A DNA stretch of 64,000 nt, from positions 1 through 64,000 of the forward strand of contig NZ_SSNH01000013.1 of assembly GCF_005877005.1 (NCBI RefSeq), in the 5' to 3' direction. Origin of the DNA: Sinomonas susongensis. Lineage in GTDB: Bacteria > Actinomycetota > Actinomycetes > Actinomycetales > Micrococcaceae. Positions 1 through 64,000 of the stretch are shown one piece after another; the first letter of the stretch is position 1; every line of letters starts with the position of its first letter. The notes beneath the pieces were generated by a model. It searched no databases. It saw only the letters and a list, made by a program, of their open reading frames with translations, and had not been told where the DNA came from. A program made the position numbers and the translations under genes.

Positions 1-64
1 TCCGCTTTCCAATCCCCGCCTGGATCATCAGCCGATCCTCAGCAGTCAGCTCCCTACGCGCCAT
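1..64 (-). CDS. N-terminal fragment, possibly IS30-type transposase (cut by window start)
   Basis: The frame opens with ATG at 62-64 and runs without a stop to base 1 (21 codons, beginning MARRELTAEDRLMIQAG). A good ribosome binding site (GAGGAG) lies about 5 bases upstream. A short basic start followed by L-x-x-E-D-R-x-x-I-x-x-G resembles the beginning of IS30-family transposases and other HTH_38 proteins. Only 21 residues are visible, so the family is a guess; that it is a translated start is more likely than not. Confidence 0.35.
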   Translation of the reverse strand, partial: MARRELTAEDRLMIQAGIGKR

Positions 65-160
65 GCGACTCCTCAGCTCATGCCCCCGAAATCATCGCAA
101 GCGTTGCTTCGAAGTCCTGAACTCAAGATAAGCGGGCTGGAGGAACCGGCCTAGCGGTCA

Positions 161-175
161 GTGCTTCCGGAGCAC
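161..175. terminator. Small hairpin downstream of the phosphodiesterase
   Basis: GTGCT and AGCAC form a perfect 5-bp stem around the loop TCCGG, 12 bases beyond the phosphodiesterase stop codon. There is no T-run on either strand, so a terminator role is only suggested by position. Confidence 0.2.
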
Positions 176-187
176 CGGCCCACAGGG

Positions 188-1846
188 TCAGTCTTCCGGG
201 AGGACCTTGGTGCCCTCGATCTGCACTGCCTTGAGCGCGTTCGTGTTGAGGCCGAGCTCACGCAGGATGGTCGGGGCGATCTGCGTGGTCTCCACCGAGC
301 TCGTCACGGTCAAGTGGTGCGAGCCGGTGCCCTCGGACACCACGATCGGAACGTGGCGGTCCTGCGGGTCTGCGCCACCGTGCTCCGCGATCTTGCCCTT
401 GCCGCCCGTGTAGACCACGCCGTGCTGGACGATGCCGAAGATGTCCGGGATGCGGGAATCGTTCGCGGAGGTGTGGAAGTAGTCCGCGACCTGGGAGCCG
501 GCGTAGACGGTCGCGAGGCCCGAGTTCTGGACCGTCAGCGGCGATCCGCTGATGTTGTTGCCCGCGGCCGAGTGGGTGAGCAGGTACTGCTTGGCGAAGT
601 CCGCGGCGGCCTGGGTGTGCTGGGTCAGCCAGAGCTGCATGATGTCGTCGTCGGTCGACATCGCGACGAGGTTGCCGGTGTGGCCGGCCGCCTGCCAAGC
701 GGCGTTGAGGCCGTCGGTGATGGCTCCGTCGGGAACCCGCTTGAGCGCGGCCGGATCGGTGGGCGACTGGCCGTGCTTCGCGGAGAGGATCACGGTCGTC
801 TTCTTGGCGTCCGGGGTCTTCGCGATCGCCGCGGTCATCTGGCCGACCTCGGTGTTGATGTAGTCGAGGGCTCGCGTCAGGAGCGGGCCCGGGGTCACGC
901 CGTCGGTGAGGTATCCGCCCGCGAGGCCGTCGGAGGTCGGGAGCTTCTGGGCCGTGGAGACGGTCTGGAAGTTCATGCCGAAGATGCCGGGCTCGCCCGT
1001 GTTCTGCGCCCCGGAGTGGTCCTTGCCCGCGATCTCGTTGAGGACGGCCTGGACCTTGTACGTGTCGTACTGCTGGGTGGCCGCGTTGTCCGAGGTCCAG
1101 TCGCCCGAGTAGCCGGCGATCGAGGCGTCCGAGTTGATCTCCGGCGCGAAGAGGTCGTCCACACCGGTGCCCGAGGGGCCGCTGAGGATGTCGTAGGCCA
1201 CGTGCTTGTCCGACCACGCGGTGTGGAGCCCGGCCTGCTTCGCGACCTCGAAGATCGTGTTCACCTTGAGGTACTGGTTCGGGTACACGGGCTTGCACGT
1301 GGTCGGATCAACCGGGAGGGCGGCCGGGTTGAGGAGCGACTTCGCGTTCCCGGTCATCTGGAGGATGCTGTTCGGCAGGCCCGGGAGGCCCTGGCCGGCG
1401 TCGAGCGCGTTCGGGTTGCGGTCGGCCGCCTCGGTGTACGCGACCTCGGCGCCGGGGGTCGCGCCCGCGCAGTTCGTGGTGCCTGCCGGGAGGAGGGCGC
1501 GGTTGTACGTGTCGTCGTAGTAGACGCCGGTCGTGCCCGGGTTGCCGCCGGTCGCCTGGGCGACCAGCCCGGGAAACGAGTCGGAGGGGACCGGGGTCTG
1601 CGCGTTCGTGTAGCTCGTGCCGTGGCCGACGAGGCTGGCGAGCGCGGACGCGGGGTGGGTCTTGACGTACCAGTCGAGATCCGACTGGTGCAGGCCGTCC
1701 ACCGAGAGGAGGAGGACGTGCTTGTCCGAGTTGGCCCGCTGCGCCGTCGACGCGACGGGGGACGCGGCAGCGGCGGTCGCGGCAGTCGTCGCGGCGATGG
1801 CCGCGCCGAGCACGACCGCGGCGGCGCGCTTGGTGGTGGTCTTCAT
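188..1846 (-). CDS. Secreted alkaline-phosphatase-superfamily phosphodiesterase (NPP-like)
   Basis: 552 aa. The start at 1846 (MKTTTKRAAA) was chosen because GGAG lies 5 bases upstream and a signal peptide follows directly: basic N-end, then an Ala-rich core with probable cleavage after the Ala run near residue 29. Starting earlier would bury the signal. Alkaline phosphatase/nucleotide pyrophosphatase fold motifs are seen: SVDGL (metal Asp), PSDSFPG (nucleophile loop), SDKH, SAKHG and DRHVP (metal ligands). Such enzymes hydrolyse phosphodiesters or phosphomonoesters outside the cell; substrate is unknown. It stands alone, with a GDPD gene upstream on the same strand, and both could serve phosphate scavenging (inference). 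Confidence 0.85.
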   Translation of the reverse strand: MKTTTKRAAAVVLGAAIAATTAATAAAASPVASTAQRANSDKHVLLLSVDGLHQSDLDWYVKTHPASALASLVGHGTSYTNAQTPVPSDSFPGLVAQATGGNPGTTGVYYDDTYNRALLPAGTTNCAGATPGAEVAYTEAADRNPNALDAGQGLPGLPNSILQMTGNAKSLLNPAALPVDPTTCKPVYPNQYLKVNTIFEVAKQAGLHTAWSDKHVAYDILSGPSGTGVDDLFAPEINSDASIAGYSGDWTSDNAATQQYDTYKVQAVLNEIAGKDHSGAQNTGEPGIFGMNFQTVSTAQKLPTSDGLAGGYLTDGVTPGPLLTRALDYINTEVGQMTAAIAKTPDAKKTTVILSAKHGQSPTDPAALKRVPDGAITDGLNAAWQAAGHTGNLVAMSTDDDIMQLWLTQHTQAAADFAKQYLLTHSAAGNNISGSPLTVQNSGLATVYAGSQVADYFHTSANDSRIPDIFGIVQHGVVYTGGKGKIAEHGGADPQDRHVPIVVSEGTGSHHLTVTSSVETTQIAPTILRELGLNTNALKAVQIEGTKVLPED

Positions 1847-1992
1847 GATTCTCCGTTCCGGCGCCCGCAGCGCCTCATACGTAGGGCCCGCCCGAAGGGG
1901 CCACAAGCGATGGTGCCAGCGCAGGACCGGCTATAGCGGTCCGGGAGGGAGAGTTCGAGGAGAGTTCCCCTGCATGTTGCATTTCTCCCCGA

Positions 1993-2009
1993 AAATTCTC
2001 CGGGAATTT
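1993..2009. repeat. AT-rich inverted repeat upstream of the phosphodiesterase
   Basis: AAATTC and GAATTT flank TCCGG inside the 203-bp gap between the phosphodiesterase start and the GDPD stop. This patch is markedly AT-rich for the window, as expected for a promoter/operator region of the secreted phosphodiesterase. No convincing -35/-10 pair could be fixed. The role is inferred from position only. Confidence 0.3.
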
Positions 2010-2049
2010 GGAGCTGTTTTTCCTTCTGAGGTGCAAGATGCGGATCGGA

Positions 2050-2826
2050 TCAGGAACCCGGCGGCCACTCGCTTCGCGCGGCGAGGACGTCGCGGAGCAG
2101 GTCCGCACGGTCCGTCACGAGCCCGTCTACGCCGAGGTCCAGCAGCCGCACCATGTCGGACGCCTCGTTGACGGTCCAGACGTGGACCTGCCGCCCGAGG
2201 GCATGGGCCCGTGAGAGGAATCGCGGGGTCACGACGGGCAGGCTCCCCCTGCGCTCGGGCACCTGGAAGCAGTCGACGTCGCGCAGCACCCAGCGGAGCA
2301 CCCCCGGCGGGAGGGCCGGGGCAGCGGCCGCGAGCAGCGCCGTCGTCCGCACGCCGGCCGACGACGGGACGCGCCGTGAGAGCCGCGAAAGGACCGCGCG
2401 GCGTCGTGCGTCGGAGAACGAGGCGACGAGGATCCGGTCGTGGAGCCCCAGCCTCTCGATCGCGGCCGCAAGCGGCGCGATCGCCGCGGAGGTCTTGACG
2501 TCGACGTTGAGGCACGCGCCCGGGAGCTCCTCGGCGAGCTCCTCGAAGCGCACGACCCTCTCGGTGCCACCGATCCGGGCACGCGAAACCTCCGCCCAGG
2601 TGAGGGCGGCGATGCGGCCCGAGCGGTCCGTCACCCTGTCGAGGGTGTCGTCGTGGAAGGCGACGAGGACGCCGTCCGCTGTGGCGTGCACGTCCGTCTC
2701 GAGGTGGGTGAAGCCGAGCTCCCAGGCAGCCCGGAAGGCCGTCAGCGTGTTCTCGAGCCCCGCGAGCGAGAAACCGCGGTGGGCGAGCGCGAGGGGAGGC
2801 GGGTGCAGGTAGCTCACGCGCCTCAC
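2050..2826 (-). CDS. Glycerophosphodiester phosphodiesterase
   Basis: 258 aa, full length for a compact cytosolic GDPD. It hydrolyses glycerophosphodiesters to glycerol-3-phosphate and an alcohol. TIM-barrel signatures are present: AHRG near residue 15, ENT (metal Glu) near 25, E-T-D-V near 43 and the catalytic HDD near 57. No signal peptide is seen. GTG at 2826 is used; a second in-frame GTG three codons later is possible. It is divergent from the Nudix gene by 44 bases and upstream of the secreted phosphodiesterase, which suggests phospholipid/phosphate recycling. Confidence 0.88.
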   Translation of the reverse strand: MRRVSYLHPPPLALAHRGFSLAGLENTLTAFRAAWELGFTHLETDVHATADGVLVAFHDDTLDRVTDRSGRIAALTWAEVSRARIGGTERVVRFEELAEELPGACLNVDVKTSAAIAPLAAAIERLGLHDRILVASFSDARRRAVLSRLSRRVPSSAGVRTTALLAAAAPALPPGVLRWVLRDVDCFQVPERRGSLPVVTPRFLSRAHALGRQVHVWTVNEASDMVRLLDLGVDGLVTDRADLLRDVLAARSEWPPGS

Positions 2827-2870
2827 GGTACGCCGACACCTTCCAGCCGCATCCGGGTAGGCTCGAATCC

Positions 2871-3389
2871 ATGGAGAAGCTGCGCCGCACCGAGGAACGG
2901 CCCACCGAGGAACTGAGCCCGGTCAGCCGGGAGTACTTCCGCACCCTGCCCCGCCGTCGAGTCGCCGCTGGCCTCGTGATCCGTGACGAGGAGGGGTCCG
3001 TCCTGGCCGTGAAGCCGAACTACAAGGAGGGCTGGCTCCTGCCCGGCGGCACCGTCGACCCAGGCGAGGCGCCCCGCACGGCGGCCCGTCGCGAAGGCCG
3101 CGAGGAGCTCGGGCTCGACATCGAGCCCGGCGCGCTCCTGCTCATCGCACATTCGGCGTTCCCGGACCCAGTCGGCGACGGGCTCGTCTTCCTGTACGAC
3201 GGCGGGAGCCTGCCCGACAGCGAAGAGATCACCCTCCAGGAGGAGGAGCTGACCGAGTGGAAGTTCGTGACGCCGGCGGAATTCGTGGAGTACTTCGGCG
3301 ACCACGGCTCAGTCCACGTCGGTGCGGCCCTCACCGGGCTGGTCGAGGGCCGCACCCTCGAGCTCGAGGACGGGGTAGAACTCGTATGA
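2871..3389 (+). CDS. Nudix hydrolase
   Basis: 172 aa. The Nudix box is complete: G-x5-E-x7-REGREELGL at about residues 60-82, with Gly where an aliphatic residue is usual in REUxEExGU. This metal-binding helix hydrolyses nucleoside-diphosphate-linked substrates; the true substrate cannot be told. The protein has a charged N-terminal extension of about 30 residues. Its TGA overlaps the ATG of the following PhzF reading frame (ATGA at 3386-3389), so the two were built as a translationally coupled pair. Confidence 0.85.
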   Translation: MEKLRRTEERPTEELSPVSREYFRTLPRRRVAAGLVIRDEEGSVLAVKPNYKEGWLLPGGTVDPGEAPRTAARREGREELGLDIEPGALLLIAHSAFPDPVGDGLVFLYDGGSLPDSEEITLQEEELTEWKFVTPAEFVEYFGDHGSVHVGAALTGLVEGRTLELEDGVELV

Positions 3390-3412
3390 CTCTCCCGTTC
3401 AGCTAGGTCGAC
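3386..3412 (+). other. Cut-off 5' end of the PhzF reading frame with in-frame TAG
   Basis: ATG at 3386 opens six codons (MTLPFS), then TAG at 3404-3406, then VD in the same frame as the downstream PhzF ORF. PhzF-family proteins typically start with a short strand ending in Q-V-D-V-F-T-D, so TAG sits exactly where Gln is expected (CAG to TAG is one base). The stretch overlaps the Nudix stop codon. Confidence 0.7.
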
Positions 3413-4219
3413 GTGTTCACGGACGAATTCCTCGGGGGCAACCCGGTCGCGGTCGTGCACGACGCCGTGGGAGTCTCCGACGAGTCGATGGCAGCGTTCG
3501 CCCGCTGGACCAACCTCTCCGAGACCACCTTCCTCCTCCCGCCGACCCAGGCCGGCGCCGACTACCGCCTCCGGATCTTCACTCCCGGCGGGGAGCTGCC
3601 CTTCGCGGGCCACCCCACACTCGGCTCTGCCCGGGCGTGGCTCGAGGCCGGCGGGGTCCCCAAGGAGGGCGGACAGCTGGTCCAGGAGTGCGGGGTGGGG
3701 CTCGTGGACCTCAGGGACGACGGCGGGCGCCTGGCCTTCGCCGCTCCGCCGCTCCAGCGCTCCGGTCCCGTTGACCAAGAAGAAGTCGCCGTGGTCGCGG
3801 GCTCGCTCGGGCTTGCGGCGGACGACGTCGTGGACGCGGCGTGGGTGGACAACGGGCCGGGGTGGGTAGCCGTGCTCCTGCGCGATGCGGAAACCGTCCT
3901 CGGTCTGCGGCCCGACTTCCCGTCGATGGGCAGCTACAAGGTCGGCGTGATCGGCCCGTATGCGGACGGCTCGGAGGCGGCCTTCGAGGTCCGGGCGTTC
4001 TGCCCGGACCTCGCCGTCCCAGAGGACCCCGTGACCGGGAGCCTCAACGCCGGCCTCGCACAGTGGCTCATCGGGAGCGGGCGAGCACCGTCGTCGTACA
4101 CGGTGCAGCAAGGCACGGTCCTCGGCCGCGGCGGGCGGGTCCACGTTACGTCGGACGGTGAGGACGTCTGGATCGGGGGCGACACCGTCGTCGGGATCCG
4201 CGGGAGCGTCGAGCTGTAG
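3413..4219 (+). CDS. PhzF-family isomerase/epimerase-like protein, 5' end interrupted by amber codon
   Basis: 268 aa from GTG 3413. PhzF proteins share the diaminopimelate epimerase fold and isomerise small metabolites. Visible family features: VFTDEFLGGNPVAVV at the N-end, NLSETTFLL with the catalytic Glu, FTPGGELPFAGHPTLG, and DPVTGSLN near the C-end. The body is intact and uninterrupted. The natural start appears to be ATG 3386, separated by an in-frame TAG at 3404; initiation at GTG 3413 (weak AGG 5 bases upstream) would lose the first beta strand. It may be a recent pseudogene, a re-initiated protein or suppressed by read-through. Confidence 0.7.
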   Translation: MFTDEFLGGNPVAVVHDAVGVSDESMAAFARWTNLSETTFLLPPTQAGADYRLRIFTPGGELPFAGHPTLGSARAWLEAGGVPKEGGQLVQECGVGLVDLRDDGGRLAFAAPPLQRSGPVDQEEVAVVAGSLGLAADDVVDAAWVDNGPGWVAVLLRDAETVLGLRPDFPSMGSYKVGVIGPYADGSEAAFEVRAFCPDLAVPEDPVTGSLNAGLAQWLIGSGRAPSSYTVQQGTVLGRGGRVHVTSDGEDVWIGGDTVVGIRGSVEL

Positions 4220-4230
4220 GTCCCCCGGGG

Positions 4231-5148
4231 CTACTCGACCAGCTCGGCCGGCTCCGCCACGACGTCGACCATCGCCTCGCCGCGGAGGACGGTGATCTCC
4301 GTGCGCTGCCCGATTGCGTCCTCGAACATGTGCCGTTGGAGGGACTGGGCGTCCGCGAGCGGCGAGCCGTTGATGGCGAGCAGCAGGTCGCCGGGCCGGA
4401 TGCCGCTCAGCGCCGCTGGGCTCCCCGTGACGACCTCGGCGACCCGGAGGGCGCGCTTCCGCCCCGTGCGTGCCACCCAACGGTCGTCCAGGGGGGTCGG
4501 GACGCTCACGAGGCCGAGATAGGCGCGCCGCACCCGTCCGTCCTCCCGCAGCGCGCGGAGGATCCGGCGCGTGGTCGCGTTGATGGGAACCGCGAGCCCG
4601 AGCCCGATTCCGGCCACAGCCGTATTGATCCCGACGACGCGGCCCTTCGAGTCCGCGAGCGCGCCCCCGGAGTTGCCCGGGTTGAGGGCGGCGTCGGTCT
4701 GGATGACGTCTTCGATGAGGCGGGATGCAGTCCGCCCCTGCGCCGGCATCGAGCGGCCGAGCGCGCTCACGACGCCAGCCGTCACGCTGCCTTCGAGGCC
4801 GAGCGGACTTCCCACGGCGACCACGAGTGAACCGACGAGGAGCCGGTCCGCGTTGCCGAACTCGGGCGGCTCGGGCACCGGGACAGCGGTGCGCAGGACC
4901 GCCAGATCGGAGAGGGGGTCCCGGCCCACCACGTAGAAGCGTCCGGACGAACCGTCGGCAAACGCGACCTCACCCTCCGAAAGGCGCCCGACGACGTGGG
5001 CGTTCGTGACCAAGTGGCCCTCCGCGCTCATCACGACGGCCGAGCCCGCGCCACGCACAGTACGCACGGAGGCGACCCGTGGCGTCAGGTGCCGGGCGAC
5101 GCCCGTCACGACCTCGGAGTAGGCGTCAAGGACTTCGTCATCGCTCAT
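4231..5148 (-). CDS. HtrA/DegP-like serine protease with PDZ domain, apparently cytosolic
   Basis: 305 aa from ATG 5148; a GTG start at 5229 would add 27 residues with no membrane segment. The chymotrypsin-like triad is complete: His in TNAHVV, Asp in LSDLAVL and Ser in NPGNSGGAL. A C-terminal PDZ domain (about residues 215-300) includes GIRPGDLLLAING. Unlike most HtrA proteins there is no signal peptide or N-terminal anchor, so it probably acts in the cytoplasm on misfolded or specific substrates. It is convergent with the PhzF gene (11 bases between stops). No clear ribosome binding site precedes ATG 5148. Confidence 0.82.
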   Translation of the reverse strand: MSDDEVLDAYSEVVTGVARHLTPRVASVRTVRGAGSAVVMSAEGHLVTNAHVVGRLSEGEVAFADGSSGRFYVVGRDPLSDLAVLRTAVPVPEPPEFGNADRLLVGSLVVAVGSPLGLEGSVTAGVVSALGRSMPAQGRTASRLIEDVIQTDAALNPGNSGGALADSKGRVVGINTAVAGIGLGLAVPINATTRRILRALREDGRVRRAYLGLVSVPTPLDDRWVARTGRKRALRVAEVVTGSPAALSGIRPGDLLLAINGSPLADAQSLQRHMFEDAIGQRTEITVLRGEAMVDVVAEPAELVE

Positions 5149-5251
5149 ACATGGGAAAACGCGCAAGGCGCCGGCGCCGATTCCGTTGATCGCCGCAGGC
5201 GAACCCAACCAATGTGGGTCGTCAAACACAGATCGAAGTTTGAACCATGCC

Positions 5252-5263
5252 GATACGGGTATC
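5252..5263. repeat. Short perfect dyad in the htrA / small-membrane-protein intergenic region
   Basis: GATAC-GG-GTATC lies between the divergent protease gene and the small membrane protein gene, and a further GTATCC follows about 10 bases later. The position suits an operator, but a 5-bp dyad is weak evidence. Confidence 0.25.
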
Positions 5264-5303
5264 AGTCCAACACGTATCCACTAACCGAACTGAGGAGGCC
5301 ACC

Positions 5304-5453
5304 GTGCTGCTGTGGATCGCCATTATCCTGTTCGTCCTCTGGCTCTTGGGCTTCATCGCCCTGCCGACCCTGGGTGGATGGGTGCACATCCTGATCGTTC
5401 TCGCAGTGATTGCACTCATCGTCCATCTGGTGCGCGGCCGGAGGGCGGTCTAG
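5304..5453 (+). CDS. Small hydrophobic membrane protein, lmo0937/DUF5670-like
   Basis: 49 aa from GTG 5304, fixed by GAGGAG at 5292-5297. The sequence is nearly all membrane: LLWIAIILFVLWLLGF, a Gly-Trp turn, then HILIVLAVIALIVHLVRG and a short basic end. This two-helix pattern matches the lmo0937 family of tiny membrane proteins, which have no established function and are often stress-associated. A second, longer relative follows 188 bases downstream on the same strand. Confidence 0.7.
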   Translation: MLLWIAIILFVLWLLGFIALPTLGGWVHILIVLAVIALIVHLVRGRRAV

Positions 5454-5641
5454 CAGCAACACGCTGACTGCCCCGGCCCTATCAGACGCCTCGCCGAGGT
5501 GCTGCGCGCGGATCGCCATTCGGCCGATCCGGACGCGGCGCCTCGGCGTCGGCGTGTCTGGGGTTCCTTCTCCACCATGGCCCGGGACTTCCGGGGCGTG
5601 CAGAATGTGCTTGCAGGCAATCCCGTACAGGAGGTAGCACC

Positions 5642-5869
5642 TTGATCTGGATCGCGCTGGTCCTTTTTGTCATCTGGCTCCTCGGCGTCATCGTGAATAT
5701 CGGCGTCGGGATCCACATGGTGCTTTTCGTGGCTGTCGGCTTCTTCATCGTCTGGGCGGCGACCCGGGCGGGCGAGCACCGCTACGACGAAGTCGAGCAC
5801 ACGGTCGTCACGACCCAGCCGGCGGTGGGCGACCAAGGTGCCCACCGGACCCGGGAGCTCAGGAAGTAG
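5642..5869 (+). CDS. Small membrane protein related to the preceding one
   Basis: 75 aa from a TTG start supported by a strong AGGAGG at 5629-5634. Residues 1-40 repeat the upstream protein's layout (IWIALVLFVIWLLGVI, then HMVLFVAVGFFIVWA), followed by a hydrophilic tail of about 35 residues rich in E, H and T. It looks like a diverged duplicate with an added cytosolic tail. No function is known. The 188 bases between the two genes show no other gene. Confidence 0.65.
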   Translation: MIWIALVLFVIWLLGVIVNIGVGIHMVLFVAVGFFIVWAATRAGEHRYDEVEHTVVTTQPAVGDQGAHRTRELRK

Positions 5870-5874
5870 GGCCC

Positions 5875-6687
5875 CTACCCCGCCTTGCGCAGGCCCGCAA
5901 GCTTGCGCTCGAGGACCTGCGCAACGCCGTCGTCCTCGATGCCCGGGGCGTGCAGCTCTGTGGCGGCGAGGGCGCGTGGGTGGCCTGAGGCCATCGCGTA
6001 GCCCTCGCCCGCCCAGGTGAGCATCTCGACGTCGTTCGGCATGTCCCCGAAGGCGACGACGTCCTCCGCCGGAACCCCGAGTGCATGCGCGTACTCGGCG
6101 AGCGTGACGGCCTTGTTGACGCCGAGCGGCGCCATCTCGAGCATCGTGAGGTCGAGCGCGGAGTGCGTGATGGACACAAGGTGCCCGACGTGGGGGGCCA
6201 CGGCCCGGAAATAGTCCTCGGCGGACATATCTTCGATCTTCGCCATGAACTTCACCACCTCGTCCCCGGACACGAGGTCCTCGAGCTCGCCGTGGCGCAC
6301 CTCCCCCAGGAGGTGGCGGTGCCGAGGCTCCGCGAATCCCGTCTCCATGACGAACTCGTGGGCGGTCTCGGCGGCGAACGTCGTCTCGGGGAACAGCCCG
6401 CGGATGATGTCCCGCGCCTCGAGCATCGTGTGGCGTGCGATGCCCTGCGACGAGACCACGGACATCGTCGAGAGGTCGTAGACGAGCGCACCGTTCGAGC
6501 AGATGACCGTCCCCGTATGGCGGAGCTGCTCGCTGAGCGGGGTGAGCCAGCGGGCCGGTCGGCCGGTTACGAAGACGACCGCGACGCCCGCCGCCTCGCA
6601 CGACTGCAGAGCTCGGATGGTCCGCCCGGAGATACGCCCATCGCGGCTCAGGATCGTGCCGTCGATGTCGCTTGCGACAAGCCTCAC
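5875..6687 (-). CDS. HAD-superfamily phosphatase, Cof type
   Basis: 270 aa from GTG 6687. HAD motif I DIDGT is at residues 7-11, motif II is in FVTGRP, the Lys is in the VNKAVTL region and motif IV is [10 protein letters not shown]. The large cap domain between motifs II and III (about residues 85-185) is of the C2/Cof type. Such proteins dephosphorylate sugar phosphates, flavin or pyridoxal precursors; the substrate is not predictable. Its GTG overlaps the TGA of the PEBP-like gene (GTGA), so it is translationally coupled to it. Confidence 0.85.
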
Positions 6688-7244
6688 TGGACCTCGAAGT
6701 AGCCGGTGAGCTGCGCCCGGCCGAGCGTGTGGAAGAACAGGTTGAAGCCGAGGAAGGCCGGCGTCGCATCCGGGCCGATGTCGAGCCGGTCGACGTCGAC
6801 CGCGTGCACCGTCACGATGTAGCGGTGGGGGCCGTGGCCCTTCGGCGGGGCCGCGCCGACGAAGCCCGCGTACCCGGCGTCGTTCTTCAGCTCGAGCGCG
6901 CCCTCGGGAAGGCTCGCGTCCGAGTCGGAAGGGCCCATCCCGTCCGCACTGCCGCCCGCGCCCTCGGGCAGCTCGTCGACGGTTGCGGGGATGTTCGCGA
7001 CGGCCCAGTGCCAGAAGCCGCTCGCAGTGGGGGCGTCGGGGTCGTACACCGTGACGCAGTAGCTCTTGGTGCCCTCGGGCGCCCCGGACCAGGTCAGCTG
7101 GGGCGAGAGGTCCTTGCCGCCCGGCACCTGGAACACGCCGCTCACCTGGTTGGGGGCCAGCGTGCCGCCGTCCGTGATGTCCTCCGACGTCACGGTGAAC
7201 GGCTCGACCTGGGGCAGGTCGTCGTACGGATTGTGCTTGGCCAT
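6684..7244 (-). CDS. YbhB/YbcL family PEBP-like protein
   Basis: 186 aa; ATG 7244 is preferred over GTG 7250 because AAGGAG then sits 5 bases upstream. Phosphatidylethanolamine-binding-protein fold features are present: [12 protein letters not shown], the VTVYDPDAP loop with anion-pocket residues, [10 protein letters not shown] and [11 protein letters not shown]. Bacterial members are soluble, and their ligand is mostly unknown. It is the first gene of a pair with the HAD phosphatase, and the sugar kinase gene lies upstream on the same strand. Confidence 0.88.
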
Positions 7245-7271
7245 GAACACTCCTTTGCTCGGTTGGCCCGC

Positions 7272-8210
7272 CTACAGCGGGAGGACGTCCCTCACTTCGG
7301 CCCGGGTGGGCGGGTTGGCGCCCGGGCGGGAGACGGTGACCGCGGCCGCGCGGGCCGCGAAGTCGAGGATGCGGCGCAGCTCTTCGACGTCTGTCCGGCG
7401 AAGCTCCGGCCGGCGCTGGGCCCCGTCGAGCTCGCGGTCGACGATGCCGCTGAGGAGCGCGGACATGAACGAATCGCCGGCACCGACGGTGTCCGCGACG
7501 CGGACCTTCGCGGCGGGGACCTCGGCCTCGCCGGCGCCGCAGATGCCCCAGGGTCCGTCGCCGCCGCGGGTCACGACGACGATCGACGGCCCCTCCGGCG
7601 CGCCGAGCGACTTCCAGCGGCGGGCCGACTCGAGGGGATCCGTCCCCGGGTACAGCCACTCGAGGTCCTCGTCCGAGGCCTTCACGACGTCCGCGAGCGC
7701 CACGAACCGCTCGACGAGCGGACGGACTGCTTCACGGTCGGTCGTGATGGTGGGGCGGCAGTTCGGGTCGAAGCCGATGGTCGCGCGCGGGCGCGCCCGT
7801 TCGACGGCGGAGAGCACCTGGGCTGCGCCCGGCTCGAGCACCGTCGCGATGGAACCGGTATGCAGGAGCGTCGTGGCACCGAGGATGTCCGAGAGGCGGT
7901 CCCGCAGGTCGGGGAGGTGCCAGTCGAGGTCGAACGTGTAGGTCGCGGCGCCCCTGTGGTCGAGCTCCGCGATCGCGACCGACGTCGGCGTGCCGTCCGG
8001 CGGAAGGGGCAAGAGGACTCCCGCAGCCTTGAGATGCTGGGTGAGGAGGCGTCCGTTGGCATCGTCGCCGTAGCGGCCGAGGAACTGCACGGGGTGGTCG
8101 AGGCGGGCGAGCCCGACTGCAACGTTGAGCGGACTGCCGCCGGGGTGCGCCTCCATGCCCGTCGGCTTGTGGACGACGTCGACGAGGCCCTCCCCAATGA
8201 CAGTGAGCAT
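7272..8210 (-). CDS. PfkB-family sugar kinase (fructokinase-like)
   Basis: 312 aa. It phosphorylates a sugar with ATP. Ribokinase-family signatures are present: N-terminal GEGLVDVVH, GGSPLNVAVGLARL near residues 24-37, and the C-terminal DTVGAGDSFMSALL with the catalytic Asp and anion hole near 236-249. The pattern fits fructokinase better than ribokinase, but the substrate is inferred. The stop of the upstream alpha/beta hydrolase gene is only 5 bases from this ATG, so the two are probably co-transcribed. Confidence 0.85.
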   Translation of the reverse strand: MLTVIGEGLVDVVHKPTGMEAHPGGSPLNVAVGLARLDHPVQFLGRYGDDANGRLLTQHLKAAGVLLPLPPDGTPTSVAIAELDHRGAATYTFDLDWHLPDLRDRLSDILGATTLLHTGSIATVLEPGAAQVLSAVERARPRATIGFDPNCRPTITTDREAVRPLVERFVALADVVKASDEDLEWLYPGTDPLESARRWKSLGAPEGPSIVVVTRGGDGPWGICGAGEAEVPAAKVRVADTVGAGDSFMSALLSGIVDRELDGAQRRPELRRTDVEELRRILDFAARAAAVTVSRPGANPPTRAEVRDVLPL

Positions 8211-8215
8211 GGGGC

Positions 8216-9040
8216 CTACGGTAGCAGTCTGGCGAGGAGGTCGCGGCACGTTTCGTAGGCCTCCGCCCCGGGCGTGATGGGCGCAAAATGGTCGCCGGCC
8301 GTCTCGTGCAGCTCGGCGGGATCCCCCGCCCGAAGGGCCGCGGCGACGTACGCCTCCGAGAGCTCGAACGGGACGGCGGCGTCCTCGCGTGAGTGGACCG
8401 CGAGCACCGGCACGCCCGTGGGCAGGCGGCGCATCGGGTCGGCGAGCGCATATGCCTCGGGAAGTGCGGACTCGGGGCCACCCATGAGGTTCGCTGCGGC
8501 GTCGTCGCTCAGGCGGAGCCGATGGGCGGCCGAGAGGTCCAGGACCCCGGCCTGGCTCACGACGCCGGCCAGCCGCACGGCTGGGGCGCCGCCTCCCCTT
8601 CTGGCGGCCTCCGCGGCGCGGCCCGCGGCCCACACGGCGAGATGTCCGCCAGCGGAGTGGCCGAGCGCAACGACGCGGTCCAGGTCCAGGATTTTGTCCG
8701 CGTCCGGTTCGGGGTCCCCGACGCGGTTCGCGCCGAGGTTGGCGAGGTGGTCGATGCCCATGGAGACGTCGCGGAACGTCGCCGGCCAGCCGCCGTCGCC
8801 CGTTCTTCCTGCACTTCCGGCCCTGCGGTATTCGAGGTTCCACACCGCCCAGCCCTGCAGGGCCAGGTCGAGCGCCGCGGGCACGCCGAGCTCGGCTGTC
8901 CACCTGTCGCGCCAGTAGCCGCCGTGGATCACGACGACGGTGCCGCGCACGGGCGCCCCGGACCCGGCGTCGTCCGGCAGGAAGAGCTCCCCCCATTGGT
9001 CTCGGTGGGGGCCGTATGGGTGGATTTCGCGTGTCGGCAC
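8216..9040 (-). CDS. Alpha/beta hydrolase (kynurenine-formamidase / esterase-like)
   Basis: 274 aa from GTG 9040. Classic triad: oxyanion loop VVIHGGYW, nucleophile elbow ALGHSAGGHLAVW (Ser near residue 127), Asp in SREDAAVPF and His in GDHFAPI. The HGGYW loop plus GHSAGG is shared with kynurenine formamidases and HSL-type esterases. It is divergent from the alarmone synthetase gene and upstream of the sugar kinase. Substrate is unknown. Confidence 0.82.
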   Translation of the reverse strand: MPTREIHPYGPHRDQWGELFLPDDAGSGAPVRGTVVVIHGGYWRDRWTAELGVPAALDLALQGWAVWNLEYRRAGSAGRTGDGGWPATFRDVSMGIDHLANLGANRVGDPEPDADKILDLDRVVALGHSAGGHLAVWAAGRAAEAARRGGGAPAVRLAGVVSQAGVLDLSAAHRLRLSDDAAANLMGGPESALPEAYALADPMRRLPTGVPVLAVHSREDAAVPFELSEAYVAAALRAGDPAELHETAGDHFAPITPGAEAYETCRDLLARLLP

Positions 9041-9095
9041 GTCATCACCCTATGGCTGGACGTCCGGTGTCGGGGCCGATTGCTACCGTGAAGGC

Positions 9096-10199
9096 ATGGC
9101 CACCAACTATGACCGCCTGGACGCGGGGCAGCGCGCGCTCGTCGACGCGTCCGTCGAGACCTACGCCCGGGTCCGCCCCGCGCTCAAGGCGGTCACGTAC
9201 CACGTCCTGCACATCCTGCGGGACATGTTCAACAAGAGCGACGAAGCCGATCCGCTGTTCATCACCGGCCGGACCAAGACCGTCGAGTCGTTCAAGGAGA
9301 AGATCTCCCGCCTCGACCCGCCCGCCGAGCCCGGGGGCACCCCCACCCTCAAGTTCCCCGACCCGTTCCGCACCCTCAACGACATGGTGGGCGTGCGAGT
9401 CATCACGCGGCTTCCGCACGACAACGCGATCGCGGCGAACCTGATCAAGCGGCAGCGCGACATCTTCGACTGCCGAGGCGACCGGGAGAAGGCGATCGGG
9501 TCGATCGAGTCCGGAACCTACGGCTACTCGAGCCGCCACCTGATCCTGCGCACACTGCAGAACGACGCGGTCAAGGCCTATCAGGCGGTGTTCAACCCGG
9601 AGCTCCCCGCGAACGGGAGCTACTTCTTCGAGTGTCAGATCCGCACGATCTTCGCCCACGCGTGGAGCGAGATCGAGCATGACATCCGGTTCAAGAGCAG
9701 CGATCCGCGCGCCTGGAGCCCGCAGTTCGACCGGCAGTTCACGGCGACGGCGGCGATGCTCGAAGTCGTGGAGAAGGAGTTCGCGGAGCTGCACGAGCGC
9801 TACGAGAAGGTCCGCAGCTTCTGGAACGAGGCCGGGCAGGGCGGCGAGCCGCTCACCCCGGACCGGATCCGGGACGTCTGGCAGACGCTCCTGCCCCACG
9901 TGGACCGCAAGGTCGACGACGACTGGGGCTGGGCCGCGGAACTCGTCGCCGCGCACGGCTTCACGCAGACCTGGCAGCTCGTCGAGCTGCTCGACGCCGA
10001 ACGCATCACGGAGGTCCGAAAGGCGCTGGACCACCGCTACTCTCCCGGCCCCGACCGGCTCCTCGACGACCTCCTGCTCTGGCGATTCGGGCGCGACCAC
10101 ATCGACCTCACGGCCGAACCCGCCGAATCGCCGGTCCATCCGCGCCGGGACAGCCTCCAGCGCCGCCTCAAGCAGATCGAGCGGTACCGGCTGAACTGA
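9096..10199 (+). CDS. RelA/SpoT-domain (p)ppGpp synthetase-like protein
   Basis: 367 aa from ATG 9096. The synthetase nucleotidyltransferase core is recognisable: DMVGVRVI (about 96-103) for the DxxGxR motif, YGYSSRH (about 142-148) for the G-Y-x-S-x-H motif, and ECQIRTIFAHAWSEIEHD (about 180-197) with the catalytic Glu. It lacks an HD hydrolase, TGS or ACT domain, so it is a stand-alone synthetase rather than a long Rel. About 130 C-terminal residues form a predominantly helical, charged extension longer than in typical small alarmone synthetases. It is expected to transfer pyrophosphate from ATP to GDP/GTP; the stimulus is unknown. Confidence 0.82.
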   Translation: MATNYDRLDAGQRALVDASVETYARVRPALKAVTYHVLHILRDMFNKSDEADPLFITGRTKTVESFKEKISRLDPPAEPGGTPTLKFPDPFRTLNDMVGVRVITRLPHDNAIAANLIKRQRDIFDCRGDREKAIGSIESGTYGYSSRHLILRTLQNDAVKAYQAVFNPELPANGSYFFECQIRTIFAHAWSEIEHDIRFKSSDPRAWSPQFDRQFTATAAMLEVVEKEFAELHERYEKVRSFWNEAGQGGEPLTPDRIRDVWQTLLPHVDRKVDDDWGWAAELVAAHGFTQTWQLVELLDAERITEVRKALDHRYSPGPDRLLDDLLLWRFGRDHIDLTAEPAESPVHPRRDSLQRRLKQIERYRLN

Positions 10200-10226
10200 C
10201 GAGCGTGCTCGGCGCCTGCCCGCACG

Positions 10227-10284
10227 CCCCGCGTTTCGGACTTCGCCTCCCGCTTCGGCGGCGGGCGATGTCCGAAAGGCGGGG
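10227..10284. terminator. Long near-perfect hairpin between convergent genes (bidirectional terminator)
   Basis: Two 27-base arms fold around a TTCG tetraloop at 10254-10257, with only a few mismatches. The outer arms read CCCCGC-x-TTTCGGAC and GTCCGAAA-x-GCGGGG. The tetraloop is closed by C-G, the extra-stable UUCG type in RNA. It lies between the ends of the alarmone synthetase (+) and the hypothetical gene at 10351 (-), so it can stop transcription from both sides. A second smaller GGGGC/GCCCC hairpin follows near 10314-10338. There is no long T-run. Confidence 0.6.
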
Positions 10285-10350
10285 TCCGCTGCAGGCGGGG
10301 CTTGCGTACGGCCGGGGCTCGCGCACGGCGTGGCCCCGAGCGCCGCAGGC

Positions 10351-10752
10351 CTACGTGCCGAAGATGAACTCCTCCGCATGGGCCACTGCCTTGCGGAAGG
10401 AGTCGTTGCGCAGAGCGATCGCCGGATCGTTCGACCCGCCGTTGACGGTGGCGGCCTCAACGTAGGTTGACAGGCCGGGGGGCCTCAGCACCCAGATTCC
10501 CCCCTGGGGCGGCAGGTAGAAGACGGCGAACGAACGCGCCGAGGAGTCGTCTTCCCAAACGGGGACGACGGCGACGGCGGCGCCTGTGTCCACGTTGATC
10601 CACTGGGCGCGGGGCCGGGGCTGCTCCTCGTCGTAGACGCTCGGGTCGAGGAACGGAGCCGTCCCTTCACCCCATCTCTCCTCGAATCTCTCATGGAACA
10701 CCGGGAACAGTGCGTGGTCGTAACGGCGCCAGCCGCCCGCCGTCTGGCTCAC
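10351..10752 (-). CDS. Hypothetical protein
   Basis: 133 aa from GTG 10752, start fixed by a strong AGGAGGAG about 5 bases upstream. It is soluble and acidic, with aromatic residues near the N-end (WRRYDHALFPVF) and a central stretch that could form a beta sheet (AVAVVPVWEDD, SFAVFYLPPQGGIWVL). No family is recognised. It follows the dnaJ-like gene by 34 bases on the same strand, so it may belong to the heat-shock transcription unit. Confidence 0.65.
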   Translation of the reverse strand: MSQTAGGWRRYDHALFPVFHERFEERWGEGTAPFLDPSVYDEEQPRPRAQWINVDTGAAVAVVPVWEDDSSARSFAVFYLPPQGGIWVLRPPGLSTYVEAATVNGGSNDPAIALRNDSFRKAVAHAEEFIFGT

Positions 10753-10786
10753 TGATCTCCTCCTTTCAGGAGAACCACCAGGACTT

Positions 10787-11128
10787 TCAGGGGAACCACC
10801 GGAACAGGATCCTCAAGAGGTCCGGGTCCGGTTCGTCGAAGACGGAACGAGGGGGCCATGCGCTGCTTCGCGGCTCCGGCATCCCCGCCCACAGGCTGAA
10901 TGCGGCCTCGGCACGCCGCAAGGCCTGGTCGTAGGCGGCGCGTCGATGCGGATGCCCGAGGACTGCGTACGCCTCGAAGACCGCCCCGAGCCGATCCGCG
11001 CTGGCGCTTCCTGCCTCTGGCGAATCCGGATGCAGCTCCCTCACGAGGCGGCGATAGGCCCGCCGTATCTCCTGCTGGCTCGCCGAACGGTCGACGCCCA
11101 GCACCTCGTAGAAGTCCGTATGGGGCAT
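10787..11128 (-). CDS. J-domain protein (DnaJ-like, minimal)
   Basis: 113 aa from ATG 11128 (a GTG at 11140 would add four residues). The J domain covers residues 4-70: DFYEVLGVDRSASQQEIRRAYR, then the HPD motif in RELHPD, then YAVLGHPHRRAAYD. There is no Gly/Phe region, zinc-finger or C-terminal substrate domain, so it is a short co-chaperone that would stimulate a DnaK ATPase. It lies downstream of hsp20 on the same strand. Confidence 0.85.
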   Translation of the reverse strand: MPHTDFYEVLGVDRSASQQEIRRAYRRLVRELHPDSPEAGSASADRLGAVFEAYAVLGHPHRRAAYDQALRRAEAAFSLWAGMPEPRSSAWPPRSVFDEPDPDLLRILFRWFP

Positions 11129-11158
11129 CGGACCCACCACCCGCGCGGCCCGGCGGGC

Positions 11159-11192
11159 GCTCCGGCAGGGCAGAACGCAGCCCTGCCGGAGC
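11159..11192. terminator. Perfect 13-bp inverted repeat between hsp20 and the J-domain gene
   Basis: GCTCCGGCAGGGC at 11159-11171 and its exact complement at 11180-11192 enclose an 8-base loop. It begins 6 bases after the hsp20 stop. No T-run follows on either strand, so it may partly terminate, protect the hsp20 mRNA 3' end, or set the hsp20 to dnaJ expression ratio. Confidence 0.6.
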
Positions 11193-11198
11193 CTGGAC

Positions 11199-11621
11199 TC
11201 AGGCCGCTATCTCTCGCTTTGACTTCGATGTGCCGACATTGATCTTGCGCGGCTTCGCCTGCTCCGCGATCGGGATGCGCAGCGTCAGCACGCCATCCTC
11301 ATAGTTGGCCGTGACGTTGGCGGTGTCGAGGGAGTCCCCGAGGATGAGCTCCCGGCCGAACACGCCGGACGGTCGCTCCGCGGCGACAACCTCGGCATCC
11401 TCGGGCCGGTGCGACCCTCTCTGGGCCCGCACGGTCAGGACGTTGCGTTCGACATCGACGTCGATCGAGTTTGGATCCACGCCGGGAAGGTCGAACTCCA
11501 CCACGAACTCTCCGTCGGCTCGCCACGCCTCGAGCGGCATGGCCGTTGGGCGCGACGCGCTACCGAAGACCTGCTCGGTCAGGCGGTCGAGTTCGCGGAA
11601 CGGGTCGGTACGCATCAGCAT
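11199..11621 (-). CDS. hsp20: Small heat-shock protein, Hsp20/alpha-crystallin family
   Basis: 140 aa; ATG 11621 ([14 protein letters not shown]) is chosen because GGAGG sits 8 bases upstream; the ATG five codons earlier lacks this. The alpha-crystallin domain spans about residues 33-128, with [34 protein letters not shown] and [14 protein letters not shown] basic C-terminal end follows. It is an ATP-independent holdase for unfolded proteins. It is divergent from an HspR-like repressor gene across a 140-bp AT-rich region, so stress-induced derepression is likely. Confidence 0.92.
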
Positions 11622-11701
11622 CGTTGCCACCTCCAAGGGTTCGATATAGGGTCAAATGGTTGTCATCTGGTCGACACCTAATCTGTCTTCCGAGACATAG
11701 A

Positions 11702-11707
11702 TATAAT
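11702..11707 (+). promoter_or_regulatory. Consensus -10 element (TATAAT) for the HspR-like gene
   Basis: A perfect TATAAT lies 54 bases before the GTG start of the MerR-type regulator in a clearly AT-rich intergenic stretch. No good -35 is seen at the usual distance, as at activator- or repressor-controlled promoters. No canonical HAIR repeat (CTTGAGT-N7-ACTCAAG) was found. Confidence 0.35.
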
Positions 11708-11761
11708 AGATCCAACCGTGCAGATCAATGCAAGAGGCACTTCACCGGAGAGGAGCTGAGA

Positions 11762-12061
11762 GTGTCACCGAAGCGTCATCCCTCAGACGGGGTCTACGCC
11801 ATCTCGGTGGCCGCCGAACTCTCCGGCCTGGGCCTTTCGAGCCTCCGGCTCTACGAGCGCAAGGGCCTCATTGCCCCGTCGCGCACCGAGGGCGGCACGC
11901 GCCGCTACAGCGAGGACGACATGCAGCGGCTCGAGCGCATCAGCGAGCTCCTCGAAGCCGGCCTCAACATCGAGGGGGTCAAGCTCGTCCTCACCCTCGA
12001 GGCGGAGAATGCGAGACTACGGGCCCAGCTCGCGAAGGCACGCTCGGCCGCGGGCGGCTGA
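11762..12061 (+). CDS. hspR: MerR-family regulator, HspR-like
   Basis: 99 aa from GTG 11762, supported by GAGGAG 6 bases upstream. The winged helix-turn-helix covers AISVAAELSGLGLSSLRLYERKGL...RTEGGTRRYSEDDMQRLERI. A short coiled coil (LEAENARLRAQLAKAR) follows and ends the protein with no effector domain. This is the HspR layout; HspR represses dnaK/clpB/hsp20 operons and is released on heat stress. The divergent hsp20 and nearby dnaJ-like gene support this. Confidence 0.82.
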   Translation: MSPKRHPSDGVYAISVAAELSGLGLSSLRLYERKGLIAPSRTEGGTRRYSEDDMQRLERISELLEAGLNIEGVKLVLTLEAENARLRAQLAKARSAAGG

Positions 12062-12064
12062 GCC

Positions 12065-12096
12065 GTGGCCTGCCTGCGCCGTGGCCTGCCTGCGCC
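12065..12096 (+). repeat. Two tandem copies of a 16-bp unit
   Basis: GTGGCCTGCCTGCGCC is present twice back to back, directly after the hspR-like stop codon and before the dps gene. It is an exact duplication in otherwise non-coding DNA. Confidence 0.8.
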
Positions 12097-12177
12097 CTTC
12101 CGCGTCGGCTGTTTGTGTGCTGGGCTGGCAGGGTAGCCACCGAGCGAACCCAGCCGACCTAGCGAAAGGGTAGACCC

Positions 12178-12636
12178 ATGAAGGCTTCCGACGAACTCGC
12201 CCACGGCCTCCAGGCCATCCTCGTAGACCTCATCGACCTGTCCCTCGAGGGCAAGCAGGCCCACTGGAACATCGTGGGGCCCAACTTCCGTGACCTCCAC
12301 CTCCAGCTCGATGAGGTCGTCGCGGCGGCCCGCCTCCATGCCGACGAGGTCGCCGAGCGGCTTCGCGCCCTGCACGCGGTCCCGGACGGGCGGGCATCGA
12401 CCGTCGCGAAGACCGCCAGCCTGCAGGAGGGCAGCGAAGGCCTCGTGACGACGAGCGACGCGATCGACCGCGTCGTGGCTGCCCTCGAGGCCACGTGCTC
12501 GACGGTCCGCGGCGTCTACGAGGCCGTCGAACAGGACGACGCCGCGACCACCGACATCCTCAACCAGATCATCCTCCAGCTCGAAAAGCTCGCGTGGATG
12601 GTCTCGGCGGAGAAGGCCAACACCGCGACGGCCTAG
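12178..12636 (+). CDS. dps: Dps-family ferritin-like protein
   Basis: 152 aa. Dps dodecamers oxidise and store iron using H2O2 and protect DNA. The four-helix ferritin-like pattern is clear; the ferroxidase signature includes the His in KQAHWNIVG (about residue 29) and the acidic/His residues in LHLQLDEV...RLHADEVAERL. It lacks a long basic N-terminal tail, so strong DNA binding is uncertain. AAAGGG precedes the ATG. Its position after the HspR/Hsp20 genes makes this a stress-protection neighbourhood. Confidence 0.9.
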   Translation: MKASDELAHGLQAILVDLIDLSLEGKQAHWNIVGPNFRDLHLQLDEVVAAARLHADEVAERLRALHAVPDGRASTVAKTASLQEGSEGLVTTSDAIDRVVAALEATCSTVRGVYEAVEQDDAATTDILNQIILQLEKLAWMVSAEKANTATA

Positions 12637-12755
12637 GGAACCGCGCCGCCCAGCCCGGTTCTCGAGGGGCGCAGCCGGGTCGCCACGCGACACGCGGCGG
12701 CCCGGACTGATGGGGAAGGCACAACCGGGCGGGAGGGCCGCGATGACGGGTTTCC

Positions 12756-13664
12756 TCAGGGCAGGAGTTCTCGCGCGGCCTCTTCGAGCACGGTCCGCAC
12801 GGCGACCATGACAGGGTGGCCGGTACTCGAGCCCCGCATCGACGTGAAGACGGTGCGGTGCGGGGCGCCAGCGAGCTCCACGAGACGGGCCGACGGCGTG
12901 CGGCCCACCCAGACGAGGTCAGGGAGGAGGGCGACGGCGTTGCCCGACTCGACGAGCCCGACGTGGGCCTGGAGGTCCGCCGTTTCGTACCGGACGTCGG
13001 GTTCGAAGCCAGCCGAGCGGCAGGCCTGTTCGGCCCAATGGCGGGAGGCAGCACCGTGAGGCTCCATGACCCACGGAAGGCCGGCAGCATCCTTGAGCCG
13101 CCGCACGCCGTCGATCGCGGCCCCGCTCCCCGGCGGAGGGACGGCGAGGCGGATCGCATCGCTCGTCAGCGGCTGCCGGTCCAGGCCCGGGTGGTGGGGC
13201 GCGGCATGGTGGGGGTACTGTTCCGCGACGACGAGGTCGAAATCGCGGGTCCACGTCTCGTGCAGCGCAGTTTCCGGCTCGTGCTGGACCATCTCGACCC
13301 GCACGGCCGGGTGCCGCTCGCGCAAGGTCCGCAGCGCCGTCGGCATCAGGGCGAGCGCGGCCGTCTGGAACACCGCGAGCCGGACCGTTCCGCGCACCTC
13401 GCTGTGGCTCGCCGCCAACGCCGTCTCGGCGCGTTCGAAGGCGTCGAGGAGCTCGCCCGTGTGCTCGACGAGCACGAGCGCCTGGGGGGTGAGGACTACT
13501 CGGCGCCCCGACCTGCGGAGCAGTTCGGTTCCGACCTCCTTCTCGAGGAGGGCGAGCTGCTGCGAGACCGACGACGGGCTGTACGCGAGCGCCTCGGCGA
13601 CGTCCGCGAGGGTCCCGCGGATGCTCAGCTCCCGCAGGAGGCGCAGGCGCCGGATCTCGAGCAT
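12756..13664 (-). CDS. LysR-family transcriptional regulator, probable putA regulator
   Basis: 302 aa from ATG 13664 (MLEIRRLRLLRELSIRG); an upstream in-frame GTG at 13709 would add 15 residues. The N-terminal winged HTH (GTLADVAEALAYSPSSVSQQLALLEKEVG) is followed by the periplasmic-binding-like effector domain (about 90-295). It is divergent from putA with a 130-bp shared region containing TGA-N7-TCA at about 13694-13706, of the kind LysR proteins bind. Regulation of proline catabolism is inferred from this arrangement. Confidence 0.85.
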   Translation of the reverse strand: MLEIRRLRLLRELSIRGTLADVAEALAYSPSSVSQQLALLEKEVGTELLRRSGRRVVLTPQALVLVEHTGELLDAFERAETALAASHSEVRGTVRLAVFQTAALALMPTALRTLRERHPAVRVEMVQHEPETALHETWTRDFDLVVAEQYPHHAAPHHPGLDRQPLTSDAIRLAVPPPGSGAAIDGVRRLKDAAGLPWVMEPHGAASRHWAEQACRSAGFEPDVRYETADLQAHVGLVESGNAVALLPDLVWVGRTPSARLVELAGAPHRTVFTSMRGSSTGHPVMVAVRTVLEEAARELLP

Positions 13665-13794
13665 GAAGACGGTTCCTTTCATTCGGTTTTCCCAATGATT
13701 ATGCGTCAAAAAACATCACTTCTGCTTCTGTAACTCAAGGCACATACTGGCAGAAGGACCCGAGGGGACCTCACGGAATCAGACAGGACGAAAG

Positions 13795-16700
13795 ATGACG
13801 ACGCCGACCCGCGCAACTGGCCCCGAAGCCAGTCACTCCCCCCAAGTACGCCCGCAGGACCTCGCGGATGAAGCAGTGGCCCAGGTGCGAGCCTGGCTGG
13901 CCGCCGCAGCCACCTTCCCCGTCGACCCCGCCGCCGCCCAGCTCGCCGCCGTGCTCAAGGACCCGGACGGGCTCGAGTTCACGGTCGGGTTCGTGGACGG
14001 CGTCGTCCGCCCCGAGGACCTCGGCGTCGCCGCCCGCAACCTTCGCGCGCTTGCGCCGAAGGCCCCCGCGTTCCTGCCGTGGCCGCTCAAGCGCGCCGTC
14101 CAGCTCGGAGGCTCGCTCGCACCGGTGGCGCCGAGCGTCGTCGTGCCGATCGCGCGCCGCGTGCTCCGCCAGATGGTCGGGCACCTCATCATCGATGCCT
14201 CGGACGCCCGGCTCGGGCCGGCCATCGCGAAGATCCGCAAGCCCGGAATCCGCCTCAACATGAACCTCCTCGGCGAGGCGATCCTCGGCCGCGATGAGGC
14301 CTCCCGCCGCCTCGAGGGCACCCGTAGGCTCCTTGCCCGGGACGACGTCGACTACGTCTCGATCAAGGTCTCCGCAACCGTCGCGCCCCACAACCACTGG
14401 GCGTTCGACGAGGCGGTCGAGGACATTGTCGAATCGCTCGCACCGCTCTACCGCCTCGCCCTGAGGGGCGGGAAGAGCGAGTCGGAAGCTGCCGGCAAGT
14501 CCAAGTTCATCAACCTCGACATGGAGGAGTACAAGGACCTCGACCTCACGGTCGCCGTGTTCACGCGGCTCCTCGAGCGCGAGGAGTTCCGCGGCCTCGA
14601 GGCCGGGATCGTGCTCCAGGCCTATCTCCCCGACTGCCTCGGTGCGATGATGCAGCTCCAGGAGTGGGCAGCGGCGCGGGTTGCGGCCGGAGGCGCCCCG
14701 ATCAAGGTCCGCGTCGTCAAGGGTGCGAACCTCCCGATGGAGCAGGTGGACGCCGAGATCCACGACTGGCCCCTCGCGACCTGGGGTTCGAAGCGCGAGA
14801 CCGATACGTCCTACAAGGCGGTCCTCGACTACGCACTCAGCCCCGAGCGGCTCGCCAACGTCCGCATCGGTGTCGCGGGCCACAACCTCTTCGACATCGC
14901 GCTCGCCTGGCTCCTCGCGAAGGCGCGGGGCGTTGACCTCGGGGTGGCGGACGGCTCGGGCCTGGTCGAGTTCGAGATGCTGCTCGGCATGGCCTCCGCC
15001 CAGGCGCAGGCGGTCCTCGCAGACGTCGGGCATCTCCTGCTCTACACCCCGGTCGTGCACCCGAACGAGTTCGACGTCGCGATCGCCTACCTCATCCGGC
15101 GGCTCGAAGAGGGCGCGAGCCAGGACAACTTCATGAGCGCGGTCTTCGAGCTCGACTCGAATGACGTGCTCTTCGAGCGCGAGAAGAAGCGCTTCCTCGC
15201 CTCGATCGAAGCGCTCGACAAGCCGCCGTTCACGGGCGGCGGGGTGCCCGAACCCCGTCGGAAGCAGGACCGGCGCCAGACCGACCAGGGCATCGCCGAG
15301 CACCACGACGGAAACGCCCCCGGCAACTCGCGCGCCTTCTCCAACACCCCCGACACCGACCCGGACCTCCCGGGGAACCGCGAATGGGGCCGGGCGATCC
15401 TTGCGCGGGCCGAGCGTTCCACGATCGGGGCGGACGTCGTCGAGCGAAATACCCTTTCGACGGCTGCCCAACTCGACTCGGTCATCGCCGCTGCCCTCGA
15501 CGGGGCGAATACGTGGCACGCACTCACAGGCGAGGAGCGCGCCGCGGTCCTCGACGAGATGGGACGCTCGCTCGAAAGCCATCGCGCGGACCTCATCGAG
15601 GCCATGGCGAGCGAATGCGGCAAGACGATCGACCAAGGCGACCCCGAGGTCTCGGAGGCCATCGACTTCGCCCACTACTACGCAAACCTGGCGCGAGAGC
15701 TCGACACGGTCGACGGCGCGCAGTTCGAGCCGAGCCGGCTCACGGTCGTGACGCCACCGTGGAACTTCCCCGTGGCGATCCCGGCGGGCTCGACGCTCGC
15801 TGCACTCGCCGCGGGCTCCGCCGTCGTGATCAAGCCCGCGAAGCAGGCGCGGCGTTCGGGTGCCGTCATGGTCCAGGCGCTCTGGGAGGCGCTCGACGCC
15901 GTCGGCATCCCACGCCGGATCCTGCAGTACGTGCAGCTCGAGGAACGCTCGCTGGGAAAGCAGCTCATCGCGCACCCCGACGTCGAGCGCGTCATCCTCA
16001 CGGGCGGGTACGAGACCGCCGAGCTGTTCCGCTCGTTCCGCCACGACCTGCCGCTCCTCGCTGAGACGTCGGGCAAGAACGCGATCATCGTGACCCCGAG
16101 CGCCGACCTCGACCTCGCCGCCCGCGACGTCGCCCAGTCCGCGTTCGGCCACGCCGGGCAGAAGTGCTCCGCCGCCTCGCTCGTGATCCTCGTCGGCTCG
16201 GTGACGCGGTCGCGGCGATTCCGCAACCAGCTCATCGATGCCGTGCAGTCGCTGCACGTCGGATACCCGTGGGACCCGCGGAGCCAGATGGGACCCGTGG
16301 TCGAGCAGCCCGGCGAGAAGCTGCGCCGGGGGCTCACGCAGCTCGGCGAGGGCGAGCACTGGGTGCTCGAACCGCGCCAGCTCGACGATTCCGGGAAGCT
16401 CTGGAGCCCGGGCATCCGAGCGGGTGTGCGGCCCGGCTCGGAGTACCACCTCGTCGAGTACTTCGGGCCGATCCTCGGCATCATGACGGCCTCGTCGCTC
16501 GAGGAGGCCGTGGCCCTCGCGAACCAGGTCGACTACGGGCTCACGTCGGGGCTGCATTCGCTGGACCGCGGCGAGATCGAGCACTGGACGGAGCACATCG
16601 AGGCGGGAAACCTCTACGTCAACCGCGGGATCACGGGTGCGATCGTGCGGCGGCAGCCGTTCGGGGGCTGGAAGAAGTCGGCCGTCGGCGCCGGTGCGAA

Positions 16701-17385
16701 GGCCGGCGGCCCGAACTACCTCATCGGCCTCGGCTCATGGGCGGACGCCCCTGTGGACGACGCCGCGAAGGCGCCCGTCGAAGGGCCCGCCGCCGAGCTG
16801 CTCGCGGCGGCTCAGGGAGTCCTGGAAGCGGACGACGCCGCGTGGCTCGCCGACGCGCTCGCGTCCGACGCCGCGGCCTGGGCCTCGGAGTTCGGGGTCT
16901 CGAAGGACGTGAGCGGGCTCGAGTGCGAACGCAACGTCTTCCGGTATCGGCCGGTGGCCGTGACGGTCCGCTTCGACGGACAGACGTCCGGGCACGGGGA
17001 CGCCGAACTGCTCCGTGTCGCGGCGGCCGGGGTGCGCGCAGGCTCGAAGGTCTTCGTCAGCAGCGCGGTGACGCTCCCGGGCAACTGTGCTGCGGTGCTC
17101 GAGCGGCATGGCGTCCAGATCGTCACCGAGTCGACGCCCGCGTGGCTCGGCCGGGCGCGGCGGATGCGCTCCGGGCGTATCCGCCTCATCGCGAGCCCGG
17201 TCTCCGCGAGTGCAGCCGAACTCTCCGAGGTCCTGGGAGGCCGCCCGGACGTGGCCGTCTACCGCCACCCTGTGGTCGCTTCCGGCCGCGTGGAGCTCCT
17301 GCCATTCCTTCACGAACAGGCGGTGTCCCTCACGGCCCACCGCTTCGGGAACCCGAACCCGCTCATCGCGTCGCTGAGCGTCTGA
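13795..17385 (+). CDS. putA: Bifunctional proline dehydrogenase / L-glutamate-gamma-semialdehyde dehydrogenase
   Basis: 1196 aa. It oxidises proline to glutamate in two steps with substrate channelling. The FAD-dependent PRODH barrel occupies about residues 80-470; the region with GVAGHNLFDIALA is near 360. The NAD-dependent aldehyde dehydrogenase domain spans about 525-1000, with WNFPVAIPAGS, Glu in LLAETSGKNAII (about 756) and catalytic Cys in GHAGQKCSAAS (about 791). A C-terminal domain follows, as in type B/C PutA proteins. No N-terminal ribbon-helix-helix DNA-binding domain is seen, consistent with control by the divergent LysR protein. AGGA lies 6-7 bases before ATG. Confidence 0.95.
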   Translation: MTTPTRATGPEASHSPQVRPQDLADEAVAQVRAWLAAAATFPVDPAAAQLAAVLKDPDGLEFTVGFVDGVVRPEDLGVAARNLRALAPKAPAFLPWPLKRAVQLGGSLAPVAPSVVVPIARRVLRQMVGHLIIDASDARLGPAIAKIRKPGIRLNMNLLGEAILGRDEASRRLEGTRRLLARDDVDYVSIKVSATVAPHNHWAFDEAVEDIVESLAPLYRLALRGGKSESEAAGKSKFINLDMEEYKDLDLTVAVFTRLLEREEFRGLEAGIVLQAYLPDCLGAMMQLQEWAAARVAAGGAPIKVRVVKGANLPMEQVDAEIHDWPLATWGSKRETDTSYKAVLDYALSPERLANVRIGVAGHNLFDIALAWLLAKARGVDLGVADGSGLVEFEMLLGMASAQAQAVLADVGHLLLYTPVVHPNEFDVAIAYLIRRLEEGASQDNFMSAVFELDSNDVLFEREKKRFLASIEALDKPPFTGGGVPEPRRKQDRRQTDQGIAEHHDGNAPGNSRAFSNTPDTDPDLPGNREWGRAILARAERSTIGADVVERNTLSTAAQLDSVIAAALDGANTWHALTGEERAAVLDEMGRSLESHRADLIEAMASECGKTIDQGDPEVSEAIDFAHYYANLARELDTVDGAQFEPSRLTVVTPPWNFPVAIPAGSTLAALAAGSAVVIKPAKQARRSGAVMVQALWEALDAVGIPRRILQYVQLEERSLGKQLIAHPDVERVILTGGYETAELFRSFRHDLPLLAETSGKNAIIVTPSADLDLAARDVAQSAFGHAGQKCSAASLVILVGSVTRSRRFRNQLIDAVQSLHVGYPWDPRSQMGPVVEQPGEKLRRGLTQLGEGEHWVLEPRQLDDSGKLWSPGIRAGVRPGSEYHLVEYFGPILGIMTASSLEEAVALANQVDYGLTSGLHSLDRGEIEHWTEHIEAGNLYVNRGITGAIVRRQPFGGWKKSAVGAGAKAGGPNYLIGLGSWADAPVDDAAKAPVEGPAAELLAAAQGVLEADDAAWLADALASDAAAWASEFGVSKDVSGLECERNVFRYRPVAVTVRFDGQTSGHGDAELLRVAAAGVRAGSKVFVSSAVTLPGNCAAVLERHGVQIVTESTPAWLGRARRMRSGRIRLIASPVSASAAELSEVLGGRPDVAVYRHPVVASGRVELLPFLHEQAVSLTAHRFGNPNPLIASLSV

Positions 17386-17468
17386 GTCCGTCAGGCCCGG
17401 GCGTGCGGCGACGCATGCCCGGGCCTGGCCTGCGCCTAGCCCGGATAGCCTGTGTGGATGGAGAAGCC

Positions 17469-17939
17469 ATGACCGTTCGCAGCGCCGCCCTTCTGCTCTA
17501 CAGGCGCGACGAGGGCTCGGGGATCGCCGTGTGGATCGGCCACATGGGGGGTCCCTTCTGGGCTCGAAAGGATGCGCGGGCCTGGTCGATCCCGAAGGGC
17601 GAATTCCTCGACAGCGAGGAACCCTTGGCTGCAGCGGTGCGGGAATTCACGGAGGAGATAGGCACTCCCCCGCCGGCTGCCGACTACGCGCATCTGGGCG
17701 ATTTCCGTCAGCCGTCGCGCAAGATCATCACCGTCTACGCGGCGGAGGCCGACTTCGAGCCGGACCGGATCGAGAGCAACACCTTCCCCCTCGAATGGCC
17801 GAAGGGCTCGGGGCGGATCCAGGACTACCCCGAGATCGACCGAGCCGAGTGGTTCCCCGAAGAAGTCGCCCGGACGAAGCTCGTCGCGGGCCAAGTGCCG
17901 ATCCTCGACGCGCTGCTCGAACGCCTGAAGGCCGTCTAG
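17469..17939 (+). CDS. Nudix hydrolase (NTP pyrophosphohydrolase type)
   Basis: 156 aa; the start ATG has GGAG 5 bases upstream. The Nudix box GEFLDSE-x7-REFTEEIGT is complete at about residues 44-66. The surrounding IPKGE and the DFRQPSRKIITVYAAEADF strand resemble diadenosine-polyphosphate or NTP-cleaving Nudix proteins. The substrate is unknown. Its TAG and the TAG of the convergent histidine kinase share the palindrome CTAG (17936-17939). Confidence 0.88.
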   Translation: MTVRSAALLLYRRDEGSGIAVWIGHMGGPFWARKDARAWSIPKGEFLDSEEPLAAAVREFTEEIGTPPPAADYAHLGDFRQPSRKIITVYAAEADFEPDRIESNTFPLEWPKGSGRIQDYPEIDRAEWFPEEVARTKLVAGQVPILDALLERLKAV

Positions 17940-19600
17940 CCCTCGTTCTGGCCGGCGAGCGGCAGGCGGAGCGTGAAGACGCTCCCCACGCCGAGCTGGC
18001 TCGTCACCTCGAGGCCGCCGCCGAGCAGTTCGGCCACCTCCTGGGCGAGCGCGAGCCCGAGGCCGGTGCCCGGGACCCCCGAACGCAGGGCCGCGTCCCC
18101 GCGCTGGAAACGCGTGAAGACGCGGGTCAGGTCCTCGGGTGCGATCCCGAACCCCTCGTCCGCGACGGAGCACACGGCCCAGTTCCCCTCCCGCTCCAGG
18201 GTCAGCGTGACCTTCGTGCCCTCGTCCGAATACTTCAGGGCGTTCGAGATGAGGTTATCCAGGATGCGGGCGACGGCGGACCGGTCGCCCAGGATGGGCA
18301 GCTCGCCGTCCGCCTCGACGGTGAGGGCGATTTCGCGTGCCTCAGCGTCCGGGGCCGCCGAGTCCGCCGCCTGCTGGACGAGGCGCGAGAGGTCGAGCCG
18401 GACGCGGGGAAGGTCCGGCGCCGAGCCCTCGACGGAGGCGGCCAGGATGTCGTCGACCATCTTCCGCAGATGGCGGGCGTTCCGGCTCATGACCTGCAGG
18501 TCCGAGACGGCCGAGGGACTCAGCGACGGGTCGTCCTGAAGCAGCTCCGCGTAGCCGAGGAGGCTCGTGAGAGGCGTGCGGAATTCGTGCGACATTGCTG
18601 CGAGGAAGCTGTCACGGGCCCGCACCGCTGCAATCACCTCGGTCACGTCCGAGCACGCAAGGACGGTGCCTGCGCGTTCGCCCGCGGCGTCGCGGAACTC
18701 CCGGGCCGAGATCGAGACCGTCCGGGACTCGGGTCCCCGGCCGAGCCGGAACACTTCCCGGGTCATGGTGTCCCCCGCGACTGCGCGCGCCACCGGCCGT
18801 TCCTCGTGTCCGAGGGGCTGATCGGACCCGTCGCGGTAGACGAGCAGCTCGGACTCGTCGACTTCGGTCGCTCCGGGCGGGACGCTCGCGAGGTAGAGCT
18901 GGCGCTGCTTCGTGTTCATGAAGACGTCCTTGCCGTCGCGGTCCAGGAGGAGGACCCCGACGTCGACGGTGTCGAGGATGGTGTCGAGGAGCCGCTGGCG
19001 GGTCTCGCTCCTCGCGAGGAGCTCTTCGACTCGACGCTGCTGAGCCATGCCGCTCATCGTCAGCACCGCGATGGAGACCGCGACGGCCACGAGCATGAAG
19101 GGCACAACGATCTCCGACACGAGACTGTGCGGCTCTGCCGCGCCGAGCGCCAGGAGCGGGAGCCAGACCATGAGCAGGGACGCCAGGGCGCTCAGGGCCA
19201 CAGTGAGGCGCGGCCGGTACCCGGACCCCGAGAGCCAGATGACGGGGAAGACCCCGAGGAGCCCGAGGCCCGAGATCACTCCTCCCGCCCCAGGCCTGAG
19301 GAGTGCGAGCGGAGCGAAGTCGAGCAGGGGGATCGCGAGGACAGCCCACGCCGGGAGGCGGTGCCACGGGACCACGGCGCAGAGCCCGAGGAGCGCCAGG
19401 GCGATGGCCTGGCCGACGACGAAGGCCGGGGCCGAGAGGGTCCGGGGGTCAACGAAGAGGAGGACGACGGCGACGAGCAGGAGCGTCACGTTGAGCGGGA
19501 GCTGGCTCAGGACGGCCTTCCTCCGCATCCCCAGCGCGTGGAAGCGATTCTGGACTCGCACCAGCACGTCGAGCAGAGTCTCCACTTCGTCTCCCGTCAC
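17936..19600 (-). CDS. Membrane-bound PAS sensor histidine kinase
   Basis: 554 aa from GTG 19600. The N-terminal 40-190 region has about six hydrophobic segments (sensor membrane domain). A PAS domain follows at about 205-325 (LLDTILDTVDVGVLLLDRDGKDVFMN). HisKA has the phospho-acceptor His in MSHEFRTPLTSLLGY (about 337), and HATPase_c contains the N box DNLISNALKYS, DEGFGIAPED and GTGLGLALA. It lies divergent from a response regulator gene 76 bases away, its probable partner. The ligand is unknown. Its stop overlaps that of the Nudix gene. Confidence 0.9.
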   Translation of the reverse strand: MTGDEVETLLDVLVRVQNRFHALGMRRKAVLSQLPLNVTLLLVAVVLLFVDPRTLSAPAFVVGQAIALALLGLCAVVPWHRLPAWAVLAIPLLDFAPLALLRPGAGGVISGLGLLGVFPVIWLSGSGYRPRLTVALSALASLLMVWLPLLALGAAEPHSLVSEIVVPFMLVAVAVSIAVLTMSGMAQQRRVEELLARSETRQRLLDTILDTVDVGVLLLDRDGKDVFMNTKQRQLYLASVPPGATEVDESELLVYRDGSDQPLGHEERPVARAVAGDTMTREVFRLGRGPESRTVSISAREFRDAAGERAGTVLACSDVTEVIAAVRARDSFLAAMSHEFRTPLTSLLGYAELLQDDPSLSPSAVSDLQVMSRNARHLRKMVDDILAASVEGSAPDLPRVRLDLSRLVQQAADSAAPDAEAREIALTVEADGELPILGDRSAVARILDNLISNALKYSDEGTKVTLTLEREGNWAVCSVADEGFGIAPEDLTRVFTRFQRGDAALRSGVPGTGLGLALAQEVAELLGGGLEVTSQLGVGSVFTLRLPLAGQNEG

Positions 19601-19676
19601 CTACTTGATATTCCCCAGACAAGTTTGTGACATCCGCGGTAAGAAATGGTTGAGTTGGTCCTGCGAAGGGAGAACG

Positions 19677-20768
19677 ATGACACGTCGCGCGCTCATCATC
19701 GAAGACAACCCCGACATCCGGAGGCTGCTCGAGGCGACGCTAACGCGCCAGGGGTTCGAGGCCACGAGTGCCGGGGCTGGGTACCCCGCTCTCGAGAGCG
19801 CGCGTCGCATCACGCCCGATCTCATCACACTCGACCTTGGCCTTCCCGACCTCGACGGGCTTGAGGTCTGCCGGACCCTGCGGGTCTTCAGCAACGCCTA
19901 CATCCTCGTGGTGACCGCCCGCGCGGCCGAGGCCGACCGTCTGGAAGCGCTGGAACGCGGCGCGGACGACGTGCTGGCCAAGCCGTTCAGCCCGCGCGAG
20001 CTCCAAGCCCGTGTGGAGGCGCTCTTCCGCCGCCCGCGCGCGGCCTCCGTCCCCGAGAGCGAGCTGCAGACGGCGGCCCGCGTCCAGCAGGGACTGCTGC
20101 CGGAGCGGGCGCCGAATGTTCCCGGCTACGAGGTTGCCGGCGCCTGCCATCCCTCGCGGAGTGTCGGAGGTGACTTCTTCGACTGGGAGTCCGACGGCTC
20201 TTCGCTCGCATTCACCCTCGCGGACGCGATGGGCAAGGGCATGGGCGCGGCCCTGGTCGCCGCAACCGCTCGCGCCGTCCTGCGGCCCGGCCGGCTCGAG
20301 CAGGGGCCCGGCGCGCTCGTCGGCGCGGCAGCGCGTGCCCTCGAGCCCGACCTCCTCCGGCTCGGCTCCTTCGTCACGCTCCTCCACACCCGCCTCGATG
20401 CGTCGACTGGCGACTTCACCTACGTCGACGCGGGGCACGGCCTCGGCCTGCTCATCCACCCGGACGGAATGTGGGAGCGGCTCACGACGTCGGGGCCCCC
20501 GATCGGCCTCCTCCAGGGCGCCGAGTGGACAGCGCACGACAGCCGGCTCGAACCCGGCGGGGCCCTCCTCGCACTGAGCGACGGCCTGCTCGAGGCCTTC
20601 CCCCGGGTCGACGAGGCGCTCAACGCGGCCGTTGCCGCCGTCCTCGAGGCCCCCGACGCCGACTCCGCCGTCCGAGCCATCATCGACCTCGATTCGACCG
20701 GCCAGGACGACACGACCGCGATCGTGGTCCGGCGCAGCCGCTCGGGCGCGGGGGTCGCCTCGGGATGA
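19677..20768 (+). CDS. Response regulator fused to PP2C/SpoIIE-type phosphatase
   Basis: 363 aa from ATG 19677 with GGGAG 5 bases upstream. Receiver domain 1-120: acidic pair EDN, phospho-Asp in LITLDLGLPDLDG, and Lys in LAKPFS. After a short helix (QTAARVQQGLLPE, the usual SpoIIE lead-in) comes the PP2C domain with GGDFFDW, DAMGKGMGAALVA, LSDGLLE and GQDDTTAIVV metal-binding motifs. Such RsbU/HsbR-type proteins dephosphorylate STAS antagonists when the receiver is phosphorylated. The STAS gene two genes downstream is the likely substrate. Its TGA overlaps the glycosyltransferase ATG (ATGA). Confidence 0.92.
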   Translation: MTRRALIIEDNPDIRRLLEATLTRQGFEATSAGAGYPALESARRITPDLITLDLGLPDLDGLEVCRTLRVFSNAYILVVTARAAEADRLEALERGADDVLAKPFSPRELQARVEALFRRPRAASVPESELQTAARVQQGLLPERAPNVPGYEVAGACHPSRSVGGDFFDWESDGSSLAFTLADAMGKGMGAALVAATARAVLRPGRLEQGPGALVGAAARALEPDLLRLGSFVTLLHTRLDASTGDFTYVDAGHGLGLLIHPDGMWERLTTSGPPIGLLQGAEWTAHDSRLEPGGALLALSDGLLEAFPRVDEALNAAVAAVLEAPDADSAVRAIIDLDSTGQDDTTAIVVRRSRSGAGVASG

Positions 20769-22828
20769 CCCGCCTCGTCCTCCGCGTCCTTGCCGCCCTG
20801 TCGGTCATCGCGGGCCTCAACTACATCGTGTGGCGCTGGACGTCCTCCCTCAACTGGGGCGCGTGGTGGATCGCGGTCCCCCTCGTGATCGCCGAGACCT
20901 ACTCGATCATCGACGTCATCCTCTTCTCCCTCACGATCTGGCGCATGTCCGAGCGGGACAAGCCGCCGCACGCTCCGAGCGGCCTCACGGTCGACGTCTT
21001 CATCACGACCTACAACGAGGATCCCGAACTCGTGCTCGCCACCGCAGAGGCGGCGCTCGCGATGCGCTATCCCCACACCACGTGGGTGCTCGACGACGGC
21101 TCGCGACCCGAGCTGCGGGCCGCCGTCGAACGCATCGGCGCTCGCTACCTGTCGCGCGGCGAGGAGTGGGTTGGCAAGCCGCGGCATGCGAAGGCCGGCA
21201 ACCTCAACAATGCCCTGCAGGAGACGCAGGGCGAGTTCATCCTCATCCTCGACGCGGACCAGGTGCCGTACCCCGAGCTCCTTGACCGGACGCTCGGCTA
21301 CTTCAACGACCGTAGGGTCGCCCTGGTCCAGACGCCGCAGTACTTCGGGAACGTCCCCGAGAACGATCCGCTCGGGAGCCAGGCCCCCCTCTTCTACGGG
21401 CCGATCCAGCAGGGCAAGGACGGCTGGAACGCCGCCTTCTTCTGCGGATCCAACGCCATCCTGAGGCGCGAGGCCCTCATGCAGCTCGGACTCACCAACT
21501 ACGTGTCCGACACCGAGCGGCGCGTCCGGCGCGCCCTCGCCGTCGGCAGCCGCGTGGTGCGGCGCGCACGACGGCGGCCGGAGGCCCGGGATCCGAGGGT
21601 CGCCTCGCTGCTCGAGAGCGTCGAGCGGGCCATCGCGGAGGGCACGGGCCGCCTCAAGGCGGGCGGCTCGATCGGCGAGGCCACTTACACCGTGCAGTCG
21701 CAGGTCGACTCGGCCGTCCGCGAGCTCGTCGCCGGGGACCTCGCACGCATGACCGGCGACCTCGCCGCGATCCGCACCGAGCTCGGGGTCGAGGACGATC
21801 CCGGTGAAGACCTCGAAGGGCTCGACACCGCCGTCGACCGCCTCGCGGCCCGCGATCTCTCGCCGCTCGGCGCGCTCGAATCGGTCAAGGCCGTGCTTGA
21901 CGCGGTGAGCGTCGAGCGGCTCCACGAGGCCCAGCCGGTCATGCCGCTCTCGACGATCTCGGTCACCGAGGACATGTCGACGTCGATGCGGCTCCACGCG
22001 TCGGGCTGGCGGAGCGTGTACCACCACGAGATCCTCGCCGTCGGCCTCGCGCCCGAGGACCTGCCGTCCATGCTGACCCAGCGCATGCGGTGGGCCCAGG
22101 GGACCGTGCAGGTCATGCTGCGGGAGAGCCCCCTCACGATGCGGGGCCTCTCGTGGGGCCAGCGCCTCATGTACTTCAACACGATGTGGAGCTACCTCTC
22201 GGGCTTTGCCGCCGTCGTGTACTTCGCCGGCCCGCTCGCGTACCTCCTGTTCGGCATCCTCCCTGTGACCGCGCTGAGCCCCGACTTCTTCGCCCGCTTC
22301 ATCCCGTTCATGGTGCTCAACCAGCTCATGTTCGCGTGGGCCGGTCGGGGGGCGAAGACCTGGCGCGGCCAGCAGTACAGCCTCGCGCTCTTCCCGACCT
22401 GGATCCGCGCGTGCACCACCGCGGCAGCAAACGTCTGGTTCGGTCGCCCGCTCGGCTTCGCCGTCACACCGAAGGCGCGGCAGGAAGGCGGGGTCAGCCC
22501 GCTCCGGCTCGTCTGGCCGCAGGCGCTCATGGCGGCGCTGCTCGTGGCCGCGAGCATCATCGGCATCATCCGGTGGGTCATCGGGGCGAGCCAGGGGCTC
22601 GGCACCCTCGTCAACATCGTCTGGGCCGTCTTCGACCTTGTCCTGCTGAGCGTGCTCGTGGGGGCGGCCAAGTATCGCGGCTACGATGCCGTCGCCGAGG
22701 CCGACCCTGAGGCGAGCTCTGTGACGCAGAACGATGCCTCCCCAGCACGGAAGAGTGCTTCCCTGGGTAAGCAGGATGCTTACCCAGGAGAGAAGAACGC
22801 AGTCTCGCACACGAAGGAGGAGCGATGA
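20765..22828 (+). CDS. Cellulose-synthase-like family 2 glycosyltransferase with an inserted domain
   Basis: 687 aa, membrane protein. N-terminal helices (about 1-60) precede a GT-2 domain with TTYNEDPE, DDGS (about 108), ILDADQ (about 162), FFCGSNA (about 227), VTED (about 399) and QRMRWAQG (about 439-446). Several C-terminal membrane helices complete the BcsA-like layout, so it probably makes and exports a beta-linked polysaccharide. Between CGSNA and TED there are about 170 residues instead of the usual 25: an Arg-rich, then helical acidic insert at about 245-393. There is no PilZ domain. The C-end carries a short Ala/Ser/Lys-rich tail. It overlaps both neighbours by ATGA. Confidence 0.88.
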   Translation: MTRLVLRVLAALSVIAGLNYIVWRWTSSLNWGAWWIAVPLVIAETYSIIDVILFSLTIWRMSERDKPPHAPSGLTVDVFITTYNEDPELVLATAEAALAMRYPHTTWVLDDGSRPELRAAVERIGARYLSRGEEWVGKPRHAKAGNLNNALQETQGEFILILDADQVPYPELLDRTLGYFNDRRVALVQTPQYFGNVPENDPLGSQAPLFYGPIQQGKDGWNAAFFCGSNAILRREALMQLGLTNYVSDTERRVRRALAVGSRVVRRARRRPEARDPRVASLLESVERAIAEGTGRLKAGGSIGEATYTVQSQVDSAVRELVAGDLARMTGDLAAIRTELGVEDDPGEDLEGLDTAVDRLAARDLSPLGALESVKAVLDAVSVERLHEAQPVMPLSTISVTEDMSTSMRLHASGWRSVYHHEILAVGLAPEDLPSMLTQRMRWAQGTVQVMLRESPLTMRGLSWGQRLMYFNTMWSYLSGFAAVVYFAGPLAYLLFGILPVTALSPDFFARFIPFMVLNQLMFAWAGRGAKTWRGQQYSLALFPTWIRACTTAAANVWFGRPLGFAVTPKARQEGGVSPLRLVWPQALMAALLVAASIIGIIRWVIGASQGLGTLVNIVWAVFDLVLLSVLVGAAKYRGYDAVAEADPEASSVTQNDASPARKSASLGKQDAYPGEKNAVSHTKEER

Positions 22829-23157
22829 AGTTTGCCGTCGAAGAACGGGACGGCTATACCGAAGTGGCCGCGGAGGGACGGCTCAACATGGTGAGCGCCC
22901 CGATGCTGCGGTCAGCGGTTGCGGACGCCATCGGCGCCGGGCACCGGCTTCTTGTCCTCAATCTGGGGGGCACGGACTTCATGGACTCGTCCGGTCTCGG
23001 TGCACTTGTCGGCTGCCTCAAGGCGGCACGTCAGGCCGGCGGCGACCTCCGGATCGCGAACGTCGGCGAACAGGTCCAGATGGTGCTCAAGCTCACGAGC
23101 ATGGACCGGATCCTCACCCCGTACAGCAACCCCGAGGATGCGTTCCGAGATGCCTGA
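22825..23157 (+). CDS. STAS-domain anti-sigma-factor antagonist
   Basis: 110 aa; the whole protein is one STAS domain. The switch Ser lies in DFMDSSGLGALVG (about residue 54-55), the site that HATPase kinases phosphorylate and PP2C phosphatases dephosphorylate in RsbV/SpoIIAA systems. Its ATG overlaps the glycosyltransferase TGA, and its end overlaps the downstream HATPase gene by 8 bases. It is therefore made in step with both its predicted kinase and the polymerase. Confidence 0.92.
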   Translation: MKFAVEERDGYTEVAAEGRLNMVSAPMLRSAVADAIGAGHRLLVLNLGGTDFMDSSGLGALVGCLKAARQAGGDLRIANVGEQVQMVLKLTSMDRILTPYSNPEDAFRDA

Positions 23158-23578
23158 GCTGCTAGCCCAGGGCCATGTCCGCGGCCCCGCATCGCCGCCC
23201 ATCGTAGACGCCGTCCAGGACGAGCTCTCGCGGGTCTGGGGCGACGCCCACGTCATCGATCCGACAGACCGCATGCCGTTCGAGCTCGCCGTCGTCGAGG
23301 TCGTGACGAACGCCGTGCGGCACTCGAAGCCCGCCTCTGACAAGGTCGAGCTCGACCTCGAGGTCGAAGTGCACCGCGACCTCCTGCTCGCGCGGCTCTT
23401 CGAGCTCGGGGCCAAGCCACTGGACATCCCCGAGAGCGCCGGAACGATGCCCGGCCCCGACTCGGAGGCAGGCCGCGGCCTGGCGCTCGCGCGCCAGCTC
23501 CTCACGACCATCACGTGCGAGCGGCGAGACGATGCCAACGTGTGGACGCTCACCCGCTCGGCCGACGGGAACCCCTGA
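23150..23578 (+). CDS. HATPase_c anti-sigma factor / STAS kinase (RsbW-like)
   Basis: 142 aa from ATG 23150. GHKL ATPase features are present: N box ELAVVEVVTNAVRHS, and the G-rich lid region PDSEAGRGLALARQLL. RsbW/SpoIIAB-type proteins phosphorylate a STAS partner and sequester a sigma factor or other target. It closes the operon RR-PP2C, glycosyltransferase, STAS, HATPase. No sigma factor gene is nearby, so its target may be elsewhere or may be the glycosyltransferase itself (inference). Confidence 0.88.
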   Translation: MPELLAQGHVRGPASPPIVDAVQDELSRVWGDAHVIDPTDRMPFELAVVEVVTNAVRHSKPASDKVELDLEVEVHRDLLLARLFELGAKPLDIPESAGTMPGPDSEAGRGLALARQLLTTITCERRDDANVWTLTRSADGNP

Positions 23579-23639
23579 CCCACAGGCAGACCCCAGAGGC
23601 CTCCCCCGTGGCGGGCCGTCTTAGCCTGCGCTGGCTCGT

Positions 23640-24413
23640 TCAGCGCGGGCGACGGCGGCCTGCACCCGGGTGCCGGCCCTTGGCTCCAGCGGACTTCCCC
23701 GACGACCTCGCGCCCCGGGAATTCCCTGTCCCGGCCTTCCCCGCGCCGGTCTTCCTGCCCACGCGTGAGGCCTCGTTCCGGGCCTTCGCCGCTGCTGACT
23801 GGGCGGCCGCCCGGTCCGAACGCCGCTGCCTCGCGGCCTCCTGCTCCTCACGTTGCACCGAGGTCTGCCTTGAGCTGTTCGCGGACCTTCCCCGCACGAT
23901 GCCGACGAACTCCTGGACGGCATCGCTCTCGTTCTCGCGGAGCCACGCCAGGCCAACCTCGTATCCCGGCACGCCGACCACGGGCCGGTAGCGGAGCTCG
24001 GGCCGGTTGAGGTGGCGGACGACGCTCATCGGAAGGATGGCGAGCCCGGCGCCGCCCTCGACCAGGTCAAGGCGCTCGGAGGGACCGCCGTCGTACTCGA
24101 ACAGCTCGTCCTCGATCTCGGCGAAGGGCACCTCGTCGAAAGCCTGGATCTCGTGGCCCTTAGGGGCCACGACCACGGGCAGCTCCTCGTAGAGCGGGAT
24201 CAGGTGAAGCCCCTCGCGGTCCACGGGAAGGCGGACGAAGGCGAGGTCGACCTCGCCGGCGCGCAGGGCGTCGAGCTGGCGGCCGTCGTCGACGAGCTGC
24301 GATTGGAGGGCGGTCTCGGGAAAGCGCTCCTCCCAGCGGCGGAACCACTTGCCGGGCGCGACACCCGCGACGAAGGCGACGCGCAGGGCGGCGGGCACGT
24401 GCTGGGAATCCAT
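23640..24413 (-). CDS. Stand-alone LysR substrate-binding domain protein, no HTH, basic C-terminal tail
   Basis: 257 aa from ATG 24413. Residues 8-190 match the LysR effector (periplasmic-binding-like) fold: LRVAFVAGVAPGKWFRRWEERFPE, AGEVDLAFVRLPVD, ELPVVVAPKGH, VEGGAGLAILPMSV. No helix-turn-helix precedes it, and extension upstream runs through unlikely sequence. The last 65 residues are Ala/Arg/Lys/Ser-rich and probably disordered, perhaps binding nucleic acid. It is divergent by 30 bases from a DUF5997 gene, which suggests joint function. Whether it regulates transcription is unknown. Confidence 0.8.
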   Translation of the reverse strand: MDSQHVPAALRVAFVAGVAPGKWFRRWEERFPETALQSQLVDDGRQLDALRAGEVDLAFVRLPVDREGLHLIPLYEELPVVVAPKGHEIQAFDEVPFAEIEDELFEYDGGPSERLDLVEGGAGLAILPMSVVRHLNRPELRYRPVVGVPGYEVGLAWLRENESDAVQEFVGIVRGRSANSSRQTSVQREEQEAARQRRSDRAAAQSAAAKARNEASRVGRKTGAGKAGTGNSRGARSSGKSAGAKGRHPGAGRRRPR

Positions 24414-24443
24414 GCCTCCACGGTACCCGGCTAGGCTTAATCC

Positions 24444-24836
24444 ATGACTTCCCGCAAGCCTCAGTCCATGAAGCCGGCCACCGCCGCGAAGAAGCTGGGC
24501 ATCTATCTGCCGGCCGCACCCCAGGAGTTCCAAGAGGGCGAGGTCACGCGCGAGGAACTCGACGAACTGCAGTCGAACCCACCGGAGTGGCTCTCCGAGC
24601 TGCGCCGCAACGGTCCACACCCGCGGCCTGTCGTCGCGCAGAAGCTCAACGTGACGATCAGCGGCCTCGCCCGCGGCGGCGTGACCGAGGCGCTCACGAC
24701 CGAACAGATCGCCGAGCTCCTGCAGAACCGTCCGCAGTGGCTCGTCGAGGAGCGCGCCAACATGGCCGCCGTGCGCGAAGACCAGAAGCGTGTTCGCGAG
24801 ACACAGGCCGCGAAGAAGGACGCGTCCCGAGGCTAG
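24444..24836 (+). CDS. DUF5997 family protein
   Basis: 130 aa, soluble and highly charged. It begins MTSRKPQSMKPATAAKKLGIYLPAAPQEF, then has an Arg/Glu-rich middle (PPEWLSELRRNGPHPRPVVAQKLNVTISGLARGG) in which a helix-turn-helix-like segment can be imagined (LNVTISGLARGGVTEALTTEQIAELL). The family is restricted to actinobacteria as far as I know, and its function is not established. It may supply the DNA-binding part missing from the divergent LysR-domain protein (speculative). Confidence 0.8.
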   Translation: MTSRKPQSMKPATAAKKLGIYLPAAPQEFQEGEVTREELDELQSNPPEWLSELRRNGPHPRPVVAQKLNVTISGLARGGVTEALTTEQIAELLQNRPQWLVEERANMAAVREDQKRVRETQAAKKDASRG

Positions 24837-24853
24837 TCACCGGACGCGCGCTC

Positions 24854-25609
24854 CTAGAGCTCGCGCTCCCCGTAGGCCCGCAGGGCGTCGCGCACGAAGG
24901 CGGCGCCCGCGGGGCCGCCGTAGTTCGCCGCGAAGCGCTCGTCGGCGACATACATCTCCGCGAGGCCGAGCACGTAGGCCTTCGCCGGCCCGTCCGGGTA
25001 GCCCGGGGTGCCGGGAATCGAGCCGAGCCACTCGACGTGGCGCGCGGCAAGGGCCTGCGCCGTGTCGCTCTCGGGCGCGGCGCCGCTCTCGGCCGCAGCC
25101 CGCCAGTCCGCCGTGAGGCGCGCGATCCGCTCCTTCCATTCCTTCTGGCCCTCGGTACCGAGACCGCGCCACCAGGCGTCGCTGTCCGCATAGGCCTGGG
25201 AACCCCAGCGGGACTCGACCTCGTCCTTGTACTGCGTGTGGTCGAACCCATCGAACATGTCCTGCGCCATGAGCTGGCCGCCTCCTTCCAATTGCTGAAT
25301 CGTCGACTCGACGGCGAGCGCTTGGCGTGCGAGCCGCTCCTGTTCCTGCCGGAGCCACGCGAGATGCGTGCGCAGCGCTGCCGTCTGGTCCTTCTGGTTC
25401 TCGAGGACCTCCGCGACCGCGGGCAGGCCCAGACCGAGCTCGCGGAGCAGGAGGATGCGCTGGAGCCGCACGAGCGACTCCTCGTCGTAGTACCTGTAGC
25501 CGTTGTGCCCGATGCGGCTCGGCTCGAGCAGGCCGATGGCCGCGTAGTGGCGCAGCGCCCGGCTCGTGGTTCCGGTGAGCCTCGCGACCTCTTGGATGCT
25601 CCAGTCCAT
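24854..25609 (-). CDS. MerR-family regulator with TipAS ligand-binding domain
   Basis: 251 aa. N-terminal MerR winged HTH (WSIQEVARLTGTTSRALRHYAAIGLLEPSR...GYRYYDEESLVRLQRI), a dimerisation coiled coil (about 75-115), then a TipAS-type helical domain (about 130-250, MFDGFDHTQYKDEVESRWG). TipA-like proteins bind thiopeptide antibiotics or other drugs and activate their own promoter. A matching MerR-type promoter/operator is present just upstream (25632-25662), supporting autoregulation. Convergent with DUF5997 by 17 bases. Confidence 0.9.
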   Translation of the reverse strand: MDWSIQEVARLTGTTSRALRHYAAIGLLEPSRIGHNGYRYYDEESLVRLQRILLLRELGLGLPAVAEVLENQKDQTAALRTHLAWLRQEQERLARQALAVESTIQQLEGGGQLMAQDMFDGFDHTQYKDEVESRWGSQAYADSDAWWRGLGTEGQKEWKERIARLTADWRAAAESGAAPESDTAQALAARHVEWLGSIPGTPGYPDGPAKAYVLGLAEMYVADERFAANYGGPAGAAFVRDALRAYGEREL

Positions 25610-25631
25610 GCACCCTCCTCCCTCTCCTTCG

Positions 25632-25662
25632 AGGGTAGGAGTTGACGCAGCGTCAAGGTCAA
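25632..25662 (-). promoter_or_regulatory. MerR-type promoter with operator in a 19-bp spacer, for the TipAS regulator
   Basis: Reading the minus strand: -35 TTGACC (25657-25662), a 19-base spacer, then -10 TACCCT (25632-25637). The spacer holds the perfect dyad TTGACG-CTG-CGTCAA (25642-25656). An over-long spacer filled by a palindrome is the hallmark of MerR-family activation. The start codon lies 23 bases beyond the -10. Confidence 0.75.
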
Positions 25663-25678
25663 GGCAGGACCTGAAGGG

Positions 25679-26257
25679 CTAGCCCACGCTCTGGGTGTCG
25701 GGGGAACGCCCGCTCGGAGAGCGTCCGCTCAAGCGGTCGACGACGGCGAGCAGGTCGCCGACGGACGTCCCGAACGTCTTCTCGGGCCACGCTCCCGCAA
25801 GCGAGGAGTAGTGGTAGAGCCCCTCGCCCATGAGCATGACGGCGGTAGCGACGGCGGGGTCGGGGACCTCGCGGCGGATGAGCTCGAGCCAGGCCGCGTC
25901 GATCTCCTCGAGGGCAGCGAGGGCGCCCGCGTGGCCAGTCTGGGCGAGACGGATCGCCGCAACGAACAGTGAGTCCATATCCGTACCCGAGTTGACGGAA
26001 GTGCGGACGAAGTAGCGGGCCGGGCCCTCGGGGTCGGCGGCCATGCGCTCCCGGTCGAGCGCCGCCGCGTCGCGGAGTGCCGCCAGGAGTGCGTCGGCGA
26101 GCGCGTCCTTGCTCTTGAAGTGGTAGAGGAGGCCGCCCTTCGAGACGCCGGCGCGGGCAGCGACGGCGTCCATCGTCGCCGACCGCTCCCCCTCGGAGAC
26201 GAGCAGGTCGCGGTAGGCGGCGAGCAGGGCTTCGCGGGCCTTGGGCGGTCTGGGCAT
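25679..26257 (-). CDS. TetR-family repressor of the divergent MFS exporter
   Basis: 192 aa. N-terminal HTH (residues 5-55) with ATMDAVAARAGVSKGGLLYHFKSKDAL; the remainder is the helical TetR_C ligand-binding part. It is divergent from a DHA2-type MFS gene, and a 28-bp near-perfect palindrome covers the MFS promoter between them. This is the standard QacR/TetR arrangement in which substrate binding releases the repressor and induces export. Ligand unknown. Confidence 0.9.
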   Translation of the reverse strand: MPRPPKAREALLAAYRDLLVSEGERSATMDAVAARAGVSKGGLLYHFKSKDALADALLAALRDAAALDRERMAADPEGPARYFVRTSVNSGTDMDSLFVAAIRLAQTGHAGALAALEEIDAAWLELIRREVPDPAVATAVMLMGEGLYHYSSLAGAWPEKTFGTSVGDLLAVVDRLSGRSPSGRSPDTQSVG

Positions 26258-26277
26258 AGGGATACCTTACGTGGACG

Positions 26278-26308
26278 TTGTAACTAAACCGTCCAGACGG
26301 TATAGTTA
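26278..26308 (+). promoter_or_regulatory. Promoter overlapped by TetR operator, for the MFS gene
   Basis: TAACTAAACCGTC (26281-26293) and GACGGTATAGTTA (26296-26308) form a 28-bp palindrome with one mismatched pair. It overlaps a plausible plus-strand promoter: TTGTAA (26278-26283), 17 bases, TATAGT (26301-26306). The ACCGTC/GACGGT core resembles operators of many actinobacterial TetR exporters' repressors. Binding would block both the exporter and the repressor's own gene. Confidence 0.8.
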
Positions 26309-26350
26309 TCGGGTCACCCGAAGCCGCTTGGGTCCCGAGAGGAGATGTCG

Positions 26351-27889
26351 ATGTTCCAGGCCGCCACGTCCATTCCTGCCCGCATTGCACCTGCCGGGGC
26401 CGCCCGGCGCTGGCTCGCGCTCGCGACCCTCATGTTCCCCGTCCTGCTCATCGCCGTCGACAACACCGTGCTCGCCTTCGCCCTCCCCTCGATCTCACTC
26501 GCCCTGCAGCCCAGCAGCACTCAGGCTCTCTGGATCGTGGACGTCTACGCGCTCGTCCTCGCGGGACTCCTCGTCCCCATGGGCAGCATCGGCGACCGTA
26601 TCGGAAGGCGGCGGATCCTCCTCATCGGCGCGACGGGCTTCGCCGTTGTCTCTGCAGTCGCGGCGCTGGCCACGGACTCGGCCCAGCTCATCGCCGCCCG
26701 GGCGCTCATCGGCGTGTTCGGCTCGATGATCATGCCCGCCACGCTCTCGCTCATCCGGAACATCTTCGCGGACGACGCCGAGCGCCGGCTCGCCGTCGCC
26801 ATCTGGGCGGCGAGCTACTCGGGTGGCGCGGCACTGGGCCCGCTCGTGGGCGGTGCGCTGCTCGAGCACTTCGCGTGGGGCTCGGTGTTCCTCCTGGCCA
26901 TCCCGGCGCTCGTCCCGCTGCTCGTGCTCGCCCCGGTGCTCGTGCCCGAGTCCCGCGACCCCGCGCCGTCGCCCGTGGACCCGCCGAGCATCCTCCTGAT
27001 CGCTGGGGGGGCGACCGCGATCGTCTACGGCATCAAGGAGATCGCGCACGACGGCGGCGCCTCCGCGGCGCTCGTCCTCGCCGCCGGCCTGGGTGCGGGC
27101 TGGGCCTTCGTCCGCCGCCAGCTCCGGCGGCCACAGCCCATGCTGGACGTCCAGCTGTTCCGCAACCCCGCCTTCAGCTCGGGGCTCGCGGCGAACCTGC
27201 TGAGCATCTTCTCGCTCGTCGGGTTCACGCTCTTCCTGTCCCAGCACCTGCAGCTCGTCGCCGGCGAATCCCCACTGCGCGCCGGGCTGCTCATGCTCCC
27301 GGGCCTCGCCCTCACGATCGTGACCGGCCTGGCCGCCGTGCGCCTCGCCGCGAGGTTCTCGGCGCCGACCGTCATGGTCGCGGGCCTCCTGCTCGACGCG
27401 CTCGGCTACGGCGTGGTCCTCGCGTTCGGCCACGACGGGTCCCTGCCCGCACTGCTCGCGGGGTTCACCATCGTCGGCGCGGGCGTGGGCCTCGCCGAAA
27501 CGCTCTCGAACGACCTGATCATCGCGAGCGTCCCGCCCTCGAAGGCAGGCGCCGCGTCCGCCATTTCGGAGACCGCGTACGAGCTCGGGGCCGTGCTCGG
27601 CACGGCGATCCTCGGCAGCGTACTGGGAGCGGCGTACCGGCTCAACGTCGTGGTCCCGGAGGGGCTCCCGGCGGCCTCCGCCGCGAGGGCCCGCGAGACC
27701 CTCGGCGGAGCGGTCGACGCCGCACCGCTCCTTCCGCGCGGCCCTGCGTCCGAGCTGCTCGCATCCGCCTTCCACGCGTTCGACTCCGGCGTTGCGGCTA
27801 CCGCGGCGATCGGTGCCGTCCTGATGCTGGCCGCGGCCGGCGTCGTGCGCCTAACCCTTCGCCCACCAGCCCGCCGTCGGGTCTCCTAG
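26351..27889 (+). CDS. MFS drug exporter, DHA2/QacA type
   Basis: 512 aa; ATG 26351 is chosen because AGGAG sits 6 bases upstream, while ATG 26345 abuts it. About 14 hydrophobic helices. Motif A-like GSIGDRIGRRRILLIG is in loop 2-3, WIVDVYALVLAGLLVPMG is motif D1, and a motif C-like GGAALGPLVGG is in helix 5. It exports hydrophobic or cationic drugs by proton antiport; the substrate is unknown. It is controlled by the divergent TetR gene. Its TAG shares CTAG (27886-27889) with the TAG of the convergent hydrolase. Confidence 0.9.
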   Translation: MFQAATSIPARIAPAGAARRWLALATLMFPVLLIAVDNTVLAFALPSISLALQPSSTQALWIVDVYALVLAGLLVPMGSIGDRIGRRRILLIGATGFAVVSAVAALATDSAQLIAARALIGVFGSMIMPATLSLIRNIFADDAERRLAVAIWAASYSGGAALGPLVGGALLEHFAWGSVFLLAIPALVPLLVLAPVLVPESRDPAPSPVDPPSILLIAGGATAIVYGIKEIAHDGGASAALVLAAGLGAGWAFVRRQLRRPQPMLDVQLFRNPAFSSGLAANLLSIFSLVGFTLFLSQHLQLVAGESPLRAGLLMLPGLALTIVTGLAAVRLAARFSAPTVMVAGLLLDALGYGVVLAFGHDGSLPALLAGFTIVGAGVGLAETLSNDLIIASVPPSKAGAASAISETAYELGAVLGTAILGSVLGAAYRLNVVVPEGLPAASAARARETLGGAVDAAPLLPRGPASELLASAFHAFDSGVAATAAIGAVLMLAAAGVVRLTLRPPARRRVS

Positions 27890-28584
27890 CGGACCTTGTC
27901 CTTGAGGAACTGCACGGCCCGCGACCAGGCGAGCCTCGCCGCCTCCGGGCGGTAGTTGCCCTGGGGATTGGAGTCGTTGGCGAAGGCGTGCCCCGCGTCG
28001 TAGAAGAAGAACTCGACCTCGGCCCCGGACTCTCGGCGGATCTGTTCGGCCTGCTTGCGCGCCTCCGCCGCCGGGTAGCCGCGGTCGTGCTCGCCGTAGT
28101 GCCCCTGGATCGCGGCGCGGACCCCCGAGAAGTCGTTCGGCACACCCTGGCCGACGCCGTAGAACGGCACCGCCGCGCTCACCCGCTCGCCCTGCTGCGC
28201 TGCGAGCTGCAGGACGAAGCCGCCGCCCATGCAGAAGCCGATCGCGCCGACGGTCGAGCTCGTGACCTCGGGGAGGGAGAGCAGGTAGTCGACCGCGCCG
28301 GCGAGCAGGCGGGCGCCCTCCTCCTCGGGAAGGTCGCGCATGATCCGCGCGGCCTCGGCGCCGTCGTGCGCGACGCGCCCACCGTAGAGGTCGGGGGCGA
28401 GGGCCACGAAACCCTCGGCCGCAAGGCGGTCGGCGATGTCCCGGATGTGGTCCACAAGCCCCCACCACTCCTGGATGACGATTACCCCCGGCCCCGAGCC
28501 CGACTCGGGCCGAGCCAGGTAGCCGTGCGCCTCTCGGCCGGCGGAGGGGAAGGTGACGTTCTGGAATGGCCTCTGTTCGCTCAT
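27886..28584 (-). CDS. Dienelactone hydrolase family protein
   Basis: 232 aa alpha/beta hydrolase. Cys nucleophile in AIGFCMGGGFV, an Asp/Glu region in HYGEHDRGYP, and His in DAGHAFAND, the Cys-Asp-His triad of dienelactone hydrolases. Also QEWWGLVDHIRDIADRLAAEGF, typical of the family. Ring-cleavage partners are absent nearby, so it may act on another ester or lactone. It is divergent from the lipase maturation factor gene. Confidence 0.88.
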   Translation of the reverse strand: MSEQRPFQNVTFPSAGREAHGYLARPESGSGPGVIVIQEWWGLVDHIRDIADRLAAEGFVALAPDLYGGRVAHDGAEAARIMRDLPEEEGARLLAGAVDYLLSLPEVTSSTVGAIGFCMGGGFVLQLAAQQGERVSAAVPFYGVGQGVPNDFSGVRAAIQGHYGEHDRGYPAAEARKQAEQIRRESGAEVEFFFYDAGHAFANDSNPQGNYRPEAARLAWSRAVQFLKDKVR

Positions 28585-28641
28585 TCGACCACGCTAGCGT
28601 CGATGCTGCCCGCGCGCGCACCCGCAGCGTAGCGTGGGTAT

Positions 28642-30180
28642 ATGGACTGGGTGCTCTGGTTCAGCGCGCCAGACTACGAGCTGGCGAGGATCGTGCTCCA
28701 GCGGGGTGTCGCCGCCCTGTACTTCGTCGCGTTCCTCTCGAGCCTCAACCAGTTCCCGGCCCTCCTCGGAGAGCGCGGCCTGCTCCCCGTTCCGGACTTC
28801 GTCACGGCGTTCCACCGCCTCCGCCGCCCGACGCTCTTCCGCTGGGCCTACTCCGACCGCCTCCTGCGCTGGATGTGCGCCGCCGGCCTCGTGATCTCGG
28901 GACTCATCGTCCTCGGAATCCCGCAGCTCGGGCCGCCGTGGATTCCGCTCGTCGCGTTCCTCGTCCTGTGGGCCCTCTATATGTCCATCGTGAACGTCGG
29001 CCAGACGTTCTACGGCTTCGGCTGGGAGATGCTCCTGCTCGAGGCCGGCTTCACCGTCGCCTTCCTCGGCTCGGACCAGAGCCCGCCCCCCACGGCCATC
29101 CTCCTCGTGACCGCGTGGCTCGCGTTCCGCCTCGAGTTCGGTGCCGGGATGATCAAGATCCGCGGGGGCCAGGAGTGGCGCGACCTCACGGCCCTCTACT
29201 ACCACCATGAGACGCAGCCCATGCCAGGACCGCTCAGCAGGCAGTTCCACCTGCTGCCCAAGCGGCTGCACAGGATCGAGGCCGTAGGGAACCACTTCGC
29301 GCAGCTTGTGGTCCCTTTCTTCCTGTTCGCCCCGCAGCCCCTTGCAACGATCGCGGCGGCAATCGTCATCGTGACCCAGCTGTGGCTCATCCTCTCGGGC
29401 AACTTCGCGTGGCTCAACTGGTCCGCGATCGTGCTCGCATTCTCCGCGGTGAGCGACCGTGTAGTGCACGCGGCCTTCCCGTTCACGCCGGTTCGGTACT
29501 CCTCAGCGCCGTGGGCGGTTTCGGCGACGCGGTCCGACGGCGTCTGGTCAGGAGGCCTCTTCGCGGGTGGCCTCGGGGAGCCCACCGGCTACCCCGGCGA
29601 CGTCTTCTCCTGGCTGTGGGCCGTCGTCGCCCTCGCCGCCGCCGTCTTCCTCGCCGTGCTCGGCTACTGGCCCGCGAAGAACCTCTTCTCGGGCCACCAG
29701 CTCATGAATGCCGCCTTCAACCGCTGGATGCTCGGCAATACATACGGGGCCTTCGGGAGCGTGACCAAGCGGCGAATCGAGATCGTGGTGGAGGGGACGC
29801 TCGACGACGTGCCCTCCGACGATTCCGACTGGCGCGAGTACCGCTTCAAGGGCAAGCCCGGGGAGGCCCAGCGGATCCCGCGGCAGTGGGCGCCGTACCA
29901 CCTGCGCCTCGACTGGCTCATGTGGTTCCTGCCGCTGCGCACCGTGCACGAGGAGTGGTTCTATGCGTTCCTGTTCAGGCTGCTCGAAGCCGACCCTCCG
30001 ACGCTCCGCCTCCTCCGCGGGGACCCGTTCGACGGCGAGAGGCCCCGGTGGATCCGGGTCCGCAGCGCGCTCTACGAGTTCTCGAGCCGAGAGCGGTTCC
30101 GGCAGACGCACGAGCGCTGGGACATCACCCCGCTCCGCGTGCTCATCCGGCCGATCGAGCTGCGGGACGTGGCCCAATAG
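28642..30180 (+). CDS. Lipase maturation factor (LMF1-like) family membrane protein
   Basis: 512 aa with about 7-9 membrane helices in residues 20-360 and a soluble C-terminal domain. Family marks include FRLEFGAGMIKIRGGQEWRDLTALYYHHETQPMP and the C-terminal WAPYHLRLDWLMWFLPL. In animals LMF1 helps lipases fold in the ER; the bacterial role is unknown, perhaps assisting secreted enzymes. ATG 28642 has only a weak upstream purine run. Confidence 0.85.
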   Translation: MDWVLWFSAPDYELARIVLQRGVAALYFVAFLSSLNQFPALLGERGLLPVPDFVTAFHRLRRPTLFRWAYSDRLLRWMCAAGLVISGLIVLGIPQLGPPWIPLVAFLVLWALYMSIVNVGQTFYGFGWEMLLLEAGFTVAFLGSDQSPPPTAILLVTAWLAFRLEFGAGMIKIRGGQEWRDLTALYYHHETQPMPGPLSRQFHLLPKRLHRIEAVGNHFAQLVVPFFLFAPQPLATIAAAIVIVTQLWLILSGNFAWLNWSAIVLAFSAVSDRVVHAAFPFTPVRYSSAPWAVSATRSDGVWSGGLFAGGLGEPTGYPGDVFSWLWAVVALAAAVFLAVLGYWPAKNLFSGHQLMNAAFNRWMLGNTYGAFGSVTKRRIEIVVEGTLDDVPSDDSDWREYRFKGKPGEAQRIPRQWAPYHLRLDWLMWFLPLRTVHEEWFYAFLFRLLEADPPTLRLLRGDPFDGERPRWIRVRSALYEFSSRERFRQTHERWDITPLRVLIRPIELRDVAQ

Positions 30181-30188
30181 GGGCAAGC

Positions 30189-30220
30189 GGGGCGCGGTTG
30201 AAAGTGGGGCGCGATTAAAG
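30189..30220 (+). repeat. Imperfect tandem pair between the LMF gene and the tRNA terminator
   Basis: GGGGCGCGGTTGAAAG (30189-30204) is followed by GGGGCGCGATTAAAG (30206-30220), one substitution and one base shorter. Non-coding, just after the LMF stop. Confidence 0.6.
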
Positions 30221-30225
30221 AACAG

Positions 30226-30251
30226 AACCCCCGGTCCCAGGACCGGGGGTT
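30226..30251 (-). terminator. Rho-independent terminator of tRNA-Leu
   Basis: An 11-bp perfect stem (AACCCCCGGTC / GACCGGGGGTT) with a 4-base loop lies just beyond the tRNA 3' end on the minus strand. There it is followed by CTGTTCTTTAA, a U-rich tail. The stem may also stop read-through from the LMF gene on the plus strand. Confidence 0.85.
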
Positions 30252-30258
30252 CCAGCTG

Positions 30259-30341
30259 TGCGCGAGGCGGGATTTGAACCCGCACGCCCTTTCGGACACT
30301 GGCACCTGAAGCCAGCGCGTCTGCCGTTCCGCCACTCGCGC
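30259..30341 (-). tRNA. tRNA-Leu (anticodon CAG)
   Basis: 83 nt, minus strand. Acceptor stem GCGCGAG pairs with CTCGCGC plus discriminator A; the D arm starts GCGGAACGGCAGACGC; the anticodon stem CTGGC/GCCAG holds loop TTCAGGT with CAG at 34-36. It has a long class-II variable arm and a T arm GCGGG-TTCAAAT-CCCGC. CCA is not encoded. It reads codon CUG. A terminator follows at 30226-30251. Confidence 0.97.
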
Positions 30342-30593
30342 CTTCGGTCCGCGGGCAGCCACAGAGGCCCACTCCCGCGAAAGCAGCGAGCTCAAGCATA
30401 GCCGAGCCCCCGACGGATGAGAAATCGAAGGGACGCTCCGGTGGCACCCCCGAGGGCGCGAGTCGGGAGTTTCCACAACAGGCCAGTACTATCGGAGAAG
30501 CATCGAACGCACGCGCAGCGAAGAGGGACACCCGTGCCCCGTCACTTTCGCCGCGCGCTCCGACTGACGGCAAGCCGAGAGAGGAGGACGGCC

Positions 30594-31394
30594 ATGGGAC
30601 TGCTCGATCGCCTCGAGCTCGGCATCGAAAAGGCCGTGCACGGCGTCTTCTCGCGAGGCAACGCCCAGATCCAGCCCGTCGAGATTGCGAGCCGCATGCG
30701 CCGCGTCATGGACGACCAGGCCATCGCGATCTCACAGGGCCGGACGCTCGCCCCGAATGTCTTCGAGGCCCGGCTCGGCGACAACGACTTCGACCGCTTC
30801 CAGCAATGGGGACAGCCGCTCGCAGAGGAACTGTGCGACGTCGCCGTCCAGCACGCCCATTCGCAGGGCTACACGCTGCAGGGCCCGGTCCGCTTCTCGT
30901 TCAAGCACGATCCTGACCTCAAGCCCGGCTCGTTCGAGGTCAAGGCCCGCTCCGAGAAGAGCGCGGCGCCGTCGCCCGCTGCTCCGGCGCGCCGGCCCAT
31001 CCCGCCGGCGCCTCCTCGCGTGCCCTCCGCGCCGAACCGCTTCCCGGCCGGGGCGTTCCCCGGCGGGGCGACGATGCAGCAGGCCCTCCACCTCCACCCC
31101 GTGCTCGAGATCGACGGCCAGAGGTATTCGCTCAACGCCGATTCGGTCGTCCTGGGCCGTTCGTCGGAGGCCGACGTCGTCGTGGACGACACGGGCGTCT
31201 CCCGCCGCCACCTCGAGATCCGCCGCAGCCAGGGCCACGTGTACGCCGTCGACCTCGGTTCGACCAATGGCAGCTACGTCAACGGCGAGCGGGTGAACGG
31301 CTCGGTCGAGCTCCTGGACGGGGCAACCATCTCGATGGGCCGCACGCGCATCGTCTTCCGGATGCTGCCGGCCCCGCTGGGGGGCTCGGCGTGA
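30594..31394 (+). CDS. fhaA: FHA-domain protein FhaA (DUF3662 plus FHA)
   Basis: 266 aa from ATG 30594 with GGAGG upstream. N-terminal DUF3662 domain (about 1-120: GLLDRLELGIEKAVHGVFSRG...QPVEIASRMRRVMDD), a Pro/Ala-rich linker, and a C-terminal FHA domain (about 170-260) with LGRSSEADVVVDD, SRRHLEI and DLGSTNGSYVNG for phospho-threonine binding. In actinobacteria it recognises phosphorylated partners of PknA/PknB such as MviN and tunes peptidoglycan synthesis. First gene of the operon; a 250-bp gap upstream probably holds the promoter. Confidence 0.93.
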   Translation: MGLLDRLELGIEKAVHGVFSRGNAQIQPVEIASRMRRVMDDQAIAISQGRTLAPNVFEARLGDNDFDRFQQWGQPLAEELCDVAVQHAHSQGYTLQGPVRFSFKHDPDLKPGSFEVKARSEKSAAPSPAAPARRPIPPAPPRVPSAPNRFPAGAFPGGATMQQALHLHPVLEIDGQRYSLNADSVVLGRSSEADVVVDDTGVSRRHLEIRRSQGHVYAVDLGSTNGSYVNGERVNGSVELLDGATISMGRTRIVFRMLPAPLGGSA

Positions 31395-31867
31395 ACGAAC
31401 TGACGCTGACCGTCCTCCGCCTCGGCTTCCTCGTGCTCATGTGGGTGCTCGTCTTCAGCATCGTGGGCGCGATGCGCCGCGACCTCCTGGTCGGGCGCCG
31501 CCACAAGACGGGGGCGCCCAGCGCGCGCGAGGTCCGCAGGAACCCGTCCCTCGCGGAACCCCCGCCGCCCCGGCAGCAGGCGCACGAACTCGTCGTCGTC
31601 GAGGGTCCGCTCGCGGGGGCGAGGATGGCGCTCGGGGAGAGCCCCATCCTCCTGGGCCGCGCGCAGGAGGCCACTCTCGTCCTCGAGGACGACTACGCCT
31701 CGGGCCGCCACGCCCGACTGTTCCCGCAGGGAAGCCGCTGGTTCATCGAGGACCTGGGCTCCACGAACGGCACCTACCTCGCTGACCGGCAGCTCACCCG
31801 CGCCCAGCCGGTCGAGCTCAACGTCCCGATCCGCATCGGGAAGACCGTGATCGAGCTGAGGCCCTGA
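31391..31867 (+). CDS. fhaB: Membrane-anchored FHA-domain protein FhaB/FipA
   Basis: 158 aa from GTG 31391, overlapping the fhaA stop (GTGA). One N-terminal transmembrane helix (LGFLVLMWVLVFSIVGAM), a basic juxtamembrane stretch, and a C-terminal FHA domain with LLGRAQEATLVLED, ASGRHARLF and DLGSTNGTYLA. Its mycobacterial homologue (FipA) links the kinases to FtsZ/FtsQ and septum formation. Confidence 0.92.
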   Translation: MNELTLTVLRLGFLVLMWVLVFSIVGAMRRDLLVGRRHKTGAPSAREVRRNPSLAEPPPPRQQAHELVVVEGPLAGARMALGESPILLGRAQEATLVLEDDYASGRHARLFPQGSRWFIEDLGSTNGTYLADRQLTRAQPVELNVPIRIGKTVIELRP

Positions 31868-31869
31868 TC

Positions 31870-33750
31870 TTGCCGGATACTCAGCTGGTCCTGCGGTACG
31901 CGGCCCGTTCCGACGTCGGCAGGCTGCGCGCCAAGAACGACGACTCCGCGTACGCGGGCCGTCATCTCGCCGTCGTGGCGGACGGGATGGGCGGGCACGC
32001 CGGCGGCGACGTGGCGAGTGCCTCCACCGTCCTCGACCTCGTCCACCTCGACCATGGCGGGTACGGGGCCAGCGGCGAGGCCGGCACCGTGCTGGCCGAC
32101 GAGATCCAGACTGCGAACTCCCTCCTCTCCGAGCTCGTGGCCACGAACCCCAAGCTCGCCGGCATGGGCACGACGGTCACCGCCATCCTCCTCAACGGGG
32201 CCAAGCTCGCGTTCGCGCACATCGGAGACTCGCGCGCCTACAGGCTGCGCGGCAACAAGTTCGAGCAGATGAGCGTGGACCATACGTTCGTCCAGCGGCT
32301 CATCAACGAAGGCCGCCTCCGTCCGGAGGAAGCCGAGACCCACCCCCACAAGAACGTGCTCATGCGCGTCCTCGGCGACGTCGACGCGAGCCCCGAGCTG
32401 GACCTCACCTCCTTCGACGTCGAAGAGGGCGAACGCTGGCTCCTGTGCTCGGACGGCCTGAACTACGTTCCGCATTCGATCGTCGAGCGGACCGTGCGCG
32501 ACATCGAGGATCCGGGCGAGTGCGCGGACAAGCTCATCACCCTCACCCTCGCGGCCGGCGCCCCGGACAATGTGACCGTGATCGTGGCGGACATCGTCGC
32601 GGCCGAGACCGGCGACGACGAGAAGCCCGTCTCCGCACCAGCGGCCGCAGCGACCGTCACAGCGTCCGCCGCCGCGCGGACTCCCGTGACCTCCGCGGCC
32701 CGAGCAGAGGCGCCCACAGGCAAGGCGGCTTCGGTCCGACCTGCTCCGGGCCAGCCTGCTCCGGGCCAGCCTGGTTCGGGCCAGACTGCTTCTGGCGGAG
32801 CGGCGCATGACGACGACGGCGCACCCCGAGGCGGGGCGGCGCCGGCCGCCGGGCCCGGGGCAAGGAACCCGGGCTCAGGAACTGCTGGCTCCGAGACGGA
32901 GTCTCCCCGGAAGGCAGGCGCGGCGGCACCGGGTGCGGCAGCAGCGGGCGCCGGAGGCGGACCGGGCGGAGCGGAAGGCGGCGAGCTGACCGACGACGAG
33001 TCCGGCGTCCGGCACGAAGTCCCAACGGACCCGAACCTCGGCGCCCACCTCTCGGCGGAAGTCCTCCGGCGCGAGCTGGACAGCCGGCCCCACGAGCTCG
33101 TGGGCGCTGCGGCCGCCGCGGCCGAGAGCGGCTCCCTCCCTTCCGTCGCCAGCAGGACGGCCGCCCGGCGCGCCGCTGCGCTGCTCACCCATCGGGCAGA
33201 ACCCGAAGTCGAGGTCGAGGAACCCGTCGCGGAGGCCGAGACGACGCGGCTCCAGCTGCGCCGCTGGATCAGGCTCGCGGTCGCAGCGATCGTGGCCGTT
33301 GCCATCGTGCTCGGTCTATGGCTCGGCTACGCGTGGACGCAGACCCGCTACTACGTGGGCGCCTACAACAACCACGTGGCGATCTTCAACGGTGTGTCCC
33401 AGACCCTGGGACCCATCCCGCTCTCCAGGGTGCACGCCACCACGGAGATCGTCCTGAGCACTCTGCCCGACTTCCAGCAGCAGAGGCTCCGCGCCGGCAT
33501 CCCGGCAAACAGCCTCTCGGAGGCCGAGGACATCGTGGCCGCCATCCGCAGCAATCCCGAAAGCTGCCTGAGCTCGCCGTCGTCGACGGCCTCGGCGTCT
33601 GCCGTGCCCTCGGCCTCCGCGAGCGCCATCCCGCCGACGCCGCACCCGTCGCCAACGCCCTCGCCGACCGGCTCGCACCCCTCGAACGGCCCCTCGTCCG
33701 GGCCGTCGAGCAGCCCGTCGCCCACCAACCCCTGTCTGGGAGGCCAATAG
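31870..33750 (+). CDS. pstP: Serine/threonine protein phosphatase PstP (PP2C)
   Basis: 626 aa from TTG 31870 (GAGG 8 bases upstream), 2 bases after fhaB. PP2C catalytic domain 1-245 with DDSAY, VADGMGGHAGGD, GMGTTVTA, HIGDSRAYR, LCSDGL and GAPDNVTVIV metal-binding motifs. A very long Ala/Gly/Pro-rich linker (about 245-450, longer than usual) carries four pentapeptide repeats. One transmembrane helix lies near 460-485, then an extracellular domain and a Ser/Pro-rich tail. It reverses PknA/PknB phosphorylation. Confidence 0.93.
   Translation: MPDTQLVLRYAARSDVGRLRAKNDDSAYAGRHLAVVADGMGGHAGGDVASASTVLDLVHLDHGGYGASGEAGTVLADEIQTANSLLSELVATNPKLAGMGTTVTAILLNGAKLAFAHIGDSRAYRLRGNKFEQMSVDHTFVQRLINEGRLRPEEAETHPHKNVLMRVLGDVDASPELDLTSFDVEEGERWLLCSDGLNYVPHSIVERTVRDIEDPGECADKLITLTLAAGAPDNVTVIVADIVAAETGDDEKPVSAPAAAATVTASAAARTPVTSAARAEAPTGKAASVRPAPGQPAPGQPGSGQTASGGAAHDDDGAPRGGAAPAAGPGARNPGSGTAGSETESPRKAGAAAPGAAAAGAGGGPGGAEGGELTDDESGVRHEVPTDPNLGAHLSAEVLRRELDSRPHELVGAAAAAAESGSLPSVASRTAARRAAALLTHRAEPEVEVEEPVAEAETTRLQLRRWIRLAVAAIVAVAIVLGLWLGYAWTQTRYYVGAYNNHVAIFNGVSQTLGPIPLSRVHATTEIVLSTLPDFQQQRLRAGIPANSLSEAEDIVAAIRSNPESCLSSPSSTASASAVPSASASAIPPTPHPSPTPSPTGSHPSNGPSSGPSSSPSPTNPCLGGQ
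32740..32799 (+). repeat. Four copies of a 15-bp unit in the pstP linker
   Basis: The unit CCTGCTCCGGGCCAG occurs twice exactly, then two diverged copies, encoding PAPGQ-PAPGQ-PGSGQ-TASGG. In-frame repeat length can vary without breaking the protein. Confidence 0.8.
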
Positions 33751-35177
33751 TGAGCGCTGTCGACGCCGCCGTGCGCCCGCGGCGCAACATCGAACTCGTC
33801 CTGCTGATCCTCGCCCTCATCGTCGGATGCGGTGCGAACGCCATGACCGCCATCAACGAGGGCACCCAGCTGGGAAGCGACTTCTGGATGGAGACCTCCA
33901 TCCTCGCCGCCGCATCTCTCGGGCTGCATATCTCGCTGCGCTTCCGCGCGAAGTATGCCGATCCGCTCATCCTTCCGATCGTCGTGACGCTCAACGGCCT
34001 CGGGCTCGCCATGATCCACCGGCTCGATACGCCGCAGAGCGACTACGGCAACGCGCAGGCGCGCTGGACGGTCGTGGGGATGGCCCTCGCCGCCATCGTC
34101 ATCTGGTTCCTCAAGGACCACCGGATGCTGCGGCGCTTCACGTACATCTCGCTCATCCTGAGCGCAGTCCTGCTCGTCCTCCCCCTCGTTCCAGGGATCA
34201 CGGCCGGCGACATCAACGGTGCGCAGGTCTGGGTCAAGTTCGGCTCGTCCACCTTCCAGCCCGGCGAGGTCGCGAAGATCACGATCGGCATCTTCTTCGC
34301 CGGCTACCTCTCGACGAACCGGGACCTCATCCTGCTCGCCGGACGACGGATCGGAAAGCTCCAGCTCCCCCGCTTCCGCGATCTCGGCCCGATGATCATC
34401 GCGTGGCTCGCGAGCATCGGGATCCTGATCTTCCAGCACGACCTCGGCATGTCGATCCTCTTCTTCGGAATCTTCATCTCGATGATCTACGTCGCGACGA
34501 GCCGCGCGAGCTGGGCGATCCTCGGCATCCTGCTCATGTTCGCGGGGGCCATGGCCTCGAGCGTGATCTTCCCGCACATCCGTCTCCGAATCGACGGCTG
34601 GCTCAATGCGTTCGACCCGAACGTGTTCGGCCGCCAGTACGGCGGCAGCTACCAGATCGTCCAGGGACTGTTCGGGATGGCCAACGGCGGCCTCATCGGA
34701 ACGGGAATCGGCCAGGGCCGGCCGGACCTCGTGCCGTTCGCCCACTCGGACATGATCATCGCCGCGTTCGGCGAGGAGCTCGGCCTCGTGGGCCTCTTCG
34801 CCATCGTCATGCTCTACGCCCTGCTGGTCACCCGCGGGATGCGGGCCGCCATCGGTGCCCGCGACGCCTTCGGCAAGCTCCTCGCGTGCGGCCTCTCGGC
34901 CGGGATCGGGCTCCAGTGCTTCGTCGTGATCGGCGGCGTCACGCGGCTCATCCCGCTCACGGGCCTCACGACGCCGTTCCTCGCCGCGGGCGGTTCCTCG
35001 CTCCTCGCGAACTGGATCATCACCGCCCTCGTGCTCGTGATCTCCAACGCGGCGCGGCGCCCCGTGGACACCACTCCCCTCGCGCCGGACGAGGCTCCGA
35101 CCCCGGAGACGTCGTCGTCCGCCTGGGGTACGAGCGCGCCCGAGACGGCCCTGACCCAGGCGGTGAAGCAGCAGTGA
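33750..35177 (+). CDS. rodA: FtsW/RodA/SpoVE family peptidoglycan glycosyltransferase
   Basis: 475 aa from GTG 33750 with GGGAGG 6 bases upstream; it shares one base with the pstP stop. About 10-12 hydrophobic helices; SEDS signatures include the catalytic-loop Asp in FQHDLGMSILFFGIF and the VPFAHSDMIIAAFGEELGLVG segment. It polymerises lipid II into glycan strands, pairing with the class B PBP encoded next. Position within the pstP-pbpA block identifies it as RodA rather than FtsW. Confidence 0.94.
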   Translation: MSAVDAAVRPRRNIELVLLILALIVGCGANAMTAINEGTQLGSDFWMETSILAAASLGLHISLRFRAKYADPLILPIVVTLNGLGLAMIHRLDTPQSDYGNAQARWTVVGMALAAIVIWFLKDHRMLRRFTYISLILSAVLLVLPLVPGITAGDINGAQVWVKFGSSTFQPGEVAKITIGIFFAGYLSTNRDLILLAGRRIGKLQLPRFRDLGPMIIAWLASIGILIFQHDLGMSILFFGIFISMIYVATSRASWAILGILLMFAGAMASSVIFPHIRLRIDGWLNAFDPNVFGRQYGGSYQIVQGLFGMANGGLIGTGIGQGRPDLVPFAHSDMIIAAFGEELGLVGLFAIVMLYALLVTRGMRAAIGARDAFGKLLACGLSAGIGLQCFVVIGGVTRLIPLTGLTTPFLAAGGSSLLANWIITALVLVISNAARRPVDTTPLAPDEAPTPETSSSAWGTSAPETALTQAVKQQ

Positions 35178-36634
35178 ACCAGGCCATCCGGAACGCATGG
35201 GTCGCCATGGCGGTCATGTTCGCCCTCATCCTGGGCTCCATCAGCTACGTCCAGGTGGTCGACGCCGACTCGCTCGATGCGAACCAGTGGAACAACCGCG
35301 CCATCCTGCAGACCTTCTGCCAGGACCGGGGCGCGATCCTCGTCGCGGGCCAGCCGATCGTGCAGTCGGTGCCGACGGGTTCCGAGACGTGCAAGTACCA
35401 GAGGCAGTACCTCCAGCCGGACCTCTACGCAGGGCTCACGGGGTACTACTCGGACATCTTCGGCTCGACCGGTCTCGAGAAGAGCATGAACTCGACGCTC
35501 ACGGGCACCTCCGACCAGCTCCTCCTCGACCGGATCAAGCAGCTCTTCCTCGGTCAGCAGCCTCACGGCGCTTCCGTCGAGCTCACCGTCGATCCCGCGA
35601 TCCAGCAGCTCGCGTACAGCCTCATCCCGGACGGCATGCGTGGATCGATCGTGGTCACGAACCCGAAGACCGGCGCCATCATCGCGATGGCCTCGAAGCC
35701 GAGCTACGACCCGAACCAGATTGCCACCCATGATCAGGCGGCGGCCCAGGCGGCAATGACGAAGCTCCAGGGCATCCCGGGGATCAACCTCAACCAGAGC
35801 GTGAGCGGACCGACGGGCAACCTGCTCGCGCCGGGCTCGGTCTTCAAGCTCGTGGACACGACCGCAGCCCTCGCCTCGGGGAAGTACAACAAGGACAGCG
35901 TGCTGCCGAACCCGGCACAGATGCAGCTCCCCGGCAGCTCCGCGACGCTTCCGAACTATGCGGGCGGCAACTGCTACACCCAGTCGCAGGCGACCTTCGA
36001 CTTCGCCCTCGAGCAGTCGTGCAACACTCCGTTCGCCTCGATCGCCCTCGACCTCGGGCAGGACGCGATCGGCAAGCAGGCGGCGGCCTACGGCTTCGGC
36101 CAGGACGCGGGAGACCTCCTCCACCTCGACTACCAGTCCGGTGTGTGGCCGACGAACCTCGACCAGGCGCAGCTCGCCCAGTCGGCCGTCGGGCAGTTCG
36201 ACACGAAGGCTTCGCCCCTCCAGATCGCGCTCATGACGGACGCGATCGCGAACGGCGGCGTCGAGATGAAGCCGTCCCTCGTGAAGACGGTCCGGGGCCC
36301 CGACCTTCGGATCCTGGACGAACCGAAGCCAGAAGTGCTGCGTACCTCGACCACCCCGGCAATCGCGGGCCAGATCACCCAGTGGATGAGCGAAGTGGTC
36401 TCGAACGGCATCGCGAAGGGGGCTGCGGTCCCCGGCATCAGCGTTGCCGGGAAGACCGGAACGGCGGAGCTCGGGACGAGCGGCCTGAACAACTCGTGGT
36501 TCACCGGCTTCGCCCCCGCCGACAATCCGCAGGTGCAGGTGACCGTCGTGATGGAGGGCGTCGACGTCCTGACGGGCGCCAAATTGACCAGTCCGAGCGC
36601 GAGCAAGATCTTTGAGGCGGTGTTGAAGAAGTGA
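35174..36634 (+). CDS. pbpA: Class B penicillin-binding protein PbpA
   Basis: 486 aa from GTG 35174 overlapping the rodA stop. N-terminal membrane anchor ([20 protein letters not shown]), a short dimerisation region, and a transpeptidase domain with SxxK in APGSVFKL (Ser about 221), SxN in SCNTPF and KTG in AGKTGTAE (about 426). It cross-links peptidoglycan and is the cognate partner of the preceding SEDS protein. Confidence 0.94.
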
Positions 36635-38268
36635 GACCCACGTCGGGCATCACCTTGGGCGGCAGGTACCACCTGGAGAGCCGTATCGCCATCGGCGGCA
36701 TGGGCGAAGTGTGGAACGCGCGCGACGAAGTGCTGGGGCGGAACGTCGCCATCAAGATCCTCAAGGAGGAGTACGCGGGGGATCCCGGCTTCCTCGAGCG
36801 CTTCCGCAACGAGGCACGCCACACGGCACTGCTCAACCACAACGGCATCGCCAACGTCTTCGACTACGGCGAGGACAGCGGCTCGGCGTATCTGGTCATG
36901 GAACTCGTGCCGGGTGAGCCGCTCAGCTCGATCCTCGAACGGGAGAAGGTGCTCTCCCCGGACCGGACCCTCAACATCATGGCCCAGACCGCGCGTGCCC
37001 TCGCGGTCGCGCACGCCCGCGGCCTCGTGCACCGCGACGTCAAGCCCGGCAATCTGCTCATCACGCCGGACAACCGCGTCAAAGTCACGGACTTCGGCAT
37101 CGCTCGGCTCGCCGACCAGGTGCCCCTGACGCAGACCGGCCAGGTCATGGGAACCGCCCAGTACCTCGCGCCGGAGCAGGCAACCGGCCAGCAGGCGACC
37201 GGCTCGAGCGACATCTACTCGCTCGGCGTCATCGGCTACGAGTGCCTCACCGGCCGTCGCCCGTTCTCGGGCGAGAGCCAGATCGCGATCGCACTCGCGC
37301 AGGTCAACGACGCCCCTCCGCCGCTGCCCGAGCAGGTCCCGCCGCCCGTCCGCGCCCTGCTCATGTCGATGCTCTCGAAGGACCCCCGGAACCGCCCGGC
37401 CAACGCCATCAAGCTCGCCGAGGCCGCCGAGGCGATCCGCCGCGGCGACATCCGCGCGGCCCAGGCGGCCGTCCCGGGCATGCTGCTCCACGACGACTCG
37501 ACTGAGGCGATGACCCAGCCGGTGCGCCAGGCCACGGCGCCGACCGCCGTCGTCGGCGGTGCCGCCCTCGCGGGTGGCCTCGGCGCCGCGGCAGCGGGGG
37601 CGCAAGCGGCGCACGCCGCCTCCCCGGCGACCGCGGCCCTCCCCATCGTCGCAGCGGACGACGGCGCGACGGCAGTTGAGGGCGACCACGCCGCCGGCGG
37701 CGCCTCGCCGCTGTACGCCCCTCTCGATGAGGAGGAGGTCGCCCCGCCCCCCGCGCAGAAGCGCCGCCGCCGCGCGCTCACGTGGCCGCTCGTGGCCCTC
37801 GTGCTGCTGCTGCTGTTCGTGCTGCTCGGCATCCTGCTCAGCAACCTCGGCCTGTTCTCGTCGCCCGCGAAGAGCACGACGTCGAGCGCCCCCCAGACCG
37901 TCTCGCAGACCCCCACCCCCACCCCCACGGAGACGCCGACGCCAACGCCGACCCCGACGCCCACGGTGTCGACGATCAACGTCTCGGCGGCTGACTACGT
38001 GGGCAAGAACTACACCACGGTCCAGAGCGCGCTCGAGAACCAGGGCTTCGTGGTGCAGCTCAATCCCGTGCAGCAGGCTCAGGGCGTGATGGGCGAGGTG
38101 CTCTCGCTCAGCCCGACGGGCGCACTCCCGGTCGGTTCGACGATCACGGTGACCTACGCGATCATCCCGGCGCCGACTCCGACCCCCACTCCGACGCCCA
38201 CCCCGACCCACGCCGCGCCCGCGACACCCTCAACGGCAGCAACCTCCACGCCTTCTGCCACCAGGTAG
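36631..38268 (+). CDS. pknA: Serine/threonine protein kinase PknA
   Basis: 545 aa from GTG 36631 overlapping the pbpA stop. Kinase domain about 10-270: glycine loop IGGMGEVW, Lys in VAIKIL, catalytic [11 protein letters not shown] in VTDFGIA, and [10 protein letters not shown] in the activation segment. An Ala-rich linker, one transmembrane helix (about 390-410) and Thr-Pro-rich stretches surround a single PASTA domain (about 448-512). Extracellular PASTA makes it longer than the mycobacterial PknA, which lacks one. It phosphorylates division and wall proteins. Confidence 0.93.
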
Positions 38269-38313
38269 GGCCAAACTGGACTAACAGGCCCTCCTGCCGG
38301 GGAAATAGAGGTC

Positions 38314-40293
38314 ATGACGCAGCCAACCCATACGCCCTTGGAACGAGAGGACGAGCCGATGCCGCAGCCCGTCGTTCTCTCGGGCCGCTACGTGCTGGGC
38401 AAGTTGCTCGGCCGCGGCGGGATGGCTGACGTCTTCGAGGCGCAGGACACTCGGCTCGGCCGGACCGTCGCCGTCAAGATGCTGCGCGCGGACATGGCGC
38501 GCGACCGCCAGCTGCGCGTGCGCTTCGAGCGCGAGGCCCAGGCCGTCGCTGCACTCAACCACCCGAACATCGTCGCCGTCTACGACACGGGCGAACGCTT
38601 GGCCGACCCGCTCAATCCGGGTTCCGTCGAGGTGCCGTTCATGGTCATGGAGCTTGTCATCGGGCGGACCCTCCGCGAGCTGGTCCGTTCGGGACCGATC
38701 GACCAGGAGAAGGCGCTCGAATACGTCCAGGGCGTGCTCTCCGCGCTCGAGTACAGCCACCGCGCCGGGATCGTGCACCGGGACATCAAGCCCGCGAACG
38801 TGATGGTGTGCGACGACTCGGGCAGCGTCAAGGTCATGGACTTCGGGATCGCCCGGGCCATAGCCGAGTCCGGCGCGACGATGACGCAGACCCAGGCCGT
38901 CCTCGGCACGGCCCAGTACCTCTCACCGGAGCAGGCCCAGGGCCAGACCGTTGACGCCAGGAGCGACCTCTACTCGACGGGGTGCCTCCTCTACGAACTC
39001 CTCACGGGGCGCCCGCCGTTCATCGGCGAGTCGCCGGTCTCCGTGGCGTACCAGCACGTCCAGGTCGAGGCGCCCAAGGCGCAGGAGTTCAACCCCGAGA
39101 TCACGGATGCCGTGCAGAGCGTTCTTGACCGGGCGCTCCAGAAGGACCCGGACCGTCGCTTCCAGGACGCCGGCGCGTTCCGGCGGGCGCTGCGGGCCGC
39201 GAGCGCCGGCCGGATCCTGCCGAGCCTCGCGTCCGCCGACGACGACGAGCGCACGGACGCGCTGGCCGTCGCCGCTGCGGCTGCCGGCATCGGCGCATAC
39301 GCCGCGCCGCTCGAGGTGCCCGAACCGGCTTCCCCGCATCTCGGCGACACGGGCGAGTTCCCGGCCGTCGAGGCCGCCGACGACGATGGCTTGCTCCCGT
39401 TCAACGACGAGTCGGAGGTGCGGGAGCGACGCCGGCGGGGCCACGGCGGCTGGATCGCCCTGCTCCTGGTCCTAGCACTCCTCGTCCTCGGCGGTGGCGG
39501 CTACTGGCTGTACAGCTACCTGAACCAGCCGCCCGCGGTGGTCTACGTGGCCGTCCCGAGCGTCGCCAATCTGAAGGACACCGACGCCTTCGCGAAGCTC
39601 ACGCAGCTGGGCCTCAACCCGGAGTTCTCCCAGAAGCCGAGCGCCGACGTGGCCAAGGGCCTCGCGATCGACACCATTCCCGCCGCCGGCTCGCAGCTCG
39701 CGAAGAACACGAAGATCGTCATCGAGGTCTCCACCGGTCCCTCTGCCGCCGTCATTCCGCAGGCCATCATCGGCAATACCGAGGCGGGCGCACGGGACAT
39801 GCTGCGGTCCATAGGCCTCGTGCCCGCGGACCAGTCGAAGACGGCGAACAGCGCTACCGTCCCCTACGGGAGGGTCATCAGTGTTGATCCGCCGGCGGGG
39901 CAGAGCGTTCCCATCGGCTCGCAGGTCGTCCTGACGGTCTCGACCGGCAAGGTCGCCGTGCCCAATCTGGTCGGGCGCACGGAGGCCGACGCCAAGGCTG
40001 CCCTGGCCGATCTGAAGCTCCAAGCGCAGGTGACGCTTCAGGCATCGTCGACGGCCGCCGCAGGCACGGTGATAGGCCAGGACCCGGCCGCGAACGAAGC
40101 CGTCGACCAGGGCGGCACCGTCTTCCTGACGGTCGCCGAGGCACCCCCGGCCCCGGCCCCGGCCCCGGCGACCACCGCGGCGTCCACGCCGACGACGTCG
40201 CCGACCGGCACCCCGAGCAGCTCGACGAGCGGCAACGGGAACGGCCACGGAAACGGGAACGGCAACGGGCTCGGACTCGGGTTGGGCGGCTGA
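38314..40293 (+). CDS. pknB: Serine/threonine protein kinase PknB with three PASTA domains
   Basis: 659 aa from ATG 38314; a second ATG 15 codons later (MPQPVVLSGRY) is also plausible. Kinase domain about 20-290: GRGGMADVF, VAVKML, HRDIKPANVM, MDFGIA, GTAQYLSPEQ. A transmembrane helix near 385-405 is followed by three PASTA domains (about 410-605), which bind muropeptides, and a Gly/Asn-rich tail. Last gene of the fhaA-pknB unit, 45 bases after pknA. Confidence 0.94.
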   Translation: MTQPTHTPLEREDEPMPQPVVLSGRYVLGKLLGRGGMADVFEAQDTRLGRTVAVKMLRADMARDRQLRVRFEREAQAVAALNHPNIVAVYDTGERLADPLNPGSVEVPFMVMELVIGRTLRELVRSGPIDQEKALEYVQGVLSALEYSHRAGIVHRDIKPANVMVCDDSGSVKVMDFGIARAIAESGATMTQTQAVLGTAQYLSPEQAQGQTVDARSDLYSTGCLLYELLTGRPPFIGESPVSVAYQHVQVEAPKAQEFNPEITDAVQSVLDRALQKDPDRRFQDAGAFRRALRAASAGRILPSLASADDDERTDALAVAAAAAGIGAYAAPLEVPEPASPHLGDTGEFPAVEAADDDGLLPFNDESEVRERRRRGHGGWIALLLVLALLVLGGGGYWLYSYLNQPPAVVYVAVPSVANLKDTDAFAKLTQLGLNPEFSQKPSADVAKGLAIDTIPAAGSQLAKNTKIVIEVSTGPSAAVIPQAIIGNTEAGARDMLRSIGLVPADQSKTANSATVPYGRVISVDPPAGQSVPIGSQVVLTVSTGKVAVPNLVGRTEADAKAALADLKLQAQVTLQASSTAAAGTVIGQDPAANEAVDQGGTVFLTVAEAPPAPAPAPATTAASTPTTSPTGTPSSSTSGNGNGHGNGNGNGLGLGLGG

Positions 40294-40380
40294 TCCTGCC
40301 CGTTCAGTGCACCGCCCGTTCACGGCCCTGGCTGGCTCCTCTGGTCCTCCTCTGGTGATCCGGACTCGCAGCTCCCGATT

Positions 40381-42117
40381 TCAGCGGGCCTGCCAGGCCA
40401 GCCAATCGCGATGCTCGGTGATGTCCTCCGACTGGGCCGCCGCGACGGCGTCGCACGCGAAGCCCACGCACTCGCTCCCGTCGGCGAGCCGCATCCGGCC
40501 GAGCAGCATGGGCGTGGGCAGCTCGGCAAGGAACTCGCCGAGCGCCGCGGGCGAGAGCAGCCACCGTTCGCCGACGATCTCGGCGCCCTGATCGCTTCGG
40601 ACGATCCCCGGCTTCGGCGGCCAGGTACCGAGGGCCACCATCCGGTACTCAGGCGCGGTGCGCACCTCGCCGTCCCACGCTGCCCCGAGCGCTTCGAGCT
40701 CGTGCACGAGCGGCTGCCCACGCCGGTGAGCGCCGACGACGACCAGTGGGACCGCGGGGGCGCCGGCAGCAAGGGGCCACGGAGCGGTGCGCACGGCGGG
40801 CGGCGCCGCTGCGGGTGAGAGGAGCGCGGGCGGTTCTGCAGGGTGTTCGATCCTGCGCGCGACGTCGGCTGCGACCGCGTCCTCGAACGCGCGCGCCACC
40901 ACCGTGACACCGAACTGCGAGACCTCGCCGTCGGCCTCCCTGACAATGCCGGCCGGGATTGCCACGGCGGAGAGGTCGAAGAGATTGCAGAAGTTGGTGT
41001 ACGTGCCCATGGCCGAGTTCACGCCGATGGGATCGGCCTCGACGTCGGCGAGCCTCGGATGCCGAGGTGCCGTCGGGATCACGAGCGCATCGAACCCCTC
41101 GAGCCGGGCGAGGGCCTCGTCGCGGAGCGACGCGAGCCGCACCCGGTCCGCGACATAGGCGTGCGCGGTGTGTGTACCCGCCGAGCGCACGATGCGGCTC
41201 ACCGTGGGGTCCGCACCCGGGGGCTGCGCATCGAGATACGCCCCGACCGCCGCATGGCGCTCCGCCACCAACGAGCTCCCGTAGAGCATCCGCGCAGCCT
41301 CGAGGAAGGCGTCGAAGGGAATGGGCTCGGCTCGGATGCCCTGGTCCTGCAGCCCTCGGATCACGTCGGCGAACGCCGCCCGCCACTCCTCCGGGAGTCC
41401 CGGCAGGGACGCGGGGAAGGCGAGACGAGGGGACGACGGCGCTGCCAGCCTCGTGTTCGCCGGCCACGGCCGTGCTCCGCCGGCCATGATGCCCGCGCCG
41501 AGCTCCGCCGTCGCGAGGTCGCGGGCGAAGACCGTGATCGCGTCCCATGATGGACATGCGGGCAGGAGGCCGTCCGTGGGCACGACGCCGAGCGTCGGCT
41601 TGATCCCCACGACTCCTTGGAGGCCAGCCGGGATTCTGCCCGACCCCGCAGTGTCCGTGCCGAGCGCGAGGTCCACAAGCCCTAGTGCGACGGCGACCGC
41701 CGAGCCAGAACTCGAACCGCCCGAGAGCCTGTCGGGGCGGCGGGCGTCGCGAACCGCACCGAAGGGGCTCCGGGTGCCGACAAGGCCGGTCGCGAACTGG
41801 TCCAAGTTGGTCGCCCCCAGCACGAGTGCGCCTGCTGCGCGGAGGCGGGCGACGGCGGGCGCGTCCTCCGCGGGAACCTCGCCGAAGCCGGGGCACGCCG
41901 CCGTCGTCCGAATTCCGGCGACGTCGATATTGTTCTTCACGGCGAGCAGGAGCCCTGCAAGGGGAAGCCGCTCCCCGGCCGCGACGCGCCCGTCGACCTC
42001 TCGGGCTTCGGCGAGCAGCTCGGACTCGGGCCGCAGAGTGATCCACACCTCGGGGCGGTCCACGGCGTCGATGGCCGTGTAGGCGGCACGGACGCGCGCC
42101 TCGGCCAGCGTCCTCAT
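40381..42117 (-). CDS. atzF: Allophanate hydrolase
   Basis: 578 aa. It converts allophanate to 2 NH3 and 2 CO2. The amidase-signature domain (about 1-430) has the Ser-cisSer-Lys triad: Lys in LAVKNNIDVAG, and Ser pair in GGSSSGSAVAVA and GTDTAGSGRIPA. A C-terminal domain of about 140 residues matches the allophanate-hydrolase-specific extension (LGRMRLADG...VGFACD). ATG 42117 overlaps the stop of the carboxylase gene; last gene of a five-gene minus-strand operon. Confidence 0.93.
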   Translation of the reverse strand: MRTLAEARVRAAYTAIDAVDRPEVWITLRPESELLAEAREVDGRVAAGERLPLAGLLLAVKNNIDVAGIRTTAACPGFGEVPAEDAPAVARLRAAGALVLGATNLDQFATGLVGTRSPFGAVRDARRPDRLSGGSSSGSAVAVALGLVDLALGTDTAGSGRIPAGLQGVVGIKPTLGVVPTDGLLPACPSWDAITVFARDLATAELGAGIMAGGARPWPANTRLAAPSSPRLAFPASLPGLPEEWRAAFADVIRGLQDQGIRAEPIPFDAFLEAARMLYGSSLVAERHAAVGAYLDAQPPGADPTVSRIVRSAGTHTAHAYVADRVRLASLRDEALARLEGFDALVIPTAPRHPRLADVEADPIGVNSAMGTYTNFCNLFDLSAVAIPAGIVREADGEVSQFGVTVVARAFEDAVAADVARRIEHPAEPPALLSPAAAPPAVRTAPWPLAAGAPAVPLVVVGAHRRGQPLVHELEALGAAWDGEVRTAPEYRMVALGTWPPKPGIVRSDQGAEIVGERWLLSPAALGEFLAELPTPMLLGRMRLADGSECVGFACDAVAAAQSEDITEHRDWLAWQAR

Positions 42118-45100
42118 GCGACGGCCTCCTCATCGATTTCCACCGATCCGAGAGCCTGCGCGACCGGCGCGAGGACCGCGAGCGCGTCTCCCGCCGTGAC
42201 CTGTTGGCCCGGCGAGAGGATGTGCTCGACAACGCCGTCCGCGGGCGCGTGGATGACGGTCTCCATCTTCATCGCCTCGACGGCCATGAGCGGCTGGCCC
42301 TCGGCAACACGCTGCCCGGGCTCGACGTCCGTCTTCCAGACGTTTGCCGTGAAGGGCGCCTCGACAAGAGCCCCTCCCACCGGAACGACGACGTCGCGAA
42401 CGGGCTCCGGAACGGGGACAGCCTCGGCGCGGTCGAACTCGCCGGCCTCGGCCCACGCGCGCCGCTCCCGGGAGAACGCCGCCGCCTGCCGAACCTGGAA
42501 CGCCTCGATGGATTCCCGGTTCGCCTCGATGAAGGCCTCATGCTGAGCGAGCGAGAAGGTGCCGTCCTCGATCTCGACGTGACCGCGACCCGCGGCCATG
42601 TCGGCGCGCAGCTCGAGCAGTTCCTCAGGGGACACGGGATACCAGGAGATCCGGTCGAAGAAGCGCAGCAGCCACGGCGATCCGGGCTCGAACGGAGCGC
42701 TGTCCGCGTAGCGCGACCACACCTGGGTCGTGCGCCCCACGAACTGGTAGCCGCCCGGGCCTTCCATCCCGTAGATGCACAGGTAGGCGCCCCCGATGCC
42801 CACGGCGTTCTCCGGGGTCCAGGTCCTTGCGGGGTTGTACTTCGTGGTCACGAGCCGGTGCCGAGGATCGAGCGGCGTTGCGACCGGCGCACCGAGGTAC
42901 ACGTCGCCGAGGCCGAGAACGAGGTACTCCGCGTCGAAGACGGTGCGGAAGACGTCGTCGACCGAGTCGAGGCCGTTGACCCGCCGGATGAACTCGATGT
43001 TCCAGGGGCACCAGGGCGCGTCGTCGCGGACGCCGGTCATGTACCGCTCGATCGCCTCGCGCGTCGCGGGGTCGTCCCACGAGAGCGGAAGCCGGACGGT
43101 GCGGCTCGGGACCACGAGCTCCGACGTCGCGGGCAGGCCTGTCTCGACCTCCTGGGCCAGCCCGAGGAGCTTCGCCGACGGCAGGACGTCGGGGTCCACC
43201 TTGATCTGCAGCGAGCGAATGCCCGGGGTGAGGTCGACGACGCCGGGATGCCCGAGCGACGCAATGCGCTCATGGAGCGCGTGGACCCGGGCGCGGAGCC
43301 CCAGGTCGAGGACCATGTCGCCGTATTCGACGAGGAGGTTGTCGTCACCCGAGCGGCGGTAGGTCACCGCCGGTGCGCCGTCCGCCTCCGGACGCCGCGC
43401 CAGCACGCCGTCGTCCGCGTCGCCTCCGCGACCCACGACGACGGGTGAGGCCGCCCGCCGTGCGGGCCCCAGTGCGCGAGGCGAGGGGGCATCGGCGGAC
43501 CGGATGGGCACGAAGCGCACCGTGTCTCCCGGGGCGAGCTGCCCGAGCTTCCAACGCTCGGCGGCCACGACGGTCAGGGGGCACACGAAGCCGCCGAGGC
43601 TCGGGCCGTCCGGTCCGAGCAGGATCGGGGTGTCCCCGGTGAAGTCCAGGGCGCCGACGGAGTATGGCGTGTCGTGGATGTTCGAGGGGTGGAGGCCCGC
43701 CTCACCGCCGTCGCTCCGTGCCCACCGCGGTTTGGGCCCGACGAGCCGGACGCCGGTCCGAGCCGAGTTGAAGTGGACCGCGTAGGCGCTCGCATACAGC
43801 TCGTCGATGTCCTCACGCGTGAAGAACTCGGGAGCACCGTGCGGGCCCTCCGTGACCGCGAGCTGCCACTCGGAGGTGAGGGCCGGTCGCATCTCAACCG
43901 GTACCTCGCCCCTGGGGGTCCCCGCTGGCGCCGCCGTCCTGAGGACGTCGCCGGGCCGGAGCGCGCGCCCTCCATGGCCGCCGAACTGGCCGAGGGTGAA
44001 CGTCGAGCCGCTCTCCAGGTACAGCGGCACGTCAAGGCCGCCCGCGAAGAGGATGTAGCCGCGCAGCCCCGGACCGCCGACGGTGCCGAGGTCGAGGAGC
44101 GAGCCCGCGGGTACGGTGATCGGCTCCCACTGCCGCGCGGGCACGCCGTCGACCGTCACGGTCACGGGCGCTCCCGCAACGCACACGGTCGCCTCATGCG
44201 AGAAGCGCAGGGAAGGGCCCGTGACCGTGAATTCGAGCCCCGGCGCCCCCTCCGGATTGCCGAGGGCCTCGTTGCCGAGACGGAACGAGAGATCGTCCAT
44301 GGGCCCGCTGGGCGGAACGCCGACCTTCCAGAGCCCGGTTCGGCCCGGCCAGTCTTGGACCGTCGTCTGCATTCCCGGGCGTTCCACGGTGATGCGCGGC
44401 TCGGGGTCGCCCACGTCGTCGAGCGTCGCAGTCGAGTGGCCGGCACGCCGGACGACGTCGAGCCGGGCCACCGTGCGGAGCAGGCCGAGGTTGGTCTCGA
44501 TGCCGTCGATCCGGGTCTCGGCGAGCGCAGTCGCGAGCCGATCGAGGGCCGCCTCACGCGTCGCAGCGACCGTGACGACTTTCGCAAGGAGCGGGTCATA
44601 GTGGGTGGAGACCTCAGTGCCGCGCTCTGCCCACGCGTCGACGCGCACGCCGTCGCCCTCGGGATACCTCACCTGGGTGAGGGTCCCAGCGCTTGGCTGG
44701 TAGTTCTTCGCCGGGTCCTCGGCGTAGACGCGGGCCTCGACTGCTGAGCCCGTGACGGGCACGGCGTCCGGAACTCCTTCGAGAACGCCGGGCTCACCCT
44801 CGTCGTTCAGCGCCAGGCGGAGCATCCACTCGACGAGGTCGAGGCCGGTCACCGCCTCCGTGACAGGGTGTTCGACTTGGAGCCTCGCGTTGACCTCGAG
44901 GAAGGAGGCCTCCTCGCGGACTGGATCGTAGACGAACTCCACGGTGCCCGCGGAGCGATACGCAACCGAGGAGCAGAGGGCCCGGGCCGCACGGTGCAGC
45001 TCGGCCCGGAGCCCGTCCGGGAGGGCGGGCGCGGGTGCCTCCTCGAGCACCTTCTGGTGGCGCCGCTGGAGCGAGCAGTCCCGATCGCCGAGGCTCACGA

Positions 45101-45761
45101 CCCGACCCCGGCCGTCGCCGAACACCTGGACCTCGACGTGCCGCGCGCGTTCCACATACCGCTCGGCGAAGACCCCGTCCGTGCCGAAGCTCGAGGCCGC
45201 CAAGCGCGCGACCCGATCGTAGGCTTCGGCGAGCTCGCCCACAGAGCGGCAGACTGTCATGCCGATCCCGCCACCCCCGCCGGTGGCCTTGAGCATGAGC
45301 GGGAAGCCGATCCGGTCGGCGGCCTCGAGCGCGGCCGTGACATCGGGCAGGAGGCCGGAACCCTTCATCATCGGCACCCCGGCAGCGCGCGCCGCTTCGC
45401 GGGCCGTGTGCTTGGTGCCGAACGCGCGGAGCTGGTCGGGGGTCGGGCCGACGAAGACGAGCCCTGCGGATTCGACGGCCTCGGCGAACTCGGCATCCTC
45501 GGACAGGAAGCCGTAGCCCGGGTGGATCGCACCAGCCCCGGTGACTTCGGCGGCCGCCAGGATCGCCTGGACGTTCAGGTAGGACTCCTTCGCCGGCGAA
45601 GCCCCCAGGAGCACCGCCTCATCGGCAAGCCTGACGTGGGCTGCCCCCCGGTCCGCCTCGGAGAACACGGCGACGGTGCGGAGGGAGAGCTTGTGCGCCG
45701 AGCGGATGATGCGGCACGCGATCTCGCCACGGTTGGCGACGAGGAGGGTATCGAAGCTCAT
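42114..45761 (-). CDS. Biotin-dependent urea/guanidine carboxylase
   Basis: 1215 aa, full length for the family. N-terminal biotin carboxylase (about 1-450: LLVANRGEIACRIIRSA, ATP-grasp KATGGGGGIGM, NARLQVEHPVTEAVTGLDLVEWML), then the carboxyltransferase halves of the urea carboxylase type (about 475-1080, with PSGPMDDLSFRLGN and YNPARTWTPENAVGIGGAYLCIYGMEGPGGYQFVGRT split in two subdomains), and a C-terminal biotinyl domain with Lys in VEAMKMET (about 1163). Partnered with DUF1989-type genes, relatives carboxylate guanidine rather than urea; substrate here is inferred. Start ATG overlaps the preceding stop. Confidence 0.9.
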   Translation of the reverse strand: MSFDTLLVANRGEIACRIIRSAHKLSLRTVAVFSEADRGAAHVRLADEAVLLGASPAKESYLNVQAILAAAEVTGAGAIHPGYGFLSEDAEFAEAVESAGLVFVGPTPDQLRAFGTKHTAREAARAAGVPMMKGSGLLPDVTAALEAADRIGFPLMLKATGGGGGIGMTVCRSVGELAEAYDRVARLAASSFGTDGVFAERYVERARHVEVQVFGDGRGRVVSLGDRDCSLQRRHQKVLEEAPAPALPDGLRAELHRAARALCSSVAYRSAGTVEFVYDPVREEASFLEVNARLQVEHPVTEAVTGLDLVEWMLRLALNDEGEPGVLEGVPDAVPVTGSAVEARVYAEDPAKNYQPSAGTLTQVRYPEGDGVRVDAWAERGTEVSTHYDPLLAKVVTVAATREAALDRLATALAETRIDGIETNLGLLRTVARLDVVRRAGHSTATLDDVGDPEPRITVERPGMQTTVQDWPGRTGLWKVGVPPSGPMDDLSFRLGNEALGNPEGAPGLEFTVTGPSLRFSHEATVCVAGAPVTVTVDGVPARQWEPITVPAGSLLDLGTVGGPGLRGYILFAGGLDVPLYLESGSTFTLGQFGGHGGRALRPGDVLRTAAPAGTPRGEVPVEMRPALTSEWQLAVTEGPHGAPEFFTREDIDELYASAYAVHFNSARTGVRLVGPKPRWARSDGGEAGLHPSNIHDTPYSVGALDFTGDTPILLGPDGPSLGGFVCPLTVVAAERWKLGQLAPGDTVRFVPIRSADAPSPRALGPARRAASPVVVGRGGDADDGVLARRPEADGAPAVTYRRSGDDNLLVEYGDMVLDLGLRARVHALHERIASLGHPGVVDLTPGIRSLQIKVDPDVLPSAKLLGLAQEVETGLPATSELVVPSRTVRLPLSWDDPATREAIERYMTGVRDDAPWCPWNIEFIRRVNGLDSVDDVFRTVFDAEYLVLGLGDVYLGAPVATPLDPRHRLVTTKYNPARTWTPENAVGIGGAYLCIYGMEGPGGYQFVGRTTQVWSRYADSAPFEPGSPWLLRFFDRISWYPVSPEELLELRADMAAGRGHVEIEDGTFSLAQHEAFIEANRESIEAFQVRQAAAFSRERRAWAEAGEFDRAEAVPVPEPVRDVVVPVGGALVEAPFTANVWKTDVEPGQRVAEGQPLMAVEAMKMETVIHAPADGVVEHILSPGQQVTAGDALAVLAPVAQALGSVEIDEEAVA

Positions 45762-46489
45762 CGTGCGGACTCCTCCGGGGTCTGGACGGAAGGTGCCGCC
45801 GCGGGTCGGGTGACGATCATGCGGACCGGCGTGGGGTTGAAGCCGTTGCAGGGGTTGTTGATCTGCGGGCAGTTCGAGACGAGCACGAGCGTGGCTGCCT
45901 CCGCACGGAGGGCGACGCGCTTGCCCGGCGCGGAGAGTCCGTCGACTATCCCCAGCGCTCCGTCCGGATCTACGGGAACATTCATGAACCAGTTGATGTT
46001 CGAGACGAGGTCTCGCTTGCCGAGGCCCCAGCGGGAGCCTTCGACGAGGAAGTTCTCGACGCACGCGTGCTGCTCGCGCGTGTGCTGGCCGTAGCGCAGG
46101 GTGTTGGACTCCTGGGAGCACGCGCCGCCGATCGTGTCGTGCACGCCGACCTCGTCGGCGACGACCGTCATGAGCGCCTCGCCATTGTCAGCGCGGAGCA
46201 CGGAACCCGTCGTGAGGACGATGGAACGCTGGCGGGCAATGGTCGCGGACGCGGAGTACCGGACCGAGTGGTCCGCCGCCGCGTAGAGGAGGCAGTCGAC
46301 CGCCTGGTTGCCTTCGAGGTCGACGATCGTGAGGACGTTGCCGGCCTCGACGACCGCCGACCACGGGCCTCGGGCCTCCACGAACTCGTCGAGGACGACC
46401 TCGCCGGGGACGAGTGCCGCTTCACGCGCGGAGGGGACTGCCCCGATGGAGGCTGTAGTCGTGGGGGCGGTAGTCATGGCGGCGGTCAT
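45758..46489 (-). CDS. Urea-carboxylase-associated protein 2 (DUF1989; carboxyguanidine deiminase subunit-like)
   Basis: 243 aa from ATG 46489 with AAGGAG 7 bases upstream. DUF1989 marks: GNVLTIVDLEGNQAVDCLLYAA, and the Cys-containing TIGGACSQESN and NINWFMNVPVDPDG...SNCPQINNPCNGFNPTPV stretches, which supply metal-binding Cys/His. In guanidine-degrading operons the two DUF1989-type proteins together deiminate N-carboxyguanidine to allophanate. It overlaps genes on both sides by 4 bases. Confidence 0.85.
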   Translation of the reverse strand: MTAAMTTAPTTTASIGAVPSAREAALVPGEVVLDEFVEARGPWSAVVEAGNVLTIVDLEGNQAVDCLLYAAADHSVRYSASATIARQRSIVLTTGSVLRADNGEALMTVVADEVGVHDTIGGACSQESNTLRYGQHTREQHACVENFLVEGSRWGLGKRDLVSNINWFMNVPVDPDGALGIVDGLSAPGKRVALRAEAATLVLVSNCPQINNPCNGFNPTPVRMIVTRPAAAPSVQTPEESAR

Positions 46490-47358
46490 GCGTAGCTCCT
46501 TGCTGCGAGATCGTGCTCCGTGTTGTCGAGTGCCTGGCGGTGCTCGGGGCCGAGGTCGACGAGCGAGCCGTCCGCGAGTGCCTCGAGGTCCTCCCGGGCG
46601 CGCCACGCGAGCAGCTCGACCGCCGTCCCCGTGAACTCGGGGCGTGGATCGAGGGGATGGGCGGTATTGGCCAGGACGAGGACGGCATCCAGTTGGAGCA
46701 GGAGCTCGACGGCGGCCCCTGCCCCCGCGCTCCCGAGGAACCGGATCGAGCCGTCCCGCTCGACGCGCACGCCTTTGAAGAACGAGATCGACGGCGGCAC
46801 GTCCCGGCGTTCGAGGCCCTGCTTGAGCGCTCCGAGCGTGAGCAGCTCGCGACCCGCTGGCGAGGCCGAGTGCGCCGAACCCGCGCCGTACCTCTCCGTG
46901 TTGCCTGCCAGAGTCGTCGTGCCGGTGAGGGCGTCGTGGCGGCCCGAAGTGTCTGCGACGACTGTGGCCATGAGGCGGCCGGCATCGGAGAGCAGCGGGT
47001 GCCCGGTCCCGGGGTACGCCTGCCAAGGTACCTTGACCGTGTCCGCCACGTTGAGCCGCTCGTGCGCTGCCCCTGCCCTGTACAGGACGGCGTGCACGCA
47101 CGCGTCGCCCCCGACGTCCACAAGGCGGACCCGCGTCCCGCGCGCGAGGGGCATCACGGTGTACCGCCCGAATGCGAGCGCCTCGGCCCACGTCACCCGT
47201 TCGGAGCCCACTCCCGGTGGCAGCTGCTCCAGGAGGTGCCGGGGCGCGGACTGCGCTGGGACGAAGCGCATCGTCTCTGCGGTGCGGCCGTGCTGGGCCC
47301 GGGCGTGGGTGCGGGCGCCGGCGGTGGTCGCCGTCGTCGTCGTTCGCTCTTCCTGCAT
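46486..47358 (-). CDS. Urea-carboxylase-associated protein 1 (DUF1989; carboxyguanidine deiminase subunit-like)
   Basis: 290 aa from ATG 47358 with AAAGGGAG just upstream. It shares the DUF1989 fold of the next gene: RGTRVRLVDVGGDACVHAVLYRAG, TDTSGRHD-like ADTSGRHDALTG, and SISFFKGVRVERDGSIRF. A Thr/Ala/Arg-rich N-terminal 30 residues is probably disordered. Predicted to form a heteromer with its paralogue; the pair indicates guanidine as substrate (inference). Confidence 0.83.
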   Translation of the reverse strand: MQEERTTTTATTAGARTHARAQHGRTAETMRFVPAQSAPRHLLEQLPPGVGSERVTWAEALAFGRYTVMPLARGTRVRLVDVGGDACVHAVLYRAGAAHERLNVADTVKVPWQAYPGTGHPLLSDAGRLMATVVADTSGRHDALTGTTTLAGNTERYGAGSAHSASPAGRELLTLGALKQGLERRDVPPSISFFKGVRVERDGSIRFLGSAGAGAAVELLLQLDAVLVLANTAHPLDPRPEFTGTAVELLAWRAREDLEALADGSLVDLGPEHRQALDNTEHDLAARSYA

Positions 47359-47399
47359 GGCTCCCTTTCAGGTGATGATTGCTGGCGGGTTCGCGGGGC

Positions 47400-48902
47400 T
47401 CACGCTGCGCGCGCGGCGATTCGGCGGCGCACGAAGTAGCCCACGAGTCCGACCGCCGCGAGGACGAGCGGCGCGGCGAAGAGGAGGACGGGGTTGTCGC
47501 CGGCGGGGTCGTAGACCTCGGGCCGTGGCCACGCGAGGTTCACGAGCATGGCCGCTCCGTAGGCGACGGCAAGGCCGTTCACGGCGATGCCCCACTTGCC
47601 GAGTGAGAAGAAGCCCGGTTCGGCCTCACGGTTCCAGCGGCCGCGGACCCGCTGGACGAGGAGCGGAACCGTGATGAGCAGGTAGGCGAGATAGATCATG
47701 ACGATGCAGACGCTCGAGAGGGTCGTGAACAGCGCCGCGTTGCCGATGTTGATGGCGAGGACGGCGACGGCGAGTGCGCCGATGATGAGCGAGGGCCAGA
47801 CCGGGGTGCCACGCCGTGCGTGGACCGCCGAGAGCTGCCGGGCCGCCGGGAGCTGGCCGTCACGGGCCATGGAGAAGACGAGCCGCGAGCCGGCCGTCTG
47901 GATCGCGAGCGTGCACACCGAGATCGCGATGGCGACGTCGGCGAGGAGGATCTTGCCCCAGAACGTGCCGAGGACCGCGGTCAGCACGTAGGGGAGGCCG
48001 TCGGTCGCGAGGTGCCCGTCGTCCAGGCTCGGTGCAGCCATGAGCGCGGCGACGATCATGAGCGCCCCGCCCACCCCGCTCACGAGGAGGGCCGAGATGA
48101 TGGTGCGCGGCGTCGTCCGGCGCGGGTCCTTCGTCTCCTCGGAGAGCTCGCCCGCCGAGTCGAAGCCGACCATGACGTAGGCGGCCATGAGGCCCGAGAC
48201 GAGGAACCCACCGACCACTCCGAGGCTCGATCCGTGCAGCACTGACGTGTCCTCGACGACCATCGCCCCGCGGCGCGAGGCGCTGAACAGCGCGAGGACG
48301 ACGCACGCGACGCCGACGATCTCGCACGTGACGCCGATGGAGTTGACGTGGGACATGATCTTGACGCCCAGGATGTTGATGACCGTCGTGACGACGAGCA
48401 GTCCCGCCCCGAGGACGACGGCGTTGGCCGCGCCCGTCGTGGTGTCGAGCGCCGGGTCGCCGCCGACGACTTGGAAGCCGCCCCACAGCTGGGGCAGGAC
48501 GACCTGCAGTGCGATCGCCGCGGCAGCCGCCGTGATGACCTGGGCGAGCGCCATGTACCATCCGGCGAACCAGCCGATGGTGTGCCCGCCCAGGCGCCGC
48601 GCCCACTGGTAGGCCGCTCCGGAGATCGGATAGCGGGATGCCAGCTCGGCGAAGTTGAGGGCGACGAGGAGCTGGCCGAGCAGCACGATGGGCCACGTCC
48701 AGAAGAAGGCCGGCCCGGCGAACGAGTAGCCGAAGGCGAAAAGCTGGAAGATCGTGGTCAGGATCGAGACGAACGAGAAGCCCGCTGCGAAGGACGCATA
48801 CCGGCCGAGCTTGCGCTGGAGGGTCGGCCGATAGCCGAGCGAGGCGAGGTCGACGTCGTCGGACGACGGGGTGGCGGCCTGAGGGAGGTCGGTGACAGTC
48901 AT
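47400..48902 (-). CDS. APC-family permease of the urea/guanidine operon
   Basis: 500 aa from ATG 48902 (MTVTDLPQAATP); a TTG start at 48953 is less likely. About 12 hydrophobic helices. APC signatures: SFVSILTTIFQLFAFGYSFAGPAFFWTWPIVLLGQ, and GFDSAGELSEETKDPRRTTPRTII. It precedes the two DUF1989 genes and is probably co-transcribed, so it should import the nitrogen substrate (guanidine, urea or a related amine/amino acid). No guanidine-I riboswitch sequence was seen in the 183 bases upstream. Confidence 0.88.
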   Translation of the reverse strand: MTVTDLPQAATPSSDDVDLASLGYRPTLQRKLGRYASFAAGFSFVSILTTIFQLFAFGYSFAGPAFFWTWPIVLLGQLLVALNFAELASRYPISGAAYQWARRLGGHTIGWFAGWYMALAQVITAAAAAIALQVVLPQLWGGFQVVGGDPALDTTTGAANAVVLGAGLLVVTTVINILGVKIMSHVNSIGVTCEIVGVACVVLALFSASRRGAMVVEDTSVLHGSSLGVVGGFLVSGLMAAYVMVGFDSAGELSEETKDPRRTTPRTIISALLVSGVGGALMIVAALMAAPSLDDGHLATDGLPYVLTAVLGTFWGKILLADVAIAISVCTLAIQTAGSRLVFSMARDGQLPAARQLSAVHARRGTPVWPSLIIGALAVAVLAINIGNAALFTTLSSVCIVMIYLAYLLITVPLLVQRVRGRWNREAEPGFFSLGKWGIAVNGLAVAYGAAMLVNLAWPRPEVYDPAGDNPVLLFAAPLVLAAVGLVGYFVRRRIAARAA

Positions 48903-49085
48903 GAGCGCTTCGAGGGGTAGGAGGGTCACTCCGGCGGGATGAATACCGGTCAAGTGATAGTTTTTCGGGCGCTCATGATGGAATCGCTTCAGGGATGTAA
49001 GAAGTGCGAGGCGGTTGTGGGTCGGGCAGGTTTCCGATGGCTCACTGTCGTCCGCGGCCCTTCCGACGGATGTGAGAATCGGAGC

Positions 49086-49745
49086 ATGAGCGAGTCACGG
49101 CCCGGGCGCCCCCGTGCCCAGAGGAAGGTACGGCCGGGTGCGTCGGCCCGGGAGGAGATCCTCGACGCCGCGGCCGAGCTCTTCACGACCCGCGGCTACG
49201 CCCAGACCTCCACACGGGCGATTGCCGAGGCGGTGGGCATGCGCCAGTCGTCGCTGTACCACCACTTCCCCACGAAGGACGAGATCCTCGAGGCCCTCCT
49301 CGCCGAAACGGTCTCGGGCAGCCTGGAGTTCGCCCGGCGCCTCGCGCAGGGCCTTCCGGCGGACGACGGCGACCACCGCACCGAGCGCGCGGCCCGCCTC
49401 TACACCCTCTCGCTCTACGACGGGACGGAGCTCTGTTCGGCGCAATGGAACCTCGGGGTCCTCTATCACCTGCCCGAGGCGCGGGCCGAACGCTTCGCGG
49501 CGTTCCTCGGGCTGCGCCGGGAACTGCGGGATATCTACGAGCAGCTCTCCCCACGGCCTGAGCGGCCAGGAACCGGCGACCTCGTGTTCCGCCTCGTCGA
49601 ATCGCTCATCAGCCTGAGGGCGGACGGCCTCGCCCACGCGGACTCGGCACAGGAGACCGCGGACGCGGGATTGCGGCTGCTCGGCCTCGAACCGGACGCC
49701 GAGAAGATCAGAAGGCGGGCCTCGGAGCTGCTTGGGCCAGCGTGA
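49086..49745 (+). CDS. TetR-family regulator, divergent from the carboxylase operon
   Basis: 219 aa from ATG 49086 (MSESRPGRPRAQ), weak GGAG upstream. N-terminal HTH at about 22-66 (AREEILDAAAELFTTRGYAQTSTRAIAEAVGMRQSSLYHHFPTKDEIL). The rest is an all-helical ligand domain. It is divergent from the permease-first operon, so it likely represses it. The 3' end overlaps the Rrf2 gene by 38 bases. Confidence 0.88.
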   Translation: MSESRPGRPRAQRKVRPGASAREEILDAAAELFTTRGYAQTSTRAIAEAVGMRQSSLYHHFPTKDEILEALLAETVSGSLEFARRLAQGLPADDGDHRTERAARLYTLSLYDGTELCSAQWNLGVLYHLPEARAERFAAFLGLRRELRDIYEQLSPRPERPGTGDLVFRLVESLISLRADGLAHADSAQETADAGLRLLGLEPDAEKIRRRASELLGPA

Positions 49746-50154
49746 GCGGCGAGGGGCCCGGGTGCAGGGCCCTGACGAGCACGTCGTCGAGCTCCCGGTA
49801 GAACGCCTCCCTCGCCAACCGCAGCGCCGACCGGAGGCCGCAGGAGGGCAAGAGGACGCAGTCGCCCTTCGCGGAGCGGCAGTCCGGAACATCCTCGCGG
49901 TCGTCGAGCGCACGGAGGACTGCACCGACCGTGGCCTTCCGGCCTGCCTCCGTCAGGCGGACACCGCCGCGGCGCCCGCGCTGGGACTCGATGAGGCCGA
50001 GCCGACGCAGGCCGATGATGGCCTTGCTGACGTGGTTGTAGGGAGTCGCGACGCGTTCGGCGATGGACTGGGTGGTCATCTGGCCTTCGGCGTCCGGGGA
50101 GTTGAGCAGCATCAGGACGCGCAGAACGAGGTCTTCGAACGCCCGGATGCGCAT
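49708..50154 (-). CDS. Rrf2-family regulator, NsrR-like
   Basis: 148 aa. Rrf2 winged HTH (DLVLRVLMLLNSP, TTQSIAERVATPYNHVSKAIIGLRRLGLIESQRGRRGGVRLT). Three Cys at 92, 99 and 105 match the NsrR cluster-binding arrangement, so it may carry an Fe-S cluster and sense nitric oxide. A likely target such as flavohaemoglobin is not in the window. A dyad TAACG-CC-CGTTA at 50169-50180, 15 bases upstream, could be its own operator. Convergently overlaps the TetR gene. Confidence 0.87.
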   Translation of the reverse strand: MRIRAFEDLVLRVLMLLNSPDAEGQMTTQSIAERVATPYNHVSKAIIGLRRLGLIESQRGRRGGVRLTEAGRKATVGAVLRALDDREDVPDCRSAKGDCVLLPSCGLRSALRLAREAFYRELDDVLVRALHPGPSPLTLAQAAPRPAF

Positions 50155-50230
50155 GGCCCGGAGTCTACTAACGCCCGTTATGGAAATCTATGACGGGCTC
50201 CCTCGAGCCCTTGGCCCTGAGGGCCTCGGG

Positions 50231-50881
50231 TCAGTGCGCGTCCTCCGCGTGGATGAGCGGGCTGAGCGGCGCCGCCTTCTCCGCGGCGCCGACGAGCCCC
50301 AGCGACTCGAGCCAGTTGCCGAGCATCTGGTATCCGCCCTCGGTGAGCACGCTCTCAGGGTGGAATTGCACGCCGCACAAGGGGGCGGACTTGTGCTGGA
50401 GGCCCATGATGACGCCCGAATGCGTGTGTGCCGTGACCTCGAGGACATCCGGAATGCTATCTGCGACGGCGGCGAGCGAGTGGTAGCGGGTCGCCGTGAA
50501 CGGCGACTTCAGTCCCGCGAAGACCCCCTTGCCCTCGTGCTCGACGAGGGAAGTCTTTCCGTGCATGAGCTCGGGCGCATGTGTGACCTTGCCGCCGTAG
50601 GCCTCCGCGAGCGCCTGATGGCCGAGGCACACGCCCAGCATGGGCTTCCCGACCTCGCCGCACCACTTGATGAGCTCGATGCACACGCCCGCCTCCGCGG
50701 GGTTGCCCGGGCCGGGCGAAATAAGGACGCCGTCGCGCGCCGCGGCGAGCTCGGTCGCCTCGGCCAGCGAGACGTCGTCGTTCCTCACGACGGTCGTCTC
50801 GGCGCCGAGCTGCTGCAGGTAGCCCACCAGCGTGTAGACGAACGAGTCGTAGTTGTCGATGACGAGGATGCGGGTGCTCAT
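50231..50881 (-). CDS. trpG: Anthranilate / aminodeoxychorismate synthase glutamine amidotransferase subunit
   Basis: 216 aa class-I glutamine amidotransferase. Catalytic Cys in LGVCLGHQAL (about 85), His-x-Glu in FHPES; N-terminal ILVIDNYDSFVYTLVGYL and ISPGPGNP. It supplies ammonia to TrpE or PabB. Located by itself next to crgA, as in mycobacteria where it lies between pknB and crgA; no tryptophan gene is adjacent, so it may serve folate as well as tryptophan synthesis. Confidence 0.93.
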   Translation of the reverse strand: MSTRILVIDNYDSFVYTLVGYLQQLGAETTVVRNDDVSLAEATELAAARDGVLISPGPGNPAEAGVCIELIKWCGEVGKPMLGVCLGHQALAEAYGGKVTHAPELMHGKTSLVEHEGKGVFAGLKSPFTATRYHSLAAVADSIPDVLEVTAHTHSGVIMGLQHKSAPLCGVQFHPESVLTEGGYQMLGNWLESLGLVGAAEKAAPLSPLIHAEDAH

Positions 50882-51046
50882 TGCAGTTCGGCCAATCGTG
50901 GGAGTGGGTTGGCCGGTGGCCGAGGCGGCTAGACTTGGCTGTCAGAACCATTGACCAGCCAGCAGGCGGCACCCCGGCACATCGGCGGTGTTTGCAGGAT
51001 ACCAAGTGGGCCCCAGCTCAGCCGAAGCCGGCCCCGAGGAGGACCA

Positions 51047-51385
51047 GTGCCCGAATCGACGGAGAAGCCCGAGCCGACGACGGCGAACGGGGCCAAGAAG
51101 CCCCTGTCCACGAAGGTCTCTTCCGCGAAGACCGCCCCGAAGAAGGACGCCCGGAGGCCCAAGGCCAAGAAGAAGCGGCGTCCCGCACGGGTCGCGTCCG
51201 GACCCACACCCCAGTGGTACAAGTACCTGATGTTCACGCTCATGGTGGTCGGCCTGCTGTGGATCATCGTGTTCTACGTGACCCAGGGCCTGTTCCCGGT
51301 GCCCGCCTTCGGCAACTGGAACATCCTCATCGGCTTCGCTATCGCGATCGCGGGGTTCCTCATGACCCTGCGCTGGCGCGGCTGA
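51047..51385 (+). CDS. crgA: Cell division protein CrgA
   Basis: 112 aa from GTG 51047 behind a strong GAGGAGGA. Basic, Lys/Pro-rich cytosolic N-terminus, then two transmembrane helices (YLMFTLMVVGLLWIIVFYVTQG and WNILIGFAIAIAGFLMTLRWRG), the CrgA/UPF0233 layout. It binds FtsZ, FtsQ and PBPs at the septum. Its divergent neighbour is trpG. Confidence 0.93.
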   Translation: MPESTEKPEPTTANGAKKPLSTKVSSAKTAPKKDARRPKAKKKRRPARVASGPTPQWYKYLMFTLMVVGLLWIIVFYVTQGLFPVPAFGNWNILIGFAIAIAGFLMTLRWRG

Positions 51386-51386
51386 C

Positions 51387-52070
51387 GTGACCGCCCGCCA
51401 GGAGCAGGCCTACTACCAGGACACCTACCTCACCGAGTCGCCGGCCACGGTCATTGCCGCGGGCACTTCCGACGGCGGCGGCGAGCGCTGGGTTGCGGTC
51501 TCGCCGAACATCTTCCACCCCAAAGGCGGCGGTCAGCCCTCGGATGAGGGCACGGTCGACGGCGCCCCGGTCGCCCCGGCGCGGGACGACGCCGGGGTCG
51601 TGGTCCTCTCGGGGGCACCGGCGACGCTCGAGGTGGGTTCCGCCGTCGTCTGTTCGATCGACGCCGACCGGCGCCGCCTCCACGCGGCCCTGCACACGGC
51701 GGGGCACATCCTTGGGGCGCTCGGCGAGGCGCGGGGCTGGCAGCACTCGGGCCACAGCCACTTCCCAGCCCAGGCACGCCTCGACTTCGACCCGGAAGGC
51801 CACGAGGAGGAGCTTGCGACGCCGGAGTCGCGGGAGGCCGTCCGTGCCGAGCTCCAGGCCGGGATGGACGCGGCACTGGCCCGTGGCGGTTCAGTGACGG
51901 CGACGCTCGACGAGACGGGGCACCGCACCGTCACGATCGAGGGAGTGAACTCCGAACCCTGCGGTGGGACGCACGTCCGCTCGCTCGCCGACCTCGCGAA
52001 GGTGCGGATCCTCGAGGTCAAGGTCAAGCGCGGGGCGATCAAGGTCCGCTACGAGGCCGAGCACGCGTAG
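51387..52070 (+). CDS. AlaX-like alanyl-tRNA editing / metal-dependent hydrolase
   Basis: 227 aa from GTG 51387, one base after the crgA stop. It has the AlaRS editing-domain motifs: IFHPKGGGQPSDEG, HTAGHILGAL (zinc His pair) and SEPCGGTHVRSLADL (zinc Cys/His). Free-standing AlaX proteins deacylate Ser- or Gly-mischarged tRNA-Ala. Tight spacing suggests co-transcription with crgA, which is an unusual pairing. Confidence 0.87.
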   Translation: MTARQEQAYYQDTYLTESPATVIAAGTSDGGGERWVAVSPNIFHPKGGGQPSDEGTVDGAPVAPARDDAGVVVLSGAPATLEVGSAVVCSIDADRRRLHAALHTAGHILGALGEARGWQHSGHSHFPAQARLDFDPEGHEEELATPESREAVRAELQAGMDAALARGGSVTATLDETGHRTVTIEGVNSEPCGGTHVRSLADLAKVRILEVKVKRGAIKVRYEAEHA

Positions 52071-52122
52071 GCGCTGGCCGCACCCGTGCAGGTCGGGCCG
52101 ATAGGGACGCCCGGCAGGGACC

Positions 52123-52851
52123 TCAGCTGAAATAGGTCTTCGGGTCGGCATCATCGAAACGTGCGAGGATCGACGTCGCGACATCGCGGAGCTTGATGTT
52201 CCGGTTCATCGACGCTGTCTTGAGCACCTCGATGGCCTTCTCGTGCGTGCAGCCAGACTGCGCCATGATCACGCCCGCCGCGAGGTCGATCGCCGTCCGC
52301 GACTCGAGGGCGGCTGCAAGGTCGGCGGCCCGATCCCACTCGTTCGCGAACTTCACGGCGAGCAGCACCGACTTGGCCGCGAGCGCCGCGATCTCCTCGG
52401 CGCGCGCCTGCCGATCCCGCAGGACGCCGGGCTCGGCGCTATAGCAGTTGAGCGCGGCCGATGCCCGGGACGAAGAGGGCAACGGAATCGGGGCGGCGAA
52501 GACCGCCCGGATGCCGGTCTCTGCCATGGCCTTGCGGTACCGCGGATACCGCAGGTCGCGGAGCAGGTCCGGGACGTCGACCGAGTGGCCCGTGAGCGCC
52601 GCATCCTGGCACGGGCCTTCGCCGCACGAATACTGGATCTCGTCCATCTTCTCGGCCACCTCATCGCTGTTGGCGACGGTGTCCTTCCGCCGTTCGCGTG
52701 CGAGCGTGACGCTGCAGTGCACCTCGTCGGGCCCGGAAAGATCGCGTGCGGCGACCTCGGAAAGCCGCTGCAGGAAGGCCGCCAGATCGTGGCTCTCGAG
52801 CAGCAGATCCAGGAACTCCTCGGACTCGACTGCGCTGAGTTCTTCCATCAT
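52123..52851 (-). CDS. GAF and ANTAR domain protein (RNA-binding antiterminator)
   Basis: 242 aa from ATG 52851 with GGAGG 6 bases upstream (the next codon is also ATG). GAF-like sensor domain about 20-160 (SVTLARERRKDTVANSD, YSCGEGPCQDAALTG, AAPIPL). C-terminal ANTAR three-helix domain about 175-235 (AALESRTAIDLAAGVIMAQSGCTHEKAIEVLKTASMNRNIKLRDVA). ANTAR proteins bind paired stem-loops in leader RNAs to prevent termination. Signal and target are unknown. Confidence 0.9.
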   Translation of the reverse strand: MMEELSAVESEEFLDLLLESHDLAAFLQRLSEVAARDLSGPDEVHCSVTLARERRKDTVANSDEVAEKMDEIQYSCGEGPCQDAALTGHSVDVPDLLRDLRYPRYRKAMAETGIRAVFAAPIPLPSSSRASAALNCYSAEPGVLRDRQARAEEIAALAAKSVLLAVKFANEWDRAADLAAALESRTAIDLAAGVIMAQSGCTHEKAIEVLKTASMNRNIKLRDVATSILARFDDADPKTYFS

Positions 52852-53062
52852 CAGACCCCTCCAACCGGATACCCGCTCTGCTTGCGGGCTTGAGGACCAT
52901 AGGAAATAGTTGCCCGCGGAAATCACTCTGAAACCCGCGTGGCCAGGCTCCGAAGCCGCCGGGTGCGCGTCCTTCCGGCTGCGTTTTCTCCAGGGTTTTT
53001 TAGCTGCGCCCGCACGGAGTGGGTAGGAGTCAGCCAAGAGCCAGACTCGAGAAGGGAATCCG

Positions 53063-53635
53063 ATGACCAGTGGAGCCGAACCCGTTGAGCAGGACGTCGT
53101 CGACATCCTCACCGCCGACCATCAGGCCATGGTCGAACTGCTCTCGACGATCGAGACCACGCCCGATGCCAAGCAGCAGCGCGAGCTTGCCGACACGGTC
53201 ATCGCGGAGGTGATGCGCCACGCAGTTGCGGAGGAGATGTACGTCTACCCGGCCGTCGAGGAGCACGTGCCGAACGGCGCCGAGGAGGTCGAGCACGACA
53301 AGCACGAGCACCAGGAGATCGTGGAGCTCATGAAGCGGCTCGAAGGCATCGACTCCGAGGATCCCAGCTTCCTCGTCACGGTCCGCGAACTCGACCAGCT
53401 GCTCAGGCACCACGCGAACGACGAGGAGACTGACCAGTTCCCCAAGCTTCGGGCCAGCATCCCGGCCGACAAGCTCGTCGACCTCGGCAAGAAGGTCGAG
53501 AACGCAAAGCGGCTTGCGCCCACCCGGCCCCACCCGGAGGCTCCGCACTCGGAGCTGTTCCACAAGACGCTCGGGGCAGGCGTCGGCTTGGTCGACCGGC
53601 TGCGCGACAAGCTCTCGGGCCGTCATACCGAGTAG
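53063..53635 (+). CDS. Hemerythrin HHE-domain protein
   Basis: 190 aa. Two-metal HHE cation-binding helices: LTADHQAMVELL, MRHAVAEEMYVYPAVEEH, KHEHQEIVELM and LLRHHANDEETDQFPKL give the His/Glu ligands for a di-iron centre. The C-terminal 50 residues are Pro/Lys-rich. Such proteins sense or scavenge oxygen, NO or peroxide. It is divergent from the GAF-ANTAR gene over 211 bases with no gene in between. Confidence 0.9.
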   Translation: MTSGAEPVEQDVVDILTADHQAMVELLSTIETTPDAKQQRELADTVIAEVMRHAVAEEMYVYPAVEEHVPNGAEEVEHDKHEHQEIVELMKRLEGIDSEDPSFLVTVRELDQLLRHHANDEETDQFPKLRASIPADKLVDLGKKVENAKRLAPTRPHPEAPHSELFHKTLGAGVGLVDRLRDKLSGRHTE

Positions 53636-53661
53636 TGGACGAGGCGTAAGGTGAAAGGGCC

Positions 53662-54930
53662 ATGCCTGCCTCCGCGCCCTTCACCTTCCGCTCCATAGCC
53701 CTGCCCGTCTTCCTCCCGACCCTCCTCTTCTCGACGGGCGAAGGCGCGATCCTGCCGATCATCCCGCTCGTGGCGCACAACCTCGGGGCGTCGCTCGCCC
53801 TCGCGGGCTTCGTGGCCTCGATGGTCATGGTCGGGGAGCTCGCGGGGGACATTCCAGCGGGCTGGGTCGTCTCCCGCGTCGGCGAGCGCACGTCGATGAT
53901 GGGCGCGGCGTTCGTGGCCCTCGGCGGCATCCTCGTGTGCCTTGCCGCGCCCAATCCCTGGGTCCTCCTCGCCGGAGTCCTGCTCATCGGCGTCGCCACG
54001 GCCGTGTTCGCCCTCGCCCGCCACGCGTTCATGACCACCCACGTGCCGCTCCGCTACCGGGCCCGCGCGCTCTCGACGCTGGGGGGCATCTTCCGCGGCG
54101 GCTGGTTCATCGGGCCACTCATCGCCTCCGGCGTCATCACCGCGACCGGGACACCCCAATCGGCGTTCTGGATCTTCGCCGTCGGCTGCACCGCCGCCGC
54201 CCTCTCCCTCCTGGTCCTGCCGGACCCCGAGCGGACAGCTGAAGCTGGGGGCGCAGCCAAGGACGCAGCCCGCACCGTCGGCGCAGAGCACCACGGCCTC
54301 TTCCGGACGATCTGGGCGCACCGGGCGGTCCTCCTGCGGATGGGGTCGGGTGTGGCGCTCGTGGGAGCCGCACGATCCGCCCGCACGACGCTGCTCCCCC
54401 TGTGGGCGCTCAGCATCGGGCTCGGCGAGGCGAACACCGCCCTGGTGATCGGCATCGCGGGCGGCGTCGAATTCGCCCTGTTCTACACCAGCGGCCACAT
54501 CATGGACCGCTGGGGACGGCTCTGGAGCGTCATGCCCTGCATGATCGGACTCGGCAGCGGCTTCGTCGCCCTCGCCTTCGTGCACGACGTGCCGGGCCGA
54601 GCCGCGTGGTTCGTCGCCGTCGTCCTCGTCCTCTCCCTCGCGAACGGCATGGGGAGCGGGATCGTCATGACCCTGGGCGCCGACCTCGCCCCCCGGAACA
54701 GCCCGGCCGCCTTCCTCGGGGCGTGGCGGTTCGCGGGCGACGGCGGGCAGGCTGCGGCGCCGCTGCTCGTCGCCGGCCTCACGGCAGTCGCGTCGCTCCC
54801 CTTGGCGAGCGGAGCCATCGGGGTGCTGTCCCTGATCGGAGCCGGGATCCTGGGGCGGTACATCCCGCGGTACGTCCCCCACCGACCGCATTCGCGTCGG
54901 GACACGAGCGAACCCAGTGAGGTCGGTTAG
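53662..54930 (+). CDS. MFS transporter
   Basis: 422 aa with about 12 hydrophobic helices. Motif A-like stretch GWVVSRVGERTSMMGAAFV in loop 2-3; a loop of about 40 polar residues separates the halves. No diagnostic motif names the substrate. It starts 26 bases after the hemerythrin stop and could be co-transcribed with it. An 18-bp tandem duplication covers its stop codon. Confidence 0.85.
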   Translation: MPASAPFTFRSIALPVFLPTLLFSTGEGAILPIIPLVAHNLGASLALAGFVASMVMVGELAGDIPAGWVVSRVGERTSMMGAAFVALGGILVCLAAPNPWVLLAGVLLIGVATAVFALARHAFMTTHVPLRYRARALSTLGGIFRGGWFIGPLIASGVITATGTPQSAFWIFAVGCTAAALSLLVLPDPERTAEAGGAAKDAARTVGAEHHGLFRTIWAHRAVLLRMGSGVALVGAARSARTTLLPLWALSIGLGEANTALVIGIAGGVEFALFYTSGHIMDRWGRLWSVMPCMIGLGSGFVALAFVHDVPGRAAWFVAVVLVLSLANGMGSGIVMTLGADLAPRNSPAAFLGAWRFAGDGGQAAAPLLVAGLTAVASLPLASGAIGVLSLIGAGILGRYIPRYVPHRPHSRRDTSEPSEVG

Positions 54931-54948
54931 CCCAGCGAGGTCGGTTGG
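54913..54948 (+). repeat. 18-bp tandem duplication at the MFS gene end
   Basis: CCCAGTGAGGTCGGTTAG (54913-54930, containing the stop TAG) is followed by CCCAGCGAGGTCGGTTGG (54931-54948), two differences. In the second copy TAG has become TGG, so the duplication appears as a 3' extension of former coding sequence. Confidence 0.75.
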
Positions 54949-54963
54949 GGCGGCCGCCGCGGG

Positions 54964-55707
54964 CTAGTGCGCGCCGATGCGGATGGCTTCCGCGACGGCC
55001 CTCTCAGAGCCGCGCACCCACGGGTCGCCATGACCCGGCAGGAGGATCCTCGCGCCGGTCGCGGCGATCGCGTCGAGCGAGGCGAGCGCCTGCCGAGTGC
55101 TCTTCGTCGCCGCCGAGGCCACGATCTGAGCGCCGGAGTGCCCGGTGTAGGGGTCGAGCGTGACGAGGGCGTCCCCAGTGAGGAGCGCGTCACGCTCTGG
55201 CAGGTGGAGAATGCAGTGGCCATCCGTGTGGCCGGGCGTATGGATCACCGTCGGCGATCCGGGGACCGGGAGCGCGGAACCAGGGCCCAGCGGGCGGGTC
55301 TCGGCGATCCCCCTCACCCCCAATGCACCGGCGGCGGCCATTCGGCCCAGCTTGGGCAGCGAACCTGGGTGCGTGAACGGGTAGAGGAAGCGGCTGCGCT
55401 GAGGTCGGTAGCGGTAGGGGTGCGCCGCGAGGCGAGCGTCCTCGCGATGGACGAGAACCGGCGTCCCCCACTCACGGTGCGCCCTCAGGGCGAAGCCCAC
55501 GTGGTCGAAGTGCCCGTGCGTGAGCACGATCGCACGGATATCGCGGGGAGTCCGGTTCAGGGTCTCGAGGAGCTCGCGCAGCATGGGCCACATGCTCGGG
55601 AGCCCCGCGTCGACGAGGGTCACGCCGTCGTCGTCCTCGATGAGGTAGCAGTTCACATAGGCGTGAGTGATGAGGTGGACGCCTTCGGCGACGCGAGGTA
55701 CCAGCAT
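54964..55707 (-). CDS. MBL-fold metallo-hydrolase
   Basis: 247 aa from ATG 55707, GGAG 7 bases upstream. Zinc-binding HxHxDH in VLTHGHFDHVG (about 63-70), His in TPGHTDGHCI, Asp in LLTGDALV and a final His in LLPGHGDPW: a complete glyoxalase II-like site. The cytosolic enzyme hydrolyses an unknown thioester, lactone or phosphodiester. Convergent with the MFS gene and divergent from the repeat-bearing membrane protein. Confidence 0.87.
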   Translation of the reverse strand: MLVPRVAEGVHLITHAYVNCYLIEDDDGVTLVDAGLPSMWPMLRELLETLNRTPRDIRAIVLTHGHFDHVGFALRAHREWGTPVLVHREDARLAAHPYRYRPQRSRFLYPFTHPGSLPKLGRMAAAGALGVRGIAETRPLGPGSALPVPGSPTVIHTPGHTDGHCILHLPERDALLTGDALVTLDPYTGHSGAQIVASAATKSTRQALASLDAIAATGARILLPGHGDPWVRGSERAVAEAIRIGAH

Positions 55708-55894
55708 GGGAGTTCTCCGATCGACGGCGCTCCTGCTGCGGTACCCGCGGACGGCACCGGAGAAACAGGGGCTCGGCAGGCGCTCAACTCCCCCGGCGGC
55801 AATCTGGGAGGTTCCACCAAATCTGGGGAACAGCTTCCTTAGGAGTAAGGCGCACCACCGGAAGAAGGCCCACCGACTGGAAGGCAGGCACCCC

Positions 55895-56578
55895 ATGACC
55901 CCGAGCCATCGCGGCGACACGAGCGAGCAGCGTGAAGCCGAACACCGCGAAGCCGAGCACCGCGAAGCCGAACACCGCGAAGCAGAGCACCGCGAAGCAG
56001 AGAACCCGGACGGCCGGGAGCGCGACCTGCGGGCGATGACTGCTCAGCAGAAGCGACGTTTCGGCGGGATGAAGTTCGGCTCCGCCTTCTTCGGCTGGGT
56101 CACAGCGACCGGCATATCGGTGCTTCTCATTGCACTGCTGACGGCAGCGGGAGCGGGCGTGGGGATCGCGACCCAGACCGATCCGGCGGCACTGGCCGCG
56201 CAGTCCTCTTCCACGGTAGGCCTGGTCGGGGGCATCGGGCTGGTTCTGATCCTCTTCGTCTCCTACTTCTGCGGAGGGTACGTGGCCGGGCGGATGGCCC
56301 GCTTCGACGGCGCCAGGCAGGGCATTGCCGTGTGGCTGTGGGCTGTGATCGTCGCCGTCGTCCTCGCCGCCCTTGCCGCGGCCGCCGGGAGCAGGTTCAA
56401 CGTCCTCGGCTCCCTGAACAGCTTCCCCCGCATTCCGGTCGACGAGGGCACCCTCACCCTCGGCGGCGTGATTGTGCTGGTCGCCGCAGCCTTGATCACC
56501 CTCGCGGGCGCCGTCCTGGGCGGGGCCACAGGCATGCGCTTCCACCGCAGGATCGACAGGGCCGCCCTCGACGTCTGA
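55895..56578 (+). CDS. Membrane protein with N-terminal REAEH pentapeptide repeats
   Basis: 227 aa from ATG 55895. Residues 13-37 are five near-identical pentapeptides (REAEH x4, then REAEN), strongly charged and helix-forming. After a basic stretch come four hydrophobic helices (about 66-90, 105-130, 145-165, 195-220) with Gly/Ala-rich faces. No family is recognised. The repeats are encoded by a 15-bp tandem array, so their number may differ between strains. Confidence 0.75.
   Translation: MTPSHRGDTSEQREAEHREAEHREAEHREAEHREAENPDGRERDLRAMTAQQKRRFGGMKFGSAFFGWVTATGISVLLIALLTAAGAGVGIATQTDPAALAAQSSSTVGLVGGIGLVLILFVSYFCGGYVAGRMARFDGARQGIAVWLWAVIVAVVLAALAAAAGSRFNVLGSLNSFPRIPVDEGTLTLGGVIVLVAAALITLAGAVLGGATGMRFHRRIDRAALDV
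55931..56005 (+). repeat. Five 15-bp tandem repeats, in-frame minisatellite
   Basis: The unit CGCGAAGCCGAACAC is repeated with single-base variants over 75 bases, encoding REAEH. Copy-number change would keep the reading frame. Confidence 0.85.
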
Positions 56579-56638
56579 GCCCTTGTACGTCGCCACCATC
56601 GCCGCCGGGAACTCGCGCGCTCCCACCTTGGCCTCGCG

Positions 56639-57301
56639 CTAGGTGCCTAGGAGGCCTGGGCCCAGCCGGGCAGCAAGTATCGGGACGCCCGGCCCGTGAA
56701 GCTCGTCGCAGTATGCTCCGCGCCCAGCCATCGCCATCGTCAGGGCCAAGGTCGTTCCGCGCACGAGCGGTCCCCCGCCGGCGGCAAAGGGCCCGTCGAT
56801 CGCTTCGAGGCGCAGGCCTCGGCTGGTGGTGCGACTGGGGACCGCGAAGTTTCCGCGCGCATAGAACCTCGCGACCGCGGTCGTGGCGTCTGTCGGATAG
56901 GCGTGCTCGATTCCCAGCGGGCGGCGGATGTCTTCCGAGTGCACGATGACTTCGCCCAGCCATGCGGGGACCGGCCCCGGCGCAGACTTCGTGCTGGTGG
57001 TGACGCCCCGGAACTGGGCGAGCGTGTCAGCCGGAGTCGGGCCGAGTCGCTCCCTGAGCCGGCGCTCGTTGTGCAGATCGAAGTCGAATCGGGCGCCGAT
57101 GACGCTTGCGAACCACCGCGCGGGGCCGATGCTGGCGGCTGCCGTCAGGTGGGCGACCACGTCCTCGATGCTCCAGCCTTCGCAGAGCGACGGCAGCTCC
57201 CACTGCGCTCCGTCAAGGTCGGCGAGGTCGGCCGCGAGAGCAGCACGCTCAGCATGTGCCGCCGACCAGAGTCGGCGGGTCGTCGTCGTTCGCTCCGGCA
57301 T
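56639..57301 (-). CDS. TIGR03083 / mycothiol-dependent maleylpyruvate isomerase-like protein
   Basis: 220 aa. DinB-like four-helix N-terminal domain with the metal-binding His pattern: SLCEGWSIEDVVAHLTA and LGEVIVHSEDIRRPLG, the marks of the actinobacterial TIGR03083 family. Members are thought to use mycothiol or bind a divalent metal; the reaction here is unknown. It stands alone, convergent with the repeat-bearing membrane protein. Confidence 0.83.
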   Translation of the reverse strand: MPERTTTTRRLWSAAHAERAALAADLADLDGAQWELPSLCEGWSIEDVVAHLTAAASIGPARWFASVIGARFDFDLHNERRLRERLGPTPADTLAQFRGVTTSTKSAPGPVPAWLGEVIVHSEDIRRPLGIEHAYPTDATTAVARFYARGNFAVPSRTTSRGLRLEAIDGPFAAGGGPLVRGTTLALTMAMAGRGAYCDELHGPGVPILAARLGPGLLGT

Positions 57302-57358
57302 CCGCCCTCCGATCCTGCCGGGAGGCTACCACGCGCGGATGTCCAGATGAGCAGGCGG

Positions 57359-59203
57359 TCAGAAGAGCAGGACCGCCCAGCTCGCCGAGAGGCCGACGAG
57401 CAGCCAGACGACGTAGTCGCCCACCTTGCCCGAGTGCACTTCGCGCAAGACCCGCAGCGGCGGGCGCACGAGCCACTGGCCTCGGCGCATCCGCTCCGGG
57501 AGGCGGTGGCGGAAGACGCCGAACGCGGCCACTCCGACCGCGAGCGCGACGGTCAGGAGCCCAAGCCAGATCGCCTCGGCGTCCCACGAGGCGGCACCCT
57601 GCGCACCGCTCGTCGTGTACGCCGAGGCGCTGCTGACGGCACCCGTGCCGAGGACGGCCCCCACGTAGCCGTCGCGGTCCATGAACCTCGCGGCAGCCTC
57701 CTGCACCGCGGTCCCCACCGCGGGAAGGAGGCCCAGGACGAGCCCCGCTGCGAGCAGCCCGACCACGGGCACCATCATCGAGACGGGGATGCGCGAACGG
57801 CCGATATTGATCTCGATATGCTCTTGGTCGCCGCTCATCCCCTCCGCCTCGATTCCTTCAGGCGGTGACCCCACGTCGAGGAAGATGCGGGCCCCCACGC
57901 GGAGGACCGCACCCCCGGTCACGGAGGAGACGGCGATCATGAGTACGAGGAGCCACGGGGCGTTGGCCTCGGCGAGGCCGTGTTCGGCGATACCCTTGCC
58001 GAGCCCGAGTGCGAACGGCGGAGCGCCTGCGAGCGCTGCTCCCGAGAGCATGAACGCAATGCCCAAGGTCCGGGCGTCCCTCCCGCGCCCATGCAGGGTG
58101 AACTCGTCGACGCTCCCGTAGCGGTCCAGGATCACGCCGCTCTGGAGGAAGAGTGCGCCCTTGATGGCTGCGTGGCCCAGGATGTACAGCGCCACCCCTC
58201 CGAGCGCCTCCGGCGAGGAGATGCCGAGCACCGCGACGAAGAGCCCGAGGTGCGAGATCGTGGAGTACGCCAGAAGGCGCTTGAGGTGCCGCTGGAGGAA
58301 GCACATGATGCCGCCGACGACGGCGGTCAGCACCCCGAGCACGACGAAGGCGTGCTGGGCGGCCGACGCGATGCCGGTCGAGCTGAAGACCTCCCAGTAG
58401 ATGCGCGCGATCCCGTACAGGCCGAGCTCGACCATGACTCCGGAGAAGAGCACGCAGACCGGGGACGGGGCGACGGCGTGGGCGTCCGCGAGCCAGAAGT
58501 GGAACGGCGCGACGGCGGCCTTCACGAGGAAGCCCGCGAGGAGCAGTACGAAGGCGATCGGCACGAGGAGACTGTGGTCCGTCGCGAGGGAATGGGACAG
58601 GGCTGCGATGTTGAGGTTGCCCGTCCTGGCGTAGACGAGGGCCACCCCCGTGAGCGAGAGATAGGCCGCCAGGGAGTTGATGATGCCGAAATTGATGGCC
58701 CCGTGGATCGCGGAGGGATCCTCACTCTTTATGCCGGTCAGCGCATATGCCGCTACGCCCATAAGCTCGAAGAACACGAACATCGTGAAGATGTCTCCCG
58801 CGAACGCGAACCCGGTCATACCGGCGAGGAAGAGCACCATGAGTCCGTGGAAGTGGGCCGATTCCGCTTCGAAGTAGCGCCACGCGAAGATGAGTGCGGC
58901 CAGCATGAGGACACTCGCCACGAGGGCAATGCCCACGCTCACCTCGTCTCCGACAAGGGCGATCCCGACTCCGCGTCCGTCCCGGAACGGCCAGCCGCCC
59001 ATCCAGTAGACGAGCCTGCCGCCGGACGCCGTCGCCAGGACGAAGGCCTCGAGGACGATGGCTGTGAGGGCGGCGCCGATGGAGAGGACGTCCGTGAAGC
59101 GGATGGGCAGGAGCCGCCCCAACGAGAGCAGCAGGCATGCGACGAGGATGAGTCCGATGACGAGGAGCGGGAGCATCGGGGCGGCGACCGTTGCAGGCAG
59201 CAT
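57359..59203 (-). CDS. mnhD: Mrp antiporter subunit D (proton-translocating, NuoN/MrpD-like)
   Basis: 614 aa from ATG 59203, longer than a typical MrpD (about 500). About 14-16 hydrophobic helices; proton-path residues typical of the family lie in [16 protein letters not shown] (Glu) and [26 protein letters not shown] (Lys). The extra C-terminal 110 residues include two further helices, one the end segment [21 protein letters not shown], reminiscent of the NuoL/MrpA C-end. As the only large antiporter-like subunit in the operon, it may do the work of both MrpA and MrpD. Last gene of the operon. Confidence 0.88.
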
Positions 59204-59205
59204 CG

Positions 59206-59553
59206 TCAGCCCTCGAGCCGGCCGAGAGCGTCGGGGTCGACCGCCTTGCGCCGCTTCGCCATCTGGATCGCGAGCGCGAGCAGCATGGACGTGACCGCCG
59301 CCGAGACCACGACGTCCGTGAGCGTGAGGGCCTGGACCACGGGGTCCACGACGGGCGTCTGCTGGCCGACCTGGTTTCCGAAGATGGGCGCGACCCCTCC
59401 GTACTGGAAGCCGATTGCGATCAGCAGGATGTAGGTGCTCGACTGCGCGACGGAGAGGCACACCACCGTGTGGACGAGGTTCCGGCTCGTCGCCATGCCG
59501 ATGAGCCCGAGGGCCATGACGGCGGCGGCGACGACGTAGGCGTAGTAGCTCAT
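59206..59553 (-). CDS. mnhC: Mrp antiporter subunit C (NuoK-like)
   Basis: 115 aa, three transmembrane helices, NuoK/MrpC type ([62 protein letters not shown]). ATG 59553 has AGGAGG 7 bases upstream and overlaps the MnhB stop; mnhD starts 2 bases after its stop. Confidence 0.92.
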
Positions 59554-60335
59554 GCGGCGGCCTCCTCCTTCTGGTCGGCCCCGGGCGGGTCGCCCTTGGT
59601 CCCGGGATCGGACCGGATGGCGAGGGCTTGGTCCAGGAAGCCCGCGAGCAGGATGACGACGCTGCTGCACACCGTCATGCCGACAGCGATGTTGAACAGC
59701 GGAACGGTGCCGGCCGAGAGGAAGTCGCTCAGCTGCCCTTGGGGGACGAAATTCGCGAACAGCGCGGCTCCCAGCGCACCCCCCGCCAGGCCCAGAGCGC
59801 CGAAGAGGACGACGCCGAGCGCCTCGCCCTGCTCGAACCACTCGAGCGGGCGGAGACGGCTGAGCAGCGTGTAGCGTCCGCCCACGTACAGGAGGTGGAT
59901 CCCCGTGGAGAGGACCACGCCGCCCTGGAAGCCTCCGCCCGGCGTGATCGCACCGTGTGCCACGACGTCCGCCGCGAGGACGAGCGTCAGCGGGAACAGG
60001 ACGTAGACGATGAGGCTCGTGGACTCCATGACCCTGCCGCCGCTCGAGACCTGCCGGCGGCGCTCACGGTGCACCGGTCTGAGCAGCGTCGCGACGCCGA
60101 CGACGGCACAGAACAGGATCGTCTCCTCCCCGAAGGTGTCGAAGCCGCGCTGGTCGAAGTTGATGCTCGAGACACTGTTCGCGGTTGCGTGGGCGAACGT
60201 CGCGACGACCGCCAGGTCCCGGTACGGGTGGAACGTGCTGCCGAAGCCGGGAAGGCCCGTGAACGCAGTGGCCATCGCGAGTCCGAAGCCGGCGAGGCCG
60301 ATCCACAGGAGGGTGAGGCGAGCGCGTCGGGTCAT
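59550..60335 (-). CDS. mnhB: Mrp antiporter subunit B with MbhE-like N-terminal part
   Basis: 261 aa, about six or seven helices. Residues 1-95 resemble the MbhE/MrpA-C-terminal segment ([33 protein letters not shown]); residues 100-240 are the MnhB domain ([20 protein letters not shown]). The fusion replaces part of the missing MrpA C-terminus. ATG overlaps the stop of the preceding MbhD-like gene. Confidence 0.88.
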
Positions 60336-60658
60336 GGCTGCCCCGCTTCCGATCCCTGCCCGGCATCGCCCTGCGCGGATCCTTCGAGCTCGCTTTCCGC
60401 CTCGCTCCGGATGCTCGCGATCTTCCGGATCGAGAGGACCACGATGAGCGGCACCACCGCGGTCCCGATCGCCACCTGGCTGAGCGCGACGTCGGGGGCC
60501 TGCAGGGTCACGAAGAAGATGCTGAGCAGGATGCCGTACACCGAGAGCACGACTGCCTGCTTCGAGGGCGCGCGCGTGAAGACGACGACCGCGGCCCCGA
60601 TGAGGACGATCGTCAGGCTCACCGCGATGAGGGCATTCGTCAGGAAGTCGGAGTTCAT
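60332..60658 (-). CDS. MbhD/DUF4040-type subunit (MrpA C-terminal segment)
   Basis: 108 aa from ATG 60658, GGGGGAG 8 bases upstream. Three helices; QAVVLSVYGILLSIFFVTLQAPDVALSQVAIGTAVVPLIVVLSI is the DUF4040/MbhD core, which in Bacillus-type systems is part of MrpA. An acidic cytosolic tail follows. Overlaps mnhG by 4 bases. Confidence 0.87.
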   Translation of the reverse strand: MNSDFLTNALIAVSLTIVLIGAAVVVFTRAPSKQAVVLSVYGILLSIFFVTLQAPDVALSQVAIGTAVVPLIVVLSIRKIASIRSEAESELEGSAQGDAGQGSEAGQP

Positions 60659-60954
60659 TCGGGCGGCTCCCCCACGGCGATCCCCTGCTCGGCGGCGAGC
60701 GCGCGGCCGATCGCCGTCGTCATCGAGGGGCCGGTGAAGGCGATGACGAGCGCGACGACCGCCACTGCCGCGCCGCCCAGACTGGCCCCGAAGTAGATGA
60801 CTCCGGCGACGGCGAAGAGCGGCACTGCTATGGCGGTCACGGGGGCCAGGAAGTGGAGCCGTGCGAGCGGCGACCGCGCCAGGACTGCGCCGAGGCTCGC
60901 ATAGGCCACGACGAGCACCGCGAGGCCCGCGAAGACCGCCTCGAGCGCGCTCAC
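60655..60954 (-). CDS. mnhG: Mrp antiporter subunit G
   Basis: 99 aa from GTG 60954 (GTGA overlap with mnhF). Three hydrophobic segments; LARSPLARLHFLAPVTAIAVPLFAVAGVI is the MnhG/PhaG core with the RLHF-type motif. Required for assembly of Mrp complexes. Confidence 0.88.
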   Translation of the reverse strand: MSALEAVFAGLAVLVVAYASLGAVLARSPLARLHFLAPVTAIAVPLFAVAGVIYFGASLGGAAVAVVALVIAFTGPSMTTAIGRALAAEQGIAVGEPPE

Positions 60955-61235
60955 CGCCTGTCCGCCTCGGAATCGATCCTCGGCGTGAGGAGCCGCGTGT
61001 AGACAAGCGTTCCGGTCGCTCCGAGGACGGCCAGCACGAGCGGGACGATGAGGTACGACGACTGGTTGACGATCGCCGAGAGGCCTATGAGAACGAGGGC
61101 TCCGGTGGCACTGAGGAGCTGGAGGCCGATCAGGCGCTGGACATTGCTTCCACGGGCCGCGAGGTACACGGCGGGGACGACGCCGACTACGAGGAGAGCG
61201 AGGGTCACGGCAGTCCACAGCGTCTGGTCGCTCAC
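60951..61235 (-). CDS. mnhF: Mrp antiporter subunit F
   Basis: 94 aa from GTG 61235 (GTGA overlap with mnhE). Three helices in MnhF/PhaF style (GSNVQRLIGLQLLSATGALVLIGLSAIV). Small membrane subunit of the complex. Confidence 0.87.
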   Translation of the reverse strand: MSDQTLWTAVTLALLVVGVVPAVYLAARGSNVQRLIGLQLLSATGALVLIGLSAIVNQSSYLIVPLVLAVLGATGTLVYTRLLTPRIDSEADRR

Positions 61236-61780
61236 TCACGCTCCGATCTACGGAGGGTGCGGGCGGCACCGGCGGCGACGCGCTCGTCGAGATGCGGCCA
61301 GCCCTTCACGAGGGAATGCATGCGGGCGGTCCCCGTGTCGGGATCGCAGTCGATGACGACGGTCCCCGGCGTGGCGGACAGTGCCAGGATCGCGCCCGAG
61401 CGAAGTCCCGTCTCGGCCCGGCCGGTCGAGCGCGGCAGCTGGGCCTCGACGACGTCCTCGGGCTGGCGCCCCGCGAGCCACGGCACGAGCCGGGCACTGT
61501 CGGCGACGGCGGAAACCGGCACGAGCGACGTCCAACGGAGCCAGGCGAGGGCGGGCTTGGCCTCGAATGGAATCGCGCGCCTCGCAACGCGCGCCAGGAC
61601 CGCCGCTACCAAGGCGACGGCCGCGGCGACAAGGGTCTCGCCGAGGGTCACCGTCGACGCCGTCGCGAGCCAGAAGACGCTTCCGCCAGCCCACCAGAGC
61701 ACAAGCTCGCCCAGGGCCCCCGCGACGCCGCGCGCCCCGGGAAGCCCGAAGAACCCTCGGAGAGAATCGGTCCAGCCCAT
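61232..61780 (-). CDS. mnhE: Mrp antiporter subunit E
   Basis: 182 aa. Two or three N-terminal helices and a cytosolic MnhE domain (GLRSGAILALSATPGTVVIDCDPDTGTARMHSLVKGWP). First gene of the seven-gene operon mnhE-F-G-mbhD-B-C-D, all overlapping or nearly so. Expression likely starts in the 36-base gap after the MarR gene or from a promoter further upstream. Confidence 0.9.
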   Translation of the reverse strand: MGWTDSLRGFFGLPGARGVAGALGELVLWWAGGSVFWLATASTVTLGETLVAAAVALVAAVLARVARRAIPFEAKPALAWLRWTSLVPVSAVADSARLVPWLAGRQPEDVVEAQLPRSTGRAETGLRSGAILALSATPGTVVIDCDPDTGTARMHSLVKGWPHLDERVAAGAARTLRRSERE

Positions 61781-61816
61781 AGTGATCGAAAAGCTAATCC
61801 CCCGCTCGGGCCTAAT

Positions 61817-62344
61817 TCAACCCTCGTCCTCCCCGTGGGGGAGCGCCTCCCTCGCCTCGGAGATCGCGAGGGTCAGCTGCCGGATCAGGCCCGTCACGAG
61901 GTCGAGCTGCTCGGGGGTGTACTGGGCGAGGATCGGGAGCATGTGCTGGACCATCGGGTCGAACATCTCCCGGCCGGTCACCCGCGCGCTCGGAGTTGCC
62001 GCGAGCAGCACTTGGCGCCGGTCTTCCGCGCTGTGGCGGCGTTCGAGGTGGCCCGAGGCCTCGAGCCGGTCGAGCACGGCGGTCATCGCCGCCGAACTGA
62101 GGACCAGCCGCTCCCGGAGCCCGCCTGGCGTCGCGACCCCGCCCGTGCGCTCGGCTTCGACGACCGCGTTGATGGCGTGGATGTCGTTGCGCGCGAGGCC
62201 GTGCTGGCGCCGCACCACTTCGGAGTACCGCTCCGCCTCGGTCGTGAACTTCTGGAGGAGGAACAGGAGCTCGAAGCCCGGGGACGAGCGCAGCGTCTCA
62301 CGGTCTCCGGGGGCGGGTTGCGGCTCGTCTGGCACGCCGAACAT
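61817..62344 (-). CDS. MarR-family transcriptional regulator
   Basis: 175 aa. MarR winged HTH at about 55-120 (HAINAVVEAERTGGVATPGGLRERLVLSSAAMTAVLDRLEASGHLERRHSAEDRRQVLLAAT), flanked by dimerisation helices. It lies between the photolyase (1 base upstream) and the Mrp operon (36 bases downstream) on the same strand, so it could control either. Confidence 0.9.
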   Translation of the reverse strand: MFGVPDEPQPAPGDRETLRSSPGFELLFLLQKFTTEAERYSEVVRRQHGLARNDIHAINAVVEAERTGGVATPGGLRERLVLSSAAMTAVLDRLEASGHLERRHSAEDRRQVLLAATPSARVTGREMFDPMVQHMLPILAQYTPEQLDLVTGLIRQLTLAISEAREALPHGEDEG

Positions 62345-62345
62345 T

Positions 62346-63740
62346 CTAGGGCCGGCCCTTGGGCAGGGAACGGAAGGCGGCGAGGGCGATCTCCCGCGAT
62401 TCCCTGAGGTCGACGCACGGCTCGGGGTAGTCCGGGCTGCCCAGTTCGGGGATCCAGAGCCGGGTGTACTCGCCCTCTGGATCGTGGGTCTTCTCCTGCG
62501 TCAGCGGATTGAAGATGCGGAAGAACGGCGATGCGTCCGCGCCGCACCCCGCGGCCCATTGCCAGTTGAACGCGTTCGAGGCGCCGTCTGCGTCGACGAG
62601 GGTGTCCCAGAACCACTGCTCGCCGAGCCGCCAGTCGATGCCGAGGTTCTTCACGAGCAGGCTTGCCGAGACCATGCGGACCCGGTTGTGCATCCACCCG
62701 GTCGCCCACAGTTCCCGCTGGCCCGCGTCCACGAGGGGAAAGCCCGTCGTCCCGCGCTGCCAATGCCCGAGCAGCCCGGCCTGATCGCCGCCCCCGCCGG
62801 GCCTCCACCACGGATAGGCGTCGAATTCGCGCCGGAGGTTGACGGTCGCGAGATCGGGATGGTGGTACAGCTGGTGCCACGCGAACTCGCGCCAACCGAG
62901 CTCTGACGCGAAGGCGGCGCTTCCCGCCGAGGCCTCCCGCCGCCGTCGTCCGACTTCATGCCACACCTCGAATGGGCTCACGTGGCCCCAGCGCAGATAC
63001 GGCGAGAGGCGGCTCGTCCCGGCCCGCCCAGGTCGATCACGGTCCTCCGAGTAGCCGGCCAGGGCGTCGTCGACGAACTCCTCGAGCAGCTCGTGCCCAG
63101 CCCGCGGACCAGGCGCCCACGCCTCGCCCAGGGGCTTGGACCAGTCGGGCACCCCGGGGAGAAGGCCCCACTGCTCGAGACGGTCGCTGCGCGGGACGCC
63201 ATCCGGCGCCTGCTGCCTGTCAGGGGTCGGCAAGGGACGACGGAAATCATGGGAGCTGAGCTCCTTCCAGAATGGCGTGAAGACCTTGTAGGGGCCGCCT
63301 TGGCGGTTCGTGAGCTCCCATGGCTCGTGCAGGAGCGAGGCCTGGAAGCTCTGGGCCCGGATCCCCGTGGAGCGCACGGCCTCCTTGACCGCGGCGTCCG
63401 CGCGCCGCTCCCCGCCCCCGTAACGGCGGTTCCAGAACAGGGCACCGGCCCCGCACTCCGCAGCAAAGGCGGGGACGACGGCGCCCGCGGCCCCCCGCCT
63501 GAGGATGAGCGGCACGCCGATCTGGTCGAGTTCCACGCGCAGTGCGGCGAGCGCATGGTGGAGCCACCAGCGGGCGGCCCCGCCGAGCGGGCGGATCCCG
63601 GGGGACTCCTCGTCGAGCACGTAGAGCGCGATCGTCGCTCCTGTGTCCATGGCTGCACGGAGGGCCGGCTGATCGGTGATCCGCAGATCGTCCCGGAACC
63701 AGACGATGGAAGGGGAGACGGTGGGCCGGGTCTGGCTCAT
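62346..63740 (-). CDS. phr: Deoxyribodipyrimidine photolyase
   Basis: 464 aa. N-terminal photolyase antenna-binding fold (SIVWFRDDLRITDQPAL) and C-terminal FAD-binding domain with SRLSPYLRWGHVSPFEVW, WMHNRVRMVSASLLVKNLGIDWRLGEQWFWDTLVDADGASNAFNWQWAAGCGADASPFFRIFNP and the Trp residues of the electron-transfer chain. It repairs UV-induced cyclobutane dimers using blue light. ATG overlaps the stop of the upstream membrane protein gene; the MarR gene follows within 2 bases. Confidence 0.94.
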   Translation of the reverse strand: MSQTRPTVSPSIVWFRDDLRITDQPALRAAMDTGATIALYVLDEESPGIRPLGGAARWWLHHALAALRVELDQIGVPLILRRGAAGAVVPAFAAECGAGALFWNRRYGGGERRADAAVKEAVRSTGIRAQSFQASLLHEPWELTNRQGGPYKVFTPFWKELSSHDFRRPLPTPDRQQAPDGVPRSDRLEQWGLLPGVPDWSKPLGEAWAPGPRAGHELLEEFVDDALAGYSEDRDRPGRAGTSRLSPYLRWGHVSPFEVWHEVGRRRREASAGSAAFASELGWREFAWHQLYHHPDLATVNLRREFDAYPWWRPGGGGDQAGLLGHWQRGTTGFPLVDAGQRELWATGWMHNRVRMVSASLLVKNLGIDWRLGEQWFWDTLVDADGASNAFNWQWAAGCGADASPFFRIFNPLTQEKTHDPEGEYTRLWIPELGSPDYPEPCVDLRESREIALAAFRSLPKGRP

Positions 63741-64000
63741 AGGCCGAGCCAGAGGGCGATGAGGAGGAGGGTCACAAGGAATCCTGTCACGTAGTTGAGC
63801 CAGAGGAAACGGCGCCAGCCCGCGCGCGCACGCCCCGACTCTCCGTCCCCCAGCATCAGGAACGGCGCCTCGTTCACCGCGTAAGGGAGCGCAAGCAGGC
63901 CAGCCCACCTGGCGAGCCCTTCGGTGCCGAAGAGCAGGAACGCGCCCGCGGCGACGTGGCAGACGACGGCGAGACGCACTGTCGCGCGGGCGCCGAACAG
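63737..64000 (-). CDS. Small membrane protein, cut by window end
   Basis: At least 80 residues from a possible GTG at 63979; the frame stays open to base 64000, so the start may lie outside. Three hydrophobic stretches (VVCHVAAGAFLLFG, WAGLLALPYAVNEAPFLML, WLNYVTGFLVTLLLIALWLGL) surround a short basic loop (GRARAGWRRF). No family is recognised. The stop overlaps the photolyase ATG (ATGA), so it is translationally coupled to phr and may be light/UV related (inference). Confidence 0.6.
   Translation of the reverse strand: MFGARATVRLAVVCHVAAGAFLLFGTEGLARWAGLLALPYAVNEAPFLMLGDGESGRARAGWRRFLWLNYVTGFLVTLLLIALWLGL

Follow-up and report, generated by a model that had tools for sequence, protein, structure and literature searches.

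The closest described partner switches, RsbU/RsbV/RsbW and SpoIIE/SpoIIAA/SpoIIAB, combine a PP2C phosphatase, a STAS protein with a DSS motif, and a GHKL HATPase with the N-box Glu and Asn. In the proteobacterial HsbR-HsbA and RbaV/W systems, HsbR and RbaY are receiver-PP2C proteins, and we know of no polysaccharide synthase inside their operons. Excerpts of PMC6482189 and PMC3999984 describe both systems as partner switches with lifestyle or biofilm outputs, and they are likened to the present locus by these descriptions rather than by sequence comparison. Polysaccharide enters the picture in two further systems, also likened by description. In Vibrio fischeri SypE-SypA, a STAS protein controls polysaccharide-dependent biofilm, with its target given as unknown in the part of PMC8256260 that describes it. 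The same part presents SypE as a dual kinase/phosphatase, unlike the system studied here. It also ties a STAS domain to a glycosyltransferase in Anabaena all4160, where the domain is N-terminal in the same protein and not a separate one as here, and a title cited there connects genes of this type with polysaccharide of the heterocyst envelope. For BcsA-type synthases themselves, gating by PilZ and c-di-GMP is the textbook case, and one PilZ-bearing relative gave no c-di-GMP response, according to an excerpt of PMC10374906.

The window (the whole 64,000-nucleotide stretch of Sinomonas susongensis DNA analysed) carries an operon with the same PP2C, STAS and HATPase components as the Rsb and SpoII switches, yet differs from them in having no sigma gene, in placing a synthase between the PP2C and STAS genes, and in lacking, in its clade, the Asp of the HATPase G1 box. 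The features are presented in Table 1.

Table 1. Features of the operon and its divergent kinase gene in the window (GT, glycosyltransferase/synthase).
Feature	Coordinates	Strand	Basis
PAS histidine kinase, membrane	17936..19600	-	Pfam HisKA, HATPase_c, PAS_4; SHE-type HisKA motif, residue 337
Response_reg fused to SpoIIE-type PP2C phosphatase	19677..20768	+	Pfam and motifs; ATG placed at 19677
BcsA-like GT2 polysaccharide synthase (GT) without PilZ	20765..22828	+	Pfam Glycos_transf_2/Cellulose_synt
GT catalytic-domain insert	21500..21946	+	GT residues ~246-394; alignments and structure models
STAS domain-only protein, anti-sigma-antagonist type	22825..23157	+	Pfam STAS
RsbW-like HATPase (GHKL)	23150..23578	+	Pfam HATPase_c_2; ATG 23150

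The initial annotation had described a histidine kinase gene divergent from four genes overlapping end to start, a GT without PilZ, and the absence of a sigma factor gene. Pfam domains and the overlaps read from the sequence (PP2C/GT 4 nt, GT/STAS 4 nt, STAS/HATPase 8 nt) bear out this arrangement. Neither a sigma factor gene (Pfam) nor a BcsB gene was found in the operon or in the three flanking genes scanned, which encode a NUDIX protein, a LysR-substrate-binding-domain protein and DUF5997, and Pfam detects no cyclase domain among the operon proteins. The phosphatase carries the metal-binding Asp motifs of SpoIIE-type PP2C proteins (Pfam and motif check), with receiver DLGLP at residue 53, GGDFFD at 164, DAMGKG at 183, SDG at 301 and DDT at 344. 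The STAS protein scores above the TIGR00377 cut-off, and the HATPase reaches 37.7 bits against Pfam HATPase_c_2 (cut-off 27.4) and matches RsbW 6m36 with a profile E-value of 4e-10. Searches of an open-licence PMC library turned up no description of a PP2C-GT-STAS-HATPase operon.

In comparison with BcsA cellulose synthase (PDB 9fmz, 4p00; TIGR03030), the window GT shares the D, DxD, TED, QxxRW and FxVTxK motifs, all GT2 motifs being present (DDG 110, DADQ 163, TED 401, QRMRW 439, gating-loop FAVTPK 565). Unlike BcsA, it has a 148-residue insert before TED, no BcsB gene in its operon, and no PilZ domain (no Pfam match at E<=1, nor at E<=0.05 in a second scan). Against TIGR03030 (CelA) it scores 366.5 bits, under the curated cut-off of 699.1. 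The window genome's own insert-less GT paralog gives a near-cut-off PilZ match of 22.3 bits (cut-off 22.5). The reading we hold to be rather probable is that the HATPase/STAS switch gates the synthase via the insert, replacing PilZ/c-di-GMP, and that the five genes form a post-translational control unit.

The initial annotation had proposed conservation in relatives as a check, and the neighbourhood proved widely conserved. Of 16 additional orthologous loci, 15 have STAS after the GT and 14 have HATPase, the exceptions being one contig that ends inside STAS and one solitary broken copy. The five-gene picture needs amending in one respect: the kinase is outside the conserved core of the operon, a histidine kinase homolog occurring in only 8 of the 16 loci. 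At one locus (L113) the PP2C carries a sensor of its own, a GAF domain. In the class draw, 23 of 394 genomes encode an insert-bearing GT, and all 21 intact, untruncated insert copies (18 of the 20 fetched loci, plus the window genome, G051 and G352) have STAS and HATPase directly downstream. The same 21 genomes, with one match each, are those with a HATPase at E<=1e-20 in the draw, as searched with a profile built from GT-linked HATPases. Among the best 80 of at least 569 relatives, HATPase adjoins the GT in 76 and STAS in 71, and no single frame fuses the GT to either. The nine loci without adjacent STAS include one contig end; seven of the genomes were searched, of which six hold STAS elsewhere and the seventh, a 2.5-Mb metagenome bin, yielded none. 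Given this conservation across the ortholog loci, the best 80 of at least 569 relatives and the class draw, chance adjacency is ruled out. A phylum scan of 396 genomes at E<=1e-100 found the GT in two; it scored three candidates per genome and was not used for prevalence.

As a control, 25 insert-less BcsA-like GTs at 24 loci, covering near and remote relatives (best profile E-values of 1e-81 to 1e-9), showed no STAS, HATPase or PP2C in flanks of ~2.6 to 7.5 kb at E<=0.01. In one control GT (L161), an out-of-order stretch matches profile positions 266-357.

The insert spans ~148 residues between the DxD part of the GT and TED, directly before TED, and insert-less relatives skip roughly residues 246-394 in the alignments. 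Structure models predict three long helices forming a three-helix bundle. A known fold was dropped as a candidate, given that Foldseek found no PDB match at E<=0.001 and that the best match in a profile search had E 0.034; helical bundles are easily missed, and this absence does not establish that the fold is new. The insert ranks among the fastest-evolving parts of the GT. One alignment covered 13 of 17 known copies, excluding L041 (a solitary copy), L044, L034 (cut by a contig end) and L047 (interrupted by a run of N); another covered the window and 55 of the best 80 of at least 569 relatives at <88% mutual identity. Genome G069 shows a weak match (E 2.3e-4) to insert positions 249-327 in a different frame of 958 residues. 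Across the loci studied, the insert is confined to switch-linked GTs, which makes it a plausible contact site.

Correlated divergence was assessed with partial Mantel correlations, direct coupling analysis having been dropped because there were too few sequences. Given the GT core, divergence of the whole insert (~149 residues) correlates with that of HATPase at 0.46 over 68 rows and 0.41 over the 50 of these left without near-identical ones, with STAS at 0.40 and 0.40, and with PP2C at 0.19 and 0.18. All six tested pairs beat nearly all permutations, which leave phylogeny in. These whole-insert values cannot be compared by size with those from 75-residue windows, in which the insert gives 0.26-0.33 against HATPase and the rest of the GT <=0.253; against STAS, one insert window gives 0.22, below some outside it (up to 0.257). 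On these modest correlations, insert divergence follows that of HATPase and STAS somewhat more closely than the remaining GT segments do.

In the STAS proteins, D54-S55-S56 is conserved, with Ser at position 56 in 85 of 87 aligned sequences and Thr in two, and S56 is the likely phosphosite. The HATPase N-box residues E50 and N54 are present in 92 of 92 aligned sequences, and G108-R109-G110 is also conserved. The G1-box Asp is found in 56 of the 92 and missing in 36, and the window protein has Glu there. Since the HATPase lacks this Asp in the window's clade, its kinase step is doubtful there.

Sigma factors were counted as TIGR02980 matches, with ~165 bits, a laxer line than the curated cut-off of 234, taken as SigB/F/G grade and ~140 bits read as the housekeeping factor. 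An ordinary anti-sigma switch, targeting a remote sigma factor or another transcription factor and with the synthase merely a co-transcribed output gene, is a reading we consider unlikely. The nearest named families of the switch proteins are indeed anti-sigma and anti-sigma antagonist, and the window genome has three SigB/F/G-like matches (~201-211 bits, below the cut-off of 234), with a second STAS gene (G000:C2) ~4 kb away from one of them. Moreover, at a locus of G008 without the GT, genes for an ECF sigma factor, a zf-HC2 anti-sigma factor, STAS and HATPase run consecutively on one strand, and PP2C-STAS-HATPase persists in G047 with no GT match. However, G047 also shows only a lower, housekeeping-level TIGR02980 match, the insert and the switch genes occur together, and no SigB/F/G-grade match, nor any above ~140 bits, was found in 4 of 16, 19 of 45 (drawn from the best 80 of at least 569 relatives) and 2 of 20 GT-bearing genomes. 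Of the two in the set of 20, G696 is a doubtful case, because it gave no TIGR02980 match at all, housekeeping sigma included. A general lack of SigB/F/G factors is ruled out, given that 18 of the 20 GT-bearing genomes of the class draw have factors of that grade. Because some operon-bearing genomes have no such factor, the switch likely acts on something that is not a SigB/F/G sigma factor. Among 98 relatives, 10 of 26 HATPase matches are located away from the GT, and in G137 switch genes and GT are located apart. The GT-less STAS-HATPase loci rule out an absolute one-to-one coupling of GT and switch in both directions.

It is improbable that the switch acts instead on another polymer-handling protein or a nucleotide-messenger enzyme, reaching the GT indirectly. 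One gene cluster is present at 33 of 80 loci (the best 80 of at least 569 relatives), and among seven members tested three had GH26, two OpgC_C, one both and one neither; yet the cluster was not seen in the flanks of the other 47 loci nor beside the window operon. SiaC, a STAS-like protein, offers a precedent. In Pseudomonas it activates the diguanylate cyclase SiaD, as an excerpt of PMC8457831 reports, whereas the present operon has neither a cyclase domain nor a PilZ-bearing GT. Slighter still is the probability that the insert has no role beyond oligomerisation of the GT or its choice of substrate, as with the class-specific region (CSR) of plant CesA, and that the genes are linked through being inherited together in a mobile operon. 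The patchy spread (23/394) fits this, since genes transferred as one cassette would be linked in any case. The plant CSR lies between DxD and TED. The position of the insert resembles it, the CSR being placed in the central cytoplasmic domain in an excerpt of PMC8306620. On the other hand, the insert diverges in step with HATPase and STAS to a greater extent than other parts of the GT, and Curtobacterium GTs retain the adjacent HATPase though STAS sits elsewhere.

We return to direct gating of the synthase by the switch, the reading favoured here. The histidine kinase would phosphorylate the PP2C receiver, setting phosphatase activity, and the PP2C would take phosphate off STAS. STAS without phosphate would bind the HATPase. 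Free HATPase may dock on the synthase's helical insert and keep the enzyme in a single state, most likely the inactive one, until STAS draws the HATPase away. The insert would then stand in for the PilZ/c-di-GMP gate of BcsA, and the output of the five-gene unit would be an extracellular polymer, probably a beta-glycan. The initial annotation had proposed control by a phospho-switch rather than c-di-GMP, perhaps by contact, and this finds partial support. The conserved operon, the likely non-SigB/F/G target and the insert as a plausible site speak for it; the degenerate G1 box in the window's clade and the STAS-HATPase loci without GT, one beside an ECF sigma gene, speak against it. The wider reading, which we favour narrowly, is that a whole actinobacterial clade of BcsA-like synthases has swapped the PilZ/c-di-GMP gate for a helical docking insert gripped by the RsbW-like HATPase and freed by STAS, an anti-sigma module having become a direct allosteric controller of a synthase that works processively.

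This family is widespread in actinobacteria, soil ones included, and its proposed self-contained control unit would differ from PilZ/c-di-GMP. The analysis names a candidate docking segment, window GT residues 246-394. If true, the proposal would provide a model for polymer control by STAS proteins without a known sigma target, as with SypA, and would extend the reach of partner switching beyond transcription to a membrane enzyme.

The initial annotation's five genes were all recovered at the locus by Pfam, which gave no PilZ match on the glycosyltransferase (GT), as the same annotation had claimed. The overlaps in the operon, read from the sequence, are 4, 4 and 8 nt, and a motif check found the BcsA catalytic and gating motifs in the GT. 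The assembly carrying the window is 3.77 Mb, and the closest named relatives, among the matches listed, are Sinomonas. In NCBIfam, GT, STAS and HATPase had no match above curated cut-offs except for the STAS superfamily TIGR00377, and a PP2C-GT-STAS-HATPase unit was not found described in the open-licence literature searched.

The five-gene order, whose conservation the initial annotation proposed to check, is largely kept for STAS, HATPase and PP2C and not for the histidine kinase. A search of 98 relatives yielded 17 copies of the GT bearing the insert (about 148 residues just before TED) in 16 genomes, own included. Leaving the window's copy aside, 16 remain: STAS follows the GT in 15 of them and HATPase in 14, PP2C is found in 14, and a kinase homologue in 8. 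Those lacking STAS and/or HATPase are a copy truncated by the end of its contig and a solitary G011 copy, a second GT that looks non-functional (L041 in the table).

The best 80 of at least 569 relatives were kept in a scan of named genomes; these come from 25 or more genera, among them Arthrobacter, Kocuria, Rhodococcus, Nocardioides, Mycobacterium, Clavibacter and Kitasatospora. The GT is adjoined by HATPase in 76 of these 80 loci and by STAS in 71, with a same-strand PP2C within the locus in 68. Exceptions include three lone GTs (L097, L125, L127), one contig end (L078), and five Curtobacterium-type loci where GT and HATPase stand without an adjacent STAS. STAS was searched for in seven exception genomes, that of L125 lying outside this set: it occurs elsewhere in six (four Curtobacterium and those of L127 and L097), and the search gave none in the 2.5-Mb metagenome bin G135.

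In an even class draw of 394 genomes, 23 carry the insert. Two of these copies are incomplete: L267 is truncated at the end of its contig, and L276 is a broken relic. STAS and HATPase lie downstream in all 21 others (18 fetched in the draw, the own copy, G051 and G352), and PP2C is in the locus for 20 of them. The relic belongs to a decayed operon with GT and PP2C fragments in G830, a genome of 1.6 Mb. At E<=1e-20, the HATPase profile matched 21 genomes in a draw with the same handles, once each and always at the insert-GT operons, a reciprocity toward which the profile is biased, having been built from GT-linked HATPases. The link is looser among the 98 close relatives: 26 HATPase matches were obtained at E<=1e-10, with 15 beside the GT, one obscured by a contig break (G006), and 10 away from any insert-bearing GT, seven of which were inspected. 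Loci of the switch without a GT are included in the table. The G008 run, on one strand, comprises ECF sigma, zf-HC2/RskA-like anti-sigma, STAS and HATPase, possibly a second use of the pair; the GT of G137 sits apart from its switch genes, at L127.

Flanks fetched for 25 insert-less BcsA-like GTs (24 loci) contained no member of the STAS, HATPase and PP2C families in question at E<=0.01. The own genome's insert-less paralog (L050) has a C-terminal PilZ scoring 22.3 bits, just below the cut-off of 22.5, and both synthase kinds, with insert and with near-cut-off PilZ, thus seem to occur in the same organism.

Coordinates of individual loci and proteins
Locus	Genome	Coordinates	Feature
L041	G011:C22	7298-9367	Solitary second GT copy; QxxRW segment absent, switch genes not nearby
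L050	G000:C36	7092-9278	Own genome's second BcsA-like GT, without insert
L227	G008	7486-9765	Subfamily STAS-HATPase pair lacking a GT, in same strand run as ECF sigma and anti-sigma genes
L232	G009	7460-10260	Subfamily HATPase adjoining a relative of the window histidine kinase and a receiver-like protein; no GT, STAS or PP2C match in stretch
L221	G137	7237-11086	PP2C-STAS-HATPase and divergent kinase, window-like, without intervening GT
L127	G137	8989-11562	Large OpgC_C acyltransferase-domain protein, apparent signal peptide, beside synthase operon
L103		9357-11870	Large OpgC_C acyltransferase-domain protein, apparent signal peptide, beside synthase operon
L226		9613-12081	Large OpgC_C acyltransferase-domain protein, apparent signal peptide, beside synthase operon

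A SigB/F/G factor is unlikely as the common target of the switch, since some GT-bearing genomes have only the lower of two groups into which the best TIGR02980 score per genome falls (~170 bits and more versus ~140 and less), the lower being read as the housekeeping sigma factor. This is the case for 4 of 16 GT-bearing relatives (G032, G048, G054, G059), for 19 of 45 named genomes (15 with the complete GT-STAS-HATPase operon, four of Curtobacterium type), and for G666 among 20 GT-bearing genomes of the class draw, where G696 is a doubtful case without any TIGR02980 match. ECF or other sigma factors could still be targets, as the G008 run illustrates.

In 87/87 aligned STAS sequences D54 and S55 are conserved and position 56 is phosphorylatable, and the HATPase keeps E50, N54 and GRG in 92/92. 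At the G1-box position, the same 92 HATPases have Asp (56), Glu (18), Ala (17) or His (1). A pattern match assigns a receiver-type PP2C to 29 of 35 loci with a non-Asp G1 box and to two Asp-form loci, L114 and L128, the latter having both G1 forms. Glu or Ala thus replaces Asp mostly in receiver-type-PP2C loci. Given these changes at the G1 box, the HATPase in the window's clade may be a poor ATP binder that serves chiefly as a binding protein, its kinase step being weak or lost.

With GT-core distance fixed, insert distance correlates with that of HATPase at 0.457, STAS at 0.400 and PP2C at 0.189 (68 rows), or 0.407, 0.398 and 0.177 in 50 less redundant rows. Across 75-residue GT windows, HATPase values are 0.26-0.33 for starts 241 to 361 and at most 0.253 in the remainder; those of STAS are 0.22-0.37 for starts 211 to 361 and at most 0.257 in the remainder, so that the two ranges touch. 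PP2C peaks outside the insert (0.36 at GT residues 511-585). Each of the six pairings of insert, STAS, HATPase and PP2C beats 998 or 999 of the 999 permutations; the insert is therefore not set apart by permutation, and the ranking sets it apart modestly. The correlations fit an insert facing HATPase and STAS, phylogeny being only partly removed.

One gene cluster is represented in 33 of the 80 named loci, and seven members were tested: three match GH26, two OpgC_C, one both and one neither. These matches suggest that the product is a beta-glycan, which may be acylated and trimmed; no such gene was seen beside the window operon. The GH26 match is just above the cut-off for the L127 protein and below it for the L226 protein, the only one of the three tabulated OpgC_C proteins tested against NCBIfam, where it had no match.

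The most economical candidate reading of these sequence comparisons is that HATPase and STAS would act on the synthase through its insert, a segment which, given what work on BcsA has shown, is well placed just before TED to shift the BcsA-type finger helix and gating loop. SiaC is STAS-like. Such action would have precedents in STAS control of biofilm (SypA; PMC8256260) and of an enzyme (SiaC-SiaD; activation of SiaD by SiaC, PMC8457831).
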